DNA from: Luteimonas sp. MC1825
GTDB taxonomy: Bacteria; Pseudomonadota; Gammaproteobacteria; Xanthomonadales; Xanthomonadaceae
Assembly: GCF_014764385.1 (NCBI RefSeq)
Contig: NZ_CP061714.1
Coordinates: 868,001-932,000, forward strand
Direction of reading: 5' to 3'
DNA length: 64,000 nt
The translations under genes and the position numbers were made by a program. Position 1 is the first letter of the stretch, and each line of letters begins with the position of its first letter. Below the pieces are notes generated by a model. That model saw nothing but the letters and a program-made list of their open reading frames with translations. It ran no database searches and was not told where the DNA came from. This document shows positions 1-64,000 of the stretch, piece after piece.

Positions 1-1
1 C

Positions 2-892
2 GCGTTCCCGGACTGGGTCGCGCGGCATGCGCCCGATGCCGAGTTCGCGGAGGAAGGCGCGGACTGCGTGTTCCGGACCCAGGCCGATTTCGACAGGGTG
101 GCCGCGGAAATGCCGGCGCTGCACGCGCTGGGTATCGCCGCCGAGGCGGTGCCGGGCGCCGCGTACCTGCGCGCCAATCCGGCGTTCAGGGACGGCCTGT
201 TCGCGGCGATCCGCTACCCGGGCGATGCGCGTCTGCGGCCCGACCGCTACGTCAGCGGGCTGGCGGCATCGCTGCGCGGGCTGGGCGGCGTGATCGACGA
301 AGGCTTCAAGGTGGACGGCGTCGTGCGCGAGGCCGATGGCGTGCGCGTGCGCGGCAGCGGGGGTGACGTGCTGGCCGGCGACGTGGTGTTCGCCACCGGC
401 GCCTGGACGCCGACGCTGGTGAAATCCGCCGGCCTGGCCGCACTGCCGATGCAACCGGGCAAGGGCTATTCCATCACCTACACCCGCCCGCGGCTGGTGC
501 CGCAGCGGCCGGTGATCCTGCACGAGCGCAGTGTCTGCGTTACGGTCTGGGACAGCGGCTTCCGCCTGGGCAGCACGATGGAATTCTCCGGTTACGACTC
601 CACCCTCAACCGCCGCCGGCTCGACGCGCTCGAGCGCGGCGCGGCCGAATACCTGCACGAGCCGTTTGGCGCGGTGAAGCAGGAAGAATGGTGTGGCTGG
701 CGGCCGCTGAGCGTGGACGACGTACCGATCATCGGCCGCGTGCCCGGGCAGGCGCATGTCTGGGTCGCGACCGGCCACGGCATGCTGGGCGTGAGCATGA
801 GCCCGGCGACCGGCCAGCTGCTGGCCGACCTGGTATGCGGCAGGTCGCCGCGCATCGATCCAGCGCCGTACTCGCCGGCGCGCTTCCCATGA
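2..892 (+). CDS. FAD-dependent amino-acid oxidoreductase (DadA/DAO family), 5'-truncated
   Basis: The open frame runs in from the left edge, so the N-terminus with the FAD-binding glycine motif is missing; 296 residues are visible. The C-terminal signature GHGMLG followed by SPATG is typical of D-amino-acid dehydrogenase/glycine oxidase-type flavoenzymes, which oxidise an amino acid and pass electrons to FAD. GAWTPTLV is the usual segment of the second FAD-binding strand in this family. The stop overlaps the start of the glutathione reductase gene (ATGA), so the two are probably co-transcribed. DadA is the closest match by character, but the substrate cannot be read from the sequence. Confidence 0.8.
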   Translation, partial: AFPDWVARHAPDAEFAEEGADCVFRTQADFDRVAAEMPALHALGIAAEAVPGAAYLRANPAFRDGLFAAIRYPGDARLRPDRYVSGLAASLRGLGGVIDEGFKVDGVVREADGVRVRGSGGDVLAGDVVFATGAWTPTLVKSAGLAALPMQPGKGYSITYTRPRLVPQRPVILHERSVCVTVWDSGFRLGSTMEFSGYDSTLNRRRLDALERGAAEYLHEPFGAVKQEEWCGWRPLSVDDVPIIGRVPGQAHVWVATGHGMLGVSMSPATGQLLADLVCGRSPRIDPAPYSPARFP

Positions 893-2247
893 GCGCCGGC
901 GCGCTGGGCTTCGACCTGATTGTCATCGGCGGCGGGTCCGGTGGCCTCGCCGCGGCCTTCCGGGCGGCAAGCCACGGTGCGCGCGTGGCCCTGCTGGAGC
1001 CGGGCGAGTTCGGCGGCACCTGCGTCAACCTCGGCTGCGTGCCGAAGAAGGCGATGTGGCTGGCCGCGGACCTGGTCGGGCGCATCGGCCTCGCCCCGGG
1101 GCTGGGGCTACCCGTGGCGCCGGTGGCGGTGGACTGGCCAACGCTGGTGGCCAGCCGCCAGGGCTACATCGCCAACATCCACGCGAGTTACCGCCGCCGC
1201 CTGGACGAGGCGGGGGTCGTGAGTCTTCCGGTGCGCGGGCGGCTCGCCGGCGGCGGCGTGGTCGAATGCGCCGACGGCGCACGGCTGCGTGCCCCGCACA
1301 TCCTGCTGGCCACCGGCGGGCGGCCACGGCGGCCGGACATTCCCGGCGCCGGGCTTGGCCTGGATTCCGACGATTTCTTCGCGTTCACCGCGGCGCCCGG
1401 CCGGGTGGCGGTGATCGGCGGCGGCTACATCGGCGTGGAACTGGCGTCTTTGCTGCAGTCGCTCGGCAGCCAGGTGGAGGTGTTCGTGCGCGGCGAGCGG
1501 CTGCTCACGGCCTTTGACGAAGACGTCACCGCGCGGCTGCAGGCGAACCTGCACCAGGATGGCATCGCGCTGCATTTCGGCTATCGGCTGGCGGCGCTGG
1601 AACAGGACGGCGAAGGCGTGCGCCTGCGCGAGGCAGCTGGCGATGCCGGCACGCCCTTCGACGCGGTGATCTTCGCCACCGGCCGCGCGCCGGACGTCGC
1701 CGACCTCGGGCTGGAGGCCGCGGGCGTTGCGATCGACAAGGGCGGCAACGTGGTCGTCGATGCGTTCCAGGACACCAGCGCCGACGGCGTGCATGCCGTG
1801 GGCGATGTCACCGGCCGCCTGGCGCTCACGCCGGTCGCCATCGCCGAGGCACGCCGCCTGATGGACCGCCTGTTCGGTGGCCAGCCGGACGCCCGCGTCG
1901 ACCACGACAACGTCGCGACCGTGGTGTTCTCGCACCCCCCGCTGGGCAAGGTCGGGCTGACCGAGGCCGAGGCACGCGAGCGCTTCGGCGAGGATGTCAC
2001 CGTGCACTGCACGACGTTCCGGCCGATGCTGCACGCACTGGCCGAGGTGCAGCGCCACAGCATGTTCAAGCTGGTCTGCGCCGGGCCGGACAAACGCGTG
2101 GTCGGCCTGCACCTGGTGGGCGAAGCCGTCGACGAGATCCTGCAGGGTTTCGCGGTCGCGGTGAAGATGGGCGCAACGCTCGCCGACCTGCACGACACGA
2201 TGGCCATCCACCCCACCAGTGCCGAGGAAATCGTGCTGCTGCGATGA
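889..2247 (+). CDS. gor: glutathione-disulfide reductase
   Basis: NADPH-dependent flavoenzyme that reduces oxidised glutathione in the cytosol. The 452-residue protein has the FAD dinucleotide motif GGGSGG at residues 14-19, the redox-active disulfide CVNLGC (Cys45 and Cys50), a second GGGYIG motif for NADPH, and the C-terminal HPTSAEE containing the catalytic His-Glu pair. CVNLGC followed by VPKK favours glutathione reductase over lipoamide dehydrogenase or mercuric reductase. The start chosen is the ATG overlapping the upstream stop; longer in-frame extensions run into the preceding gene. It overlaps the next gene by four bases. Confidence 0.92.
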   Translation: MSAGALGFDLIVIGGGSGGLAAAFRAASHGARVALLEPGEFGGTCVNLGCVPKKAMWLAADLVGRIGLAPGLGLPVAPVAVDWPTLVASRQGYIANIHASYRRRLDEAGVVSLPVRGRLAGGGVVECADGARLRAPHILLATGGRPRRPDIPGAGLGLDSDDFFAFTAAPGRVAVIGGGYIGVELASLLQSLGSQVEVFVRGERLLTAFDEDVTARLQANLHQDGIALHFGYRLAALEQDGEGVRLREAAGDAGTPFDAVIFATGRAPDVADLGLEAAGVAIDKGGNVVVDAFQDTSADGVHAVGDVTGRLALTPVAIAEARRLMDRLFGGQPDARVDHDNVATVVFSHPPLGKVGLTEAEARERFGEDVTVHCTTFRPMLHALAEVQRHSMFKLVCAGPDKRVVGLHLVGEAVDEILQGFAVAVKMGATLADLHDTMAIHPTSAEEIVLLR

Positions 2248-3020
2248 ACACCTTCACCCTGCACCGTGGCACCGCGCCGCTCCTGGTCAGCCTGCCGCAT
2301 GACGGCACGCAGGTGCCGGACGCCATCATGGCGCGCCTCACCGCCAGCGCCCGGCGCGTGCCGGACACCGACTGGCACGTCGCGCGGCTCTACGGCTTCG
2401 CGCCTGAACTCGGCGCATCGCTGCTGGTGCCGACGCAGTCGCGCTACGTGGTCGACCTCAACCGCAGCGAGGACGATGTGTCGCTGTATCCCGGGCAGAA
2501 CACCACGGGGCTGTGCCCGGTGCGCCAGTTCGACGGCAGCCCGGTGTACCTCGAGGGCATGGAGCCGGGGCCGGACGAGGTGCGCGAACGCGTGGAGCGT
2601 TACTGGCGTCCCTACCACCTGGCCCTGCGCGCCGAGCTCGATCGCCTGCACGCAACCCACGGCCGCGTGGTGCTGTGGGAAGCGCACTCGATCCGCGGCC
2701 AGCTGCCGTTCCTGTTCGAGGGCCTGCTGCCCGACCTCAACCTGGGCACCGCCGGCGGCGCGAGCTGCTCGCCCGAACTGCAGCAACGCCTGGGCCTGGC
2801 GCTGGCCGGGCAGGGCGACTATGGCTGGGTGGCCAACGGCCGCTTCAAGGGCGGGCACATCACCCGCCACTACGGCCGGCCGGAACTCGGCGTGGATGCC
2901 GTGCAGCTCGAGGTCAGCCAGCGCTGCTACATGGATGAAGCGACGTACGAATGGAGCCCGGGTCCTGCCGAGCGCCTGCAGGGCCTGCTTCGCAGCCTGT
3001 TGCAGACCTGCCTGGAGTAA
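2244..3020 (+). CDS. hutG: N-formylglutamate deformylase-like amidohydrolase (HutG type)
   Basis: The 258-residue protein belongs to the N-formylglutamate amidohydrolase family, which hydrolyses N-formylglutamate to formate and glutamate in histidine degradation. Visible family features are the N-terminal PLLVSLPHDG, VDLNR followed by an acidic stretch, WEAHSIRG (metal-binding Glu and His) and GRFKGGHITRHYG near the C-terminus. The length is typical. Its start overlaps the gor stop (ATGA), so it is the third gene of this unit. No other hut gene is in view, so a role in histidine use is inferred from family only. Confidence 0.85.
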   Translation: MNTFTLHRGTAPLLVSLPHDGTQVPDAIMARLTASARRVPDTDWHVARLYGFAPELGASLLVPTQSRYVVDLNRSEDDVSLYPGQNTTGLCPVRQFDGSPVYLEGMEPGPDEVRERVERYWRPYHLALRAELDRLHATHGRVVLWEAHSIRGQLPFLFEGLLPDLNLGTAGGASCSPELQQRLGLALAGQGDYGWVANGRFKGGHITRHYGRPELGVDAVQLEVSQRCYMDEATYEWSPGPAERLQGLLRSLLQTCLE

Positions 3021-3106
3021 GGGCGGCGCCCCGCAGGCTGGCCGACCCGGTGCGTTCACGGCGTTTCCATCCAGACCCGATCCGGGGTAGGACGAGGAGC
3101 GATTTC

Positions 3107-3589
3107 ATGAAGGCATGGATCCTGGCGGTTGCCACGGCCACCGGAGCCGCCGCGCTGGGCGGCATGGGGCCCACGGCGGCCGCGGAATACCAGACGCCGG
3201 CGGCGGGCGCGTGCAAGAGCGCCTTGCCGGTGTTCGACGGCAATATCCGCAGCAGGCCACGCGGGGTCCAGAACGAAGGATCCACCAATGCGTTCGTCAG
3301 CTGTGCGCAGCAGAGCGACTTCGACGACAGCCCGACCGAGGTGAGCCTGTTCCTGTTGAACGTGGGGGCCTCTGCCGCAAGCGTGAGCTGCACCCTTGTG
3401 GTCGGCGCCACGGTCCCGCTGTTCTTCACTGAAACGATCGAAGTGCCTGCCAACAGCTACGGGACGTGGCTGGTGTTCGACAGTCCCGCCGCGAACGCAT
3501 GGGACAGCAGGGCGATCGCCTATAGCTGCGAACTGCCCCCCGGCGCCGGCATCAGCCGGGTGGTGCTGACGGTCCAGGATCCGGTCTGA
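3107..3589 (+). CDS. small secreted protein of unknown function
   Basis: Not recognised. The 160-residue product begins with a Sec-type signal peptide (MKAW, a hydrophobic Ala/Gly-rich stretch, then AAAE as a likely cleavage region near residue 26). The mature part is Ser/Ala-rich with several cysteines (ACKS, VSCA, VSCT, YSCE), consistent with a disulfide-bonded periplasmic or extracellular beta protein. A GAGGAG ribosome-binding site lies just upstream of the ATG. It stands alone between hutG and the convergent parE. Confidence 0.7.
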   Translation: MKAWILAVATATGAAALGGMGPTAAAEYQTPAAGACKSALPVFDGNIRSRPRGVQNEGSTNAFVSCAQQSDFDDSPTEVSLFLLNVGASAASVSCTLVVGATVPLFFTETIEVPANSYGTWLVFDSPAANAWDSRAIAYSCELPPGAGISRVVLTVQDPV

Positions 3590-3601
3590 CCGCTGCGCGG
3601 A

Positions 3602-3622
3602 GCGGCGGCTGGCGGCCGCCGC
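3602..3622. terminator. GC-rich hairpin between convergent genes
   Basis: A 7-bp perfect stem (GCGGCGG / CCGCCGC) with a 7-base loop fills most of the 38-base gap between the secreted-protein gene and parE, which converge here. There is no T-tract on either strand, so a terminator role is only suggested by position. Confidence 0.3.
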
Positions 3623-3627
3623 GCCCG

Positions 3628-7910
<4,283 letters not shown>

Positions 7911-7938
7911 GCATTTCCCGGCAAGAAAAGGCTTCTGC

Positions 7939-10120
<2,182 letters not shown>

Positions 10121-10130
10121 GCCCGAAGCC

Positions 10131-10454
10131 ATGCGCACGCTGCGGATCGTGCTGGTGCTGCTGGTCGCGCTGCTGGCGTGGCTGCAGTACCGGCTGTGGT
10201 TCGGCAGCGGTGGCAACCATGAAGTCGCCGCGCTGGTGGCGCAGGTCGAGCAGCAGGCGCGGCAGAACGCCGGGCTGCACGAGCGCAACGAGGCGCTGGC
10301 CGCCGAGGTCGCCGACCTGAAGTCCGGCGAGGCGGCGATCGAGGAGCGCGCGCGTGGCGAGCTCGGCATGATCCGCCCCGGCGAGACGTTCTATCGCGTC
10401 GTGGACCGCGCGCCGCCGCGCACGCGTGAACCCGAAGCCGGGGTCACGCCGTGA
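10131..10454 (+). CDS. ftsB: cell-division protein FtsB
   Basis: Septal membrane protein that forms the FtsQ-FtsB-FtsL complex. The 107-residue protein has one N-terminal transmembrane helix (about residues 3-21), then a coiled coil rich in Glu/Gln/Ala, and the conserved C-terminal [17 protein letters not shown]. The proline-rich tail after that motif is variable. The position between eno and ispD is the standard one. The stop overlaps the ispD start (GTGA). Confidence 0.93.
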
Positions 10455-11152
10455 CCTGGGCGGTGGTGCCCGCCGCCGGACGCGGCGCCCGCTTCGGCGG
10501 CGACCTGCCCAAGCAGTACCTGGACGTCGCCGGCGAGCCGCTGCTGGCGCACAGCCTGCGCGCGCTGTTCGCGCATCACGCGGTGGAGGGCGCGGTGGTG
10601 GCGCTGGCCGCCGACGACGCGCACTGGCCCGGATGGACCGATTTCGAAGGCCGGCCGCTGGTCACCTGCACCGGCGCCGATTCCCGGGCCGGATCGGTGC
10701 TGGCCGGCCTGGCCGCGTTGCCCGACACCGTGCGCCCGGATGCCTTCGTGCTGGTGCACGATGCCGCGCGCCCCAACCTGCGCCTGGCCGACCTGGATGC
10801 GCTGCTCGAGCGCGGCCGCGAGGATCCGGTGGGCGCCATTCTCGCCGCGCCGGTGCGCGACACGCTCAAGCGGGCTGGCGACGACGGCGGCATCGACGGC
10901 ACCGAGCCGCGCGAGCGCCTGTGGCGCGCACAGACGCCACAACTGTTCCGGCGCCTGCAGCTGGGCCGCGCGCTGGAGGCGGTCGCCGCGTCCGGCATCG
11001 AAGCCACCGACGAGAGCATGGCCATGGAGCGCCAGGGGCTGCGGCCGCTGCTGGTGGAGGGCGCCGACGACAACATCAAGGTGACCACGCCGGCCGACCT
11101 GGCCTACTTTGAATACCTGCTCGCGCTGCGCGCGCGCGGGGGCAGGGCGTGA
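10451..11152 (+). CDS. ispD: 2-C-methyl-D-erythritol 4-phosphate cytidylyltransferase
   Basis: Third step of the MEP isoprenoid pathway: transfers CMP from CTP to methylerythritol phosphate. The 233-residue protein has the nucleotide-binding [24 protein letters not shown], and the C-terminal [11 protein letters not shown] and [10 protein letters not shown]. It uses a GTG start that overlaps the ftsB stop, and its own stop overlaps the ispF start, so translation is probably coupled through ftsB-ispD-ispF-truD. Confidence 0.95.
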
Positions 11153-11628
11153 GCGTGCGCATCGGCTTCGGTTATGACGTCCACGCCTTCGGCGACGGCG
11201 ACCATGTGATGCTCGGCGGCGTGCGCGTGCCGCACGATCGTGGCCTGGTGGCGCACAGCGACGGCGACGTCATCCTGCACGCGCTTTGCGATGCGATCCT
11301 CGGCGCGCTGGCGCTCGGCGACATCGGCGTGCACTTCCCGCCTTCCGACGACCGCTGGAAGGGTGCCGACAGCCGCGTGCTGCTGCGTCATTGTGTGTCG
11401 CTGGCGGCCGCGCGCGGCTGGGTGGCCGGAAACATCGACGCCACGGTAATCTGCGAACGGCCCAAGGTCGGCCCGCATGCGCTGGCCATGCGCGAAGCCA
11501 TCGCCGCCGACCTGGGCATCGCGCTGGACGCGGTGAGCGTGAAGGCCACCACCAGCGAGCAGCTCGGCTTCATCGGCCGTGGCGAGGGCATCGCCGCCCA
11601 GGTCGCCTGCCTGCTCGCCAGGGCATGA
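11149..11628 (+). CDS. ispF: 2-C-methyl-D-erythritol 2,4-cyclodiphosphate synthase
   Basis: Fifth step of the MEP pathway, forming the cyclic diphosphate with release of CMP. The 159-residue protein has zinc ligands in GYDVHAF (Asp and His) and in the conserved [15 protein letters not shown] segment, then [11 protein letters not shown] and the C-terminal [21 protein letters not shown] start overlaps the ispD stop; the stop overlaps the truD ATG. Confidence 0.96.
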
Positions 11629-12680
11629 ACGACGCGCCACCGCGCGCCCACGGGGCGCCCGTGCTGCGCGCCGCGATGCGCAGCGTTGCGGAGGATTTCG
11701 ACGTCACCGAGCTGCACGGCTTCGAGGCCAGTGGCGCCGGCGAGCACCTGCTGCTGGGCATCGAGAAGCGCGGCATGAACACCGCCTACGTCGCGCAAAG
11801 ACTTGCGGACTGGGCGGGCGTGGACATCGCCGCGATCGGCTACGCCGGGCTCAAGGACCGCCATGCGGTGACCCGGCAGCGCTTCACCGTGCACCTGCCG
11901 CGCAGGCAGGCGCCGGACATCGCCGCACTCGACTGGCAGGAACCGGAGAGCGGGCAATCACTGCGCGTCACCAGCCACGCCTGGCATTCGCGCAAGCTGC
12001 CGCGTGGCGCCCTGGCCGGCAACCGGTTCGTGCTGCGCCTGCGCGACGTGGACGGCGACCGTGCGGCGATCGGGGCGCGCCTGCAGGCGATTGCTGCGCG
12101 CGGCGTGCCCAACTATTTCGGCGAGCAGCGCTTCGGCCATGGCGGCGGCAATGTCGACAAGGCGCTGCGCATGTTCGTCGGCCAGCGCGTGCGCCGCGAC
12201 GAGCGCACCCTGCTGCTGTCAGCGGCGCGCTCTGCGCTGTTCAATCGCGTGCTGGCCACGCGCGTCGCGGCGGCAAGCTGGGACCGCGGGCTGGAGGGCG
12301 AGGCCTGGATGCTGGACGGCAGCCGCAGCGTGTTCGGTCCGCTGCCGTGGGACCCCACCCTGGCCGCGCGGCTGGCCGACTTCGACATCCATCCCAGCGC
12401 GTCGCTGTGGGGACGCGGCGAACTGCGCAGCGAGGGCGAGGCGCGTGCGGTCGAACTGGCGGCGCTCGAGGATGGCGAAAGCCTGGCGCTTCGTTCCGGA
12501 CTGGAGGCCGCCGGGCTGAAACAGGAGCGGCGCGCAACGCGCCTGCGACCGGGCGGCCTGGCCTGGCAGGACCGGGGCGACGACGGCCTCGAGCTGCGGT
12601 TCGACCTGCCGCCGGGCACCTATGCCACCACGGTGCTTGCCGAACTGGGCGTGGTCGACGACGCCAGCCGGCGCGGCTGA
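11625..12680 (+). CDS. truD: tRNA pseudouridine(13) synthase
   Basis: Converts U13 of tRNA-Glu to pseudouridine. The 351-residue protein carries VAEDFDVTE near the N-terminus, the catalytic-loop motif [11 protein letters not shown] with the probable catalytic Asp78, [15 protein letters not shown] in the TRUD domain, and the C-terminal [13 protein letters not shown]. The start is the ATG overlapping the ispF stop; the order ispF-truD-surE is conserved in gammaproteobacteria. Confidence 0.93.
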
Positions 12681-12785
12681 GCCGTCCGTCGGAAACCGCC
12701 GGTTGGCACTGGCTGGGCCCGGATGGCGGGTATACACCGGTCCTGCACGCCGCCACCCGGCGGCGAGCAGCGACGGGAGACAGTC

Positions 12786-13025
12786 ATGAACATCTGCCTT
12801 CGGAGCGGGCTTGGCGCGTTGGCGCTCCTCGCACTCGCGGGATGCGCAAGCGGCGGTGGTGTTGCCTCGTACCCCGCCGACCGGAACAGCAGCCCTTCGG
12901 CCGATCACAGCGGCATCGACCACGAATACGTCTCGGCGGTGGAGCGCCAGGCCCAGAGGAACGGGGCGTTCGTGCAATGGATCAATCCACCGCGCGAACG
13001 TGCCCTGGCCAGCGTATCGCCCTGA
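12786..13025 (+). CDS. small lipoprotein of unknown function
   Basis: A 79-residue protein with a type II signal peptide: a hydrophobic Leu/Ala stretch ending in the lipobox LAGC with the acylated Cys near residue 20. The mature part has about 60 residues with no recognisable domain (RNSSPSADHSG, VERQAQRNGAFVQW). A short GGGAGACAG leader precedes the ATG. It sits between truD and the convergent Smr gene, with only one base between the two stop codons. Confidence 0.75.
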   Translation: MNICLRSGLGALALLALAGCASGGGVASYPADRNSSPSADHSGIDHEYVSAVERQAQRNGAFVQWINPPRERALASVSP

Positions 13026-13026
13026 C

Positions 13027-13596
13027 TCAGCGCTTCGCCAGCAGCACCAGCACCGCGCCGGTGCCGCCCTGCGCGGCAGGCGCGGAATGGAACGCCAGCA
13101 CGTCCGCGCGCTGGCGGAGGATCCGGTCGACCACGTTCTTCAACACCGGCAGGCTGTCGCTGGAATTGAGTCCCTTGCCGTGCACCACGCGCACGCAGCC
13201 GAAGCCGGCGTCGCGTGCCTCCGCAAGGAAGCGCCGCAGCATCGTTTCGGCCGTGGCGGCGTCACTGTGATGCAGGTCGAGTTCGTCCTGGGCGGCGTAC
13301 TGCCCCTGTGACAGGCGTCTGAGCGTCCGCGGCGGCACCTGGTCGCGGCGGTACGAGAGCGCGTCACCACGGTCCAGCATGAACCCCTCGCCGCGACCAA
13401 GGCGGAAGTCCTCGCGCGCCTGGGCCTCGTCCTGCTCCGCCATGCGCGCGCGCGGACGCGGGCGCGGCCTGGCCGGAGGCAGCGGCGCACCCGGCAACTC
13501 GCGCACGTTGCCGATCGCCGCGCGGAACAGCGCGGCATCGTCGACGAGGCTCGGGTCGTCTGGCGGCGGGGTGTCGGGTCGCTGTCGCTTGGCCAT
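13027..13596 (-). CDS. Smr-domain protein (SmrA/SmrB-like)
   Basis: The 189-residue protein has a charged, proline-rich N-terminal half and a C-terminal Smr domain. The domain contains the [19 protein letters not shown] start, with the LDLH motif at the usual place, and [11 protein letters not shown] (family motif HGxG). Smr domains act as nucleases on RNA or DNA; E. coli SmrB cleaves mRNA at collided ribosomes. The start was set at the ATG giving MAKRQRP; a longer ATG start (MAEAYASPTR is on the other strand) is not supported. It lies antisense within the truD-surE order. Confidence 0.85.
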
Positions 13597-13716
13597 GGCG
13601 GAAGCGTAACGCGTCGGCGACCGGCGCATGCGCGGGTCGGCATCGTCGCCATCCGCTATCATGTCTGGCCCACCGCGACGCGGCGACATGAGAAGGTTCA
13701 GCGCGCTTGGAAGGCC

Positions 13717-14502
13717 ATGAGAGTCCTCGTTAGCAATGACGACGGCGTCGATGCACCCGGCATCCACGCCCTTGCCGAGGGGCTGCGCGCCGCCGGGCAC
13801 GAGGTCATCGTCGTCGCGCCCGACCGCGACCGGTCCGGTGCCAGCAATTCGCTGACCCTCGACCTGCCGCTACAGGTCGTGCAGGTCGATGCGGAGACCT
13901 GGCGCGTGCATGGCACGCCCACCGACTGCGTGCACGTGGCGATCACCGGCATGCTCGAGGTCGAGCCCGACATCGTGGTCTCCGGCATCAACAACACCGC
14001 CAACCTCGGCGACGATGTCATCTACTCCGGCACCGTGGCCGCTGCGATGGAAGGCCGCTTCCTCGGCCTGCCCGCGGTGGCGGTGTCGCTGGCCACGCGC
14101 GGCCACGTCGGCCTGCATTACGAAACCGCCGCCCGCGCCGCGGTCGAGATCGTGGCGCGGCTGCGGGCCGACCCGCTGCCGGCCGACACCATCCTCAACG
14201 TCAACGTGCCCGACATTCCCTGGTCCGAAGTGGAAGGCTTCGAGGTCACGCGGCTCGGCAACCGCCACCGCGCCGAGCCCTGCATCCCGGTGCAGGACCC
14301 GCGTGGCCGCCAGTTCTGGTGGATCGGCGCCGCGGGTCCCGAGCAGGACTCCGGCCCCGGCACCGATTTCCACGCCGTGCGCACCCGCCACATCGCCATC
14401 ACCCCGATCCAGGTCGACCTGACGCGCTACCAGGCCCTCGAGCAGGTCGCCGCCTGGGTCGGCGGGCTGGAGGCCGAGCTGCGCAACGGGAGCGGCGCAT
14501 GA
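13717..14502 (+). CDS. surE: 5'/3'-nucleotidase (survival protein SurE)
   Basis: Metal-dependent phosphatase acting on nucleoside monophosphates. The 261-residue protein has the metal-binding SNDDG with Asp8 and Asp9, [45 protein letters not shown] and the late NVNVPD. A TATCAT hexamer around 13656 could be a -10 element. The stop overlaps the pcm start (ATGA). Confidence 0.95.
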
Positions 14503-15182
14503 TCCAGCGCCTCCGCCTGCAGCCCGAAGCCATCGGCGTCGGCATGACCTCGCAGCGCGCCCGTGACCGGCTCATCGAGCGGCTGCGCGGGCACGGCATC
14601 GTCGACGAGCGCGTGCTCAATGCGATCCGTACGGTGCCGCGCCACCTGTTCATCGACGAGGCGCTGGCCACCCGCGCCTACGAGGACACCGCGCTCCCGA
14701 TCGGCCACGGGCAGACCATCTCGCAGCCGTGGGTGGTGGCGCGCATGACCGAAGCCCTGTTCGCCGACGGCGTGCAGCCCAAGCGCGTGCTGGAGATCGG
14801 CACCGGCTCCGGTTACCAGGCGGCGATCCTCGCCGCGCTGGGGGTGGAGGTGTTCACCGTCGAGCGCATCGGTGAGCTGCTGCGCATCGCGCGCAAGCGC
14901 TTCCGCTCACTGGGGCTGAACGTGCGCAGCAAGCACGACGACGGCCGCATCGGCTGGCCCGAGGAGGCGCCGTTCGACGGCATCCTGGTCACCGCGGGCG
15001 CGCCTGCACTGGTCGATGCGCTGACCGCGCAGCTGGCTGCGGGCGGCGTGCTGGTCGCGCCGGTGGGCGCGGGCGGTGCGCAGTCGCTGCTGCGCCTGCG
15101 CAAGGATGCCGATGGCAATGTCGTGCAGGACGTGCTGGCCAACGTCGCGTTCGTGCCGCTGTTGTCGGGGATGATAGATTGA
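14499..15182 (+). CDS. pcm: protein-L-isoaspartate O-methyltransferase
   Basis: Methylates isoaspartyl residues in damaged proteins using S-adenosylmethionine. The 227-residue protein has the substrate-binding segment [22 protein letters not shown] motif I in [16 protein letters not shown], and [11 protein letters not shown]. The position surE-pcm-nlpD is conserved. Its stop overlaps a TTG start of the ExoD-like gene. Confidence 0.95.
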
Positions 15183-15832
15183 ACGGCCAGCCGTCCCTCG
15201 ACGACGTCACCGACGGGGGTTCGCTTGGCGAGCAGCTGCTGGCGGTCATCGACCGCCTGCCCACCGGCGACATGACGCTCGGCACCCTGCTCGAGGTGCT
15301 TGGCGACGAAGGCCTGCTGGTGATCGCCATCCTGCTGACCCTGGTGTTCCTGATCCCGGTGTCGATCCCCGGTGTCAGCACGGTGTTCGGCGCGGCGATC
15401 CTGCTGGTCGGCATCAGCCGCCTGTCCGGGCGTCCGCTGTGGGTGCCGGCGCGGCTGCGCACGCGCGCGCTGCCCGCCGATCGCCTGCGGCCCGGGCTCA
15501 TCGCCGGCATGGCCTGGGTACGCCGGCTGGAGCAGGTGAGCCGCCCGCATCGCATCAGCGCCGCGGTCGATGGGCGCGCGGTCGAGGCGTTCAACAACCT
15601 GGCCTTCATCTTCGCCGCACTGCTGCTGATGGCGCCGTTCGGATTCGTGCCGTTCAGCAACACGCTGCCTGCGCTTGCCCTGCTGCTTTACGCTGTCGGC
15701 TTCATCCAGCGCGATGGCGGCGCGGTCCTGCTGGGACACGTCGCGACCATCGGCACGGTGGCCTACTTCAGCGTCCTGATCGGTGGCGGCGGCCTGGCCA
15801 TCCGCGAGCTGATGCAGCGGTTCGCAGGATGA
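15179..15832 (+). CDS. ExoD-family membrane protein
   Basis: A 217-residue protein resembling the exopolysaccharide-synthesis ExoD family: LGEQLL and [14 protein letters not shown] near the N-terminus, then [19 protein letters not shown], and three or four hydrophobic segments (about residues 48-85, 140-165, 168-205). The start is a TTG overlapping the pcm stop (TTGA), which suggests translational coupling; no good ATG lies nearby. The family function is poorly understood; a link to exopolysaccharide rests on the rhizobial name-giver. Confidence 0.75.
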
Positions 15833-15868
15833 GGCGCCGTCAACAGGGAACGGAGCAACACACACCGC

Positions 15869-16675
15869 ATGACCAGTCACAGCCGCAGCGCGAACCCCGT
15901 CCCCGCCATCGTCGCCGCGTGCGCCCTGGCACTCGTGCTCGCGGCCTGCGGCAGCAGCAGGGTGGTGCGCGAAGGCGGTGCATCCGCGCCGCGCGTGTCG
16001 GCGCCCAAACATGGGCAAGCGGTCACCGTGCAGAAGGGCGACAACCTCTACCGGCTGGCGGTCAACAACGGCATCAGCCCGCTTGACCTGGCGATGTGGA
16101 ACAGCGTGCAGCCGCCTTACACCATCTATCCGGGGCAACGGCTGCGGCTGTATCCCTCCGGTGGCTCCGGCGGATCCGGTGCCACGCGCGTCGCCACCGG
16201 CAGGCCCGCGACGGTGGCGCGGCCGCCGACCAGTGCCGGCGGGCGCCGCGTCGAGCCGACCCAGGCACCGCCGCAGCCCACGGCACCGGCCCCCGCGACC
16301 AGTGCCTTCGCCTGGCGCTGGCCCGCGGACGGCAACATCGTGGCCCGCTACGTGGCGGGTGACCCCACGCGCCAAGGCATCGACCTTGCCGGCCGGGCAG
16401 GGCAGCCGGTGCGCGCGGCCGGCGACGGCGTGGTGGTGTATTCGGGTTCGGGCCTGGTCGGGTACGGCGAGCTGGTGATCGTCAAGCACGACGAGCAGTG
16501 GCTGTCCGCCTACGGGCACAACCGACGGCGCATGGTGGCCGAGGGCGAGCGCGTGAAGGCCGGCCAGCAGATCGCCGAGATGGGCCGTACCGGCGCCGAT
16601 CGCGACATGCTGCATTTCGAGATCCGCTACAACGGCAAGCCGGTGGATCCGCTGCGCTACCTGCCGGCGCGCTGA
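15869..16675 (+). CDS. nlpD: LysM/M23-domain lipoprotein NlpD
   Basis: Outer-membrane lipoprotein that activates the amidase AmiC during septal peptidoglycan splitting. The 268-residue protein has a lipobox LAAC around residue 28, a LysM domain (about 50-98: VQKGDNLYRLAVNNGIS), a Pro/Thr linker, and a C-terminal M23 (LytM) domain. The usual zinc-binding HxxxD is replaced by QGIDLAG, and the late HFEIR is kept, so the domain is probably non-catalytic, as in known NlpD. No rpoS follows; the next genes are on the other strand. Confidence 0.92.
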   Translation: MTSHSRSANPVPAIVAACALALVLAACGSSRVVREGGASAPRVSAPKHGQAVTVQKGDNLYRLAVNNGISPLDLAMWNSVQPPYTIYPGQRLRLYPSGGSGGSGATRVATGRPATVARPPTSAGGRRVEPTQAPPQPTAPAPATSAFAWRWPADGNIVARYVAGDPTRQGIDLAGRAGQPVRAAGDGVVVYSGSGLVGYGELVIVKHDEQWLSAYGHNRRRMVAEGERVKAGQQIAEMGRTGADRDMLHFEIRYNGKPVDPLRYLPAR

Positions 16676-16702
16676 GCCGGCGCTGGCCGGAGCTGCGTGT
16701 AC

Positions 16703-17077
16703 TCAGGCGTTGATGATGAATGCCGCAACCACGCGGCGGCCTTCGCTGGCCAGCACGCTGTAGGTGCGAGCGGCGGCGGCATTGGTCATCGCCTCCAGGC
16801 CCACGCCGCGGCGCAGGCACGCGGCGAGGGTGCGCGGCGGCGGGAAGCCTTGGATCTCGCCGGTGCCGAGCACCACGACTTCGGGATCGAGCACCAGAAG
16901 CGGCTCCAGCATCTCCGGCTCCAGGCTGGCCACGTCGGTGGCCTCCCAGTCGGTGATCAGCTGCCGCGGCGTGATGATGAAGCTCGCCACCAGGCGCAGG
17001 TCGTTGACCAGCGCCGAGCGCCCGTCCGCACCGCGCAGGACGAAGTCGAAATCCGGGAGCTCGTGGGCGATCTGCAT
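16703..17077 (-). CDS. Mth938-like (DUF498/NDUFAF3 family) protein
   Basis: A 124-residue cytosolic protein. The segments LVNDLRLVASFIITP and VVVLGTGEIQGFPPP are characteristic of the Mth938-like/DUF498 fold, whose bacterial members have no settled function (a eukaryotic relative assists complex I assembly). It is 21 bases downstream of yhbY on the same strand, so the two are probably co-transcribed. Confidence 0.8.
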   Translation of the reverse strand: MQIAHELPDFDFVLRGADGRSALVNDLRLVASFIITPRQLITDWEATDVASLEPEMLEPLLVLDPEVVVLGTGEIQGFPPPRTLAACLRRGVGLEAMTNAAAARTYSVLASEGRRVVAAFIINA

Positions 17078-17098
17078 GGCGGCCGTGGTGCCGGTGGC

Positions 17099-17404
17099 TC
17101 AGCCGCGCGGCAGCACGATCTGGCGCTTGTCGCGGCTGGGGCGGTACAGCACGGCCACGTGGCCGATGCGCTGCACCAGGGCGGCACCACTCTGCCTGGC
17201 AAGGTCGGCGATCAGCGCGTCGCGCGACTCGCGGTCGGTGGCGGCCACCTTCACCTTGATCAGCTCATGGTGCTCGAGGGCACCATCGAGTTCGGCCACG
17301 ACGGCAGGGGTCAGGCCCTTGCCACCGATCTGGAGCATGGCCTTCAGGTCGTGGGCCTGGCCGCGCAGGAAACGGGTCTGGGCGGAGGTCAGGTCGACGT
17401 TCAT
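17099..17404 (-). CDS. yhbY: ribosome-associated RNA-binding protein YhbY
   Basis: A 101-residue CRS1/YhbY (CRM) domain protein, associated with pre-50S ribosomal subunits in E. coli. It shows LRGQAHDLKAMLQIGGKGLT (with the GxxG motif of the CRM domain) and HELIKVKV. It is divergent from rlmE with about 77 bases between the starts, the same arrangement as in E. coli (yhbY next to rlmE-ftsH). Confidence 0.92.
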   Translation of the reverse strand: MNVDLTSAQTRFLRGQAHDLKAMLQIGGKGLTPAVVAELDGALEHHELIKVKVAATDRESRDALIADLARQSGAALVQRIGHVAVLYRPSRDKRQIVLPRG

Positions 17405-17481
17405 GTGAGAGGCATGGAGTTCGGGAGGCGCAGGGTATCATGGCGGCCCGCTGCAGCCCGGCAGCCGCAAATCCCTTCGCG

Positions 17482-18114
17482 ATGGCCACCCGCAGCAAGA
17501 GCAGCCAACGCTGGCTCAAGGAGCACTTCTCCGATCCCTACGTCAAGAAGGCGCAGGCGGAAGGGATGCGCTCGCGCGCCGCCTACAAGCTCGAGGAGCT
17601 GGTCGACCGCGACCGCCTGCTGAAGCCCGGCATGACCGTGGTCGACCTCGGCGCCGCCCCCGGTGGCTGGTCGCAGTGGGTCCGCCAGGCGCTCGGCGAC
17701 AGCGGCCGGGTGGTCGCGCTCGACATCCTGGAGATGCCGCCGCTGGCCGGCGTGGACTTCCTTCATGGCGATTTCAGGGACGATGTGGTGCTCTCGCAGC
17801 TTGAATCCATGCTGGGCGGCGAGCCGGTCGACCTTGTGTTGTCCGACATGGCCCCCAACAAGAGTGGTATGGACGCCGTTGACCAGCCGCGGGTGATGCA
17901 CCTGGCGGAACTGGCCATGGAATTTGCCGACCAGCACCTGCGCCCCGGGGGTGCGTTGCTGATCAAGCTGTTCCACGGCGTGGGTTTCGATGACTACGTG
18001 CGCGAGCTGCGTCGGCGATACACCAGGGTGGCGATCCGCAAGCCGGCGGCATCGCGCAAGCGTTCGCCGGAAGTCTATGCCCTGGCGCAGGGCAAGCTGG
18101 TACACATCAAGTAA
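17482..18114 (+). CDS. rlmE: 23S rRNA (uridine(2552)-2'-O)-methyltransferase
   Basis: Methylates the 2'-OH of U2552 in the A-loop of 23S rRNA. The 210-residue protein has [13 protein letters not shown] motif [14 protein letters not shown], the catalytic-tetrad segments [10 protein letters not shown] and [11 protein letters not shown], and [14 protein letters not shown] at the C-terminus. The internal ATG ([11 protein letters not shown]) is the conserved start; a longer in-frame start 42 bases upstream lacks conservation. It is followed by ftsH, as in E. coli. Confidence 0.94.
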
Positions 18115-18148
18115 CAAGGCAGCGGCGTTGCCGCGGAGCGAAAAAAGA

Positions 18149-20062
<1,914 letters not shown>

Positions 20063-20082
20063 GCGACATGCCAGGTGTTTCC

Positions 20083-20110
20083 CACGGGGCCCGCGATCGC
20101 GGGCCTCGTG
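20083..20110 (+). terminator. hairpin after ftsH
   Basis: A long GC-rich stem (GGCCCGCG / CGCGGGCC, two-base loop, extended by CACG / CGTG across one G-T pair) starts about 20 bases after the ftsH stop. The trailing bases are only weakly T-rich. It probably ends the rlmE-ftsH transcript. Confidence 0.5.
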
Positions 20111-20159
20111 TCGTTGCGGCTGGGGGATAATCAGCGGCTTCGCAGGACGGAGCACGCCC

Positions 20160-21056
20160 ATGATGTTCGATACCGTGGCCACGCTGGATTGCGCCGGCCG
20201 CCCGCTCAGGCTCGACCGGCCGCGGGTGATGGGCATCGTCAACGTCACGCCGGACTCGTTCTCCGACGGCGGCGAACACGCCACCGTCGATGCCGCGGTG
20301 GCGCACGGCCTGAAGCTCGCGGCCGAAGGCGCGGACATCCTCGACATCGGAGGCGAATCCACGCGCCCGGGTGCCGACAGCGTCGGCATCGAGGAGGAGC
20401 TGCGCCGCGTGGTGCCGGTGATCGAACGCCTGGCACGCGAGACCGCGCTGCCGATCAGCGTCGACACCTACCGGCCCGAGGTGATGCGCGCCGCGGTCGC
20501 CGCCGGCGCGGGCATGGTCAACGACATCAACGCGCTCCGCGGCGTGGGCGCGCTCGAGGTGGTCGCCGAGCTGCGCGTGGCCGTGGTGCTGATGCACATG
20601 CTGGGCGAACCGCGTTCCATGCAGGACGCGCCGGAGTACGACGACGTCGTCGGCGAAGTGCATCGCTTCTTGGCCGAGCGCATCTTCGCCGCCGAAATGG
20701 CGGGCATCGACCGCAAGCGCATCGTCGCCGACCCGGGCTTCGGCTTCGGCAAGACCCGCGACCACAACCTGGCATTGCTGGCCCAGCTGCAGCGCTTCAC
20801 CGAACTGGGCGTGCCGGTGCTGGCCGGACTGTCGCGCAAGCGCACCATCGGCGACATCACCGGCCGCGAGGACGCGCGTGACCGCGTGCACGGCTCGGTC
20901 GCCGCGCACCTCATCGCCGCCCAGCGCGGCGCGATGCTGCTGCGCGTGCATGACGTGGCCGCGACGGTCGATGCCATCAGCGTCTGGCAGGCGGTCGACG
21001 CGGTGCCGATGCCGCGGCCGAAGGACAAGGCGCCGGCGATCAGCTGGCCCGAGTAG
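20160..21056 (+). CDS. folP: dihydropteroate synthase
   Basis: Folate synthesis enzyme that joins p-aminobenzoate to the pterin diphosphate; target of sulfonamides. The 298-residue protein has GIVNVTPDSFSDGG, DIGGESTRPGA, VNDINALRG, DPGFGFGKTRDHN and SRKRTIG. Two consecutive ATG codons open the frame; the first was used. The ftsH-folP order is widespread, but glmM, which often follows folP, is absent here. Confidence 0.95.
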   Translation: MMFDTVATLDCAGRPLRLDRPRVMGIVNVTPDSFSDGGEHATVDAAVAHGLKLAAEGADILDIGGESTRPGADSVGIEEELRRVVPVIERLARETALPISVDTYRPEVMRAAVAAGAGMVNDINALRGVGALEVVAELRVAVVLMHMLGEPRSMQDAPEYDDVVGEVHRFLAERIFAAEMAGIDRKRIVADPGFGFGKTRDHNLALLAQLQRFTELGVPVLAGLSRKRTIGDITGREDARDRVHGSVAAHLIAAQRGAMLLRVHDVAATVDAISVWQAVDAVPMPRPKDKAPAISWPE

Positions 21057-21116
21057 CCGGGCGCTCGCGTAAGCTCCGCTGCGGGAAGGCCCTGCGTCCG
21101 GGCCCGGGAACACCGC

Positions 21117-22604
21117 ATGACCGCCAGCACGCCGCTTGTCATCACCTTTGCCGCCTACCTGGCCCTGATGGTCGGCATCGGCCTGTGGGCCTACCGCCGC
21201 ACCGAGACGTTCGACGACTACATCCTCGGCGGGCGTTCGCTGGGCAGCGTGGTCACCGCGTTGTCGGCGGGTGCGTCCGACATGAGTGGCTGGCTGCTGA
21301 TGGGCCTGCCGGGCGCGCTGTACCTGGGCGGCGTGTCGCAGTCGTGGATCGCGTGCGGCCTGCTGGTGGGTGCCTGGGCGAACTGGCGCTTCGTGGCCGG
21401 GCCGCTGCGCGTCTACACCGAACGCACCCGCAACGCGCTGACCCTGCCGGACTATTTCACCCACCGCTTCGCCGATGACAGGCGCGTGTTGCGCATGTTC
21501 GCGGCGCTGGTGATCCTGGTGTTCTTCGCGGTGTACTGCGCGTCGGGCATCGTCGCCGGCGCCAAGCTGTTCGAGAGCGTGTTCGGCCTGCCCTACGCGG
21601 AGGCGCTGTGGTGGGGCGCGGCGGTGACCATCCTGTACACGTTCATCGGCGGGTTCCTTGCCGTCAGCTGGACCGACACCGTGCAGGCCACGCTGATGAT
21701 CTTCGCGCTTCTGCTGGTGCCGGCGATGGTGCTGGTCGGCGTGGGCGGGGTGGACGAGGGTCTCGCGCTGGTGGAGCAGGTGGATCCGACGCGGCTGGAC
21801 TGGGTCGGCGGCGGCGGGCTGGTGGCCGTGATGTCGGCGCTGGCCTGGGGCCTGGGCTACGTGGGCCAGCCGCACATCCTGGCGCGCTTCATGGCCGCGG
21901 AATCGCTGCAGACCATCCCGACGGCGCGCCGCATCGGCATGACCTGGATGGCGCTGTGCCTGACCGGCTCGATGGCGGTCGGCCTGTTCGGCATCGCCTG
22001 GTACAGCGCGCATCCCGCCCTCGCCGGGCCGGTGACGGCGGATGCGGAACGCGTGTTCATCGCGCTGGCACAGCAGCTGTTCAATCCCTGGGTGGCCGGC
22101 GTGCTGCTGTCAGCCATCCTGGCCGCCATCATGAGCACGCTGTCGTGCCAGTTGCTGGTGTGCTCGAGCGCCCTCACCGAGGACCTGTATCGCGGGTTCG
22201 TGCGTCCCGCGGCCGGCCAGAAGGAGCTGGTGTGGTTCAGCCGCGCGATGGTGCTTGCGGTGGCGTTGCTGGCGATCTTCATCGCCCGCGACCCCGAGAG
22301 CCGCGTGCTCGGGCTGGTGGCATATGCCTGGGCGGGCTTCGGTGCCGCATTCGGGCCGGTGGTGGTGCTGTCGCTGTTCTGGCAGCGCATGACCCGCAAC
22401 GGCGCGCTGGCCGGCATGGTCACCGGCGCCCTGGTGGTGGTGCTGTGGAAGCAGACCGGCAGCACGCTGTACGAGATCGTGCCGGGCTTCATCGCCGCCA
22501 GCATCGCGATCGTGTTCGTGAGCCGGCTGGGACGCCCGCCGTCGTCCGAGGTGCAGGCCACGCACCGGCAGGTGCGGCTGACGCTGCGCGAGAATGGCTA
22601 CTAG
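21117..22604 (+). CDS. putP: sodium/proline symporter
   Basis: Inner-membrane sodium:solute symporter (SSS family) of 495 residues with about 12-13 hydrophobic segments. Motifs [29 protein letters not shown] and the sodium-site region [18 protein letters not shown] match PutP. Proline as the substrate follows from this close similarity in pattern. The 3' end overlaps the miaA start by 11 bases. Confidence 0.9.
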
Positions 22605-23559
22605 CGTGATCGACGCGCGGCCGCGGGCCATCGCGCTGATGGGGCCCACGGCCTCGGGCAAGACCGCGCTGGCACTCGACTGGGCGAAGCGCTACGGCGG
22701 CGAGGTGGTCAGCGTGGACTCGGCGCTGGTCTATCGTGGTCTCGACATCGGCGCCGCCAAGCCCGATGCCGCCGAGCAGGCGCGCGTGCGCCACCACATG
22801 CTCGACCTGCGCGATCCCTGGCAGGCCTACTCGGCCGCCGATTTCGCGCGTGATGCCCGCCTGGCGGTGGCCGACATCGTGGCGCGAGGCCGCCTGCCGA
22901 TCCTCGCCGGCGGCACCGGGCTGTACTTCCGCGCGCTGCTCGACGGGCTTGCGCCGATGCCGGCGGCGAATCCCGAGGTGCGCGCGGTCCTCACGGCCGA
23001 CGCCGCCGCTCGCGGCTGGCCCGCGCTGCACGCCGAGCTCGCTGTGGTCGACCCGGCGGCCGCGGCGCGCATCGGCCACAACGATCCGCAGCGCATCCAG
23101 CGCGCGCTCGAGGTCTGGCGGACCAGCGGCCGTGCGATCAGCGACTGGCAGGCGCGGCCGGCGCCGGCGTCGGCGCGCCTGCCGTGCCGGGTGCTGAAAG
23201 TCGTGGTGGCGCCGGCCGCGCGCGGGACCCTGCATGCGCGTATCGCCACGCGCTTCGACGCCATGCTCGCCGCCGGTTTCCTCGACGAAGTCCTGGCCCT
23301 GCGCGCCTTGCCCGCGCTGCAGGCGCATCCGGCGCCGCTCGACCTGCCGGCGATCCGCGCCGTCGGCTATCGCCAGGCCTGGGAATTCCTCGACGGCGCC
23401 TGCAATGCCGACACCTTCCGCGCGCGCGGCATCGCCGCCACCCGGCAGCTGGGCAAGCGCCAGCTCACCTGGCTGCGTGGCGAGCTCGATGCGCGCTGGT
23501 TCGATCCCGCGACCGACGCTACCCGCATCGCGCGCGCGGTGGCCGCTTTCCTGGCGTGA
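22594..23559 (+). CDS. miaA: tRNA dimethylallyltransferase
   Basis: Adds the isopentenyl group to A37 of tRNAs reading UNN codons. The 321-residue protein has the P-loop [48 protein letters not shown] and [12 protein letters not shown]. The ATG overlapping the putP end was used; a GTG 12 bases later is also possible. It precedes hfq, a conserved order (miaA-hfq-hflX). Confidence 0.95.
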
Positions 23560-23639
23560 GCACGACCACCGTCGCGGGCACCGCCGCCGCGCTTGTGCGC
23601 TGCGTCACGCTGCGGTCCGGCTCGCGGGCGCCTGCGTCG

Positions 23640-23645
23640 TATAAG
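23640..23645 (+). promoter_or_regulatory. candidate -10 element upstream of hfq
   Basis: TATAAG lies about 90 bases upstream of the hfq start, in the 177-base gap after miaA. No convincing -35 is seen at the expected spacing, so this is only a candidate. The rest of the gap shows no reading frame or RNA gene that I can support. Confidence 0.3.
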
Positions 23646-23736
23646 ATCGGGCAGGTCGCCGCCGGGGAGCGGTCAGGCGACACTGGCCACCATGTGCCAG
23701 GTACCTCATAACAACAAGAACCAGTCGGGGAACACC

Positions 23737-24039
23737 ATGTCCAAGGGACAGTCTTTGCAGGATCCTTTCCTGAACGCGCTGCGCCGCGAACGCGTGCCGG
23801 TGTCGATCTACCTGGTCAACGGCATCAAGCTGCAGGGCACCATCGAATCGTTCGACCAGTTCGTGGTGTTGCTGCGCAACGCCGTCAGCCAGATGGTCTA
23901 CAAGCACGCCATCTCCACCGTGGTCCCGGCACGCAACGTCCGCATCGGCCCGGGGGGCGGCTACGTGCAGTCCCCGGAGGACGGCGAGCCCGAGTCCGGC
24001 CCGCACGGCGAGGACGAGGCTGAAGACGACGCCAGCTAG
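23737..24039 (+). CDS. hfq: RNA chaperone Hfq
   Basis: Hexameric Sm-like protein that pairs small RNAs with mRNAs. The first 68 residues follow the E. coli sequence closely ([32 protein letters not shown], the Sm2 motif [10 protein letters not shown]). The 100-residue protein then has a distinct acidic tail rich in Glu, Asp and Gly. The start is the ATG with GGGGAACACC upstream. Confidence 0.97.
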
Positions 24040-24100
24040 GCGCTTGCGACGGCACCCGGCCGGCCCCATGTCAGAAGCCTGACCCGAGACCGCAGACCGA

Positions 24101-25420
24101 ATGCCGACCCAGCTGTTTGAACGCTCGCGCAAGGGCGAGAACGCCCTGCTGATCCAACCGCACGCCGGCGGCCCGCCCGATGAGGGCGTGCTCGAGGAGT
24201 TCAGCGAACTCGCGCGCTCCGCCGGTGCCGCCGTCGCCCACGTCGCCACCGCGCGCATCGATCGCCCCAACCCGGCCATGCTGCTGGGCAAGGGCAAGCT
24301 CGAGGAGCTCAAGGCCGCGGCCGAGGCCAGCGGCGCCGACCTCGTGCTGGTGAACCACCCGCTGTCGCCCGGCCAGGAGCGCAACCTCGAGAAATACTTC
24401 GAGCGCCGCGTGGTCGACCGCACCGGGCTGATCCTCGACATCTTCGCGCAGCGCGCGCGCAGCCACGAAGGCAAGCTGCAGGTCGAACTGGCCCAGCTGC
24501 GCCACATGGCCACGCGCCTGGTGCGCGGCTGGAGCCATCTGGACAGCCAGCGCGGCGGTTCCATCGGCCTGCGCGGCCCCGGCGAAACCCAGCTCGAGAC
24601 CGACCGCCGGCTGCTGCAGAAACGTGTCGACATGCTGCAGAAGCGCCTCGGCAAGGTCGAGGTGCAGAACACGCAGATGCGTCGCGCCCGCGTGCGCAGC
24701 GAACTGCCGCGCGTGGCGCTGGTGGGCTACACCAACGCCGGCAAGTCGACGCTCTTCAACGCGCTGGCCGGGTCGGATGCCTACGTCGCCGACCAGCTGT
24801 TCGCCACGCTCGACCCCACGGTGCGCAAGGTCGCGCTGGCCGGCGGCAACGTGGTGCTGGCCGATACCGTGGGCTTCGTGCGCGACCTGCCGCACGAACT
24901 GGTTGCCGCGTTCCGCTCCACCTTGAGCGAAGCGCGCGAGGCGGACCTGCTGATCCACCTGATCGACGCCGCCGACCCGCTGCGCGAGGAGCGCATCGCG
25001 CAGGTGGACGCCGTTCTGGCCGAGATCGACGCCGGCGACATCCCGCAGCTGCTGGTCTACAACAAGATCGACCGCCTCGGCGTCGAGCCGCGCCACGACC
25101 GCCCGCATGCCGGCGACCACCTGGACGAGGTGGCGGTACGCGAGCGCGTCTGGATCTCGGCGCGCGACGGCCTCGGCATCGACCTGCTGCGCGAGGCACT
25201 CGGCCAGCGCCTGGGCCTGCGCCGCCTGCACGCCGAGCTGCGCCTGCCGCCGGATGCCGGCCGCCTGCGCGCGCGCCTGCACCAGATCGACGCGGTGCGC
25301 GGTGAAACGCACGACGAGGACGGCTGGCTGCTGGACCTCGACATTCCGCTCACCGATGCGCGCCGACTGGCGGCCCTCGCCGACGGCACGCATCTCAGGG
25401 CCCTGCTGCCCGCCGAGTGA
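24101..25420 (+). CDS. hflX: ribosome-splitting GTPase HflX
   Basis: GTPase that binds and splits stalled ribosomes. The 439-residue protein has the N-terminal HflX domain with an RPNPAMLLGKGKLEEL segment, a coiled-coil linker ending in GGSIGLRGPGETQLETDRR, then the G domain: G1 GYTNAGKST, G3 DTVGFVRDLP, G4 NKID. It lies in the standard hfq-hflX-hflK-hflC order, 61 bases after hfq. Confidence 0.95.
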   Translation: MPTQLFERSRKGENALLIQPHAGGPPDEGVLEEFSELARSAGAAVAHVATARIDRPNPAMLLGKGKLEELKAAAEASGADLVLVNHPLSPGQERNLEKYFERRVVDRTGLILDIFAQRARSHEGKLQVELAQLRHMATRLVRGWSHLDSQRGGSIGLRGPGETQLETDRRLLQKRVDMLQKRLGKVEVQNTQMRRARVRSELPRVALVGYTNAGKSTLFNALAGSDAYVADQLFATLDPTVRKVALAGGNVVLADTVGFVRDLPHELVAAFRSTLSEAREADLLIHLIDAADPLREERIAQVDAVLAEIDAGDIPQLLVYNKIDRLGVEPRHDRPHAGDHLDEVAVRERVWISARDGLGIDLLREALGQRLGLRRLHAELRLPPDAGRLRARLHQIDAVRGETHDEDGWLLDLDIPLTDARRLAALADGTHLRALLPAE

Positions 25421-25507
25421 CCGGCGGCTGCAGCGAGCCCTACACCTTGTAGAATGTGCGCTCGCCGCCGGTCCGCCGGCGCCGCGTACCCCATGATTGG
25501 AGCCAGC

Positions 25508-26637
25508 ATGGCCTGGAACATTCCCGGCAAGAACAACGATGACCGCGGTTCGGGCCGCGACGACCAGCGCAAGAACCCCTGGCCGCCGCGTCGCAGCGGT
25601 GGCAACGGGCGTGGCCGCGGTGGTGGTCCGTTCGATGGCATCCTCGACCAGTTGCGGGGCATGTTCGGCGGCGGCGGTGGCAATCCGCTGCGCTGGGTCG
25701 GCATCGCCCTGGTGCTGTGGCTGGCCTTCAACTGCTTCGTGCTGGTCGGCGAGCAGGAGCGCGGCGTGGTGCTGCGCTTCGGCAAGTTCGCGCGCGTCAT
25801 GCAGCCCGGCCCCAACTTCAAGGCGCCGTGGCCCATCGAGCGCGTCACGAAGCTCAACACCACCGGCGTGCGCACCTTCAGCAACAGCCTGCCGGTGCTG
25901 ACCCGCGACGAGAACATCGTCACCGTGTCGTTCAACGTGCAGTACCGCATCAGCGACCCGCAGATGTACCTGTTCGGCTCGCGCGATGCCGATCGCGTGC
26001 TCGAGCAGGTGGCGCAGAGCGCTGTGCGCGAGCAGATCGGCCGCTCCAACCTCGACTCCGCGCTCAACGCGCGTGGCCCGCTGTCGGTGGCCGCGGCCGC
26101 CTCGCTGCAGGGCTCGCTGGATGCCTACCGCACCGGCCTGGTCGTCACCGAACTCAGCCTGCAGGATGCGCGTCCGCCGGAGCAGGTCAAGCCGGCGTTC
26201 GACGAGGTCAACAGCGCGCAGCAGATGAACGAGCGCCTGGTGAACGAGGCGCGTGCCTATGCCGCCAAGATCGTGCCCGAGGCACGCGGCCAGGCCGCGC
26301 GCGTGCGCACCACGGCCGAGGGCTACAAGACCGCCACCATCGCCCGCGCCACCGGTGACGCGCAGCGCTTCACGCTGCAGGTCGACGAATACCGCAATGC
26401 GCCCGAGGTCACCCGCAAGCGCCTGTGGCTGGAGACCGTGGAGCAGGTGCTGGCCGACAACCGCAAGGTCGTGGGCGGCGACGGCAGGCAGCTGATCTAC
26501 GTGCCGATGGCCGGGCAGGGCACAGGCAACGCGCCGCCGCTGCTGACGCCCGAGATCGTGTCGCCGACCGTCAATGCCACCACCGGCGAACAGGCGGTCA
26601 GCCGCCTGCCGCGCCCGGCCCGTGAGGGAGCCAGCCG

Positions 26638-26641
<4 letters not shown>
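25508..26641 (+). CDS. hflK: FtsH protease modulator HflK
   Basis: SPFH-family inner-membrane protein that encloses FtsH together with HflC. The 377-residue protein has a Gly/Arg-rich N-terminus, one transmembrane helix (about residues 61-80), then the band-7 domain (GEQERGVVLRFGKF, NPLPVLTRDENIV-like NSLPVLTRDENIV). The ATG at 25508 was preferred over one 15 bases earlier because GGAG lies five bases before it. TAGAAT about 55 bases upstream is a possible -10. The stop overlaps hflC. Confidence 0.93.
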
Positions 26642-28825
<2,184 letters not shown>

Positions 28826-28854
28826 GGCCTGGCGCCTGCCTGGCCAGGTGTCAC

Positions 28855-28884
28855 GAGCCCCGCCCCGAGCGGGGCTCGTCGTTT
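28855..28884 (+). terminator. rho-independent terminator after purA
   Basis: A perfect 9-bp stem (GAGCCCCGC / GCGGGGCTC) with a 5-base loop, followed by GTCGTTTTC, about 30 bases after the purA stop. It would end the hflKC-purA transcript. Confidence 0.85.
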
Positions 28885-28944
28885 TCGGCATACTCGAGGC
28901 TTCCGGGCCGCGGGGGCGGCCCATCGGGGAACAGGGGAGAGCGC

Positions 28945-29640
28945 ATGGAAACGCAGCAGGCAGCGAGCAGAACGGACCAGGCCGCCCCAGTGAAACGCCC
29001 ACCGAACATGCTGGTGCGCTTCCTTCACTGGTACTGGGGCAAACGGGACGAAGGCGAATCGGGTCATCCGGTCCGTCGCACGATCATTGCGCTCGCACTG
29101 GTCGTCGTCGGCGTGCTGGGTGCGGAGGGCTATCAGTTCGCGCGTGGCAAGCTGCTTCCGGCCGATGCGGGGCTCGAGGCCATCAAGCAGCAGCAGGCCA
29201 CGTCGTTCAAGCAGCTGGAAGACAGTCTCGACGCGCTCACCGCATCCGTGGATGTCGGCAACCGCGATGCCATGTCGCAGGTCAAGGGAGCGGTGAACGA
29301 AATCAGGGAACTGAACGGCGGTCTGATCGCTCGGCTGAGCCTCGCCAGCGCTGAGAATGCACGCATGTCGCAGGTGGTCGGCGTCCCGGGTGGGCTGGAC
29401 CTCATCCTGACGCGCGATGCCGGCATGCCGCTGGACGCGCAGTCGGAGGTCGGCGTGCAGTCGATCTCCGCCAATGGCGCCTATGTCTCGGTGGTCTCGA
29501 ATGACGGGGAGTCGGGCCGGAAATTCCTCCGCAGCGGCGAATCCATCCCGTACACGGGCGCCGATGGACGCAGCTGCCGTGTCACGCTCCGCTCCGTAGA
29601 CCCCCGGAGCGCGGTTTCGCTGTCGAACCGCTGCAGTTGA
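28945..29640 (+). CDS. single-pass membrane protein with coiled coil and Cys-pair C-terminal domain (paralogue A)
   Basis: Not recognised as a known family. The 231-residue protein has a basic cytosolic N-terminus, one transmembrane helix (about residues 46-62), a predicted extracytoplasmic coiled coil rich in Gln/Glu/Leu (about 75-135), and a C-terminal beta-like domain with two cysteines (211 and 230). GGGGAGA precedes the ATG. A second copy of this architecture lies at 36,778-37,548; the C-terminal domains align (GES-PYTGADGRSC versus GEP-TYVGAQREEC, then a Cys near the end). The 3' end overlaps the convergent marR-type gene by 59 bases. Confidence 0.7.
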   Translation: METQQAASRTDQAAPVKRPPNMLVRFLHWYWGKRDEGESGHPVRRTIIALALVVVGVLGAEGYQFARGKLLPADAGLEAIKQQQATSFKQLEDSLDALTASVDVGNRDAMSQVKGAVNEIRELNGGLIARLSLASAENARMSQVVGVPGGLDLILTRDAGMPLDAQSEVGVQSISANGAYVSVVSNDGESGRKFLRSGESIPYTGADGRSCRVTLRSVDPRSAVSLSNRCS

Positions 29641-30121
29641 GGGCAGTCGCGGCGGCAGCGGGGAGGGCGGCGGCGCATCGCTCCAGCAGGCCGACCAGCT
29701 CGTCCTGCTGGGTCGTCCGCAGCCCGCCCAGTACCGCTTCGATCGCGGTGCGCGCCACCGCGCTGCCGCGCGTCACCAGCGCCACGCCCTCGGGCGTCGC
29801 CTCCAGCGCCTGCACCCGCTTGAGCCGCGGGTGCGGTGCGCGCGAGACCAGGCCATCGCGTTCAAGGCGCAGCAGCGTTTGATGCATCGTCTGGGGCGAC
29901 ACGCCGTTGAGGCGTGCCAGCTCGGCGTTGGAGGCACCGGGATGCTCGATGAGCACCATGAGCGCAACGGCCTGCGGCCGGGTCAGGTCCAGGCCTTCGT
30001 CCTGCAGGCGGGCCTCCACCGTTGCCGTCAGGCCGAGGTGGAGCTGCTTCAGCAGCACGCCGGCGCGGTAGGCGCGTGATTTCCTGAACGCCTGCAGGCT
30101 GGGGCTTGGCTGCCGCGGCAT
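29582..30121 (-). CDS. MarR-family transcriptional regulator
   Basis: A 179-residue winged-helix regulator: helix-turn-helix segment HPGASNAELARLNGVSPQTM and wing DGLVSRAPHPRLKRVQALEATPEG. The start at 30121 was preferred over one 15 bases upstream because GGAGG lies five bases before it. It is divergent from the RND efflux operon across a perfect palindrome (30,145-30,166), so it is probably the local repressor of itself and the pump. The Ala-rich tail extends into the end of the convergent neighbour. Confidence 0.88.
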   Translation of the reverse strand: MPRQPSPSLQAFRKSRAYRAGVLLKQLHLGLTATVEARLQDEGLDLTRPQAVALMVLIEHPGASNAELARLNGVSPQTMHQTLLRLERDGLVSRAPHPRLKRVQALEATPEGVALVTRGSAVARTAIEAVLGGLRTTQQDELVGLLERCAAALPAAAATALNCSGSTAKPRSGGLRSGA

Positions 30122-30144
30122 TGCATCCTCCGTCATCACCGGTG

Positions 30145-30166
30145 AGTTATCAGTGTGCTGATAACT
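30145..30166. promoter_or_regulatory. palindromic operator, marR-type regulator / RND operon
   Basis: A perfect inverted repeat with 9-bp arms (AGTTATCAG / CTGATAACT) around TGTG, 24 bases upstream of the regulator start and 31 bases upstream of the efflux lipoprotein start. It is AT-rich against a GC-rich background and placed to control both promoters, as MarR operators usually do. Confidence 0.75.
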
Positions 30167-30196
30167 TGCCAGCCTTTCCGGTACGAGCCCGTGACG

Positions 30197-31327
30197 ATGT
30201 CGATCCGATTCCGCCTGTTGGCGATCTCCGGCCTCCTGGCCATCACCCTCTCGGGCTGTGGTGGCGAAGACGCCCCGGAGGCCACCCCGAGCCTGACCGT
30301 AAGCCTGGCCTCGCCACAGCTTCGGGACGTGACGCGCGAGGTGGTGGCGTCGGGCGCGGTGGCCGCATGGGAAGAGGTCTCGGTGGGCGTGGAGCTCTCC
30401 GGCCTGCGCGTGGCGAGCGTCGAAGTGGAGGTCGGCAGCGTGGTGGCAGCGGGCGACGTGCTGCTGCGCGTCGACGACCGCACGCTCGCCTCGCAGCTGG
30501 CGCAGTCCGACGCCCAGGTGCGCGAGGCGCAGACCAACCTCGAGACCGCGCGCCGCAAGGCCGCGCGCATCCGCGAGCTGGCCAGCGCGCAGATGGTGTC
30601 GCTGCAGGATGCCGAGGAGGCCGAGGCCGCGCGCGACAACGCGCAGGCGCGCCTCAACACCGCCATGGCCAGCCGCGACGCCTCGCGCGTGCAGCGTGAC
30701 TTCACCGTGGTGCGCGCGCCGGTGGCGGGCGTGGTGTCGGCGCGCAGCGTGCAGCCGGGGCAGGTGGTGGGGGCGGGCGCGGAGCTGTTGAAGCTGATCC
30801 GCGATGGCCGCCTGGAGTGGCGCGCCGAACTCGCCGAAGGCGACCTGCTGCGCGTGAACGTCGGCACGCCGGTGCGCGTGGAGGCGGCCGGCGGCGGCAT
30901 GGTGGAGGGCACGGTGCGCACCGTGTCGCCGGGGCTGGACGCGCAGACCCGCACCGGCACCGTATACGTGGACCTGCCGGATCCGGGCGGCCTGCGCGCG
31001 GGCATGTTCGCGCAGGGGCGCCTCGCGCTGGGGCGCGCGCAGGCGCTGCTGGTGCCGGGCGAGGCCGTGGTACGCCGCGACGGGCGCGCGTATGTGTTCA
31101 CCGTGGACGCTGACAACCGCGTACGCGAGCGCGGCGTCGCCGTGGGCGGCGCGCATGGCGACATGGTCGAGGTGCGCGAGGGGCTGACGCAGGGCGATCG
31201 CGTGGTGGCGCGTGGCGCGGGCTTCCTCGGCGATGGCGACCTGGTGCGCGTGGTCGAGAGCGCGGACGCCGCCGATGCCGCCAACGCGCCGGCCGCACCC
31301 GACGCGAACGGGACCATCGCCAGATGA
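30197..31327 (+). CDS. RND efflux periplasmic adaptor (membrane fusion) lipoprotein
   Basis: A 376-residue adaptor that links an RND pump to an outer-membrane channel. It has a lipobox LSGC near residue 21, a lipoyl-like half (VEVEVGSVVAAGDVLLRVDD), an Ala/Arg-rich coiled-coil hairpin, the second lipoyl half (VVRAPVAGVVSARSVQPGQVV), and a beta-barrel region (RTGTVYVDLPD). The ATG was chosen; a GTG six bases upstream is possible. The stop overlaps the pump gene (ATGA). Confidence 0.92.
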   Translation: MSIRFRLLAISGLLAITLSGCGGEDAPEATPSLTVSLASPQLRDVTREVVASGAVAAWEEVSVGVELSGLRVASVEVEVGSVVAAGDVLLRVDDRTLASQLAQSDAQVREAQTNLETARRKAARIRELASAQMVSLQDAEEAEAARDNAQARLNTAMASRDASRVQRDFTVVRAPVAGVVSARSVQPGQVVGAGAELLKLIRDGRLEWRAELAEGDLLRVNVGTPVRVEAAGGGMVEGTVRTVSPGLDAQTRTGTVYVDLPDPGGLRAGMFAQGRLALGRAQALLVPGEAVVRRDGRAYVFTVDADNRVRERGVAVGGAHGDMVEVREGLTQGDRVVARGAGFLGDGDLVRVVESADAADAANAPAAPDANGTIAR

Positions 31328-34300
31328 ATTTCTCCGCCTGGTCGATCAACCGCCCACTGCCGGCGATCCTCGTCTTCATCCTGCTCACCGCCGCCGGCCT
31401 GCTCGCGTTCAACCGGCTGGCCGTGTCGCAGTTCCCCGACCTCACCGTGCCGGTGGTCAACGTCACCGTGACCCTGCCGGGCGCGAGCCCCAGCACGCTG
31501 GAAACCCAGGTCACGCGCAAGGTCGAAGACGCGGTGGCCAGCATCCCGGGCCTCGACAACATGGCCTCGATCGTCAACGAGGGCGTGTCGACCACGGTGC
31601 TGAGCTTCGACATCGAGAAGGACGGCACGCTCGCCAAGGACGAGGTGCGCGACGCCATCGACCGCGTGCGCATCGACCTGCCGGGCGAGGTGGAGCCGCC
31701 GATCGTGTCGATGGTCAACGTGACCGGCGGCGACATGATCACCTACGCGGTGACCGCGGACGGCTGGAGCGACGAGGAGCTCAGCTGGTACATCGATGAC
31801 GCCGTCGGCAAGCGCCTGTTCGCCGTGCCCGGCGTGGGCGCGGTGCGGCGCATCGGCGGCGTGAACCGCGAGATCCGCGTCGCCCTGCGGCCGGAGGCCG
31901 TGCAGGGCTTTGGCGTGAGTCCGGCGCTGATTTCCCAGCAGCTCGCGCGCATCCAGCAGGAGCAGCCCGGTGGCCGCACCACCGTGGGCGGCAGCGAACA
32001 GGCGGTGCGCACGCTCGGCACGGTGGAGACAGCCGCCGACCTCGCCAATTTCCCCATCTCCATGCCCGACGGCCGCAGCGTGCGCCTGTCCACGCTGGCC
32101 ACCGTGAGCGACGGCAATGCCACGCCCAGCCAGCGCACCACGCTCGACGGCCGAGCAGTGACCGGCTTCGCCGTGCAGCGCACCACCGGCTCCAGCGAGG
32201 TGGATGTCGGCAACGCCGTGCGCGCTGAAATCGCCGCGCTGCAGGCGGAGCAGCCGCGCCTGCGCATCGTCGAAGTCGGCTCCACCACCGAGGTGGCCGA
32301 GAACTCCTACGAATCCTCCATGCACATGCTCTACGAGGGCGCGCTGCTGGCGGTGGCGGTGGTGTTCTGGTTCCTGCGCGACTTCCGCGCCACCTTCATT
32401 TCCGCGGTGGCGCTGCCGCTGTCCATCATTCCCACCTTCGCGGTGATGTACTGGTTCGGCTTCAGCCTCAACATGATCACGCTGCTGGCGCTGGCCGTGG
32501 TGGTGGGCATCCTGGTGGATGACGCCATCGTCGAGGTCGAGAACATCGACCGCCACCTGCGCATGGGCAAGCCGCCTAAGCAGGCCGCGCTCGAGGCCGC
32601 CGACGAGATCGGCCTGGCGGTCATCGCCACCTCGTGCACGTTGGCCGCGGTGTTCATCCCGGTGGCGTTCATGCCCGGCATCCCCGGCAAGTTCTTCCGC
32701 GAATTCGGCTGGACCGCCGCCGCCGCGGTGATGTTCTCGCTGCTGGTGGCGCGCCTGATCACGCCGATGATGGCCGCCTACCTGCTCAAGCCGATGCCCG
32801 AACACAAGGGCGACTCGAAGCTGATGCAGTGGTACCTGCGCTGGGCGGACCGCGCGCTCAAGCACCGCAACCGCACGCTGCTGGCGGCGCTGGCGATCTT
32901 CATCGGCTCGCTGGCGCTGCTGCCGCTGCTCAAGGTCACCTTCATCCCGCCCGCAGACGGCATCCAGAGCAACGTGCTGGTGGAACTGCCGCCGGGTACC
33001 GCGCTCAAGACCACCGAGGAGGTGGCCGAGGCCGCGCGCCGGCGCATCGCCGACATCCCCGAGATCGAGCACGTGTTCGTGACCGCCGGCAGCAACTCCG
33101 GCGCGAACGGGCCTGCCGGCGACCTCACCAGCGCGGAGCTGCGCAAGGCCACGCTGGGCATCCGCTGGAAGGACGACCGCGACTTCACCCAGTACGAGCT
33201 GGAAGCCAGGGTGCGCGAGCGCCTGGCCGACATGCCCGGCGTGCGCCTGAGCTTCCAGGGTGGCGAGCCCGGCCGCGCGCTGCAGCTGGTGCTGGCCGGC
33301 GACGACCCGGTGAAGCTTGCGACCGCCGCGCGCGATGTCGAGCGCGGCATCCGCCAGCTGCCCGGCCTCGGCACGGTGGCGTCATCGGCCGCGCTGGTGC
33401 GCCCGGAAGTCATCGTGCGTCCGGACCCGGCGCGCGCCGCGGACCTCGGCGTCTCCACCGCCGACATCGCCGCCGCCACCCGCGTGGCCACGCGCGGTGA
33501 CTACGAACAGTTCCTCGCCAAGCTCAACCTGCCCGAGCGCCAGGTGCCGATCCGCGTGCAGCTCGACGAAGCCGCGCTCTCCGATCCCGACCTGCTCGGC
33601 CAGCTGCGCGTGCCCACCGCCACCGGCGGCAGCGTGCCGCTGTCGTCCGTCGCCGAGATCACCACCGCCAGCGGGCCCTCGCAGATCGACCGCTTCGACC
33701 GTCGCCGCAACGTGACCATCACCGTGGACTTGAACGGCATGGCCATGGGCGAGGTGGAGAAGCAGATCGATGCCTTGCCGGCCATGCTCAACCTGCCAGC
33801 GGGCGTGGAGCGCCAGGCCGCCGGCGACAGCGAGATCTTCGCGGAGATGTTCGGCGGTTTTGCCATGGCCATGGTGGCCGGCATCTTCTGCGTGTACGGC
33901 GTGCTGCTGCTGCTGTTCAACCACGCCAGCCAGCCGATCACGATCCTCGTGGCCGTGCCGCTCGCCGCCGGCGGCGCGTTCGGCGCGCTGCTGATCACCG
34001 GCCTCGACATCTCGCTGTCGGTGCTGATCGGCCTGATCCTGCTGATCGGCATCGCGGTGAAGAACTCGATCCTGCTGGTGGACTACGCGGTGATGGCTGC
34101 GGAGCAGGGCATGACACGCCACGAGGCGCTGATGGATGCCTGCCACAAGCGCGCACGGCCGGTGATCATGACCACCATGGCCATGGGCGCCGGCATGCTG
34201 CCGATCGCGCTGGGCTTCACCGCCGACGCCAGCTTCCGCATGCCGATGGCGGTCGCCGTGATCGGCGGGCTGATGACGTCGACCGTGCTGAGCCTGGTCG

Positions 34301-34398
34301 TGGTGCCGGCGGCGTTCACGCTGGTGGATGACGTGGAGGAGTGGGTGGTGGGCAAGTTCCGCCGCCCCCGAGGCACGGATGCGGAGGCGGCCGCGTAA
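31324..34398 (+). CDS. RND efflux pump inner-membrane permease
   Basis: A 1,024-residue proton-driven pump of the HAE1/AcrB type. It has an N-terminal helix (SAWSINRPLPAILVFILL), the porter domain, then the helix-4 proton-relay Asp pair in VVGILVDDAIVEVENIDRH, and the second bundle with GLILLIGIAVKNSILLVDYA. Twelve transmembrane segments are expected. No outer-membrane channel gene follows in this operon, so it must share one encoded elsewhere. The substrate is unknown. A 32-base piece of the gene (33,979-34,010) recurs with one mismatch at 36,633-36,664. Confidence 0.94.
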   Translation: MNFSAWSINRPLPAILVFILLTAAGLLAFNRLAVSQFPDLTVPVVNVTVTLPGASPSTLETQVTRKVEDAVASIPGLDNMASIVNEGVSTTVLSFDIEKDGTLAKDEVRDAIDRVRIDLPGEVEPPIVSMVNVTGGDMITYAVTADGWSDEELSWYIDDAVGKRLFAVPGVGAVRRIGGVNREIRVALRPEAVQGFGVSPALISQQLARIQQEQPGGRTTVGGSEQAVRTLGTVETAADLANFPISMPDGRSVRLSTLATVSDGNATPSQRTTLDGRAVTGFAVQRTTGSSEVDVGNAVRAEIAALQAEQPRLRIVEVGSTTEVAENSYESSMHMLYEGALLAVAVVFWFLRDFRATFISAVALPLSIIPTFAVMYWFGFSLNMITLLALAVVVGILVDDAIVEVENIDRHLRMGKPPKQAALEAADEIGLAVIATSCTLAAVFIPVAFMPGIPGKFFREFGWTAAAAVMFSLLVARLITPMMAAYLLKPMPEHKGDSKLMQWYLRWADRALKHRNRTLLAALAIFIGSLALLPLLKVTFIPPADGIQSNVLVELPPGTALKTTEEVAEAARRRIADIPEIEHVFVTAGSNSGANGPAGDLTSAELRKATLGIRWKDDRDFTQYELEARVRERLADMPGVRLSFQGGEPGRALQLVLAGDDPVKLATAARDVERGIRQLPGLGTVASSAALVRPEVIVRPDPARAADLGVSTADIAAATRVATRGDYEQFLAKLNLPERQVPIRVQLDEAALSDPDLLGQLRVPTATGGSVPLSSVAEITTASGPSQIDRFDRRRNVTITVDLNGMAMGEVEKQIDALPAMLNLPAGVERQAAGDSEIFAEMFGGFAMAMVAGIFCVYGVLLLLFNHASQPITILVAVPLAAGGAFGALLITGLDISLSVLIGLILLIGIAVKNSILLVDYAVMAAEQGMTRHEALMDACHKRARPVIMTTMAMGAGMLPIALGFTADASFRMPMAVAVIGGLMTSTVLSLVVVPAAFTLVDDVEEWVVGKFRRPRGTDAEAAA

Positions 34399-34423
34399 GG
34401 GCCGCCATCGACGGCAGGCGTGG

Positions 34424-34840
34424 TCAGCCGCGGGCGAACACCCGCTGCAGCACGATCCCCGCGACCATCGCCGGCACGAACCAGAGCGCTTCCACCGAGC
34501 CGACGCCAAGGCCCGCCAGCGCCGGGCCGGGGCAATAGCCGGCCAGGCCCCAGCCGATCCCGAACAGCGCCGCGCCGGCCAGCAGGCGCGCATCGACGTG
34601 GCGCAGTTCCGACAGGCGAAAGTCGTCCGCGAACAGCGGGCGCCGGCGCCGCAGCACCGGGCGGAACAGGAGCAACGTCGTGGCCACCGCGCCACCGAGC
34701 ACGAAGGCGAGCGTGGGGTCGAAGTCGCCGGCCACATCGAGGAAGCCGAGGATGCGGCGCGCATCCGTCATGCCCGAGAGCGCCAGGCCCAGTCCGAACA
34801 GCGCACCCGATGCGAAGGCCGCGGCGATGAACCGCTTCAT
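34424..34840 (-). CDS. YeeE/YedE half-transporter (second gene of pair)
   Basis: A 138-residue membrane protein with about four hydrophobic segments, including [15 protein letters not shown] and [20 protein letters not shown]. The Cys in GYCPGP is conserved in YeeE/YedE (DUF6691-like) proteins, which move thiosulfate or related sulfur species. It overlaps its upstream partner by four bases and belongs to the BigR-type operon. Confidence 0.85.
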
Positions 34841-35262
34841 GCCCAGCCTCCCACGTGGCGCACCACCCAGGTCGTGGCCACCGCGGTGGCCATGAAGGTG
34901 AGCACCGCGACCAGTGAGCGCAGCGACAGCCGACCCAGGCCACACACACCATGCCCGCTGGTGCAGCCGTTGCCGAGGCTGGTGCCGAAACCCACCAGCA
35001 GGCCCGCCGCCACCAGCAGCAGCGGCGAAAACCCTTCGCGCGGCGTCGCCATGTCCGGCAGCAGCGTGATCGACACGCCGCCCGCCAGGACCAGTCCGGC
35101 GAGGAAGGCGACGCGCCACGCCACCTCGCCGCGCCGAGGGAACACCACGCCGGCGAGGATGCCGCTGACGCCGGCAACACGCCCGTTGAGCCACAGCAGC
35201 AGCGTGGCGGCCAGTCCGATCAGCACGCCGCCGGCCAGCGCCATGAGCCACGTCGTCGTCAT
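34837..35262 (-). CDS. YeeE/YedE half-transporter (first gene of pair)
   Basis: A 141-residue membrane protein with hydrophobic segments and the motif [13 protein letters not shown], whose cysteines are typical of YeeE/YedE transporters. It probably forms the transporter with the adjacent half. It overlaps the stop of the metallo-beta-lactamase-fold gene by four bases, so the operon runs hydrolase, half 1, half 2. Confidence 0.87.
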
Positions 35263-36131
35263 GATCCACCCCCGAACCGGTTGACCGGCAGCCGCAGATA
35301 GCGCACGCCGTTGGCCTCCGGCGGCGGCAGCTCTCCACCGCGGATGTTGACCTGCAGCGCGGGCAGGATGAGCTTCGGCGCGGCGAGTCCCGCGTCGCGT
35401 TCGTTGCGCATGCGCACGTAGGCGTCCTCGCCGACGTTGCCGGCCAGGTGCACGTTGCGCTCGCGCTGGGCGGCGATCGTGGTCTCCGCACGCGCCTCGC
35501 GGCCGTCGGGCGGATAGTCGTGGCAGAGGAAGACGCGGGTGTCGTCGGGCAACTCGAACAGCCGGCGGATCGATCGATACAGCGTGGCCGCGTCGCCGCC
35601 GGGGAAGTCGGCGCGCGCGGTGCCGGTGTCGGGCGCGAACACCGTGTCGCCGACGAAGGCGGCATTGCCGACCACGTAAGTCAGGCTGTCGCCGGTGTGG
35701 CCGGGGGTGGCGACCACCCGGCCCGGCAGGTCGCCGATGGCGAAGGTGTCGCCCTCGTCGAACAGCCGGTCGAACTGGCGACCGTCCGCTGCGAACTCGT
35801 CCTCCAGGTTGAAGACCGCCTTGAAGCGCTCCTGCACCCCGGTGATGCCGCGGCCGATGGCGACCTTCGCGCCGGTTCGTTCGCGCAGCCAGGCGGCGGC
35901 CGTGAGGTGGTCGGCATGTGCATGGGTCTCGAGGATCCAGTCGACGGCCAAGCGGTGCTGCCCGACGAGGTCGAGCAGCCGCTGCGCCGAATCGAACGAC
36001 GTGCGCGCGGTGGCCGGGTCGTAGTCCATCACCGGATCGACGATGGCGGCATGCCCGCCGTCACGGTCGTAGACCACGTGCGAGAACGTGGATGTGGCCA
36101 GGTCGTAGAAGCTCTCCACCAGCGGATTCAT
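35259..36131 (-). CDS. blh: metallo-beta-lactamase-fold persulfide dioxygenase-like hydrolase (Blh type)
   Basis: A 290-residue protein with the metal-binding HAHADH (His70, His72, Asp74, His75), [30 protein letters not shown] and LCHDY. These features match ETHE1/Blh-type sulfur dioxygenases, which oxidise persulfide during sulfide detoxification. The Blh of Xylella also carries an N-terminal DUF442 domain, which is missing here. It is divergent from bigR across an AT-rich repeat. Blh is the closest characterised relative by context; activity is inferred. Confidence 0.87.
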
Positions 36132-36149
36132 CGCGGGCTTCCAATGTTG

Positions 36150-36165
36150 TTTAGTAAAGTCTAAA
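36150..36165. promoter_or_regulatory. candidate BigR operator
   Basis: TTTAG, six bases, CTAAA: an AT-rich inverted repeat in the 75-base gap between the divergent hydrolase and bigR starts. The position covers both promoters. BigR is known to bind AT-rich palindromes; I have not matched this to the published box. Confidence 0.55.
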
Positions 36166-36206
36166 GTATGGCCGCGCCCCATCCCTGTCAAGCGAGTCCC
36201 GCGCCA

Positions 36207-36569
36207 ATGCCGAAGTCCACCGCCAGGCCGACCAGCCCGGATCCACTGGCCGCCGACATGGCCGTCCACGCCGGCGAGGCGGCCGGTCTGCTCAAGGCCC
36301 TGGCCCATCCCGCCCGCCTGCTGGTGCTGTGCCAGTTGGTGGAGGGCGAGCGCAGCGTGGGCGAGCTGCAGCCGGCCACCGGGCTCAGCCCGTCGGCGCT
36401 GTCGCAGCACCTCGCCGTGCTGCGGGAGATGGCACTGGTGCACACCCGGCGCGAAGGCCAGTCGATCCACTACTCGCTCGCCGATGGTCCCGCCCTGGGC
36501 GTGCTCGAGGCGCTGCATGCTGCATATTGCGGCGATGGCGTGCCGCTGGCAGGGCGCACCGGCGCCTGA
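36207..36569 (+). CDS. bigR: ArsR-family sulfide-responsive repressor BigR
   Basis: Winged-helix repressor that releases DNA when persulfide links its two cysteines. With the start at MPKSTARP the 120-residue protein has Cys42 (LLVLC) and Cys108 (HAAYC), the exact positions of the redox pair in Xylella BigR. The recognition helix is LSPSALSQHLAVL. An ATG 39 bases upstream lies at the edge of the operator and lacks a ribosome-binding site, so the later start was used. It is divergent from the hydrolase/transporter operon it is expected to control. Confidence 0.88.
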   Translation: MPKSTARPTSPDPLAADMAVHAGEAAGLLKALAHPARLLVLCQLVEGERSVGELQPATGLSPSALSQHLAVLREMALVHTRREGQSIHYSLADGPALGVLEALHAAYCGDGVPLAGRTGA

Positions 36570-36611
36570 TCGCAGCCCGCGGCCGCGCCGGTCGGACCAG
36601 TGCGTGGCGGC

Positions 36612-36672
36612 GCGTGGCCGCAGGTGGGTGCATTCGGTGCGCTGCTGATCACCGGCCTCGACATGCCTCTGG
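36612..36672 (+). pseudogene. decayed fragment of an RND permease gene
   Basis: Positions 36,633-36,664 match 33,979-34,010 of the intact pump gene with one mismatch in 32 bases, and in frame would read AFGALLITGLDM. Upstream GTGGCCGCAGGTGG resembles the preceding codons (VPLAAGG) with indels. No open frame surrounds it, so it looks like a remnant of a second RND gene or a short recombination product. Confidence 0.55.
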
Positions 36673-36678
36673 AGGCGC

Positions 36679-36697
36679 GCCCGCGTGGCGGGCATTT
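36679..36697 (+). terminator. hairpin with T-run after bigR/RND remnant
   Basis: A perfect 6-bp GC stem (GCCCGC / GCGGGC) with a 3-base loop followed by ATTTT. It is 110 bases downstream of bigR and directly after the RND remnant; it may end the bigR transcript or be inherited from the lost gene. Confidence 0.6.
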
Positions 36698-36777
36698 TCC
36701 AGCGAGCGTGTAGCAAGCAAGGTTGCTCCCCTGGCAGGTTATCGATCATATTCGTTCCACATCCAGGGGGTGGGGAA

Positions 36778-37548
36778 ATGGCTATGACGTCAGGCGAGGG
36801 CGGGAAGCCCGTGGCGCACCGGAAGCAGGTGACGGAAGGAGCGCGAGACGACGGCGACGGCATCGACCTCGCGACGGTGCCAGAACGTTTGCGGCCAACA
36901 GTCGGCTTCTTCCAGAAGAACAAGCGCAACTTCTTTGGCGCTGCGCTTCTGGTCGTACTGGGTTTCGTTGCGAACGCGGTGGCGACGGATCTGTACGAAA
37001 AGTACAAGCCATGGAAGGAAAGCGACGACGCGTTCATCGATCGCATCGTCAATGCACAAAAGGAGGAGTTCGATTCGCTCAACACCAGGTTGACCGAGCT
37101 TCGTGGCAACTTGCCTGCCGAAGGACGGGATGCCTTTCGTGAAATCGAGCGCTCCCTCGCTGGACTCGAACGCCAGAGCGCGGGACTGGTGCAGCAGCTG
37201 GAACTGGCCAAACAGGAAGTGGTGCAGCTGCGCGGGGTAGCTGAGGCGCGCGGGGGGCCGGGCGCCGGCTACGACTTTACCTTGGCATCCAGCACCAGCA
37301 TGGATCTGGCTCCGGGTGCCGTCATTGGACTGGAAAGCACAGGAAATGGGTCGGTTCGCGTCAATCTGACGTCGGAGGGCCGACAAGTCGCCAACAGTCG
37401 TCTGTTGCGTCCGGGCGAACCGTTGACCTATGTCGGCGCTCAGCGCGAGGAGTGCTTTGTCGCGCTGCGCTCGATCAACGACGGTCGGCCGGGTGCGGCG
37501 TCCTTTCAAACGGCATGCGGCACCAGCCCCTTGCTGGCGGCGGGATAA
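36778..37548 (+). CDS. single-pass membrane protein with coiled coil and Cys-pair C-terminal domain (paralogue B)
   Basis: Not recognised as a known family. The 256-residue protein repeats the architecture of 28,945-29,640: a charged cytosolic N-terminus, one transmembrane helix (about 51-70), a coiled coil (about 85-145: NAQKEEFDSLNTRLTEL, AGLVQQLELAKQEV), and a C-terminal domain with Cys226 and Cys247. GGGGGTGGGGA precedes the ATG; a second ATG lies two codons later. Its base composition is less GC-rich than the housekeeping genes. It lies directly before hsdM on the same strand, but 99 bases and a hairpin separate them. Confidence 0.7.
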   Translation: MAMTSGEGGKPVAHRKQVTEGARDDGDGIDLATVPERLRPTVGFFQKNKRNFFGAALLVVLGFVANAVATDLYEKYKPWKESDDAFIDRIVNAQKEEFDSLNTRLTELRGNLPAEGRDAFREIERSLAGLERQSAGLVQQLELAKQEVVQLRGVAEARGGPGAGYDFTLASSTSMDLAPGAVIGLESTGNGSVRVNLTSEGRQVANSRLLRPGEPLTYVGAQREECFVALRSINDGRPGAASFQTACGTSPLLAAG

Positions 37549-37607
37549 CACGGGCCCGCGTTAAAGCGTGCAACCAACCGCTGCGATTGCGAGCCACGGG
37601 GGGCATT

Positions 37608-37638
37608 ATGTGGGTCGCTGCGCGAGCGCGCCCCACAT
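37608..37638 (+). repeat. inverted repeat abutting the hsdM ribosome-binding site
   Basis: Arms ATGTGGG / CCCACAT with a 17-base interior that can pair further (CGC / GCG). It ends directly before the AGGAA that serves the GTG start of hsdM, so it could be an operator or a translation-limiting hairpin. Confidence 0.5.
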
Positions 37639-37647
37639 AGGAATTTC

Positions 37648-39504
37648 GTGAACCAAACCGCTCTTTCGGCCTTCATCTGGTCCGTCGCCGACTTGCTTCG
37701 CGGCGATTACAAACAATCCGAGTACGGTCGCGTCATCCTGCCGTTCACCGTGCTGCGGCGCCTGGACTGCGTGTTGGCGCCCACCAAGGCCAAGGTGCTC
37801 GCCGAGTTGGCCAAGAAGACCGCGGCCGGCATCAACCCCGATCCCTTCCTCAAGCGCATCGTCGGCACCGCGGGGTTCTACAACACCTCGCCCATGGACC
37901 TGTCGGCGCTGCTCGGCGACCAGGACCACATCCGCCAGAACCTTTACGCCTATGTGCAGGGGTTTTCGCCCGAGGCGCGTGACATCTTCGAGCGCTTCGA
38001 CTTCCATACCCAGGTCGAGCGCCTGGCCAAGGCCCGCCTGCTGTACCTGGTCACCGAGAAGTTCGCCAACATCGACCTGCACCCCGACCGCGTGGACAAC
38101 GCGCAGATGGGGCATGTGTTCGAGGAGCTGATCCGCAAGTTCGCCGAGCTTTCCAACGAGACCGCCGGTGAGCACTTCACCCCGCGTGAAGTCATCCGGC
38201 TGATGGTCAACCTGATCTTCATCGAAGACGACGACGTGCTGACACCCGGCAATGCCGTGGTGCGCACCGTCTATGACCCCACGGCGGGCACCGGCGGCAT
38301 GCTGTCGGTGGCGGCCGAGCATCTGCTGGCGCACAACCCCGCCGCGCGGCTCACGTTGTTCGGGCAGGAGCTCAACGACGAGTCCTATGCCATCTGCAAG
38401 GCCGACATGCTGATCCGCGGCCAGCCGGTGGAGAACATGGCGCCCGGCAACACGCTCAGCGAGGACGGTCACGCCGGCCGCCGCTTCGATTACATGCTGT
38501 CCAATCCGCCATTTGGCGTGGAGTGGAAGAAGGTCGAGAAGCTCGTGCGTGCCGAGCACGAGCAGAAGGGTTTCGATGGCCGCTTCGGCCCCGGCCTGCC
38601 GCGCGTGTCCGACGGCTCCATGTTGTTCCTGCTGCACCTGGTGGCCAAGATGTCGCCGGTGGTGAACGGCGAGGGCGGCAGCCGCTTTGGCATCGTGCTC
38701 AACGGCTCGCCGCTGTTCACCGGCGGCGCCGGCAGCGGCGAGAGCGAGATCCGTCGCTACTTGCTGGAGAACGATCTGGTGGAGGCCATCATCGGCCTGC
38801 CGAACGACATGTTCTACAACACCGGCATTGCCACCTACGTGTGGATCGTGTCCAACAAGAAGGTGGATGACCGCCGCGGCGGGGTGCAGCTGATCGACGC
38901 CAGCGGATTCTGGCGCAAGATGCGCAAGAGCCTGGGCTCCAAGCGCAAGGAGCTGGGCGAGGAACACATCGCCACCGTCACCCGCCTGTTCGGCGAGTTC
39001 ACCGAGGCCGAACTGGTGACCGCGCTGGACGCCAAGGGCCAGCCGGTGGGCGAGCCGGTGCGGGTCACCGCCACCGGCGCCGAAACCCCGCCCGTGGCAC
39101 CGGAAGGCGGACGGCTCAAGCGCGCGCCGATCAGTCGCGTGTTCGCCAACGAGGAGTTCGGCTACACCACCATCACCGTCGAGCGCCCGCTGCGCGACGA
39201 GGCCGGCAACATCGTGCTGGGCCAGAAAGGCAAGCAGAAGGGCAAGCCGCAGCCGGACAGCGCCCTGCGCGACACCGAGAACGTGCCGCTGGGGCAGGAC
39301 ATCCAGGCGTACTTCGAGCGCGAGGTGCTGCCGCATGCTCCCGATGCCTGGATCGATGAGGCGAAGACGAAGGTTGGCTACGAGATCCCGTTCAACCGCC
39401 ACTTTTATGTGTTCGAGCCTCCGCGTCCGCTGAAGGTGATCGACGCGGAGCTGAAGCAGGTGGCCGGCAGCATCATGCGGATGCTGGGGGAGATGGCGGA
39501 ATGA
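37648..39504 (+). CDS. hsdM: type I restriction-modification system methyltransferase subunit
   Basis: Adenine-N6 methyltransferase subunit of a type I restriction-modification complex. The 618-residue protein has the N-terminal helical domain (FIWSVADLLRGDYKQSEYG), TGEHFTPREV-like AGEHFTPREVIRL, SAM motif DPTAGTGG at 210-217 and the catalytic NPPF at 286-289. The C-terminal third (after about residue 420) is longer than in EcoKI HsdM and highly charged. A GTG start with AGGAA upstream was used. The stop overlaps hsdS by four bases. Confidence 0.95.
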   Translation: MNQTALSAFIWSVADLLRGDYKQSEYGRVILPFTVLRRLDCVLAPTKAKVLAELAKKTAAGINPDPFLKRIVGTAGFYNTSPMDLSALLGDQDHIRQNLYAYVQGFSPEARDIFERFDFHTQVERLAKARLLYLVTEKFANIDLHPDRVDNAQMGHVFEELIRKFAELSNETAGEHFTPREVIRLMVNLIFIEDDDVLTPGNAVVRTVYDPTAGTGGMLSVAAEHLLAHNPAARLTLFGQELNDESYAICKADMLIRGQPVENMAPGNTLSEDGHAGRRFDYMLSNPPFGVEWKKVEKLVRAEHEQKGFDGRFGPGLPRVSDGSMLFLLHLVAKMSPVVNGEGGSRFGIVLNGSPLFTGGAGSGESEIRRYLLENDLVEAIIGLPNDMFYNTGIATYVWIVSNKKVDDRRGGVQLIDASGFWRKMRKSLGSKRKELGEEHIATVTRLFGEFTEAELVTALDAKGQPVGEPVRVTATGAETPPVAPEGGRLKRAPISRVFANEEFGYTTITVERPLRDEAGNIVLGQKGKQKGKPQPDSALRDTENVPLGQDIQAYFEREVLPHAPDAWIDEAKTKVGYEIPFNRHFYVFEPPRPLKVIDAELKQVAGSIMRMLGEMAE

Positions 39505-40757
39505 GTTTGCCGAGGTATCCGGAGTACAAGGACAGTGGGGTGGAGTGGCTTGGCTATGTTCCGGAACACTGGGAAATCTGTGCTCTCAAACGAATTGCGT
39601 CTCTGCGTAGTGGGGAGAGCATCACTGCCGCATCTATAGAGCCAGAAGGCGTGTATCCGGTTTACGGAGGTAACGGCCTGCGCGGCTACACCAATGGCTT
39701 CACGCACGAAGGTCACTTTGCCCTTGTCGGTAGACAAGGTGCTCTATGTGGCAACGTGAACTACGCGAATGGAAAGTTCTGGGCTTCCGAGCATGCGGTT
39801 GTCGCCACTCCCATCAAGAAAGTCACAACGACATGGCTGGGAGAGCTCCTAAGAGCGATGAATCTCAACCAGTATTCGGTGTCGGCGGCGCAGCCGGGCC
39901 TATCCGTCGAGGCAATGGAAAATCTCGGGGTTCCTTATCCGCCTATCGGGGAGCAACTGGAAATCGCTGCGTTTCTTGAACGGGAAGGTGCCCGGATCGA
40001 CGCGCTGATCGCAGAACAGGAAAAGTTGCTGGCGCTGCTGGCCGAGAAACGCCAGGCCACCATCTCCCACGCCGTCACCCGCGGCCTGGACCCCAACGTC
40101 CCGATGAAGGACTCCGGCATCCCTTGGCTGGGCGAAGTTCCAGCGCATTGGGACCTTCTGCCGTGCCGAACAGTTGTGTCGGAGCAGATCGAAAAGAACG
40201 ATGGCGGGGTCAATGAGGACTATTTGTCCCTAGTAGCCAACGTCGGGGTCATGCCTTACGCAGAGAAAGGAGATGTAGGCAACAAGAAGCCTGAAGACTT
40301 GAGTAAGTGCAAATTGGTGGAGATTGGCGACCTTGTCATTAACAGCATGAACTACGGAATAGGCTCTTACGGACTGTCAGGCTATAAGGGTGTGTGCAGT
40401 CCCGTGTACATCGTTCTACGCACGCTGGAAGATCGCTCGATTAAGGAGTTCGTATATCGAATCTTCCAGAACCGCGATTTCCAACTTTTCGCGCAATCCT
40501 TCGGGAACGGTATTCTCGCTCATCGGTCAGCGATTGGCTGGGACACTATCAAGAATCTGCGAGTTGCGGTTCCGGGCATAGAGGAGCAGTGCAAGATCGT
40601 GGAGTTCATAGAGAAGGTCGAGGCGGAATCGGTGATAGTGACTCGGGCAGCTGGGCACGCGATCGAGTTGTTTCGAGAGTGCCGCAGCGCGCTGATCTCC
40701 GCTGCCGTCACCGGCCAGATCGACGTGCGCGGCCTAGTCGAAGCGGACGCCGCCTGA
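39501..40757 (+). CDS. hsdS: type I restriction-modification system specificity subunit
   Basis: DNA-recognition subunit that fixes the target sequence. The 418-residue protein has two target-recognition domains with matching openings (KDSGVEWLGYVPEHW and KDSGIPWLGEVPAHW) and matching central and C-terminal conserved helices (PPIGEQLEIAAFLE; PGIEEQCKIVEFIE). The two variable domains are clearly AT-richer and use rarer codons than the flanking genes, as is usual for exchanged specificity domains. The stop overlaps the next gene by one base (TGATG). Confidence 0.94.
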   Translation: MSLPRYPEYKDSGVEWLGYVPEHWEICALKRIASLRSGESITAASIEPEGVYPVYGGNGLRGYTNGFTHEGHFALVGRQGALCGNVNYANGKFWASEHAVVATPIKKVTTTWLGELLRAMNLNQYSVSAAQPGLSVEAMENLGVPYPPIGEQLEIAAFLEREGARIDALIAEQEKLLALLAEKRQATISHAVTRGLDPNVPMKDSGIPWLGEVPAHWDLLPCRTVVSEQIEKNDGGVNEDYLSLVANVGVMPYAEKGDVGNKKPEDLSKCKLVEIGDLVINSMNYGIGSYGLSGYKGVCSPVYIVLRTLEDRSIKEFVYRIFQNRDFQLFAQSFGNGILAHRSAIGWDTIKNLRVAVPGIEEQCKIVEFIEKVEAESVIVTRAAGHAIELFRECRSALISAAVTGQIDVRGLVEADAA

Positions 40758-41518
40758 TGCGAGCCGAAGACTTAATCGTTGATCGGCGCATGCCCGATAT
40801 CGAGTACCGCACTGACGCGCCAGAGGAAGTGGTCTGCCCACGCGCTACCCGGCGCGACGGCGTGCCCGTGGTCTACCTGCACAACGAGCGGGACGCCGCC
40901 CACAAAGGCTTCGTCTCGGTTGCCGGGTTCCTGCTGCGCCTGGCAAAGCGCGAGCCTAACCTGGCCTGCACCGGCTACCGCGCCAATGGACGGCAGACCA
41001 CGATCTCATTCAACAAGCACGATCGGGTGACGTTGTCGCCCCGGCTGCAGGCGTGGCTGTCGACGCTGTCTGCGCCGCGCGAGGGCAAGAGCGCAGCCGT
41101 GGTCGGCTTCCTGGCCAACCTGATGCCGTTGTACACCCCCGAGGACCACGACGGCATCTGGTGCGCGCGATCATTACATGACGGCACCCTGATCCTGCCG
41201 GTGGACGAATCGGACTGGGACGAGGAGCGGGGTACGGTGCGCGTTCACTGGCAGGGCGATGCCGCGCGGGAGTCGCTGGTGGATGGCGACCAGATCGCCA
41301 CCTTGGCGCTGGAGCGGTACGTCCACCTGCACGGCGCCGGCGCTTCAGAAGAAGCCATTGCCGCCGAGCTGTGGTTCATGGCCCGTCACTTCCACCACAA
41401 GACCGGTTGTCATGCGTACCTGCCGCAGTTGCCCGAGCCGCCGGATACGATGACGCGCCTGCGCCGGAAGGCCGGCGAGATCGGACAGGGCATCCTGACC
41501 AATCTGTTGACGCCGTGA
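40757..41518 (+). CDS. unrecognised protein encoded in the restriction island (gene X)
   Basis: I do not recognise this 253-residue protein. It has no signal peptide or membrane segment and is probably cytosolic. Visible features are an N-terminal half with VPVVYLHNERDAAHKGFVSVAGFLLRLAKRE, a middle PAEDHDGIW-like YTPEDHDGIWCARS, and a His-rich segment MARHFHHKTGCHAYLP near the C-terminus. The start overlaps the hsdS stop (TGATG) and the stop overlaps the next start (GTGA), so it is translated as part of the hsdMS transcript. No nuclease, helicase or ATPase motif is evident. Confidence 0.75.
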   Translation: MRAEDLIVDRRMPDIEYRTDAPEEVVCPRATRRDGVPVVYLHNERDAAHKGFVSVAGFLLRLAKREPNLACTGYRANGRQTTISFNKHDRVTLSPRLQAWLSTLSAPREGKSAAVVGFLANLMPLYTPEDHDGIWCARSLHDGTLILPVDESDWDEERGTVRVHWQGDAARESLVDGDQIATLALERYVHLHGAGASEEAIAAELWFMARHFHHKTGCHAYLPQLPEPPDTMTRLRRKAGEIGQGILTNLLTP

Positions 41519-42270
41519 TAGACCCCTGGCTGCGCCATGTTCCCACCATGTTCCGGGCCCTGGCCGACCCGGAACTCCGCCCTGCGGTCCCGCGGCCCGT
41601 CAATGCGTCTTTGGAAGACGCCTGCGCATATTGGGGCGCGTTGCACTATCTGCTGCGCAATGTGCTGGGCTGGGCGGATGCAGGCGGTGGCCTGGCCTGG
41701 TGGTATGCGGCCGGTAAGCCAATCGATGATTCACCGATACTCGCGCTCGTGCGCGAGGTCTGGGGCGAAGATGACCTGATCGATTTCTACGCGGCGTGGA
41801 CATGGCGCCCGGCCGGCGTTGGATACATGCAAAGCCAGGCGCAGGATCCTTTCAACGGCCCCTCACCGACCTGGCTGGCGCAGCATTCGCGCTGGCCGGA
41901 TGAGGAGTGGTGGCGGGATTTTGTCCGCCGTGGCCAAGTGCACCACCACGATCCGTTCCATGGCGGCAGCGATCCCCTGCATCTGTCCGCACATGCGGAC
42001 CCGTGCCTGGATGCGCCGTCGCCTGATCCGCTGGTGCAGGTCCACGCCGCGCAGCGCGGGGTGGTGCTGGTGACGGGTGGGCTGGCGCATTGGCTGGCCG
42101 ACCTGGAGCGGGTGCACGCGCAGTTGCCGCCATTCGGGGACCGCTCGTGGCGCATCGAGGTGTTCGATCGCACCGTCGGCTGGCTGGGGGAGTATCGCTG
42201 CAGCCGGGTCACCGGCCGCTGGTTCACGGGCAAGCACAACATCCATGTGCAGGGGAATGGACAGCCATGA
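41515..42270 (+). CDS. unrecognised protein encoded in the restriction island (gene Y)
   Basis: I do not recognise this 251-residue protein. It is unusually rich in Trp (WLRHV, GWADAGGGLAWWYAAG, WTWRPAG, DEEWWRDF) and has a His-rich stretch HHHDPFHGGSDPLHL around residue 145. No membrane segment or P-loop is evident. A GTG start overlaps the previous stop; an ATG 33 bases later is the alternative. The stop overlaps the GmrSD-like gene (ATGA), so genes X, Y and GmrSD look like one coupled unit. Confidence 0.72.
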   Translation: MIDPWLRHVPTMFRALADPELRPAVPRPVNASLEDACAYWGALHYLLRNVLGWADAGGGLAWWYAAGKPIDDSPILALVREVWGEDDLIDFYAAWTWRPAGVGYMQSQAQDPFNGPSPTWLAQHSRWPDEEWWRDFVRRGQVHHHDPFHGGSDPLHLSAHADPCLDAPSPDPLVQVHAAQRGVVLVTGGLAHWLADLERVHAQLPPFGDRSWRIEVFDRTVGWLGEYRCSRVTGRWFTGKHNIHVQGNGQP

Positions 42271-44801
42271 CGCACACGTTGACGGCCAAGGAACAACCGC
42301 TGGCCAAGATTTTCAGCGCTGACTACATGTTTTCGATTCCGGACTATCAGCGGCCCTATTCCTGGGGCGTGGACCAAGCGCAGGAGTTGCTTGATGACCT
42401 GCTTGGCTACATGCGAACAGGCGGTACGAAGCGCGAAGAGATACCGCCGTATTTTCTCGGTAGCCTGGTGCTGATCAAGAAAGAAAACTCTACTGATTCC
42501 AAGGTGGTGGACGGCCAGCAGCGACTGACCACGTTGACTCTCCTGCTGGCCTGCATCCGGGCCATCGTCACGGACGAAAACGTGCGCAGGGGCATCACGC
42601 GCCGGATCTACGACCAGGGCGACATCGTATCGGCCACCGAGAACCACTACAGGTTGACGCTGCGCGAGCGCGACAGGGAGTTTTTCCGGGAGCGCGTGCA
42701 GCACGAAGGGGGTATTGAACAGCTGGTCGCTGGCAACGAGGCCTTGTCCGACAGCCAGCAGCGCCTGCGGGACAACGCGCGACATTTCATGGCGGTGCTG
42801 CGCGACCTGGATCCGGAGTTCCTCGTGCGCCTGGTGCAGTTCATCGTCACACGTTGCTATCTGGTTGCGGTCGCCACGCCGGATCTGGATTCGGCGTACC
42901 GGATCTTCGGAGTAATGAACAGCCGTGGGCTGGACTTGACGGCCACCGACATCCTCAAGGCGGAAATCATCGGCGCCGTGCCGGAAGCGGCACGCAAGGT
43001 TTACACCAACAAGTGGGAGACGCTGGAGTCCGACCTGGGGCGCGATGGGTTTGGCGAGCTGTTCAGCCATATCCGGATGGTCTATCGCAAGGCCAAGCCG
43101 CAGGGGACCCTGCTCAAGGAATTTCGCGAGCACGTGGGTCCCGCTGATCCTTCCGTATTCGTGGACCAGGTGCTGGGGCCGATGGCCCAGGCCTACCGCG
43201 AGATCAGCGATGCCGACCATGCCAGTACCCGCCATGCCGAGGCGATCAACGACGCGCTGCGCTGGCTCAACCGGCTGGAGTTCAAGGACTGGATGCCGCC
43301 TGCGCTGGCGTACTTCACCCGGCACAAGGGCGACCCGGACGCACTGCTGGTCTTCGTGACCGGGCTGGAGCGACTGGCGTACTCGATGCTGGTACGCAAG
43401 GCGGGTGTCAATGAGCGGATCGAGCGGTTCTCCCGCCTGACCGCCGCGGTTGAGGCTGGCGACGAGCTGGCGCAGCCCGGGTCTGCGCTGCAGCTCTCCC
43501 CGCTGGAGCAGCACGAGATGTACACGATGCTGGATGGCCCGCTGTACCGCACGCATTCGGCGCGCGCGCTGGGCGTGATCCTGCTGCGTCTCGACTCGCT
43601 GGCCTCCGATGGAAGCAAGACCATGCAGCATGACCAGGTCACGGTGGAGCATGTGCTGCCGCAGACAACGCGCCCGGACAGCACCTGGGTGAAGTGGATG
43701 CCCAGCGAGCAGGAGCGCCAGGGCTGGGTGCATCGCCTGGGCAATCTGGCGCTGCTCAACCGCAAGAAGAACAGCAGCGCCAGCAACTACGATTTCGACC
43801 GCAAGAAGGACGCCTACTTCAGCAAGGGCGGAGCGTGTGCGTTTCCGCTGACCACCCAGGTGCTGCAACAGGCGGAGTGGAACGGCCCCGTACTGCAGGC
43901 ACGACAGGCGTCGCTGCTCAAGCTTGCCGAGGATCACTGGCAGCTGGCCGCGCGTGCTGCGGCTGCGAAGTCTCCGGTGACCACGACCACGTCGGACGCG
44001 GAATCGCCCGTGTTCGTGCTGGGCGGCCTCAACCACCAGCTTCAGGCGACGGGCCGGCAGGTGGATGGGCAGTTCGTGGTGTTCGCCGGTTCGCGCGCGC
44101 GCGCGGACTGGGTCGGTGTCGACGGCGGTTACGAGTTCCTGCACCAGGATCTGATCGACAACGGCACGTTGGCGCCGCCGGTGGGCGAAGCCCGCGAGTT
44201 CCTGCGCGATACCTGGTTCAGCAGCCCGAGCGCGGCCGCGGCGGTGGTCTGGGGCCGATCGGCTAATGGGCGCATGAGCTGGCGTGTGCAGGACACCGGG
44301 CAGACCTTCGCCGAGTGGGAGGAGGGTGTTCCCGCAGACGAGTCGGATGAGGACGAGGGCGAGGATGACGCCAGGGAGGACCTGTACCGCCGATTCTGGG
44401 ACCAGTTCCTGGTCAAGGCCAACTCGCGTGGCACGTTGTTCCAGCGGCGTACCCGCAGTTCGAACCCCTGGCTCGGGGTCGGCATGGGGCGTAACGGGTT
44501 CCGTCTGAATGTGCGGATGACCCGGGGCGAGGCACGGGTGACCTGTCTGATCCATCAGGAGGAAGGTGGCACTGCATTGTTCGATGTGTTGCATGCGCAG
44601 CGCGCAGCGATCGAGGCCGAGTTTGGCGCACCGCTAGATTGGGCAGCGTTGTCCGAGCGGAAGCGGTCGCGAATCCGGGCAACCACCACCGGTGGCTGGC
44701 TGGTGCCCGAGGAGCAATGGCCCGGGCTGCAGGACCGTCTGGTCGAGTTGGCCTACGGCATGGACAAGGTGTTGAGGCCCAGGATAGATGCCTTGGACTG
44801 A
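42267..44801 (+). CDS. GmrSD-like type IV restriction protein (DUF262-DUF1524-DUF4357-DUF4268)
   Basis: An 844-residue protein. The N-terminal DUF262 region has IPDYQRPYSW (from residue 24) and VVDGQQRLTTL (Asp82), the nucleotide-hydrolysing motif of GmrS. The DUF1524 HNH-type region has VEHVLPQ (His462) and NLALLNRKKNSSASN (from 493). After about 580, a DUF4357-like region (FVVFAGSRAR, FSSPSAAAAVVWGRSANG) is followed by a DUF4268-like C-terminus (from about 705; FDVLHAQRAAIEAEFG). GmrSD enzymes cut DNA with modified bases. The domain names are by eye. The gene is translationally coupled to the unknown gene before it. Confidence 0.85.
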   Translation: MTHTLTAKEQPLAKIFSADYMFSIPDYQRPYSWGVDQAQELLDDLLGYMRTGGTKREEIPPYFLGSLVLIKKENSTDSKVVDGQQRLTTLTLLLACIRAIVTDENVRRGITRRIYDQGDIVSATENHYRLTLRERDREFFRERVQHEGGIEQLVAGNEALSDSQQRLRDNARHFMAVLRDLDPEFLVRLVQFIVTRCYLVAVATPDLDSAYRIFGVMNSRGLDLTATDILKAEIIGAVPEAARKVYTNKWETLESDLGRDGFGELFSHIRMVYRKAKPQGTLLKEFREHVGPADPSVFVDQVLGPMAQAYREISDADHASTRHAEAINDALRWLNRLEFKDWMPPALAYFTRHKGDPDALLVFVTGLERLAYSMLVRKAGVNERIERFSRLTAAVEAGDELAQPGSALQLSPLEQHEMYTMLDGPLYRTHSARALGVILLRLDSLASDGSKTMQHDQVTVEHVLPQTTRPDSTWVKWMPSEQERQGWVHRLGNLALLNRKKNSSASNYDFDRKKDAYFSKGGACAFPLTTQVLQQAEWNGPVLQARQASLLKLAEDHWQLAARAAAAKSPVTTTTSDAESPVFVLGGLNHQLQATGRQVDGQFVVFAGSRARADWVGVDGGYEFLHQDLIDNGTLAPPVGEAREFLRDTWFSSPSAAAAVVWGRSANGRMSWRVQDTGQTFAEWEEGVPADESDEDEGEDDAREDLYRRFWDQFLVKANSRGTLFQRRTRSSNPWLGVGMGRNGFRLNVRMTRGEARVTCLIHQEEGGTALFDVLHAQRAAIEAEFGAPLDWAALSERKRSRIRATTTGGWLVPEEQWPGLQDRLVELAYGMDKVLRPRIDALD

Positions 44802-44845
44802 GGCAGCCGGCCCTGACGGCTTGCAATCCATTGACGGTGCTGTAA

Positions 44846-44869
44846 ATTCGCAATTCGCGAATAGCGAAT
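44846..44869. promoter_or_regulatory. palindromic operator before the HTH/nucleotidyltransferase pair
   Basis: A near-perfect 24-base palindrome: ATTCGC, then the perfect 10-base palindrome ATTCGCGAAT, then GCGAAT, with one mismatched pair of A's. It lies 14 bases before the HTH gene and 44 bases after the GmrSD-like stop. It probably binds the HTH protein. TTGACG at 44,831 may be a -35, but no clear -10 is seen. Confidence 0.65.
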
Positions 44870-44882
44870 ATCGGGTTGTGCC

Positions 44883-45413
44883 ATGGAACTCAAGCCACAG
44901 GACCTGCTGGTGCTGCTCAAGGCGGCCGCGCATCCGGGCCGGCGCTGGACCTATGCCGCGCTGGCCGAGGCGCTGTCCATGAGCGTGTCCGAGGTGCACT
45001 CCAGCGTGAAGCGGTCAGCCGCATCCGGGCTGGCTGTGATGCGCGGGCGGGGCGACTGGGCGCCCGTGGTGCCGGCCTTGCTGGAGTTCGCAGTGCATGG
45101 CGTGCGCTATGTCTGGCCCGCGGAGGCGGGGCCGGTAAAGAGAGGGGTTCCGACGTCCTTCGGAATCGAACCGCTTGCGTCCCGCCTGGCGGTCGCGCCT
45201 GGAGAAGCGCCGGTCTGGCCGCATCCGGCCGGCAGCGCCAAGGGCCCGGGCCTGCAGCCGATCTATCGCACGGCGCCCGCCTCGGCGTTGGCGGACCCTG
45301 CGCTGCATCGGCTGCTGGCCTTGCTGGACGCGCTGCGCACGGGCCGTGCGCGCGAGCGGGTCCTGGCTGCTGAGCTGCTGAAGCAGGAACTCGAGGTCGC
45401 TGATGCGGCCTGA
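44883..45413 (+). CDS. winged-helix protein, likely antitoxin/autoregulator of an AbiE-like pair
   Basis: A 176-residue protein whose N-terminal 60 residues look like a winged helix (LLVLLKAAAHPGRRWTYAALAEAL, then SVSEVHSSVKRSAASGL). The C-terminal part is uncharacterised. It overlaps the nucleotidyltransferase gene by 11 bases and has a palindromic operator upstream, the arrangement of AbiEi-type antitoxins. The antitoxin role is inferred from context; it does not show the full AbiEi signature. Confidence 0.7.
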   Translation: MELKPQDLLVLLKAAAHPGRRWTYAALAEALSMSVSEVHSSVKRSAASGLAVMRGRGDWAPVVPALLEFAVHGVRYVWPAEAGPVKRGVPTSFGIEPLASRLAVAPGEAPVWPHPAGSAKGPGLQPIYRTAPASALADPALHRLLALLDALRTGRARERVLAAELLKQELEVADAA

Positions 45414-46086
45414 CGATCCCAACCTGCCCAACCTCCGCACGATTGCGGAGGCGCTGGGCGAGCTTCGGGAGCAGGTGGTGTTCGTGGGCGGAGCGGTAAC
45501 GGGGCTGCTGGTCAGCGATCCGCTGGCGGACACGGTCCGGGCAACGGTGGATGTGGACGCTGTGGTCCGGGCCACGCTGGGTGGCTTTCACCGGATCGAA
45601 GAAGCCGTTGCGGCGCGCGGCTTTATGCGGGACATGCACAGCGGAATGATTTGCCGCTGGGTGCACCGCGAGTCTGGCGTGGTGTTCGACCTGATGCCGG
45701 TCGATCAGGATGTGCTCGGCTTTTCCAACCGCTGGTATTCCTACGCGGTTGAAACGGCTGTGCCCGTCGAAGTTGCGCCTGGATTGCGCATCCGCTGCGT
45801 ATCTGCGGTGGCGTTCGTGGCGACCAAGCTCGAAGCATTCGCGGGTCGTGGCGCGGGCGACATCCTCGCCAGCCATGACCTGGAAGATGTGCTCAACATC
45901 GTGGACGGCCGCGAAGAACTGGCGGACGAGCTGACCGCCGCACCCGCGGGCGTGCGATTGGCGGTAGCCTCGGCGTTCTCTGGCCTGCTGCAACATCGGG
46001 ATTTCGCCAATGCGCTGCCCGGAATGATTGCCGAGCCGGAGCGTACCGGCATCGTGCTTCAGCGACTCAGGGGGATGTCGCAATGA
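45403..46086 (+). CDS. nucleotidyltransferase-fold protein (AbiEii-like)
   Basis: A 227-residue protein with the nucleotidyltransferase pattern VFVGGAVTGLL (GG at 29-30) and ATVDVDAVV (Asp50, Asp52), which supply the metal-binding site, then VVFDLMPVD as the likely third carboxylate. The C-terminal helical part includes VAFVATKLEAFAGRG, a lysine/glutamate segment typical of AbiEii/DUF1814-like toxins. It is coupled to both the HTH gene and hsdR (ATGA). Toxin activity is inferred. Confidence 0.78.
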   Translation: MRPDDPNLPNLRTIAEALGELREQVVFVGGAVTGLLVSDPLADTVRATVDVDAVVRATLGGFHRIEEAVAARGFMRDMHSGMICRWVHRESGVVFDLMPVDQDVLGFSNRWYSYAVETAVPVEVAPGLRIRCVSAVAFVATKLEAFAGRGAGDILASHDLEDVLNIVDGREELADELTAAPAGVRLAVASAFSGLLQHRDFANALPGMIAEPERTGIVLQRLRGMSQ

Positions 46087-49000
46087 ACCTGCATCAGGAA
46101 CACCACTTCGAGCGCGAGATCTGCGAACACCTGGCGGCCAACGGCTGGCTCCATGCGGAAGGAGACGCAGCGCACTACGACAAGAAGAACGCGCTGTATC
46201 TGCCGGACCTGCTGGCCTGGATCGAGCAGACGCAGCCCGACAGCTGGCAGGCGCTCAGCAAGACCCATGGGCCGCAGCTCGGCGAACGCCTGGCCGATCG
46301 CATCCGCAAGAACCTCGACGAGCGCGGCACGCTGGACGTGCTGCGGCGCGGCGTGGAGATGGTGGGGCTGAAGCAGGTGCTGTTGCTGGTGCAGTTCAAA
46401 CCGGCGCTGGCGATAAACCCGGTCATCCAGACGCACTACGCCGCCAATCGGCTGCGCGTGGTGCGGCAGGTGAAGCACTCGCCCAACCGGCCCAACGACT
46501 GCCTGGACCTGGTGCTGTTCGTAAACGGGATCGCGGTGGCGACCGTTGAGCTCAAGTCCGACTTCACCCAGTCGGTGGGTGATGCGGTGGACCAGTACCG
46601 TTTCGACCGCCACCCGCAGCCCAAGGGCGGGCTGCTGGAGCCGCTGTTGTCGTTCCCGGGCGGCGCGCTGGTCCATTTCGCGGTCAGCCAGGCGGACGTG
46701 ATGATGGCCACACGCCTGACCGGCGCAGACACCTTCTTCCTGCCGTTCAACCGCGGCAACGGAGGCGGCGCCGGCAACGCGCCGGGTGCGGGCGGCGCCG
46801 CTACCCGCTACCTGTGGGAGCAGGTGTGGGCGCCTGACAGCTGGCTGGAGATCCTGGGCCGCTACCTGATCGGCAAGCGCGATGAGAAGAAGCGGCTCAA
46901 GTCGGTAATTTTCCCGCGCTACCACCAGCTCGACGCGACCCGGAAGCTCATCGCCGACGTCCATGAAAAAGGCGCGGGCGAGCGCTACCTGATCCAGCAC
47001 TCGGCCGGCTCAGGCAAGACCAATTCCATCGCTTGGACGGCGCACTTCCTGGCTGACCTGCACCGCGGCGAGCAAAAGCTGTTCGACAGCGTTCTGGTGG
47101 TGTCCGACCGCAACGTGCTGGATGCGCAGCTGCAGGAGGCGATCTTCGATTTCGAGCGCACCATCGGTGTGGTCGCCACCATTCGCGGGGAGGGCGGCAG
47201 CAAGAGTGGTGAGCTGTCGCAGGCGTTGAAGGACGGCAAGAAGATCATCGTCTGCACCATCCAGACCTTCCCCTTCGCGCTCGAGGCGGTGCAGGGGCTG
47301 GCGGCGTCAGAGGGCAAACGCTTTGCCGTAATTGCCGACGAGGCGCACAGCTCGCAGACCGGCGGCGCCGCGGCCAAGCTCAAGCAGCTGCTGAGCCCGC
47401 AGGAGTGGGCCGAGCTTCAGGACGGCGGCGAGCTCGACACGGAAACGCTGCTGGCGGCGCAGATGGGTGCGCGCACCGGCGGCAGCGGCCTGACCTATAT
47501 CGCCTTCACCGCCACGCCAAAGGCCAAGACCCTGGAGTTGTTCGGCCAGCCGGGCGCAGACGGGCTGCCGCAGCCATTCCACGTGTACTCGATGCGGCAG
47601 GCGATCGAGGAGGGCTTCATCCTCGACGTGTTGCGCAACTACACCCCGTACAGCCTGGCCTTCCGCCTGGCGCATGACGGCAAGGAGCTCGACCAGGCCG
47701 AGGTTGAGCGCAGCGCCGCGATGAAAGGGATCATGCAGTGGGTCCGCCTGCACCCGTACAACATCGCGGCCAAGGTGCAGATCGTGGTGGAGCACTACCG
47801 CGAGAACGTGCAGCCGCTGTTGGAAGGCGGTGCCAAGGCGATGGTGGTCGTGGGTTCACGCCGGGAGGCGGTGCGCTGGCAGAAGGCGATCCGTGAATAC
47901 ATCGCGCGGCGCCGGTATCCGCTGGGCGTGCTGGTGGCGTTTTCCGGTGAGATCGACGATCCGGAGAGTTTCCCGGAACCGGTGAAGGAGACGAGCACGC
48001 TGCTCAATCCCGGATTGAATGGCCGTGGCATCCGCGAGGCGTTCGCAGGCGCCGAGTACCATCTGCTGCTGGTCGCGAACAAGTTCCAGACCGGCTTCGA
48101 CCAGCCGCTGCTTTGCGGCATGTACGTGGACAAGAAGCTCGGCGGAATCCAGGCGGTGCAGACGCTGTCGCGCCTCAACCGCGCGCATCCCGGCAAGGAC
48201 ACCACCTACGTGCTGGACTTCGTCAACGACGCCGATGAAATCCTGCAGGCGTTCAGGACGTACTACGACACCGCGGAGCTGGAGGCCACTACCGATCCGA
48301 ACCTGGTGTTCGACCTGCGCGCCAAGCTCGATGCGAGCGGGTGTTACGACGACTTCGAGGTCGAGCGGGTTGCGAAGATAGAGGTCGATCCAAACACCAC
48401 GCAGGCGCAGCTTGTGGCGGCGATGCAGCCGGTCGCCGACCGTTTGCTGAAGCGCTATCGCGCCGCGCAGCAGGCAAGGGCAGCCGCCGAGGCCGGGGGG
48501 CGTGACGCGGTGTCCAAGATAGAGAAGGACAAGCTCGATGCGCTGGTGCTGTTCAAGGCCGACATGGGCGCGTTCAACCGGCTGTACGCGTTCCTGTCGC
48601 AGATGATCGACTACGGAAACACGGCCATCGAGAAGCGCTTCCTATTCTACAAGCGCCTGCTTCCGCTGCTGGAGTTCGGGCGCGAGCGTGACACCGTGGA
48701 CCTGTCCAAGGTGGTGCTGACGCACCACACGCTGCGTAACCGTGGAAGACAGGCCTTTGACCTTGCCGGGGGCGAGGCCTACAGGCTGCAGCCAATGGAC
48801 GAGATCGGCAGCGGCCACGTACAGGACAAGCAGCAGGCCTACCTGGCCGAGATCATCGATAAGGTCAACGGCCTGTTTGAGGGCGACCTGAGTGACGGCG
48901 ACCAGTTGGTCTACGTCAATGGTGTGATCAAGGGCAAGCTGCTGGAAAACGAGACCCTGCTTCAGCAAGCGGCGGACAACAGCAAGGAGCAGTTCGCGGA

Positions 49001-49202
49001 CTCGCCCGACCTGAAAGCGGCGCTGCTCAACGCCGTCATGGATGCGCTTGACGCCCATACGACGATGAGCAGCCAGGCGCTGGCGTCGGAGAAGGTTCGT
49101 GACGGTCTGAGGGACATTCTCCTCGGACCCGGCCAGCTGTACGAGGCGTTGCGTGCGGGGCGGGGTGCGGCGGCTTCCGTGGAGGCGCTGTCCCCGATGT
49201 GA
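46083..49202 (+). CDS. hsdR: type I restriction endonuclease subunit R
   Basis: Translocase/nuclease subunit. The 1,039-residue protein has an N-terminal PD-ExK nuclease region (LDLVLF with Asp142, ELK at 156-158), SF2 helicase motifs HSAGSGKT at 306-313, DEAH at 419-422 and TATPK at 476-480, and the QTLSRLNRAHPGK segment (motif VI). It is separated from hsdM and hsdS by five genes and is translated from an ATG overlapping the nucleotidyltransferase stop, so its expression probably depends on that unit's operator. Confidence 0.95.
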   Translation: MNLHQEHHFEREICEHLAANGWLHAEGDAAHYDKKNALYLPDLLAWIEQTQPDSWQALSKTHGPQLGERLADRIRKNLDERGTLDVLRRGVEMVGLKQVLLLVQFKPALAINPVIQTHYAANRLRVVRQVKHSPNRPNDCLDLVLFVNGIAVATVELKSDFTQSVGDAVDQYRFDRHPQPKGGLLEPLLSFPGGALVHFAVSQADVMMATRLTGADTFFLPFNRGNGGGAGNAPGAGGAATRYLWEQVWAPDSWLEILGRYLIGKRDEKKRLKSVIFPRYHQLDATRKLIADVHEKGAGERYLIQHSAGSGKTNSIAWTAHFLADLHRGEQKLFDSVLVVSDRNVLDAQLQEAIFDFERTIGVVATIRGEGGSKSGELSQALKDGKKIIVCTIQTFPFALEAVQGLAASEGKRFAVIADEAHSSQTGGAAAKLKQLLSPQEWAELQDGGELDTETLLAAQMGARTGGSGLTYIAFTATPKAKTLELFGQPGADGLPQPFHVYSMRQAIEEGFILDVLRNYTPYSLAFRLAHDGKELDQAEVERSAAMKGIMQWVRLHPYNIAAKVQIVVEHYRENVQPLLEGGAKAMVVVGSRREAVRWQKAIREYIARRRYPLGVLVAFSGEIDDPESFPEPVKETSTLLNPGLNGRGIREAFAGAEYHLLLVANKFQTGFDQPLLCGMYVDKKLGGIQAVQTLSRLNRAHPGKDTTYVLDFVNDADEILQAFRTYYDTAELEATTDPNLVFDLRAKLDASGCYDDFEVERVAKIEVDPNTTQAQLVAAMQPVADRLLKRYRAAQQARAAAEAGGRDAVSKIEKDKLDALVLFKADMGAFNRLYAFLSQMIDYGNTAIEKRFLFYKRLLPLLEFGRERDTVDLSKVVLTHHTLRNRGRQAFDLAGGEAYRLQPMDEIGSGHVQDKQQAYLAEIIDKVNGLFEGDLSDGDQLVYVNGVIKGKLLENETLLQQAADNSKEQFADSPDLKAALLNAVMDALDAHTTMSSQALASEKVRDGLRDILLGPGQLYEALRAGRGAAASVEALSPM

Positions 49203-49218
49203 CCCGTCAATTGACGGG
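49203..49218. repeat. 16-base perfect palindrome after hsdR
   Basis: CCCGTCAATTGACGGG begins at the base after the hsdR stop. It can form an 8-bp hairpin in RNA, but no T-run follows. It may be part of a terminator or an island boundary. Confidence 0.45.
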
Positions 49219-49248
49219 AGCAATCTTAGTCGGCTCTTGCTCTTGCGT

Positions 49249-49276
49249 TGAGCCGAATACGTCAGTATTCGGCTCA
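49249..49276. repeat. perfect 12-bp inverted repeat at the island's right end
   Basis: Arms TGAGCCGAATAC / GTATTCGGCTCA around GTCA. A third copy of the core (TCGGCTC at 49,230-49,236) could pair alternatively with the left arm. No T-run follows. Terminator, attenuator and recombination-site roles are all possible. Confidence 0.55.
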
Positions 49277-49360
49277 TAGGGACATCACCGCGTGGGCGTT
49301 CGATCGGTGCATGATGTGTGTCCGGGACTCGTATTCGCCCGCATCACGATGGAACCCGCC

Positions 49361-49987
49361 ATGTACGCAACCTCCCGGAAGTTGCCCGCCGCGGCCGCCG
49401 CCGCCGCGCTGCCGATAGCCCTGGCCATCGCCCTCGCTAGCTGCGCCACCACGCAACCAGCGCCCGCCGCCCCGACACAAGCAGAGGTCACCATGCCCTC
49501 CCCATTGCCAGAACGCTTCACCATCCCCACAAACGGCATCCACACCGGCGGCCGCATCACTGCCGACGACCTGCCGGCGCTGCACGCCGCGGGCATCCGC
49601 CACGTGATCGACCTCACGCCGGATGCGGAGAAGGCCGGCTTCGACGAGGCGGGCGCCGTGCGCGCCGCCGGAATGGCTTACGACAACCTGCCCATCGCCG
49701 GCGCCGGCGACTTGGACCGCGAGGCGGTGGTGGCCTTCGACAGGCTGCTGCAGGCCGCGGAAGGGCCAACGCTGGTGCACTGCGCCAGCGGCAACCGCGT
49801 GGGCGCGCTGGCTGCGCTGCGTGCGGCGTGGCTGCAGGGTGCTGGCGAGGAGGCCGCAGTGGAGGAAGGCCGGCGCTGGGGGCTGCGCGGGCTGGAAGGC
49901 GAGGTGCGCGCGCGCCTCGCGCGCGAGCGCTGCCTGGCCGATGCGCGGGGCAGCGACGGCGCGCCCCGCTGCGACACCGGCGGCTGA
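49361..49987 (+). CDS. DUF442-like (Blh N-domain/dual-specificity phosphatase-like) lipoprotein
   Basis: A 208-residue protein with an Ala-rich type II signal peptide and lipobox LASC near residue 28. The mature part has TGGRITADDLPALHAAGIRHVIDL and HCASGNRVGAL, with the CX4R loop of the DUF442 domain that in Xylella Blh is fused to the sulfur dioxygenase. An ATG 12 bases earlier is an alternative start; neither has a strong ribosome-binding site. The cellular role is unknown. Confidence 0.75.
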   Translation: MYATSRKLPAAAAAAALPIALAIALASCATTQPAPAAPTQAEVTMPSPLPERFTIPTNGIHTGGRITADDLPALHAAGIRHVIDLTPDAEKAGFDEAGAVRAAGMAYDNLPIAGAGDLDREAVVAFDRLLQAAEGPTLVHCASGNRVGALAALRAAWLQGAGEEAAVEEGRRWGLRGLEGEVRARLARERCLADARGSDGAPRCDTGG

Positions 49988-50021
49988 GGCCTGGCGCGCG
50001 CGCTCCGGCCCAGCGTGGCTC

Positions 50022-50519
50022 TCAGCGTCGCGCGGCATCCAGGTGGGTGAGGTAGAGGCGCATGTCGAACTCCAGCTGGTGGTAATCCGGCTCCATGTGC
50101 GTGCACAGCTGGTAGAAGGCCTTGTTGTGCTCGTATTCCTTCAGGTGCGCGAGTTCATGCACCACGATCATGCGCAGGAACGCCGCCGGCGCATCGCGGA
50201 ACACGCTGGCCACGCGCAATTCGCGGCTGGCCTTCAGCCGCCCGCCCTGCACGCGCGAGATGGCGGTGTGCGTGCCAAGCGCGTGCTTCATCACCTGCAG
50301 CCTGCCGTCGTAGAGCACCTTGCCGAGCGGTACCGACTTGCGCAGGTGGCGCTCCTTGAGCGCCTGCACGTAGTCATACAACTGCCCGTCGCTGCGCACT
50401 GAATGCGGCTCCGCGTATTTATGCGCGAGCACATCGCCAAGCCTTTGTTGCGCGATCAACGTGCGGACCTGCGCCTGCAACTGTTGCGGGTAACCGGCCA
50501 GGTATTTCAGCGTCTCCAC
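50022..50519 (-). CDS. YgjP-like (M48/DUF45 type) metallopeptidase
   Basis: A 165-residue soluble protein with the zinc motif HELAH in FLRMIVVHELAHLKEYEHNKAF, and a downstream Glu/His segment (MEPDYHQLEFDMR). It resembles YgjP/DUF45 metallopeptidases. The GTG start giving VETLKYLAGYPQQ was chosen because GGAGGA lies six bases before it; an upstream ATG would add a Cys/Arg-rich, non-conserved stretch. The substrate is unknown. Confidence 0.82.
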   Translation of the reverse strand: METLKYLAGYPQQLQAQVRTLIAQQRLGDVLAHKYAEPHSVRSDGQLYDYVQALKERHLRKSVPLGKVLYDGRLQVMKHALGTHTAISRVQGGRLKASRELRVASVFRDAPAAFLRMIVVHELAHLKEYEHNKAFYQLCTHMEPDYHQLEFDMRLYLTHLDAARR

Positions 50520-50649
50520 GACACGTCCTCCACATCCGTGAACCGTACATCTACAGGGCGCGGACAGGGTACGCCGGAACACATGCGCCTCACGCTGCGC
50601 GTTGCATCTTGGTGTCCGGCAACCAGCCGACCCCCATCAGGAGCAAAAC

Positions 50650-51147
50650 ATGAGCAACGAGAAGCACGACGCCAACCGCGACCCGATCACCGGCACCCCC
50701 GGTGCGCATCCTGTTGGCACTGGCGTAGGCGCTGCAGCTGGCGGCCTCACCGGCGCAGCTGTCGGTTCGGTGGCGGGCCCGATCGGTACCGTGGTTGGCG
50801 CCGCCGTTGGCGCGGTGGCGGGTGGCCTCGGCGGCAAGGCGGTCGGCGAAGCGGTGAACCCGACGGTCGAAGACGCCTACTGGCGCGACAACTACGCCAA
50901 CGAGCCGTACGCCAACAAGCAGTATGGCTACGAGGACTACCAGCCCGCGTATCGCACCGGCTACGAAGCCCGTTCGCGCTATGCCGGCCAGAGCTTCGAC
51001 CAGGTCGAGAACAACCTGCGCTCGGAATACGAGCAGGCCAAGGGCAATTCGCGCCTCGAGTGGAACGACGCCAAGCACGCCACCCGTGCCGCCTGGCACC
51101 GCGTCGAGCGCGCCATGCCGGGCGATGCGGACGGCGACGGCCGCTGA
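50650..51147 (+). CDS. glycine-zipper domain protein
   Basis: A 165-residue protein with a central Gly/Ala-zipper ([21 protein letters not shown] and onward to about residue 80) that may associate with membranes, followed by a Tyr-rich acidic region (EDAYWRDNYANEPYANKQYGYED) and a charged tail. No signal peptide is visible. AGGAG lies six bases before the ATG. Similar proteins are often stress-induced; the function is unknown. A strong hairpin follows. Confidence 0.75.
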   Translation: MSNEKHDANRDPITGTPGAHPVGTGVGAAAGGLTGAAVGSVAGPIGTVVGAAVGAVAGGLGGKAVGEAVNPTVEDAYWRDNYANEPYANKQYGYEDYQPAYRTGYEARSRYAGQSFDQVENNLRSEYEQAKGNSRLEWNDAKHATRAAWHRVERAMPGDADGDGR

Positions 51148-51187
51148 GCAACCGCGCCGGCTGAACCAGCCAACGCGCAGCAACCAC

Positions 51188-51213
51188 GAGGCCCCGCTTG
51201 CGGGGCCTCTCTA
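51188..51213 (+). terminator. hairpin terminator after glycine-zipper gene
   Basis: A perfect 10-bp stem (GAGGCCCCGC / GCGGGGCCTC) with a two-base loop, followed by TCTAT. It lies between convergent genes and may act on both strands. Confidence 0.7.
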
Positions 51214-51236
51214 TGTGCGCGAGTCCCGCGTCGCCG

Positions 51237-52364
51237 TTACCGCGGCAGGCCGCGTGGCAGCCGCAGTATGAACGTCGTGGTGCCCTCGTCGGATGCGGCA
51301 TGGATGGTGCCGGCATGGGCCTTCACGATCTGGCTGACGATGAACAGGCCCAGCCCGAGGCTTGCCTGCTCCAGCTCGCCACCCGACAGGCCACCGCGCC
51401 GCAGCGGTTCGAACATCAGCTCGAGGGTCTCGCGCGGGATCGGCCTGCCGGCATTGGCAACGCAAATCTCGACGCCGTCGTCGTGCTCGCGGAGGACGAC
51501 CCGGATCACACCGCCGTCAGTGCCGTACTTCCTGGCATTCACCACCAGATTGGCCATGGCCTCGCGGATGCTGCCGGCGTCGAACATGCCGTGCAGCGCG
51601 TCCGGGGCTTCGAACTCGATGCGCGCGGCCGGCATCGCCGTCTTCAGCTGGTCGATCTCGTCGCGGCAGGCGTGCGCAAGGTCCACGTGCTCCTTCTGCA
51701 CCTGGAAGCCGATCCCGAACTGCGAGCGGTTGTAGACCAGCAGTTTGTCGAGCAGCAGGTTCATGCTCTCGCCGCTGCGGATCAGGCGTTGCGCGGCCTT
51801 GTCCAGCGCGGCATCGCCGGCCATGCCCGCGATCTGTTCCGCGGTCATCATGATCGAGGTCAGCGGGGTGCGCAGGTCGTGGCCCAGCACGCCCAGGAAG
51901 ATGCTGCGCCAGCGCTCCACCTCGTCGGCGTAATGGCTCACCGACTCGGCAATGGCCTCGTCGATCGCCTCGTTGAACCGGGCGATCTCGCGGGTGGCTT
52001 CGGGTTGCCCTGGGGTATCCGCCGCCCAGGCCCGCAGCACCGACGCGCGCATCGCGCGGTACTCGGCAACCAGGCTCGAGATGCTGAACCCGCTGTGCGC
52101 ACGGTGCAGCGCGTGGGTGGCGGCCGCCGACCGCGAGTGTTCCGCCGGCATCGGCGCGTTGCCTTCGGACTTGGCGATCTCCTCGGCGCGCGTCTGCGCC
52201 GTGCGCAGGTCGCTGACGATGGCCTGGATGATCTCGGGCAGGTGGTCGCGCAAGGTCACATGGTCGAGCGGCGTGTCCACCTCGATCGACTTCGCGAACT
52301 CGATGGCCTGCTCGATGATGGATTCGGCACGTTGTTCGATGAAGTCCGCCAGCCCGCTCTGCAT
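51237..52364 (-). CDS. sensor histidine kinase with RsbRD-like N-terminal domain
   Basis: A 375-residue cytosolic kinase. The N-terminal ~160 residues are helical and resemble the RsbRD N-domain (SIIEQAIEFAKSI, AEYRAMRASVLRAW). The HisKA domain has the phosphorylated His in GHDLRTPLTSI, and the HATPase domain has ANLVVNARKYG and GLGLFIVSQIVKAH. No membrane segment is present. It is divergent from the KaiC-like gene at 52,566, with 201 bases between starts that hold no recognised element. The start was set at MQSGLADFIEQ; its ribosome-binding site is weak. Confidence 0.87.
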   Translation of the reverse strand: MQSGLADFIEQRAESIIEQAIEFAKSIEVDTPLDHVTLRDHLPEIIQAIVSDLRTAQTRAEEIAKSEGNAPMPAEHSRSAAATHALHRAHSGFSISSLVAEYRAMRASVLRAWAADTPGQPEATREIARFNEAIDEAIAESVSHYADEVERWRSIFLGVLGHDLRTPLTSIMMTAEQIAGMAGDAALDKAAQRLIRSGESMNLLLDKLLVYNRSQFGIGFQVQKEHVDLAHACRDEIDQLKTAMPAARIEFEAPDALHGMFDAGSIREAMANLVVNARKYGTDGGVIRVVLREHDDGVEICVANAGRPIPRETLELMFEPLRRGGLSGGELEQASLGLGLFIVSQIVKAHAGTIHAASDEGTTTFILRLPRGLPR

Positions 52365-52565
52365 GCCGTGTGTCCATTCAGGGGAATCCCCGCCGCATCT
52401 TACGCGGTGCGGCCGCGGCCGGCGCCGGGTCCGGGCGGGCGGATTCACCGCCTGTCGACAAGCGTGAACCGGTGCAAACGCGCCACCCTCATGGTCGATA
52501 CGGCTTTCACACCTGCCTGTTCATAGTCCGGCACACACGGAATCCGCACACCGGGGCCCCAGTCA

Positions 52566-54083
52566 ATGGCACATGCAGAAGCTTCCCCAGACCGCGACGA
52601 CGCGCGCATCTCCACCGGCAACACGGGCCTCGACGACATCCTCGGCGGTGGGCTGGATGCCGACCGGATGTACCTCTACGAGGGTCGCCCCGGGGCAGGC
52701 AAGACCACCCTGGCCCTGCAGTTCCTGCTCGACGGCGCGCGACGCGGGGAGCGCGTGCTGTACATCACCCTGTCCGAAACCGAGCGCGAACTGCAGCTCG
52801 TGGCCCGGCGCCATGGCTGGAACCTGGCCGGGGTGGACATCGTGGAACTGGTGCCGTCGGAGGCGATGCTCGACCAGAGCCAGGAGATCACCCTGCTGCA
52901 CCCCGCGGAGCTCGAGCTCGGCGAGACCACGCGCCTGATCCTTGAACAGGTGAGCACGGTGAATCCGGTCCGGCTGGTCATCGACAGCCTGTCGGAGCTG
53001 CGCCTGCTGGCGCAGAGTTCGCTGCGCTACCGGCGCCAGGTGCTCGCGCTCAAGCAGTTCTTCGCCAACCGCAACTGCACGGTGGTGCTGCTGGACGACA
53101 TGACCTCGCAGCAGAACGACCTGCAGTTGCACTCGATCTCGCACGGCGTGGTGTTGCTGGAGCAGTTGGCCATCGACTACGGCGCGGAGCGCCGCCGGCT
53201 GCGCGTGATCAAGATGCGCGGCATCGAGTTCCGTGGCGGCTACCACGACATGAAGATCGTGAAGGGCGGCATCGAGGTCTATCCACGGCTGGTCGCCTCC
53301 GATCACCAGGCCGAGTTCTCGAGCGACTTCACGCCCAGCGGCAACGGCGAGCTGGACAAGCTGCTGGGCGGTGGCCTGGAACGCGGCACCAATGCCTTGC
53401 TGATCGGTGCCGCCGGCGTGGGCAAGTCCTCGCTGGCGCTGACCTACGCCATCAGCGCCGCGCAGCGCGGCGAGCGCAGCGCGATCTTCGCCTTCGACGA
53501 GGGGCGCGGCACCATCGAAGCGCGCTCCAGGGCGCTCGGGCTCGACCTGGCTTCGGCGATCGACGATGGCCTGGTGCTCTTCCAGCAGATCGATCCGGCC
53601 GAGATGTCACCCGGCGAATTCGCGGCCATCGTGCGCCGGCGCGTGGAGCGCGACGGCGCGCGGATGGTGGTGATCGACAGCCTCAACGGCTATCTCAACG
53701 CCATGCCGGACGGGCGTTTCCTGATCCTGCAGATGCACGAACTGCTGACCTACCTTGCCCAGCAGGGCGTGGTGACCATCCTCGTGCTCGCCCAGCACGG
53801 CATGGTCGGCCCGGTCGAGGCACCGCTGGACATCAGCTACCTGAGCGATGCGGTGGTGATGCTGCGTTACTTCGAGCATGCCGGCGTGGTGCGGCGGGCA
53901 TTGTCTGTGGTGAAGAAACGCAGCGGCTTCCACGAGCAGACGATCCGCGAGTTCCAGCTGGGCAGGCACGGCGTGCTGGTGGGACAGCCACTGACGGACT
54001 TCAGTGGCGTGCTGTCCGGTATGCCTACCTACACCGGCGGCAGCGAGCCCCTGTTGCCTGGTAACGCCCGTGCCCCGGAGTGA
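52566..54083 (+). CDS. double-domain KaiC-like ATPase (first copy)
   Basis: A 505-residue protein with two RecA-like KaiC domains: Walker A GRPGAGKT at 40-47 and GAAGVGKS at 281-288. Each domain ends with a KaiC-type strand (VIKMRGIEF; VVKKRSGFHEQTIREF). The segment matching the KaiC phosphorylation loop reads ISYLSDA, keeping a Ser where KaiC has Ser431 and a Tyr where it has Thr432 (alignment by eye). It overlaps the hybrid kinase by 14 bases. There are no kaiA or kaiB genes here, so a clock role is not implied. Confidence 0.88.
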   Translation: MAHAEASPDRDDARISTGNTGLDDILGGGLDADRMYLYEGRPGAGKTTLALQFLLDGARRGERVLYITLSETERELQLVARRHGWNLAGVDIVELVPSEAMLDQSQEITLLHPAELELGETTRLILEQVSTVNPVRLVIDSLSELRLLAQSSLRYRRQVLALKQFFANRNCTVVLLDDMTSQQNDLQLHSISHGVVLLEQLAIDYGAERRRLRVIKMRGIEFRGGYHDMKIVKGGIEVYPRLVASDHQAEFSSDFTPSGNGELDKLLGGGLERGTNALLIGAAGVGKSSLALTYAISAAQRGERSAIFAFDEGRGTIEARSRALGLDLASAIDDGLVLFQQIDPAEMSPGEFAAIVRRRVERDGARMVVIDSLNGYLNAMPDGRFLILQMHELLTYLAQQGVVTILVLAQHGMVGPVEAPLDISYLSDAVVMLRYFEHAGVVRRALSVVKKRSGFHEQTIREFQLGRHGVLVGQPLTDFSGVLSGMPTYTGGSEPLLPGNARAPE

Positions 54084-55761
54084 GGCGGCCGGATCTCCGG
54101 TCCTGGTCTTTGCCCCCACCGGGCGCGACGCGACGGCCGCATGCGACCTGCTGCAGCGCGCGGGCATCGCCACGCGGATATGCGCGGATTACGCGACCCT
54201 CGTCGCCGCGCTGGATGCCGCCGCCGCGGTGTTCGTGGCGGAGGAAGGACTGATCGGCCAGCCGCTGGACGTACTGTCCGGGTGGATCCAGGACCAGCCG
54301 CCGTGGTCGGACCTGCCGTTCGTGATGCTCACCGGCCGGCGCGACCACCCGAGTGCGGGCGCGTGGCGCCAGCAGCAGATCGAGCGCCTCGGCAACGTGG
54401 CGCTGATCGAGCGGCCGGTGCAGCCCATCACCCTGGTGAGCGTGGTGCAGGCGGCCTTGCGTGCGCGCAAGCGGCAGCAGGAGATCCGCGCGCTGCTCGA
54501 GGCACGCGCCGTGGCCGCGGCCACGCTGGAGGAGCAGGTGCAGGCACGCACCATGGAACTCCGCGCGCTCAATGCCCGGCTGCGCGAAGAAATGGCCGAA
54601 CGTGCGCGCATCGAGCACTCGCTGCGGCATGCACAGAAGATGGAAGCGCTTGGCCAGTTGACCGGCGGCGTGGCGCACGACTTCAACAACCTGCTGATGG
54701 TGATCACCGCAGGGCTGGACATGCTGGAGCGGCAGCAGGATCCGGAGCGCCGGCAGCGTTTCATGACGGCGATGCGCCAGGCCTCCGGACGTGGCTCGGC
54801 GCTGACGCGACAGTTGCTGACTTTCTCGCGCAGCCATGCGCTGCGGCCCGAGAGCATCGACCTGGCCAGGCTGATCGGCGACATGCGCGAGCTGCTCGAC
54901 CGCAGCCTGCGCGGCGATGTCGACGTGGACGTGCGGCTGGACCCGGGCCTGTGGCCGGTGTTCGTTGACGCCGGGGAGTTCGAGTTGGCGATCCTGAACC
55001 TCGCCGTCAACGCGCGCGATGCGATGGACGGCAGTGGCCGGATCACCATCACCGGCGAGAACGTGGTAGACGCCGGCAACGGCGCTGCGACCGAGCTGGT
55101 GCGCCTGGTGGTGCGCGACACCGGCGCCGGCATGTCGGAGGCGGTGAAAGCGCGCGTGTTCGAACCGTTCTTCACCACCAAGGACGTCGGCAAAGGGTCC
55201 GGACTCGGGCTTGCACAGGTCTACGGTGTCGCCAAGCAGTCCGGCGGGCGCGTGGAGATCGACTCGGTGGTCGGGCAGGGCACCGCGATCACGCTGCTGT
55301 TGCCGCGCTCGCGACAGCCCGTGGCTGCAGCCGTCGGCAGCGCGCCGGACACCGCGGGCGATGCATCATCGCCCGACCACCGCGTGCTGCTGGTCGAGGA
55401 CGATGCCGAGGTGGCCAGCCTGGTCGAGGAGATGCTGCGCGTCATCGGCTACGACGTGGTGCACGCGCAGAGCGCCAAGGCGGCGCTGGGCGCGCTTGCC
55501 GACGGACGCAGGATCGACCTGGTGTTCTCGGACATCATGATGCCCGGCGGCACCAGCGGCATCGAGCTCGCGCGCGAGATCCATCGCCGCAGGCCCGGGC
55601 TGCCGGTGCTGCTGACGAGCGGGTTCGCCGAGATTGCAGCCGACGAAGCGCGGGCGCTCGAGATCCCGGTATTGCGCAAGCCCTACGCACTGGAGGAATT
55701 GCGCGCCGCGGTGCGGCGGCAGCTGGCCACGTTTGCCGCTGCCGGGCGGGTCACGCCGTAG
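54070..55761 (+). CDS. hybrid histidine kinase with receiver domain
   Basis: A 563-residue protein. The N-terminal ~125 residues resemble a degenerate receiver (VLVFAPTGRDATAACDLL, FVMLTGRRDHP). A coiled coil follows, then HisKA with GGVAHDFNNLL, HATPase (LAVNARDAM, DTGAGM, TKDVGKGSGLGLAQ) and a C-terminal receiver (VLLVEDDAEV, phospho-accepting Asp in LVFSDIMMP, and a Lys in VLRKPY). A GTG start inside the KaiC-like gene was chosen. The proximity suggests the kinase and the ATPase act together. The last 11 bases overlap the convergent gene. Confidence 0.88.
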   Translation: MPRSEAAGSPVLVFAPTGRDATAACDLLQRAGIATRICADYATLVAALDAAAAVFVAEEGLIGQPLDVLSGWIQDQPPWSDLPFVMLTGRRDHPSAGAWRQQQIERLGNVALIERPVQPITLVSVVQAALRARKRQQEIRALLEARAVAAATLEEQVQARTMELRALNARLREEMAERARIEHSLRHAQKMEALGQLTGGVAHDFNNLLMVITAGLDMLERQQDPERRQRFMTAMRQASGRGSALTRQLLTFSRSHALRPESIDLARLIGDMRELLDRSLRGDVDVDVRLDPGLWPVFVDAGEFELAILNLAVNARDAMDGSGRITITGENVVDAGNGAATELVRLVVRDTGAGMSEAVKARVFEPFFTTKDVGKGSGLGLAQVYGVAKQSGGRVEIDSVVGQGTAITLLLPRSRQPVAAAVGSAPDTAGDASSPDHRVLLVEDDAEVASLVEEMLRVIGYDVVHAQSAKAALGALADGRRIDLVFSDIMMPGGTSGIELAREIHRRRPGLPVLLTSGFAEIAADEARALEIPVLRKPYALEELRAAVRRQLATFAAAGRVTP

Positions 55762-57427
55762 CGGTCTGCCCCGCGGGATCATCGCGGGACGGCAAGGTGA
55801 CCGTGAACGTGCTCCCCAGTCCCGTGCCGCTGCTGCTTCCGACCACCGTGCCGCCGTGGGATTCGACGAGTTCGCGGACGATCGCCAGGCCGATGCCCAG
55901 CCCTCCGGGGCGCAGCGCGGCTGCGGCAGCATCCTGCACGAAGATGTCGAAGATGTGGGGCAGGGCGTCGGCCGGTATGCCGATGCCGTTGTCGTGGACG
56001 GTCACGGTAAGCGCGTCGGAGGAACACGCCGCCACCAGGCGGATGCGACCACCCTCTGGTGTGTACTTCGATGCGTTGTCGAGCAGGTTGGTGAACACCT
56101 GCACGAGACGGGTATGGTCGGCGTGCAGGGGCATCGCATCGCCGGCTGGCAGGTCGACCAGCAGCTGCTGCTGCCGCGACTCGATCACAGGCCGGCAGGT
56201 CAGCACCGCGGTCTCGAGCACCGCGGTCAGCTCGATGTCCGCGCATTCGAGGCGGAGTTTTCCGCTGACCACCCGCGAGCCGTCGACGAGGTCGTCGACC
56301 AGCCGGGCGATGTGGACGACCTCGGCTTCGATGATGTCGCGGAGCCGGGTGAACCGCACCAGGTCGTCGCGCGCACCGCCGAGCATGCCGGCCGCCAGCC
56401 TGATCGGGGTGAGCGGGTTGCGCAGTTCATGCGCGGCCGTCGCCATCGAACCGAGCGCCAGGGCATGTGCGTCGACCGCCAGCGTTTGCTGCGCCTGGGC
56501 GAGCAGGGCGGAGGCCACCAGCAGGCCGTTGGCTTCCTGCAGGGCCTCCTGCCGCGCCCGGCTGCCGGCGTGGCCGGGGAGGCGAGGGTCCGCGGGCAGG
56601 CCGACGGCATCCGCGTTGATGATCGGCGCACCGGCGGTGTCGCGTTCGATGTCGTGGCAGAACTCGTAGCCCCCCGGTCCGCGCCGCTTGGCGCGATACA
56701 TCGCCGCATCCGCGCACGCGATGAGCGCGGCCGCGTCGGTGGCGTCGTCGGGGTAGAAGGCGATCCCGATGCTGGCGGACAGCTCGATCCCGTGACCCGC
56801 GATGGTCTCGGGCTGCGCCAGCACGCCCTGCACGGTCTCCACGATGCCTGGAACGTCGTCGGTGGTGGCGAGGTCGTCGAGCAGCACCAGGAATTCCTCG
56901 CCGCCATAGCGCCCCACGGCGTCGTTTTCGCGGAGATTCGCCTCCAGGCGGCGCGCCAGGACTTGCAGCACGCGGTCACCGACCGGATGGCCGAAGCTGT
57001 CGTTGATCAGCTTGAAACGGTCGACATCGATGAACAGCACCGCGACATGCGTACCCTGCCGCTGCGCGGCCGCCAGTGCGATGCGCAGGCGATCGCGCAT
57101 CGAGGCGCGGTTGGGGAGTCCGGTCAGCGGATCCCTCTGGCCCGCGCGGGCCGCTTCGTCACGATGGCGCTCGGCGGCTTCGGCCACCACTTGCGCCCGC
57201 AAGGCGGCGAGCACCAGTTGGCCGTTGGCTTCGCGCAGGTCATCCCCGTTGCCCGTCGGCCTGCGGGCACGCAGGTTGGCGAGCACACCCTCGAGCCCGG
57301 CGACCTCGGCGCGCAGCAGCACGGCGTGTGCCTCCAGCGTGGCCAGCGACTTGGCCGCGGCCGCAACGCCTTGCGCAGCGGATTCCGGCCCGGTCACCCT
57401 CTCACCTCCGGGCGGTGTCGCGATCAT
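55751..57427 (-). CDS. diguanylate cyclase-histidine kinase fusion
   Basis: A 558-residue protein joining a GGDEF domain to a kinase. After a coiled-coil N-terminus, the cyclase domain has DPLTGLPNR, the active-site GGEEF at 175-179 and a canonical inhibitory RxxD (Arg166-Asp169). The kinase half has HisKA with AAHELRNPLTPI (His333) and HATPase (NLLDNASKYTPEGG, GGLGIGLAIVRELVESHGG). The start overlaps the stop of the KaiC-like gene upstream (ATGA). The combination in one chain is uncommon; both halves keep their catalytic motifs. Confidence 0.88.
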   Translation of the reverse strand: MIATPPGGERVTGPESAAQGVAAAAKSLATLEAHAVLLRAEVAGLEGVLANLRARRPTGNGDDLREANGQLVLAALRAQVVAEAAERHRDEAARAGQRDPLTGLPNRASMRDRLRIALAAAQRQGTHVAVLFIDVDRFKLINDSFGHPVGDRVLQVLARRLEANLRENDAVGRYGGEEFLVLLDDLATTDDVPGIVETVQGVLAQPETIAGHGIELSASIGIAFYPDDATDAAALIACADAAMYRAKRRGPGGYEFCHDIERDTAGAPIINADAVGLPADPRLPGHAGSRARQEALQEANGLLVASALLAQAQQTLAVDAHALALGSMATAAHELRNPLTPIRLAAGMLGGARDDLVRFTRLRDIIEAEVVHIARLVDDLVDGSRVVSGKLRLECADIELTAVLETAVLTCRPVIESRQQQLLVDLPAGDAMPLHADHTRLVQVFTNLLDNASKYTPEGGRIRLVAACSSDALTVTVHDNGIGIPADALPHIFDIFVQDAAAAALRPGGLGIGLAIVRELVESHGGTVVGSSSGTGLGSTFTVTLPSRDDPAGQTATA

Positions 57428-58905
57428 TCCCGCGGCGCGCCCGCGGGTACGGCCTCGAGCACCCGCGACGGGCGCCCTCCGAGCAGGCCCTCGTAGCCGT
57501 CCAGGCGCGGACCCAGCTGCAGGCCGTGCTCGTCGATGTCGAACAGGCGCAGGTCGTGCGAGTGCGCGCTGCCGCGTACCTTGACCACCGCGAGCACGCG
57601 CTCCAGGCGACTTTCCACCTCGATGTAGCGCTGCACGATGATCGCGTCGGTGAGGAACGCCGTGCCATAGGGACTGAAGCTGAGCTGGTTGTAGCGGTCC
57701 TCGAGCTCGGAGGTCATCAGTACCGTGGCGCCGGTATCGGCAAGCGCCGAGACCAGTCGCGCCAGCGACTCGCGGAAATCTTCGCGGAATGTGGGGGCGA
57801 GCGCGAGTTCGAAGCCCGACAGCGAGTCGATGACCACGCGCGTCGCCTTGAGCCGCTGCACTTCGTCGATCAGCAGCATGGCGATCTCGTCGACCGACAG
57901 CGTGGTCGCCCGGGAGTCGATCACGCCGACACGGCCATCCTCGATCAGGCCCGAGATCACCGCCCCGCGCGACTGCCGCGAACGCTGCTCGAAGGCGGCG
58001 ATGACGCCGGTCTCGCCCCGGCGCGCGCCCTCGGCCAGGAACGCCGCGGCGAGGATGCTCTTGCCCGAGCCCGAGGGCCCGGCGACCAGCATTGAATACC
58101 CGCGCGGCAGTCCGCCGCCGAGCATCTCGTCCAGGCCGGGCACGCCCACGCTGAGGCGGTCCTGCAGCGGCGGGATCGTGCTGGCAACCGCGGTCGGCGC
58201 GACCCGTGGCGGTGGAAACGCCTGCAGCCCGGCCTGGGTGATGCGGAACGTGTGCAGCCCGGGCAAGGTCGGCTGCCCGCGCATCTTCACGATTTCGAGC
58301 TTGCGCACCACCGAGTTGCGCTGCGCGCTCTGGCGCAGCCAGATCAGGCCGTCGGCCACGGTGAAGATCGGGTTGGGGTCGTTGTCGCTGAAGTACTCGC
58401 CGAGCAGGAACGTCGTGGCCTCCCAGCTGGTCAGCAGGATGCCCAGCTGCTGGATGAATTCCTGCAGCGACAGGAACGTGTCGCCCTTGCCCTGGCTTGC
58501 GAGGATCACCGAGCGGAACGAGTCCACGAACACGAAGCCGGGGGCGTGGGTCCGAACCTCCTCGACGATGCGCGCCAGCACCTTGTCGAGGTCGCCGTTG
58601 GCGGTGTCGTCGGCAAGGTTGATGAAGCGGATCGACGAGTTGATCCGCTCCGCATCGAAGAATTCGAACTGCTGCTGGTAGCGCAGCATCTTCAGCGCCG
58701 GCTCGCCGAGCACGGTGAAATACAGGGCCGGCCGTTCCGGCGTGGCCATCGCGAACATCAGCTGGTGCGCGAGCGTGGTCTTGCCCGCGCCCGGCGATCC
58801 GGCGATGAGGTTGAAGGAGAATTCGGGGATGCCGCCGCCGAGGATGTCGTCGAGGCCTTTCACGCCGGTGGCCAGGCGTCGGATGGTGGCGATCTGGCTG
58901 TTCAT
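57424..58905 (-). CDS. double-domain KaiC-like ATPase (second copy)
   Basis: A 493-residue protein with Walker A GSPGAGKT at 36-43 and GPSGSGKS at 276-283. The first domain has KaiC-type IVKMRGQPTLPG; the second has VVKVRGSAHSHDLR. By eye, the positions of KaiC Ser431 and Thr432 are Ala and Phe here (TAFLTDA). It differs from the copy at 52,566 in both domains, so the two are not recent duplicates. It overlaps the small helical gene before it and the cyclase-kinase after it, forming a three-gene coupled operon. Confidence 0.88.
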   Translation of the reverse strand: MNSQIATIRRLATGVKGLDDILGGGIPEFSFNLIAGSPGAGKTTLAHQLMFAMATPERPALYFTVLGEPALKMLRYQQQFEFFDAERINSSIRFINLADDTANGDLDKVLARIVEEVRTHAPGFVFVDSFRSVILASQGKGDTFLSLQEFIQQLGILLTSWEATTFLLGEYFSDNDPNPIFTVADGLIWLRQSAQRNSVVRKLEIVKMRGQPTLPGLHTFRITQAGLQAFPPPRVAPTAVASTIPPLQDRLSVGVPGLDEMLGGGLPRGYSMLVAGPSGSGKSILAAAFLAEGARRGETGVIAAFEQRSRQSRGAVISGLIEDGRVGVIDSRATTLSVDEIAMLLIDEVQRLKATRVVIDSLSGFELALAPTFREDFRESLARLVSALADTGATVLMTSELEDRYNQLSFSPYGTAFLTDAIIVQRYIEVESRLERVLAVVKVRGSAHSHDLRLFDIDEHGLQLGPRLDGYEGLLGGRPSRVLEAVPAGAPRE

Positions 58906-59327
58906 CGGGCAGTGTCCTGTCGGGTGGTGCCGGCGGACGGGACGTCCCATATCGGCTGCAGCAAGCGCTCGGTGAGCGATGCGCCAATCAAGGTGACCAG
59001 CAGGCGGTCGAAGGTTTCAAAGAGGGTGGTGATTGCCGCGATCGCGTCGTCCACCGCGTGCTCGGACGCCACGCGGGCGAGCGAGGAGAAGACCGCCGGC
59101 TCGCCGTCCAGGCCTGACGCCTGCGCGAGCCAGAGGTGTTGCCTTGCGGCGAGGTGCAGGGCGCGTTCGTACAGCGCGGACATGCCGCGCTGGCCGATGA
59201 TGGGCACAAGCGCGCGCGCCACGTCGGTCCACAGGGCCTCCGTGCGCGCCGCCAGGGCGTCCATGCCGCTGCCCTCGGCCGCGATGCGGCGAAGGACGCT
59301 GTCCACCTGGTGCACCTGGGGTTGCAT
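58902..59327 (-). CDS. small helical protein coupled to the KaiC-like ATPase
   Basis: Not recognised. The 141-residue soluble protein is predicted to be mostly alpha-helical (DALAARTEALWTDVARALVPII, SEHAVDDAIAAITTLFETFDRLL). It has no catalytic motif and ends close to the KaiC-like start (ATGA). As the first gene of the KaiC2/cyclase-kinase operon it may be a partner or regulator of the ATPase; that is inference from position only. Confidence 0.7.
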   Translation of the reverse strand: MQPQVHQVDSVLRRIAAEGSGMDALAARTEALWTDVARALVPIIGQRGMSALYERALHLAARQHLWLAQASGLDGEPAVFSSLARVASEHAVDDAIAAITTLFETFDRLLVTLIGASLTERLLQPIWDVPSAGTTRQDTAR

Positions 59328-59423
59328 CTACCGCCCGGAGTCCCGCGCATGCGGCTAGTTGCATCCTACGCTTTCGCGTCCGGCGGCGTGGATCGCGGCG
59401 TCTCGCGGGTCGCGCATGCCGGC

Positions 59424-59783
59424 CTACCCGGCCTCATCCTCCAGCACGCCGAGCAGCTGATGGATGCGATACGGCTTGGGCAGGAAGCGGGTGCCTTCCG
59501 GAATCGGAGGCAGCTGCGAACGCTGATAGCCGGACACCAGCACGAGCCTGGCCTGGGGCTGCACCTTGGCGGCCTCCGCGGCCACTTCGAGGCCCGAGAC
59601 GCCGTGCGGCATGCTGACGTCGGTGATCACGTGGTCGAAGCGCGCGTCGCCGTTGAGCTCCGCGATCGCCTCAAGGCCATTGGACGCCGTGGTGACGTCA
59701 TAGCCGAGGTCGGAAAGCGCATCGCAGATCAGGAAGCGGAGGTCGTCCTCGTCCTCGACGAGCAACAGGCGGGAAGAAGGCAT
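59424..59783 (-). CDS. single-domain response regulator (CheY-like)
   Basis: A 119-residue receiver with LLLVEDEDDLRF, the phospho-accepting Asp in HVITDVSMP, SGY and the conserved Lys in FLPKPY. It has no output domain, so it probably works in a phosphorelay or by protein contact. The ATG overlaps the stop of the PAS kinase gene (TGATG). A TTG one codon earlier is an alternative. The 96-base gap to the next gene holds nothing I recognise. Confidence 0.9.
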   Translation of the reverse strand: MPSSRLLLVEDEDDLRFLICDALSDLGYDVTTASNGLEAIAELNGDARFDHVITDVSMPHGVSGLEVAAEAAKVQPQARLVLVSGYQRSQLPPIPEGTRFLPKPYRIHQLLGVLEDEAG

Positions 59784-60934
59784 CAAGGGTTCTCGCAGGC
59801 GGGCAGGTAAATGGCGACGGTGGTGCCGCCGCCAGGGGTGCTGGTCAATTCGGTGAAGCCACCGGACTGGGACGCGAAGCCGAACACCTGGCTCAATCCC
59901 AGGCCACTGCCGCGGCCGACGTCCTTGGTGGTGAAGAAGGGCTCGAACACACGCGACTGGTCATCCGGCGCGATGCCGCAGCCGTTGTCGCACACCTCCG
60001 TGCAGACGAACAGCCGCTCGTCCCCGGCCGGCTCCGCGGGCAGCCGTACGCGCCGGGCCGAGGTCGAAACGCGGATGCGCCCACCGCGGGGCATGGCATC
60101 CCGGCTGTTGCTCACCAGGTTGAGGATCGATGCTTCGAACTGTCCGCGGTCTATCTCCACCTTCGGCAGGCCAGGTGCCAGCTCGAAGCCGAGGTCCACA
60201 AGCTCGGTGGCGGCGCGCGCCAGGAGCTCGCGGTTGGCGACGAGCAGCGCGTTGATGTCGAGTGACTCGGCCACCAGCGCCTGGCCGCGCCCGAACGTCA
60301 GCAGTTGCCGGGTGAGCAGCACGCCGCGGTCCGCGGCGCGCATGGCCGTCTCCAGCACGCGCGTGGTCCTCGGGTCATCCGTGCGCCCGCCGATGACGTC
60401 CAGGCTGTTGATGACCACGGTCAGCAGGTTGTTGAAGTCGTGCGCCAGGCCGAGGGTGAGCAGGCCGATGGCCTCAAGCTTCTGCGACTGGTACAGCGCC
60501 TGCTGCGCAGCCTGCAGGCGTTGCTCGGACTCGAACCGTTCGCTGATGTCGCGGGTGATCTTGGCGAAGCCGATGAGCGCGTCGCCGCTCCAGATCGGAT
60601 CGATCACCACGCTTGCCATGAAGTGCGTGCCATCACGTCGCACCCGCCAGCCGTCGGCGGAAAATCGCCCTTCCGCGGCCGCGGTGTGCAGGTTGCGTTG
60701 TGGCACGCCCGCGCGCGCTTCCTCCTCGGTGTAGAACCGGCTGAAGTGCGTGCCGATGACCTGTTCCGGCTGGTATCCCTTGATGCGGATGCCGCCGGGA
60801 TTCCACGTGCGCACGTATCCCTCCGCGTCCAGCATGTAGATCGCGTAGTCGGTGACTGAATTCACCAGCAGTGCAAACTGGCGTGGCTCGTCGGCAAGGT
60901 CGACTGGCGGTGCTGGCATGAGGCTCGGCGGCAT
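59783..60934 (-). CDS. PAS-domain histidine kinase
   Basis: A 383-residue cytosolic kinase with an N-terminal PAS domain (about 20-135: VTDYAIYMLDAEGYVRTWNPGG, then ITRDISER), HisKA with LTLGLAHDFNNLLTVV, and HATPase (NLVSNSRDAMP, CDNGCGI, TKDVGRGSGLGLSQVFG). The ATG with GGGAGAA five bases upstream was chosen over a GTG 33 bases earlier. It forms a kinase-receiver pair with the next gene. Confidence 0.9.
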   Translation of the reverse strand: MPPSLMPAPPVDLADEPRQFALLVNSVTDYAIYMLDAEGYVRTWNPGGIRIKGYQPEQVIGTHFSRFYTEEEARAGVPQRNLHTAAAEGRFSADGWRVRRDGTHFMASVVIDPIWSGDALIGFAKITRDISERFESEQRLQAAQQALYQSQKLEAIGLLTLGLAHDFNNLLTVVINSLDVIGGRTDDPRTTRVLETAMRAADRGVLLTRQLLTFGRGQALVAESLDINALLVANRELLARAATELVDLGFELAPGLPKVEIDRGQFEASILNLVSNSRDAMPRGGRIRVSTSARRVRLPAEPAGDERLFVCTEVCDNGCGIAPDDQSRVFEPFFTTKDVGRGSGLGLSQVFGFASQSGGFTELTSTPGGGTTVAIYLPACENP

Positions 60935-61030
60935 GGGTTCTCCCTGGACGCGTACATTAGTGGTCACCCCGTCAACGCCCCGTCACACCTGCGGGGTCGC
61001 GGGTCACGCGGTGTTGATCGCCATTGCCGG

Positions 61031-61046
61031 AAGGTGGAGCCACCTT
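61031..61046. repeat. inverted repeat upstream of host-attachment-like gene
   Basis: AAGGTGG / CCACCTT with a two-base loop, 16 bases before the ATG. It could be an operator or a leader hairpin next to the ribosome-binding site. Confidence 0.45.
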
Positions 61047-61062
61047 TCGAATGGAGCTCCAC

Positions 61063-61464
61063 ATGACCCTGGTCCCCGCAGACACCCTGGTGGTCGTCGC
61101 CGACGGAGAAGGCGCGCGCGTATTCCGCAACCGCGGCGATGAGCGCGCGCCAGCGCTGCAGCAGTTCGACGTGATGGAACTGATGAACATGGACGACGAC
61201 GGACCGTCCGGCAGCATGCCCAACGAGTCGACCGCCAGCCAGGTCGACGAGGCCACGTTCAGCAAGCAACTGGCCCTGGCCCTCAACGAGGGCGCGCTGA
61301 AACAGCAGTACGAGCACCTGGTGCTGATCGCGGATCCCACGACGCTCGGGCGCATCAGGCCGCTGCTCCACAAGGAAGTCCAGCAGCGCCTCATCGCCGA
61401 GATCGGCAAGACGCTCACCAATGCGCCGCTGGAAGACATCGAGCGCGCGCTGAAGGCGCAGTAA
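61063..61464 (+). CDS. host-attachment-like protein
   Basis: A 133-residue protein with TLVVVADGEGARVFRNRG at the N-terminus and HLVLIADPTTLGRIRPLL followed by EIGKTLTNAPLEDIERAL, the pattern of the Host_attach family (named from an Agrobacterium plant-attachment gene). The biochemical role is unknown. The ATG giving MTLVPADT was chosen because GGAG lies six bases before it; a start four codons earlier is possible. Confidence 0.82.
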   Translation: MTLVPADTLVVVADGEGARVFRNRGDERAPALQQFDVMELMNMDDDGPSGSMPNESTASQVDEATFSKQLALALNEGALKQQYEHLVLIADPTTLGRIRPLLHKEVQQRLIAEIGKTLTNAPLEDIERALKAQ

Positions 61465-61468
61465 GGGG

Positions 61469-62140
61469 TCAGCGCGTGGCGTGGAGCCCGAAGGCGTGGC
61501 AGGTATCGAGCTCTGCCACGACATGCGCGGCATGGCGCAGCGCTCGCGTGCGCTGCTCGCGCCATTCGGGCAGCACGCTGCCGTCAGGGCCGATGCCGAT
61601 GCCCGCTTCCCAGTAGGCGATGTGGGTCGCGCCTTCCACGCCACCGCCGAAGTGTTCGCCAACGCCGGCAGCCGCGTCCAGCGCGCGCTGCCAGCCGTTG
61701 CCGGTGGCGAGCGCGAGCAGCATGCCGGCGGCGCGGGCATCCAGGGGACGATAGGTGGCGACGCGCAGCCTGCCGTCGCTGCGCGGCGCGATCGCCGCGA
61801 GCAGTGACGCGCCGCGCTGCACGGTGATGATCGCGCGATCCAGGTCCACCGGGCCGAATTCGAGCCACCAGTTCTCTCGCGCCACGCTGCCCACGTCAGA
61901 TGCGTCGGACGCTGCGAGCAGTTCGGCGAGCCGTGCCATCGCGGGTTCCAGGCGCTGGTGGTTGGCATTGCCGTCGGCCGCGCGCAGCTGCAGCCCGTGC
62001 AGCATGTCCGCCAGTGGGAGCGCACCATCGTTGGCGACGGCCGCCTGGAACGCAGGCAGCGCGACCGGATAGGGGATTGCGGGAAGGCCGAGGCCGCTGA
62101 GTGCCTCGGCCCGGGGGTGGAGTTCGATCATCGGTTGCAT
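61469..62140 (-). CDS. unrecognised cytosolic protein
   Basis: Not recognised. The 223-residue soluble protein is Ala/Leu-rich, with WWLEFGPVDLDRAIITVQRGAS and AIAPRSDGRLRVATYRPLDARAAGML as its most distinctive segments. It has no membrane helix or known catalytic motif. It converges on the host-attachment-like gene with four bases between the stop codons. The start was set at MQPMIELHP; a start three codons later is equally possible. Confidence 0.65.
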   Translation of the reverse strand: MQPMIELHPRAEALSGLGLPAIPYPVALPAFQAAVANDGALPLADMLHGLQLRAADGNANHQRLEPAMARLAELLAASDASDVGSVARENWWLEFGPVDLDRAIITVQRGASLLAAIAPRSDGRLRVATYRPLDARAAGMLLALATGNGWQRALDAAAGVGEHFGGGVEGATHIAYWEAGIGIGPDGSVLPEWREQRTRALRHAAHVVAELDTCHAFGLHATR

Positions 62141-62265
62141 GCGCCCATTGTCGGCGGCGCCGTCGCACACGGTGTGACTGGCCGATGACCCCTTCGTGCG
62201 ATGGCGCGCACTGCGCAGCGCGCACCGCGCTCCGCGCACGAAGATGCGGACCAGTACGGATGCCC

Positions 62266-62279
62266 TTGACCTGCATCAG
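62266..62279. promoter_or_regulatory. FNR/ANR-like box
   Basis: TTGAC-CTGC-ATCAG matches the FNR-type consensus TTGAT-N4-ATCAA at 8 of 10 half-site positions. It lies 25 bases before the DUF2946 start, so transcription of this gene and the copper receptor may respond to oxygen or nitric oxide. Confidence 0.45.
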
Positions 62280-62304
62280 GGTTGCGCCCGGCGTGGCACG
62301 GATA

Positions 62305-62703
62305 ATGGCCACCATCATGAAACGTCGTGCAGTGCAGCGTTGGATGGCCCGGTTCGGACTGGCGGCAATGCTGCTCTTGCTGCTGGTGCCCACCGCGGGA
62401 CGCCTGCTGCAAGTGGCGCTTCCCGACGACAGCGCGCATGCCGCGCACCACGCCGCGCACGATGCGCATCACCGCGCCGCCGGCGCGCGGCACCACGACC
62501 GCGACGCGTCCGATCTCCCCGTGGTCGCGGGCCAGGACTGCCACTACTGTGCGCTGCTGGCTTCCGCCGCGGCCATCGCGGGCCCGGGGCTGTCGCCGGT
62601 TGCCAACGCGGCACCCGCTTCCTTCCAGGGGCGCACCGGGTTCCGCCTGCCTTGGCTGCACCCCAACGGGCTCGGCTCACGCGGACCGCCGCTCCACGGC
62701 TGA
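62305..62703 (+). CDS. DUF2946-family protein
   Basis: A 132-residue protein with one N-terminal hydrophobic segment (about residues 16-40), a long His-rich stretch (AHHAAHDAHHRAAGARHHDRD) and the DUF2946 motif DCHYCALLAS. The His and Cys residues suggest metal binding at the membrane or in the periplasm. An ATG 12 bases later is an alternative start. DUF2946 genes often lie beside TonB-dependent copper receptors, as here, so a copper role is likely but inferred. Confidence 0.8.
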   Translation: MATIMKRRAVQRWMARFGLAAMLLLLLVPTAGRLLQVALPDDSAHAAHHAAHDAHHRAAGARHHDRDASDLPVVAGQDCHYCALLASAAAIAGPGLSPVANAAPASFQGRTGFRLPWLHPNGLGSRGPPLHG

Positions 62704-62773
62704 TTGTCGCCCACGCGCGCCGGCCTCCGCCGCCTCACGCACCTGAAGCCCTTTCTCTCCATGGAATCCCGCC

Positions 62774-64000
62774 ATGACGATCCCCTGTTGCCCGTTGATC
62801 CGACCCTGCTGCCTGTTCGTGGCCATGGCCGCCGCGCTCGCCAGTCCCGCGCTGCTTGCAGGTCCCGACCAGTCAGCGGAAACCCCGCGCACGGTGGATT
62901 TCGACGCCGTGGTCGTCACCGCCGCCGCGCCGGTGTCCGTGCTGACCTATGAAACCGATCCCGGCATCCCACGCCAGCCGATCCCGGCCAGCGACGGCGC
63001 CGACTACCTCAAGACCATTCCCGGCTTCACCGCGGTGCGCAACGGCGGCAGCAACGGCGACCCGGTGCTGCGCGGCATGTTCGGTTCGCGCCTGAACCTC
63101 CTGACCAACGACGGTGCGATGCACGGCGCGTGCCCGTCGCGGATGGACAACGCGATGTCGTATATCGCGCCCGACACCTACGACCGGCTGGTGGTCACCA
63201 AGGGTCCACAGACCGTGCTCTGGGGTCCGGGCGCGTCCGCCGGCACGGTGCGCTTCGAACGCGACCGCGAGCACTTCAGCGACCCGGCACTCAAGGTCTC
63301 CGCCAGCACGCTCGGCGGCAGCTTCGGGCGCAACGACCAGGTGCTGGACGCCCTCTACGGCGCAAGCCCCGGCTACGCGCGGCTGACCGCCAACCGTTCC
63401 GAGTCGGGCGATTACGAGGATGGCAGCGGGCGTACGGTCGGCTCGGCGTGGAAAAAATGGAACACCGACGTCGCATTCGGCTGGACGCCGGACGAGGACA
63501 CGCTGCTGGAACTCGGCGTGGGCACGGGTGACGGCCAGGCACGCTATGCCACGCGCGGCATGGATGGCGCCAGCTTCCGGCGCAGCAACTACAACCTGCG
63601 CTTCGAGAAGGACAACCCCGGCGAGCGCCTGGCGCGGCTGGAGGCGACCGCGTACCACAACGTCGCCGACCACGTGATGGACAACTACAGCCTGCGCGAC
63701 CCTAACCCCGCAGGCCCCATGCCCATGGCGATGGCGTCCAACGTGGAACGCAGCACCGACGGTGGGCGTGCGGCCGCGACCTGGCGCGGGGATGGCTTCG
63801 AACTGGTGACCGGCCTGGACCTGCAGCGCAGCCGCCACCGGCGCCGCAGCGCGATGGGGCGGGGGGCGTATGCCGCGCGGCCGTGGATCATCGACGCGCG
63901 GTTCGAGGGCCTGGGCGCGTTTGCCGAAGGCACACGCTTCCGCGGCGACAACAGCCGCTGGGTGGGCGGCGCGCGCATCGACCGCTCCGAAGCGAGCGAC
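62774..64000 (+). CDS. TonB-dependent copper receptor, 3'-truncated
   Basis: Outer-membrane receptor cut by the window edge; 409 residues are visible. It has an N-terminal signal peptide ending near ALLAG, a TonB-box-like VDFDAVVVTAAAP, and the plug domain with ADYLKTIPGFTAVRNGG, DPVLRGMFGSRLNLL and MDNAMSYIAPDTYDRL followed by VTKGPQTVLWGPGASAGTV. The plug pattern is that of the TonB-copper (OprC/NosA-like) family. Barrel strands follow. The start is the ATG at 62,774; one 13 bases earlier is out of frame. Confidence 0.85.
   Translation, partial: MTIPCCPLIRPCCLFVAMAAALASPALLAGPDQSAETPRTVDFDAVVVTAAAPVSVLTYETDPGIPRQPIPASDGADYLKTIPGFTAVRNGGSNGDPVLRGMFGSRLNLLTNDGAMHGACPSRMDNAMSYIAPDTYDRLVVTKGPQTVLWGPGASAGTVRFERDREHFSDPALKVSASTLGGSFGRNDQVLDALYGASPGYARLTANRSESGDYEDGSGRTVGSAWKKWNTDVAFGWTPDEDTLLELGVGTGDGQARYATRGMDGASFRRSNYNLRFEKDNPGERLARLEATAYHNVADHVMDNYSLRDPNPAGPMPMAMASNVERSTDGGRAAATWRGDGFELVTGLDLQRSRHRRRSAMGRGAYAARPWIIDARFEGLGAFAEGTRFRGDNSRWVGGARIDRSEASD

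Follow-up and report, generated by a model that had tools for sequence, protein, structure and literature searches.

The window, that is, the whole 64-kb stretch of Luteimonas sp. MC1825 DNA that was analyzed, contains a type I restriction-modification locus in which five extra genes, for X1, X2, a GmrSD-type nuclease, an HTH protein and a nucleotidyltransferase-like protein (NTase), lie between hsdS and hsdR:

37648..39504, + strand: hsdM, type I N6-adenine methyltransferase of 618 aa with a GTG start (Pfam N6_Mtase, 1.6e-56, and HsdM_N)
39501..40757, + strand: hsdS, specificity subunit of 418 aa (Pfam Methylase_S in two stretches)
40757..41518, + strand: X1, 253 aa, of a family that has no name in any library searched
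41515..42270, + strand: X2, 251 aa with a GTG start, of a family likewise without a name in these libraries
42267..44801, + strand: GmrSD-type nuclease of 844 aa (GmrSD_N (DUF262), GmrSD_C, DUF4357 and DUF4268, all above the Pfam cut-off)
44821..44849, + strand: putative promoter of the HTH module (TTGCAA, 17 bp, AAATTC), read by eye from a comparison of six loci
44846..44869, no strand assigned: palindrome, putative operator of the HTH protein, starting inside the -10 hexamer
44883..45413, + strand: HTH protein of 176 aa (PADLOC PDC-M21A, 1.3e-38; alignment)
45403..46086, + strand: nucleotidyltransferase-like protein of 227 aa (PADLOC PDC-M21B, 7e-64; alignment)
46083..49202, + strand: hsdR, 1039 aa (Pfam HSDR_N, SWI2_SNF2 and T1R_D3-like)

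When rechecked on the coordinates of the window, the order of the eight genes, their positions and the overlaps reported in a preliminary description of this DNA were all correct. In a first unit, hsdM, hsdS, X1, X2 and the GmrSD gene successively overlap by 1-4 bases (hsdM/hsdS by 4, hsdS/X1 by 1, X1/X2 by 4 and X2/GmrSD by 4). A gap of 81 bp separates the stop of the GmrSD gene from the start of the HTH gene, which opens a second unit with overlaps of 11 bases for HTH/NTase and of 4 bases for NTase/hsdR. The distance from the hsdS stop to the hsdR start amounts to 5325 bp, in agreement with the earlier statement that hsdR sits 5.3 kb away, coupled to the HTH/NTase pair.

The methylase, specificity, nuclease and translocase domains of the hsd products are all above their Pfam cut-offs, and an active type I restriction-modification system is predicted. 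HsdM contains NPPF at residue 286, which we take to be the methyltransferase motif, and HsdR displays a D...ELK stretch at 139-158, GSGKT at 309 and DEAH at 419. Since both GmrSD_N and GmrSD_C (DUF1524) pass their cut-offs, the GmrSD-like nuclease gene noted earlier in the first unit is real; its product carries DGQQR at 82, presumably the GmrSD_N motif, and HVLP at 462, and in the PDB it matches chains of DUF262-domain proteins and of SspE. It is a type IV restriction protein by domain content; the cleavage limited to DNA with sugar-modified hydroxymethylcytosine that characterizes GmrSD is, for this protein, a prediction. For X1, no Pfam family scored above its cut-off, the one weak match being CON_HrpB (14.5 bits versus 27), and X2 had no Pfam match. 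Searches of PADLOC and NCBIfam found nothing for either protein at E ≤ 0.1, and structural comparison gave no clear match to a solved fold. The C-terminal part of X1 (about 145 residues) forms a shared core, and shorter relatives consist of that part alone. In comparisons with relatives, dN was clearly lower than dS for X1, X2 and the HTH and NTase genes, which are therefore real genes.

The HTH and NTase proteins match the adjoining A and B models of PDC-M21, and the NTase has a GG...DVD motif at 29-52. The AbiE label given previously is weak, as AbiEii reached 18.1 bits where Pfam requires 22.5 and no AbiEi match was found in Pfam at E ≤ 0.1; PDC-M21 is the better name.

Related loci were collected by a search seeded with HsdR, independent of the extra genes, which found an HsdR of at least 67% identity in 26 of 297 genomes of the family and in 3 further genomes of a 369-genome class sample. 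We mapped 43 loci with hsdS and hsdR (individual loci bear L numbers), some of them seeded by X1 and including L042, for which only a fragment of hsdS and no hsdM was found; L058-L066 are outside this number. An HsdR tree was based on 45 of the 52 HsdR rows, with L060-L066 dropped and L058 and L059 as outgroup; L006 and L012 had no usable HsdR. A plasmid search yielded 14 records with at least 60% identity, and nine plasmid loci were opened after the main set; H4, H9, H10, H12 and the matches below 60% identity were left unopened, and H14-H30 were listed only.

The gap between hsdS and hsdR was at least 150 bp in 39 of the 43 mapped loci (median 2697), where L057 was counted as having an insert although its gap holds no more than two ORFs, each about 90 codons long, and L054 was left aside because its hsdS is cut off. 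Four loci hold no cargo at this junction; three of them have a gene in the hsdM-hsdS gap, so that only L088 has no gene in either gap. Two kinds of cargo recur. The first (slot 2) is represented by GmrSD, GIY-YIG/DUF4357, NucS-like/DUF5655 or HNH genes, and the second (slot 3) by the HTH-NTase pair, an MNT-like pair, Fic or IrrE/DUF4411. The recurrent families match PADLOC models of defence or candidate-defence genes (PDC-M21, PDC-M05, PDC-S14, PDC-S18, SoFic, AbiD and kin of GmrSD); the PDC-M21, PDC-M05, PDC-S14 and PDC-S18 models reportedly stem from Payne et al. 2024. At least 18 changes for slot 2, at least 15 for slot 3, 10 for X1 and 4 for X2 were needed on the HsdR tree with its 45 rows, using rough labels (slot 2 of L048, L058 and L087 was called GmrSD from partial matches and that of L003 S18 from fragments). 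Wherever both kinds were present, the nuclease-like genes came first (19 of 19 loci), with slots that were defined after seeing the data. This order test took matches of at least 80 bits and did not count L003, whose S18 gene is in pieces with matches below 80 bits; SLFN, AbiGi, AAA and unassigned genes were assigned to no slot. Five of the nine plasmid loci have one module between hsdS and hsdR (X1 in L080, S18 in L081, M21 in L082, GIY-YIG in L085 and DUF4268 in L087), VapC-type genes occupy the junction in L083, and it is empty in L084, L086 and L088; since none holds both cargo kinds, they are no test of cargo order. Slot families were also encountered between hsdM and hsdS (S14 in L084 and L061, SoFic in L059).

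X2 and close relatives of X1 are linked to this kind of hsd locus. X2 was found in 11 of the 297 family genomes, in all 11 cases downstream of hsdM-hsdS, with two copies incomplete. Ten of these carriers possess this HsdR (Fisher p 4e-11 among the 297 genomes), and in the remaining one the contig ends after hsdM-hsdS-X2. In all nine intact loci with a readable next gene, X2 is followed by a nuclease-type gene. Of the 24 distinct places where X1 occurs, 16 lie downstream of hsdS, and in 15 of these X1 is the next gene after hsdS. In L080, a Geoalkalibacter plasmid, it is the sole cargo between hsdS and hsdR; in the 8 places not downstream of hsdS (L014-L017 and L032-L035) it lies away from hsd genes.

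The HTH/NTase pair directly precedes hsdR also in L006, L007, L009, L010 and L082. Relatives share a promoter-like site of the form TTGC--, 17 bp, GATATT (CATATT in L054), and in L082, a Mitsuaria plasmid locus, this site and the palindrome are nearly identical to those of the window. A 26-base pattern made from the sites of the window and its relatives, with up to three mismatches allowed, matched in the window at the site of the palindrome alone (mean of 0.00 in 100 shuffles) and at the same single place in the whole 2.9 Mb genome. The operator proposed earlier for the HTH/NTase/hsdR unit is thus borne out as a putative promoter-like site and palindrome that precede the unit and are kept with the module elsewhere. 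The 4-base overlap onto hsdR is generic and not special to this pair: M05, SoFic, GmrSD and S14 genes make it in relatives (for M05B of L002 the listed gap of 68 bases results from a partial alignment), and hsdS itself overlaps hsdR by 4 bases in three loci without insert.

We are fairly confident that the hsdM-hsdS-hsdR operon offers a docking site for other defence genes at its hsdS-hsdR junction and, less often, at hsdM-hsdS. The locus has hsd genes on both sides and defence-type genes inside that are replaceable between relatives; cargo turns over on a slower-changing hsd frame, and the palindrome of the HTH pair is conserved. Judged from the sequences compared, this suggests that the five extra genes are interchangeable anti-virus modules rather than parts of one new machine. 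The preliminary description had instead proposed one nested system of eight genes, in which a first promoter serves modification, the HTH/NTase promoter gates restriction and GmrSD is a second nuclease. The tight overlaps within two units, the promoter-like site and palindrome between them and the recurrence of the pair before hsdR in five other loci would fit such an integrated system, but no other mapped locus has all five extra genes, so that the expected recurrence of the eight-gene order was not found. The cargo-free loci (4 of 43), the 10-18 changes of the X1, slot 2 and slot 3 labels (4 for X2) and the generic hsdR overlap also speak against it; hsdMSR loci without cargo and extra genes that come and go are the outcome that the preliminary description had named as its refutation, and we regard the integrated system as highly improbable. 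Similarly little credence is given to chance clustering, with unrelated genes of a usual defence island having happened to land between hsd genes. Defence genes do cluster in general, according to the portions available of PMC12255303, and in the stretches compared none of the genes flanking the locus was common to other hsd loci at corresponding places. However, the same few families recur at one junction across Gamma-, Beta- and Alphaproteobacteria (X1 also in Thermodesulfobacteriota), recurrent cargo often overlaps by 1-8 bases, and a single cargo order was seen in 19 of 19 loci.

A reading compatible with the docking site is that X1 and X2 belong to the type I complex as genuine subunits or act as its regulators, for instance as adaptors that keep a docked nuclease bound to HsdM2S or restrain HsdR. 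The constant position of X2 downstream of hsdM-hsdS in the family sample, the usual place of X1 directly after hsdS and its sole presence with hsdMSR in L080 argue for it. Most loci of the HsdR tree lack X1, X2 or both, and therefore the two proteins are not obligate; together with the 8 of 24 X1 places elsewhere this leaves the subunit reading possible but somewhat doubtful. A further extension, which we hold to be unlikely, is an ordered defence rack in a widespread type I operon, with an X1/X2 adaptor position beside hsdS, a nuclease position and a toxin-antitoxin position beside hsdR, where X1 and X2 would physically tie docked nucleases to the methylase complex.

Under the docking-site explanation, three layers would be docked in this genome, namely X1-X2, the GmrSD nuclease and, behind a promoter-like site of its own, the HTH-nucleotidyltransferase pair, and the stacked modules may complement each other in a joint function. 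HsdMSR would restrict unmodified DNA, GmrSD would cut the base-modified DNA that HsdR misses, and the HTH/NTase pair, under repression by its own HTH protein, would serve as a back-up resembling a toxin-antitoxin system. X1, to judge from its sole presence between hsdS and hsdR on the Geoalkalibacter plasmid, most likely works with HsdMS/HsdR, and X2 most likely serves the adjoining nuclease or couples this enzyme to the hsd complex. Since hsdR overlaps the HTH/NTase pair, part of its expression would here come from the promoter of the pair, as a consequence of position and not of a conserved plan. What began as a single curious locus can now be put as a rule open to testing: loci of this type I clade commonly carry cargo at the hsdS-hsdR junction, with a tendency toward one order. 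Genes of unassigned function found there, such as X1, X2 and the unassigned singletons of relatives, are therefore promising candidates for new defence proteins. The short promoter-palindrome, which seemingly travels with its HTH protein, is a ready target for asking whether restriction is under the control of docked toxin-antitoxin-like pairs.

Published examples of genes lying between hsdS and hsdR exist (rlo, TgvAB, DarTG2), and new in this locus are X1 and X2, families without a library name. Among the PADLOC candidates, PDC-M21 corresponds to the HTH/NTase pair of the window and PDC-M05, PDC-S14 and PDC-S18 fill the same junction in relatives, whereas X1 and X2 have no match there at E ≤ 0.1. 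AbiE type IV toxin-antitoxin systems likewise combine a DNA-binding partner with a nucleotidyltransferase-like protein, but differ by the scores given above. In Campylobacter jejuni, rlo/mlo ORFs, including the DUF262 gene rloF, lie between hsdR-hsdS and hsdS-hsdM (Miller et al. 2005, via PMC5183652 and PMC4619093), as ORFs do between hsd genes of the window; the host group is another one, and the available passages of these papers do not mention X1, X2 or an HTH/NTase pair. As far as described in the portion available of PMC11411939, the type I locus on VPI-2 of Vibrio cholerae contains TgvAB, which similarly places GmrSD-family genes inside a type I operon; in tests it was active against phages with hypermodified genomes, independently of HsdR nuclease activity. 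However, TgvAB is a two-protein GmrSD, whereas in the window a single protein of 844 aa is fused to DUF4357 and DUF4268, and the locus holds more cargo. The RptR-RMS-DarTG island of E. coli, according to the accessible part of PMC12255303, also has a toxin-antitoxin pair between hsdS and hsdR, a site called a potential recombination hotspot by its authors, and a repressor with palindromic sites; RptR stands first in the island and governs its promoter, whereas the HTH gene of the window is internal and has its own palindrome.

In the window, hsdM, hsdS, two extra genes (X1, 40757..41518, and X2, 41515..42270) and a GmrSD-type gene follow one another with successive overlaps of 4, 1, 4 and 4 bases, which bears out the tight coupling claimed in the preliminary description. 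Another 81 bp separate the GmrSD-type gene from HTH, NTase and hsdR, which are joined by overlaps of 11 (HTH/NTase) and 4 bases (NTase/hsdR). Domains of HsdM, HsdS, GmrSD and HsdR exceeded the Pfam cut-offs, and the familiar motifs of these four proteins are kept. The HTH/NTase pair had been labeled AbiE; however, it falls below the Pfam AbiEii cut-off and the PADLOC candidate PDC-M21 (M21) was matched instead. The G+C content per kb was 0.59-0.69 over the hsd locus (window 37001-49000) versus 0.65-0.75 in the rest of the window, a difference consistent with acquisition as an island. Just downstream (window 51237-54083), a histidine kinase (RsbRD_N-like match) and a KaiC-like ATPase are encoded divergently.

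Loci were searched with HsdR, not with the extra genes, as seed. HsdR matches at E<=1e-100 were found in 45 of 297 family genomes (26 of these 45 at >=67% identity), and a class sample of 369 genomes gave three more with 68-69% identity. The mapped set comprised the loci around HsdR matches, X1-seeded loci and nine plasmid loci drawn from 14 records at >=60% identity. Among these mapped loci, all five extra genes (X1, X2, GmrSD, HTH and NTase) occur together only in the window; the eight-gene order does not recur among them as a conserved block. The hsdS-hsdR gap measures at least 150 bp in 39 of the 43 loci in which both genes were found (median 2697), which is no population estimate since the 43 include X1-seeded loci, a broken locus (L042) and one with small ORFs only in the gap (L057). 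In three of the four loci without an insert there (L053, L084, L086), hsdS overlaps hsdR by 4 bases and a gene sits between hsdM and hsdS instead; in L088, neither gap shows a gene. Thus, an insert is usual and no specific one is required. Also, the NTase/hsdR overlap is real, but it is the usual junction in this operon rather than a coupling special to the HTH/NTase pair, since hsdS itself makes the same 4-base overlap. In L042, from the same genus, GmrSD, the MNT-like pair PDC-M05 and hsdR are kept, hsdS is a fragment and hsdM was not found; this is a decayed copy.

Genes between hsdR and hsdS have precedents in passages describing Campylobacter rlo and mlo genes (PMC5183652, PMC4619093), TgvAB with phage tests (PMC11411939) and DarTG2 with a repressor (PMC12255303), and the window layout therefore belongs to an already known kind, of which it is a rather full example. 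PMC4619093 further describes GmrSD homologues that contain DUF4268 and DUF4357, and names type I genes as the most frequent defence neighbours.

Between the hsd genes, 131 ORFs in 53 clusters were counted, outgroup loci included.

Recurrent genes inserted between hsd genes (counts by clustering)
X1: 13 loci
X2: 9 loci
GIY-YIG/DUF4357 (PDC-S14): 10 loci
NucS-like/DUF5655 (PDC-S18): 8 loci
MNT-like pair (PDC-M05): 8 loci for the A gene and 4 for the B gene; more by direct search
SoFic: 7 loci
GmrSD: 6 and 3 loci (two clusters)
PDC-M21 NTase: 5 loci
AbiD: 4 loci, between hsdM and hsdS
IrrE-like: 3 loci
DUF4411: 3 loci
Schlafen-like: 3 loci

On a quick HsdR tree of 45 rows, with 8 open forks, some long branches and some labels from partial matches, the minimum number of label changes was at least 18 for the nuclease-like cargo (slot 2), at least 15 for the toxin-antitoxin-like cargo (slot 3), 10 for X1 and 4 for X2. 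The nuclease-like gene precedes the toxin-antitoxin-like gene in all 19 loci holding both between hsdS and hsdR; the 13 combinations among them include a few that are told apart only by an undetected gene. The order was counted after it had been noticed, the loci are related and the plasmid loci added later never hold both kinds, so that the result is descriptive and does not yet amount to a test. S14 (L084, L061) and SoFic (L059) are exceptional in lying between hsdM and hsdS. In the literature searched, such a slot order was not found. As a whole, we consider it quite probable that the locus is modular, with additive layers on one operon. Judging from their families, HsdMSR would act against unmodified DNA and GmrSD against modified DNA, and the M21 pair would serve as a repressed back-up. 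In an Allochromatium plasmid locus (L083:3808-6675), VapC-type toxin genes occupy the hsdM-hsdS and hsdS-hsdR gaps alike.

Neither X1 nor X2 has a published name, a Pfam family above cut-off or a PADLOC or NCBIfam match at E<=0.1; the sole sub-threshold Pfam match of X1 was CON_HrpB (14.5 bits, cut-off 27). At E<=0.001, 276 homologues were found for X1 and 60 for X2, and comparison with locus L002 gave dN/dS = 0.067/0.597 for X1 and 0.097/0.383 for X2. Both are conserved proteins under purifying selection. We tentatively suggest that they partner either the hsd complex or the docked nuclease, and rate this as somewhat less likely than not. Outside hsd loci, near 9.8-10.4 kb, distant X1 relatives adjoin an MrcB_N/NOV_C gene (L032) or AAA_21 and DUF4276 genes (L035); these neighbours hint at a wider defence role for the C-terminal half of X1. 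In L003 (10759-15830), X2 is shortened and S18 matches are split in two pieces around transposase (rve) and SBF transporter genes, which is an insertion within the cargo.

Upstream of the HTH gene, six readable loci (window, L007, L009, L010, L054 and L082) show, when read by eye, TTGC--, exactly 17 bases and a hexamer, inside which a palindrome starts; four loci share the hexamer GATATT, L054 has CATATT and the window has AAATTC. Palindromes are near-identical in the window, L007, L054 and the Betaproteobacterial plasmid locus L082, a symmetrical variant in L010 and decayed in L009; L006 is masked at this site. At about residues 37-43, which may form the recognition helix, the HTH proteins of L009 and L010 also depart from the others. 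The palindrome pattern has one site in the genome. We read the HTH module as probably autoregulated and carrying its own promoter to hsdR; of the operator ascribed to the pair, the palindrome and promoter-like site are present and conserved, and its role is predicted from sequence. In L054 (3368-3998, minus strand), the palindrome and HTH gene directly precede hsdR and NTase was not found, which makes this locus a natural case for studying possible control of hsdR by the HTH protein on its own.

Of 112 plasmid records with an NTase match, three were opened beyond L082, and in these a related NTase comes after an HTH-sized gene and before a third gene:

L090-L092, 3405-5447, S. meliloti, A. fabrum and Paracoccus plasmids: HTH-sized gene, M21-type NTase and overlapping third gene

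No hsd genes are annotated in the 8.7 kb shown of these records, and the NTase is therefore not tied to restriction. In one record the third gene carries the name protein phosphatase 2C; in all three it overlaps NTase and takes the place that hsdR has in the window.
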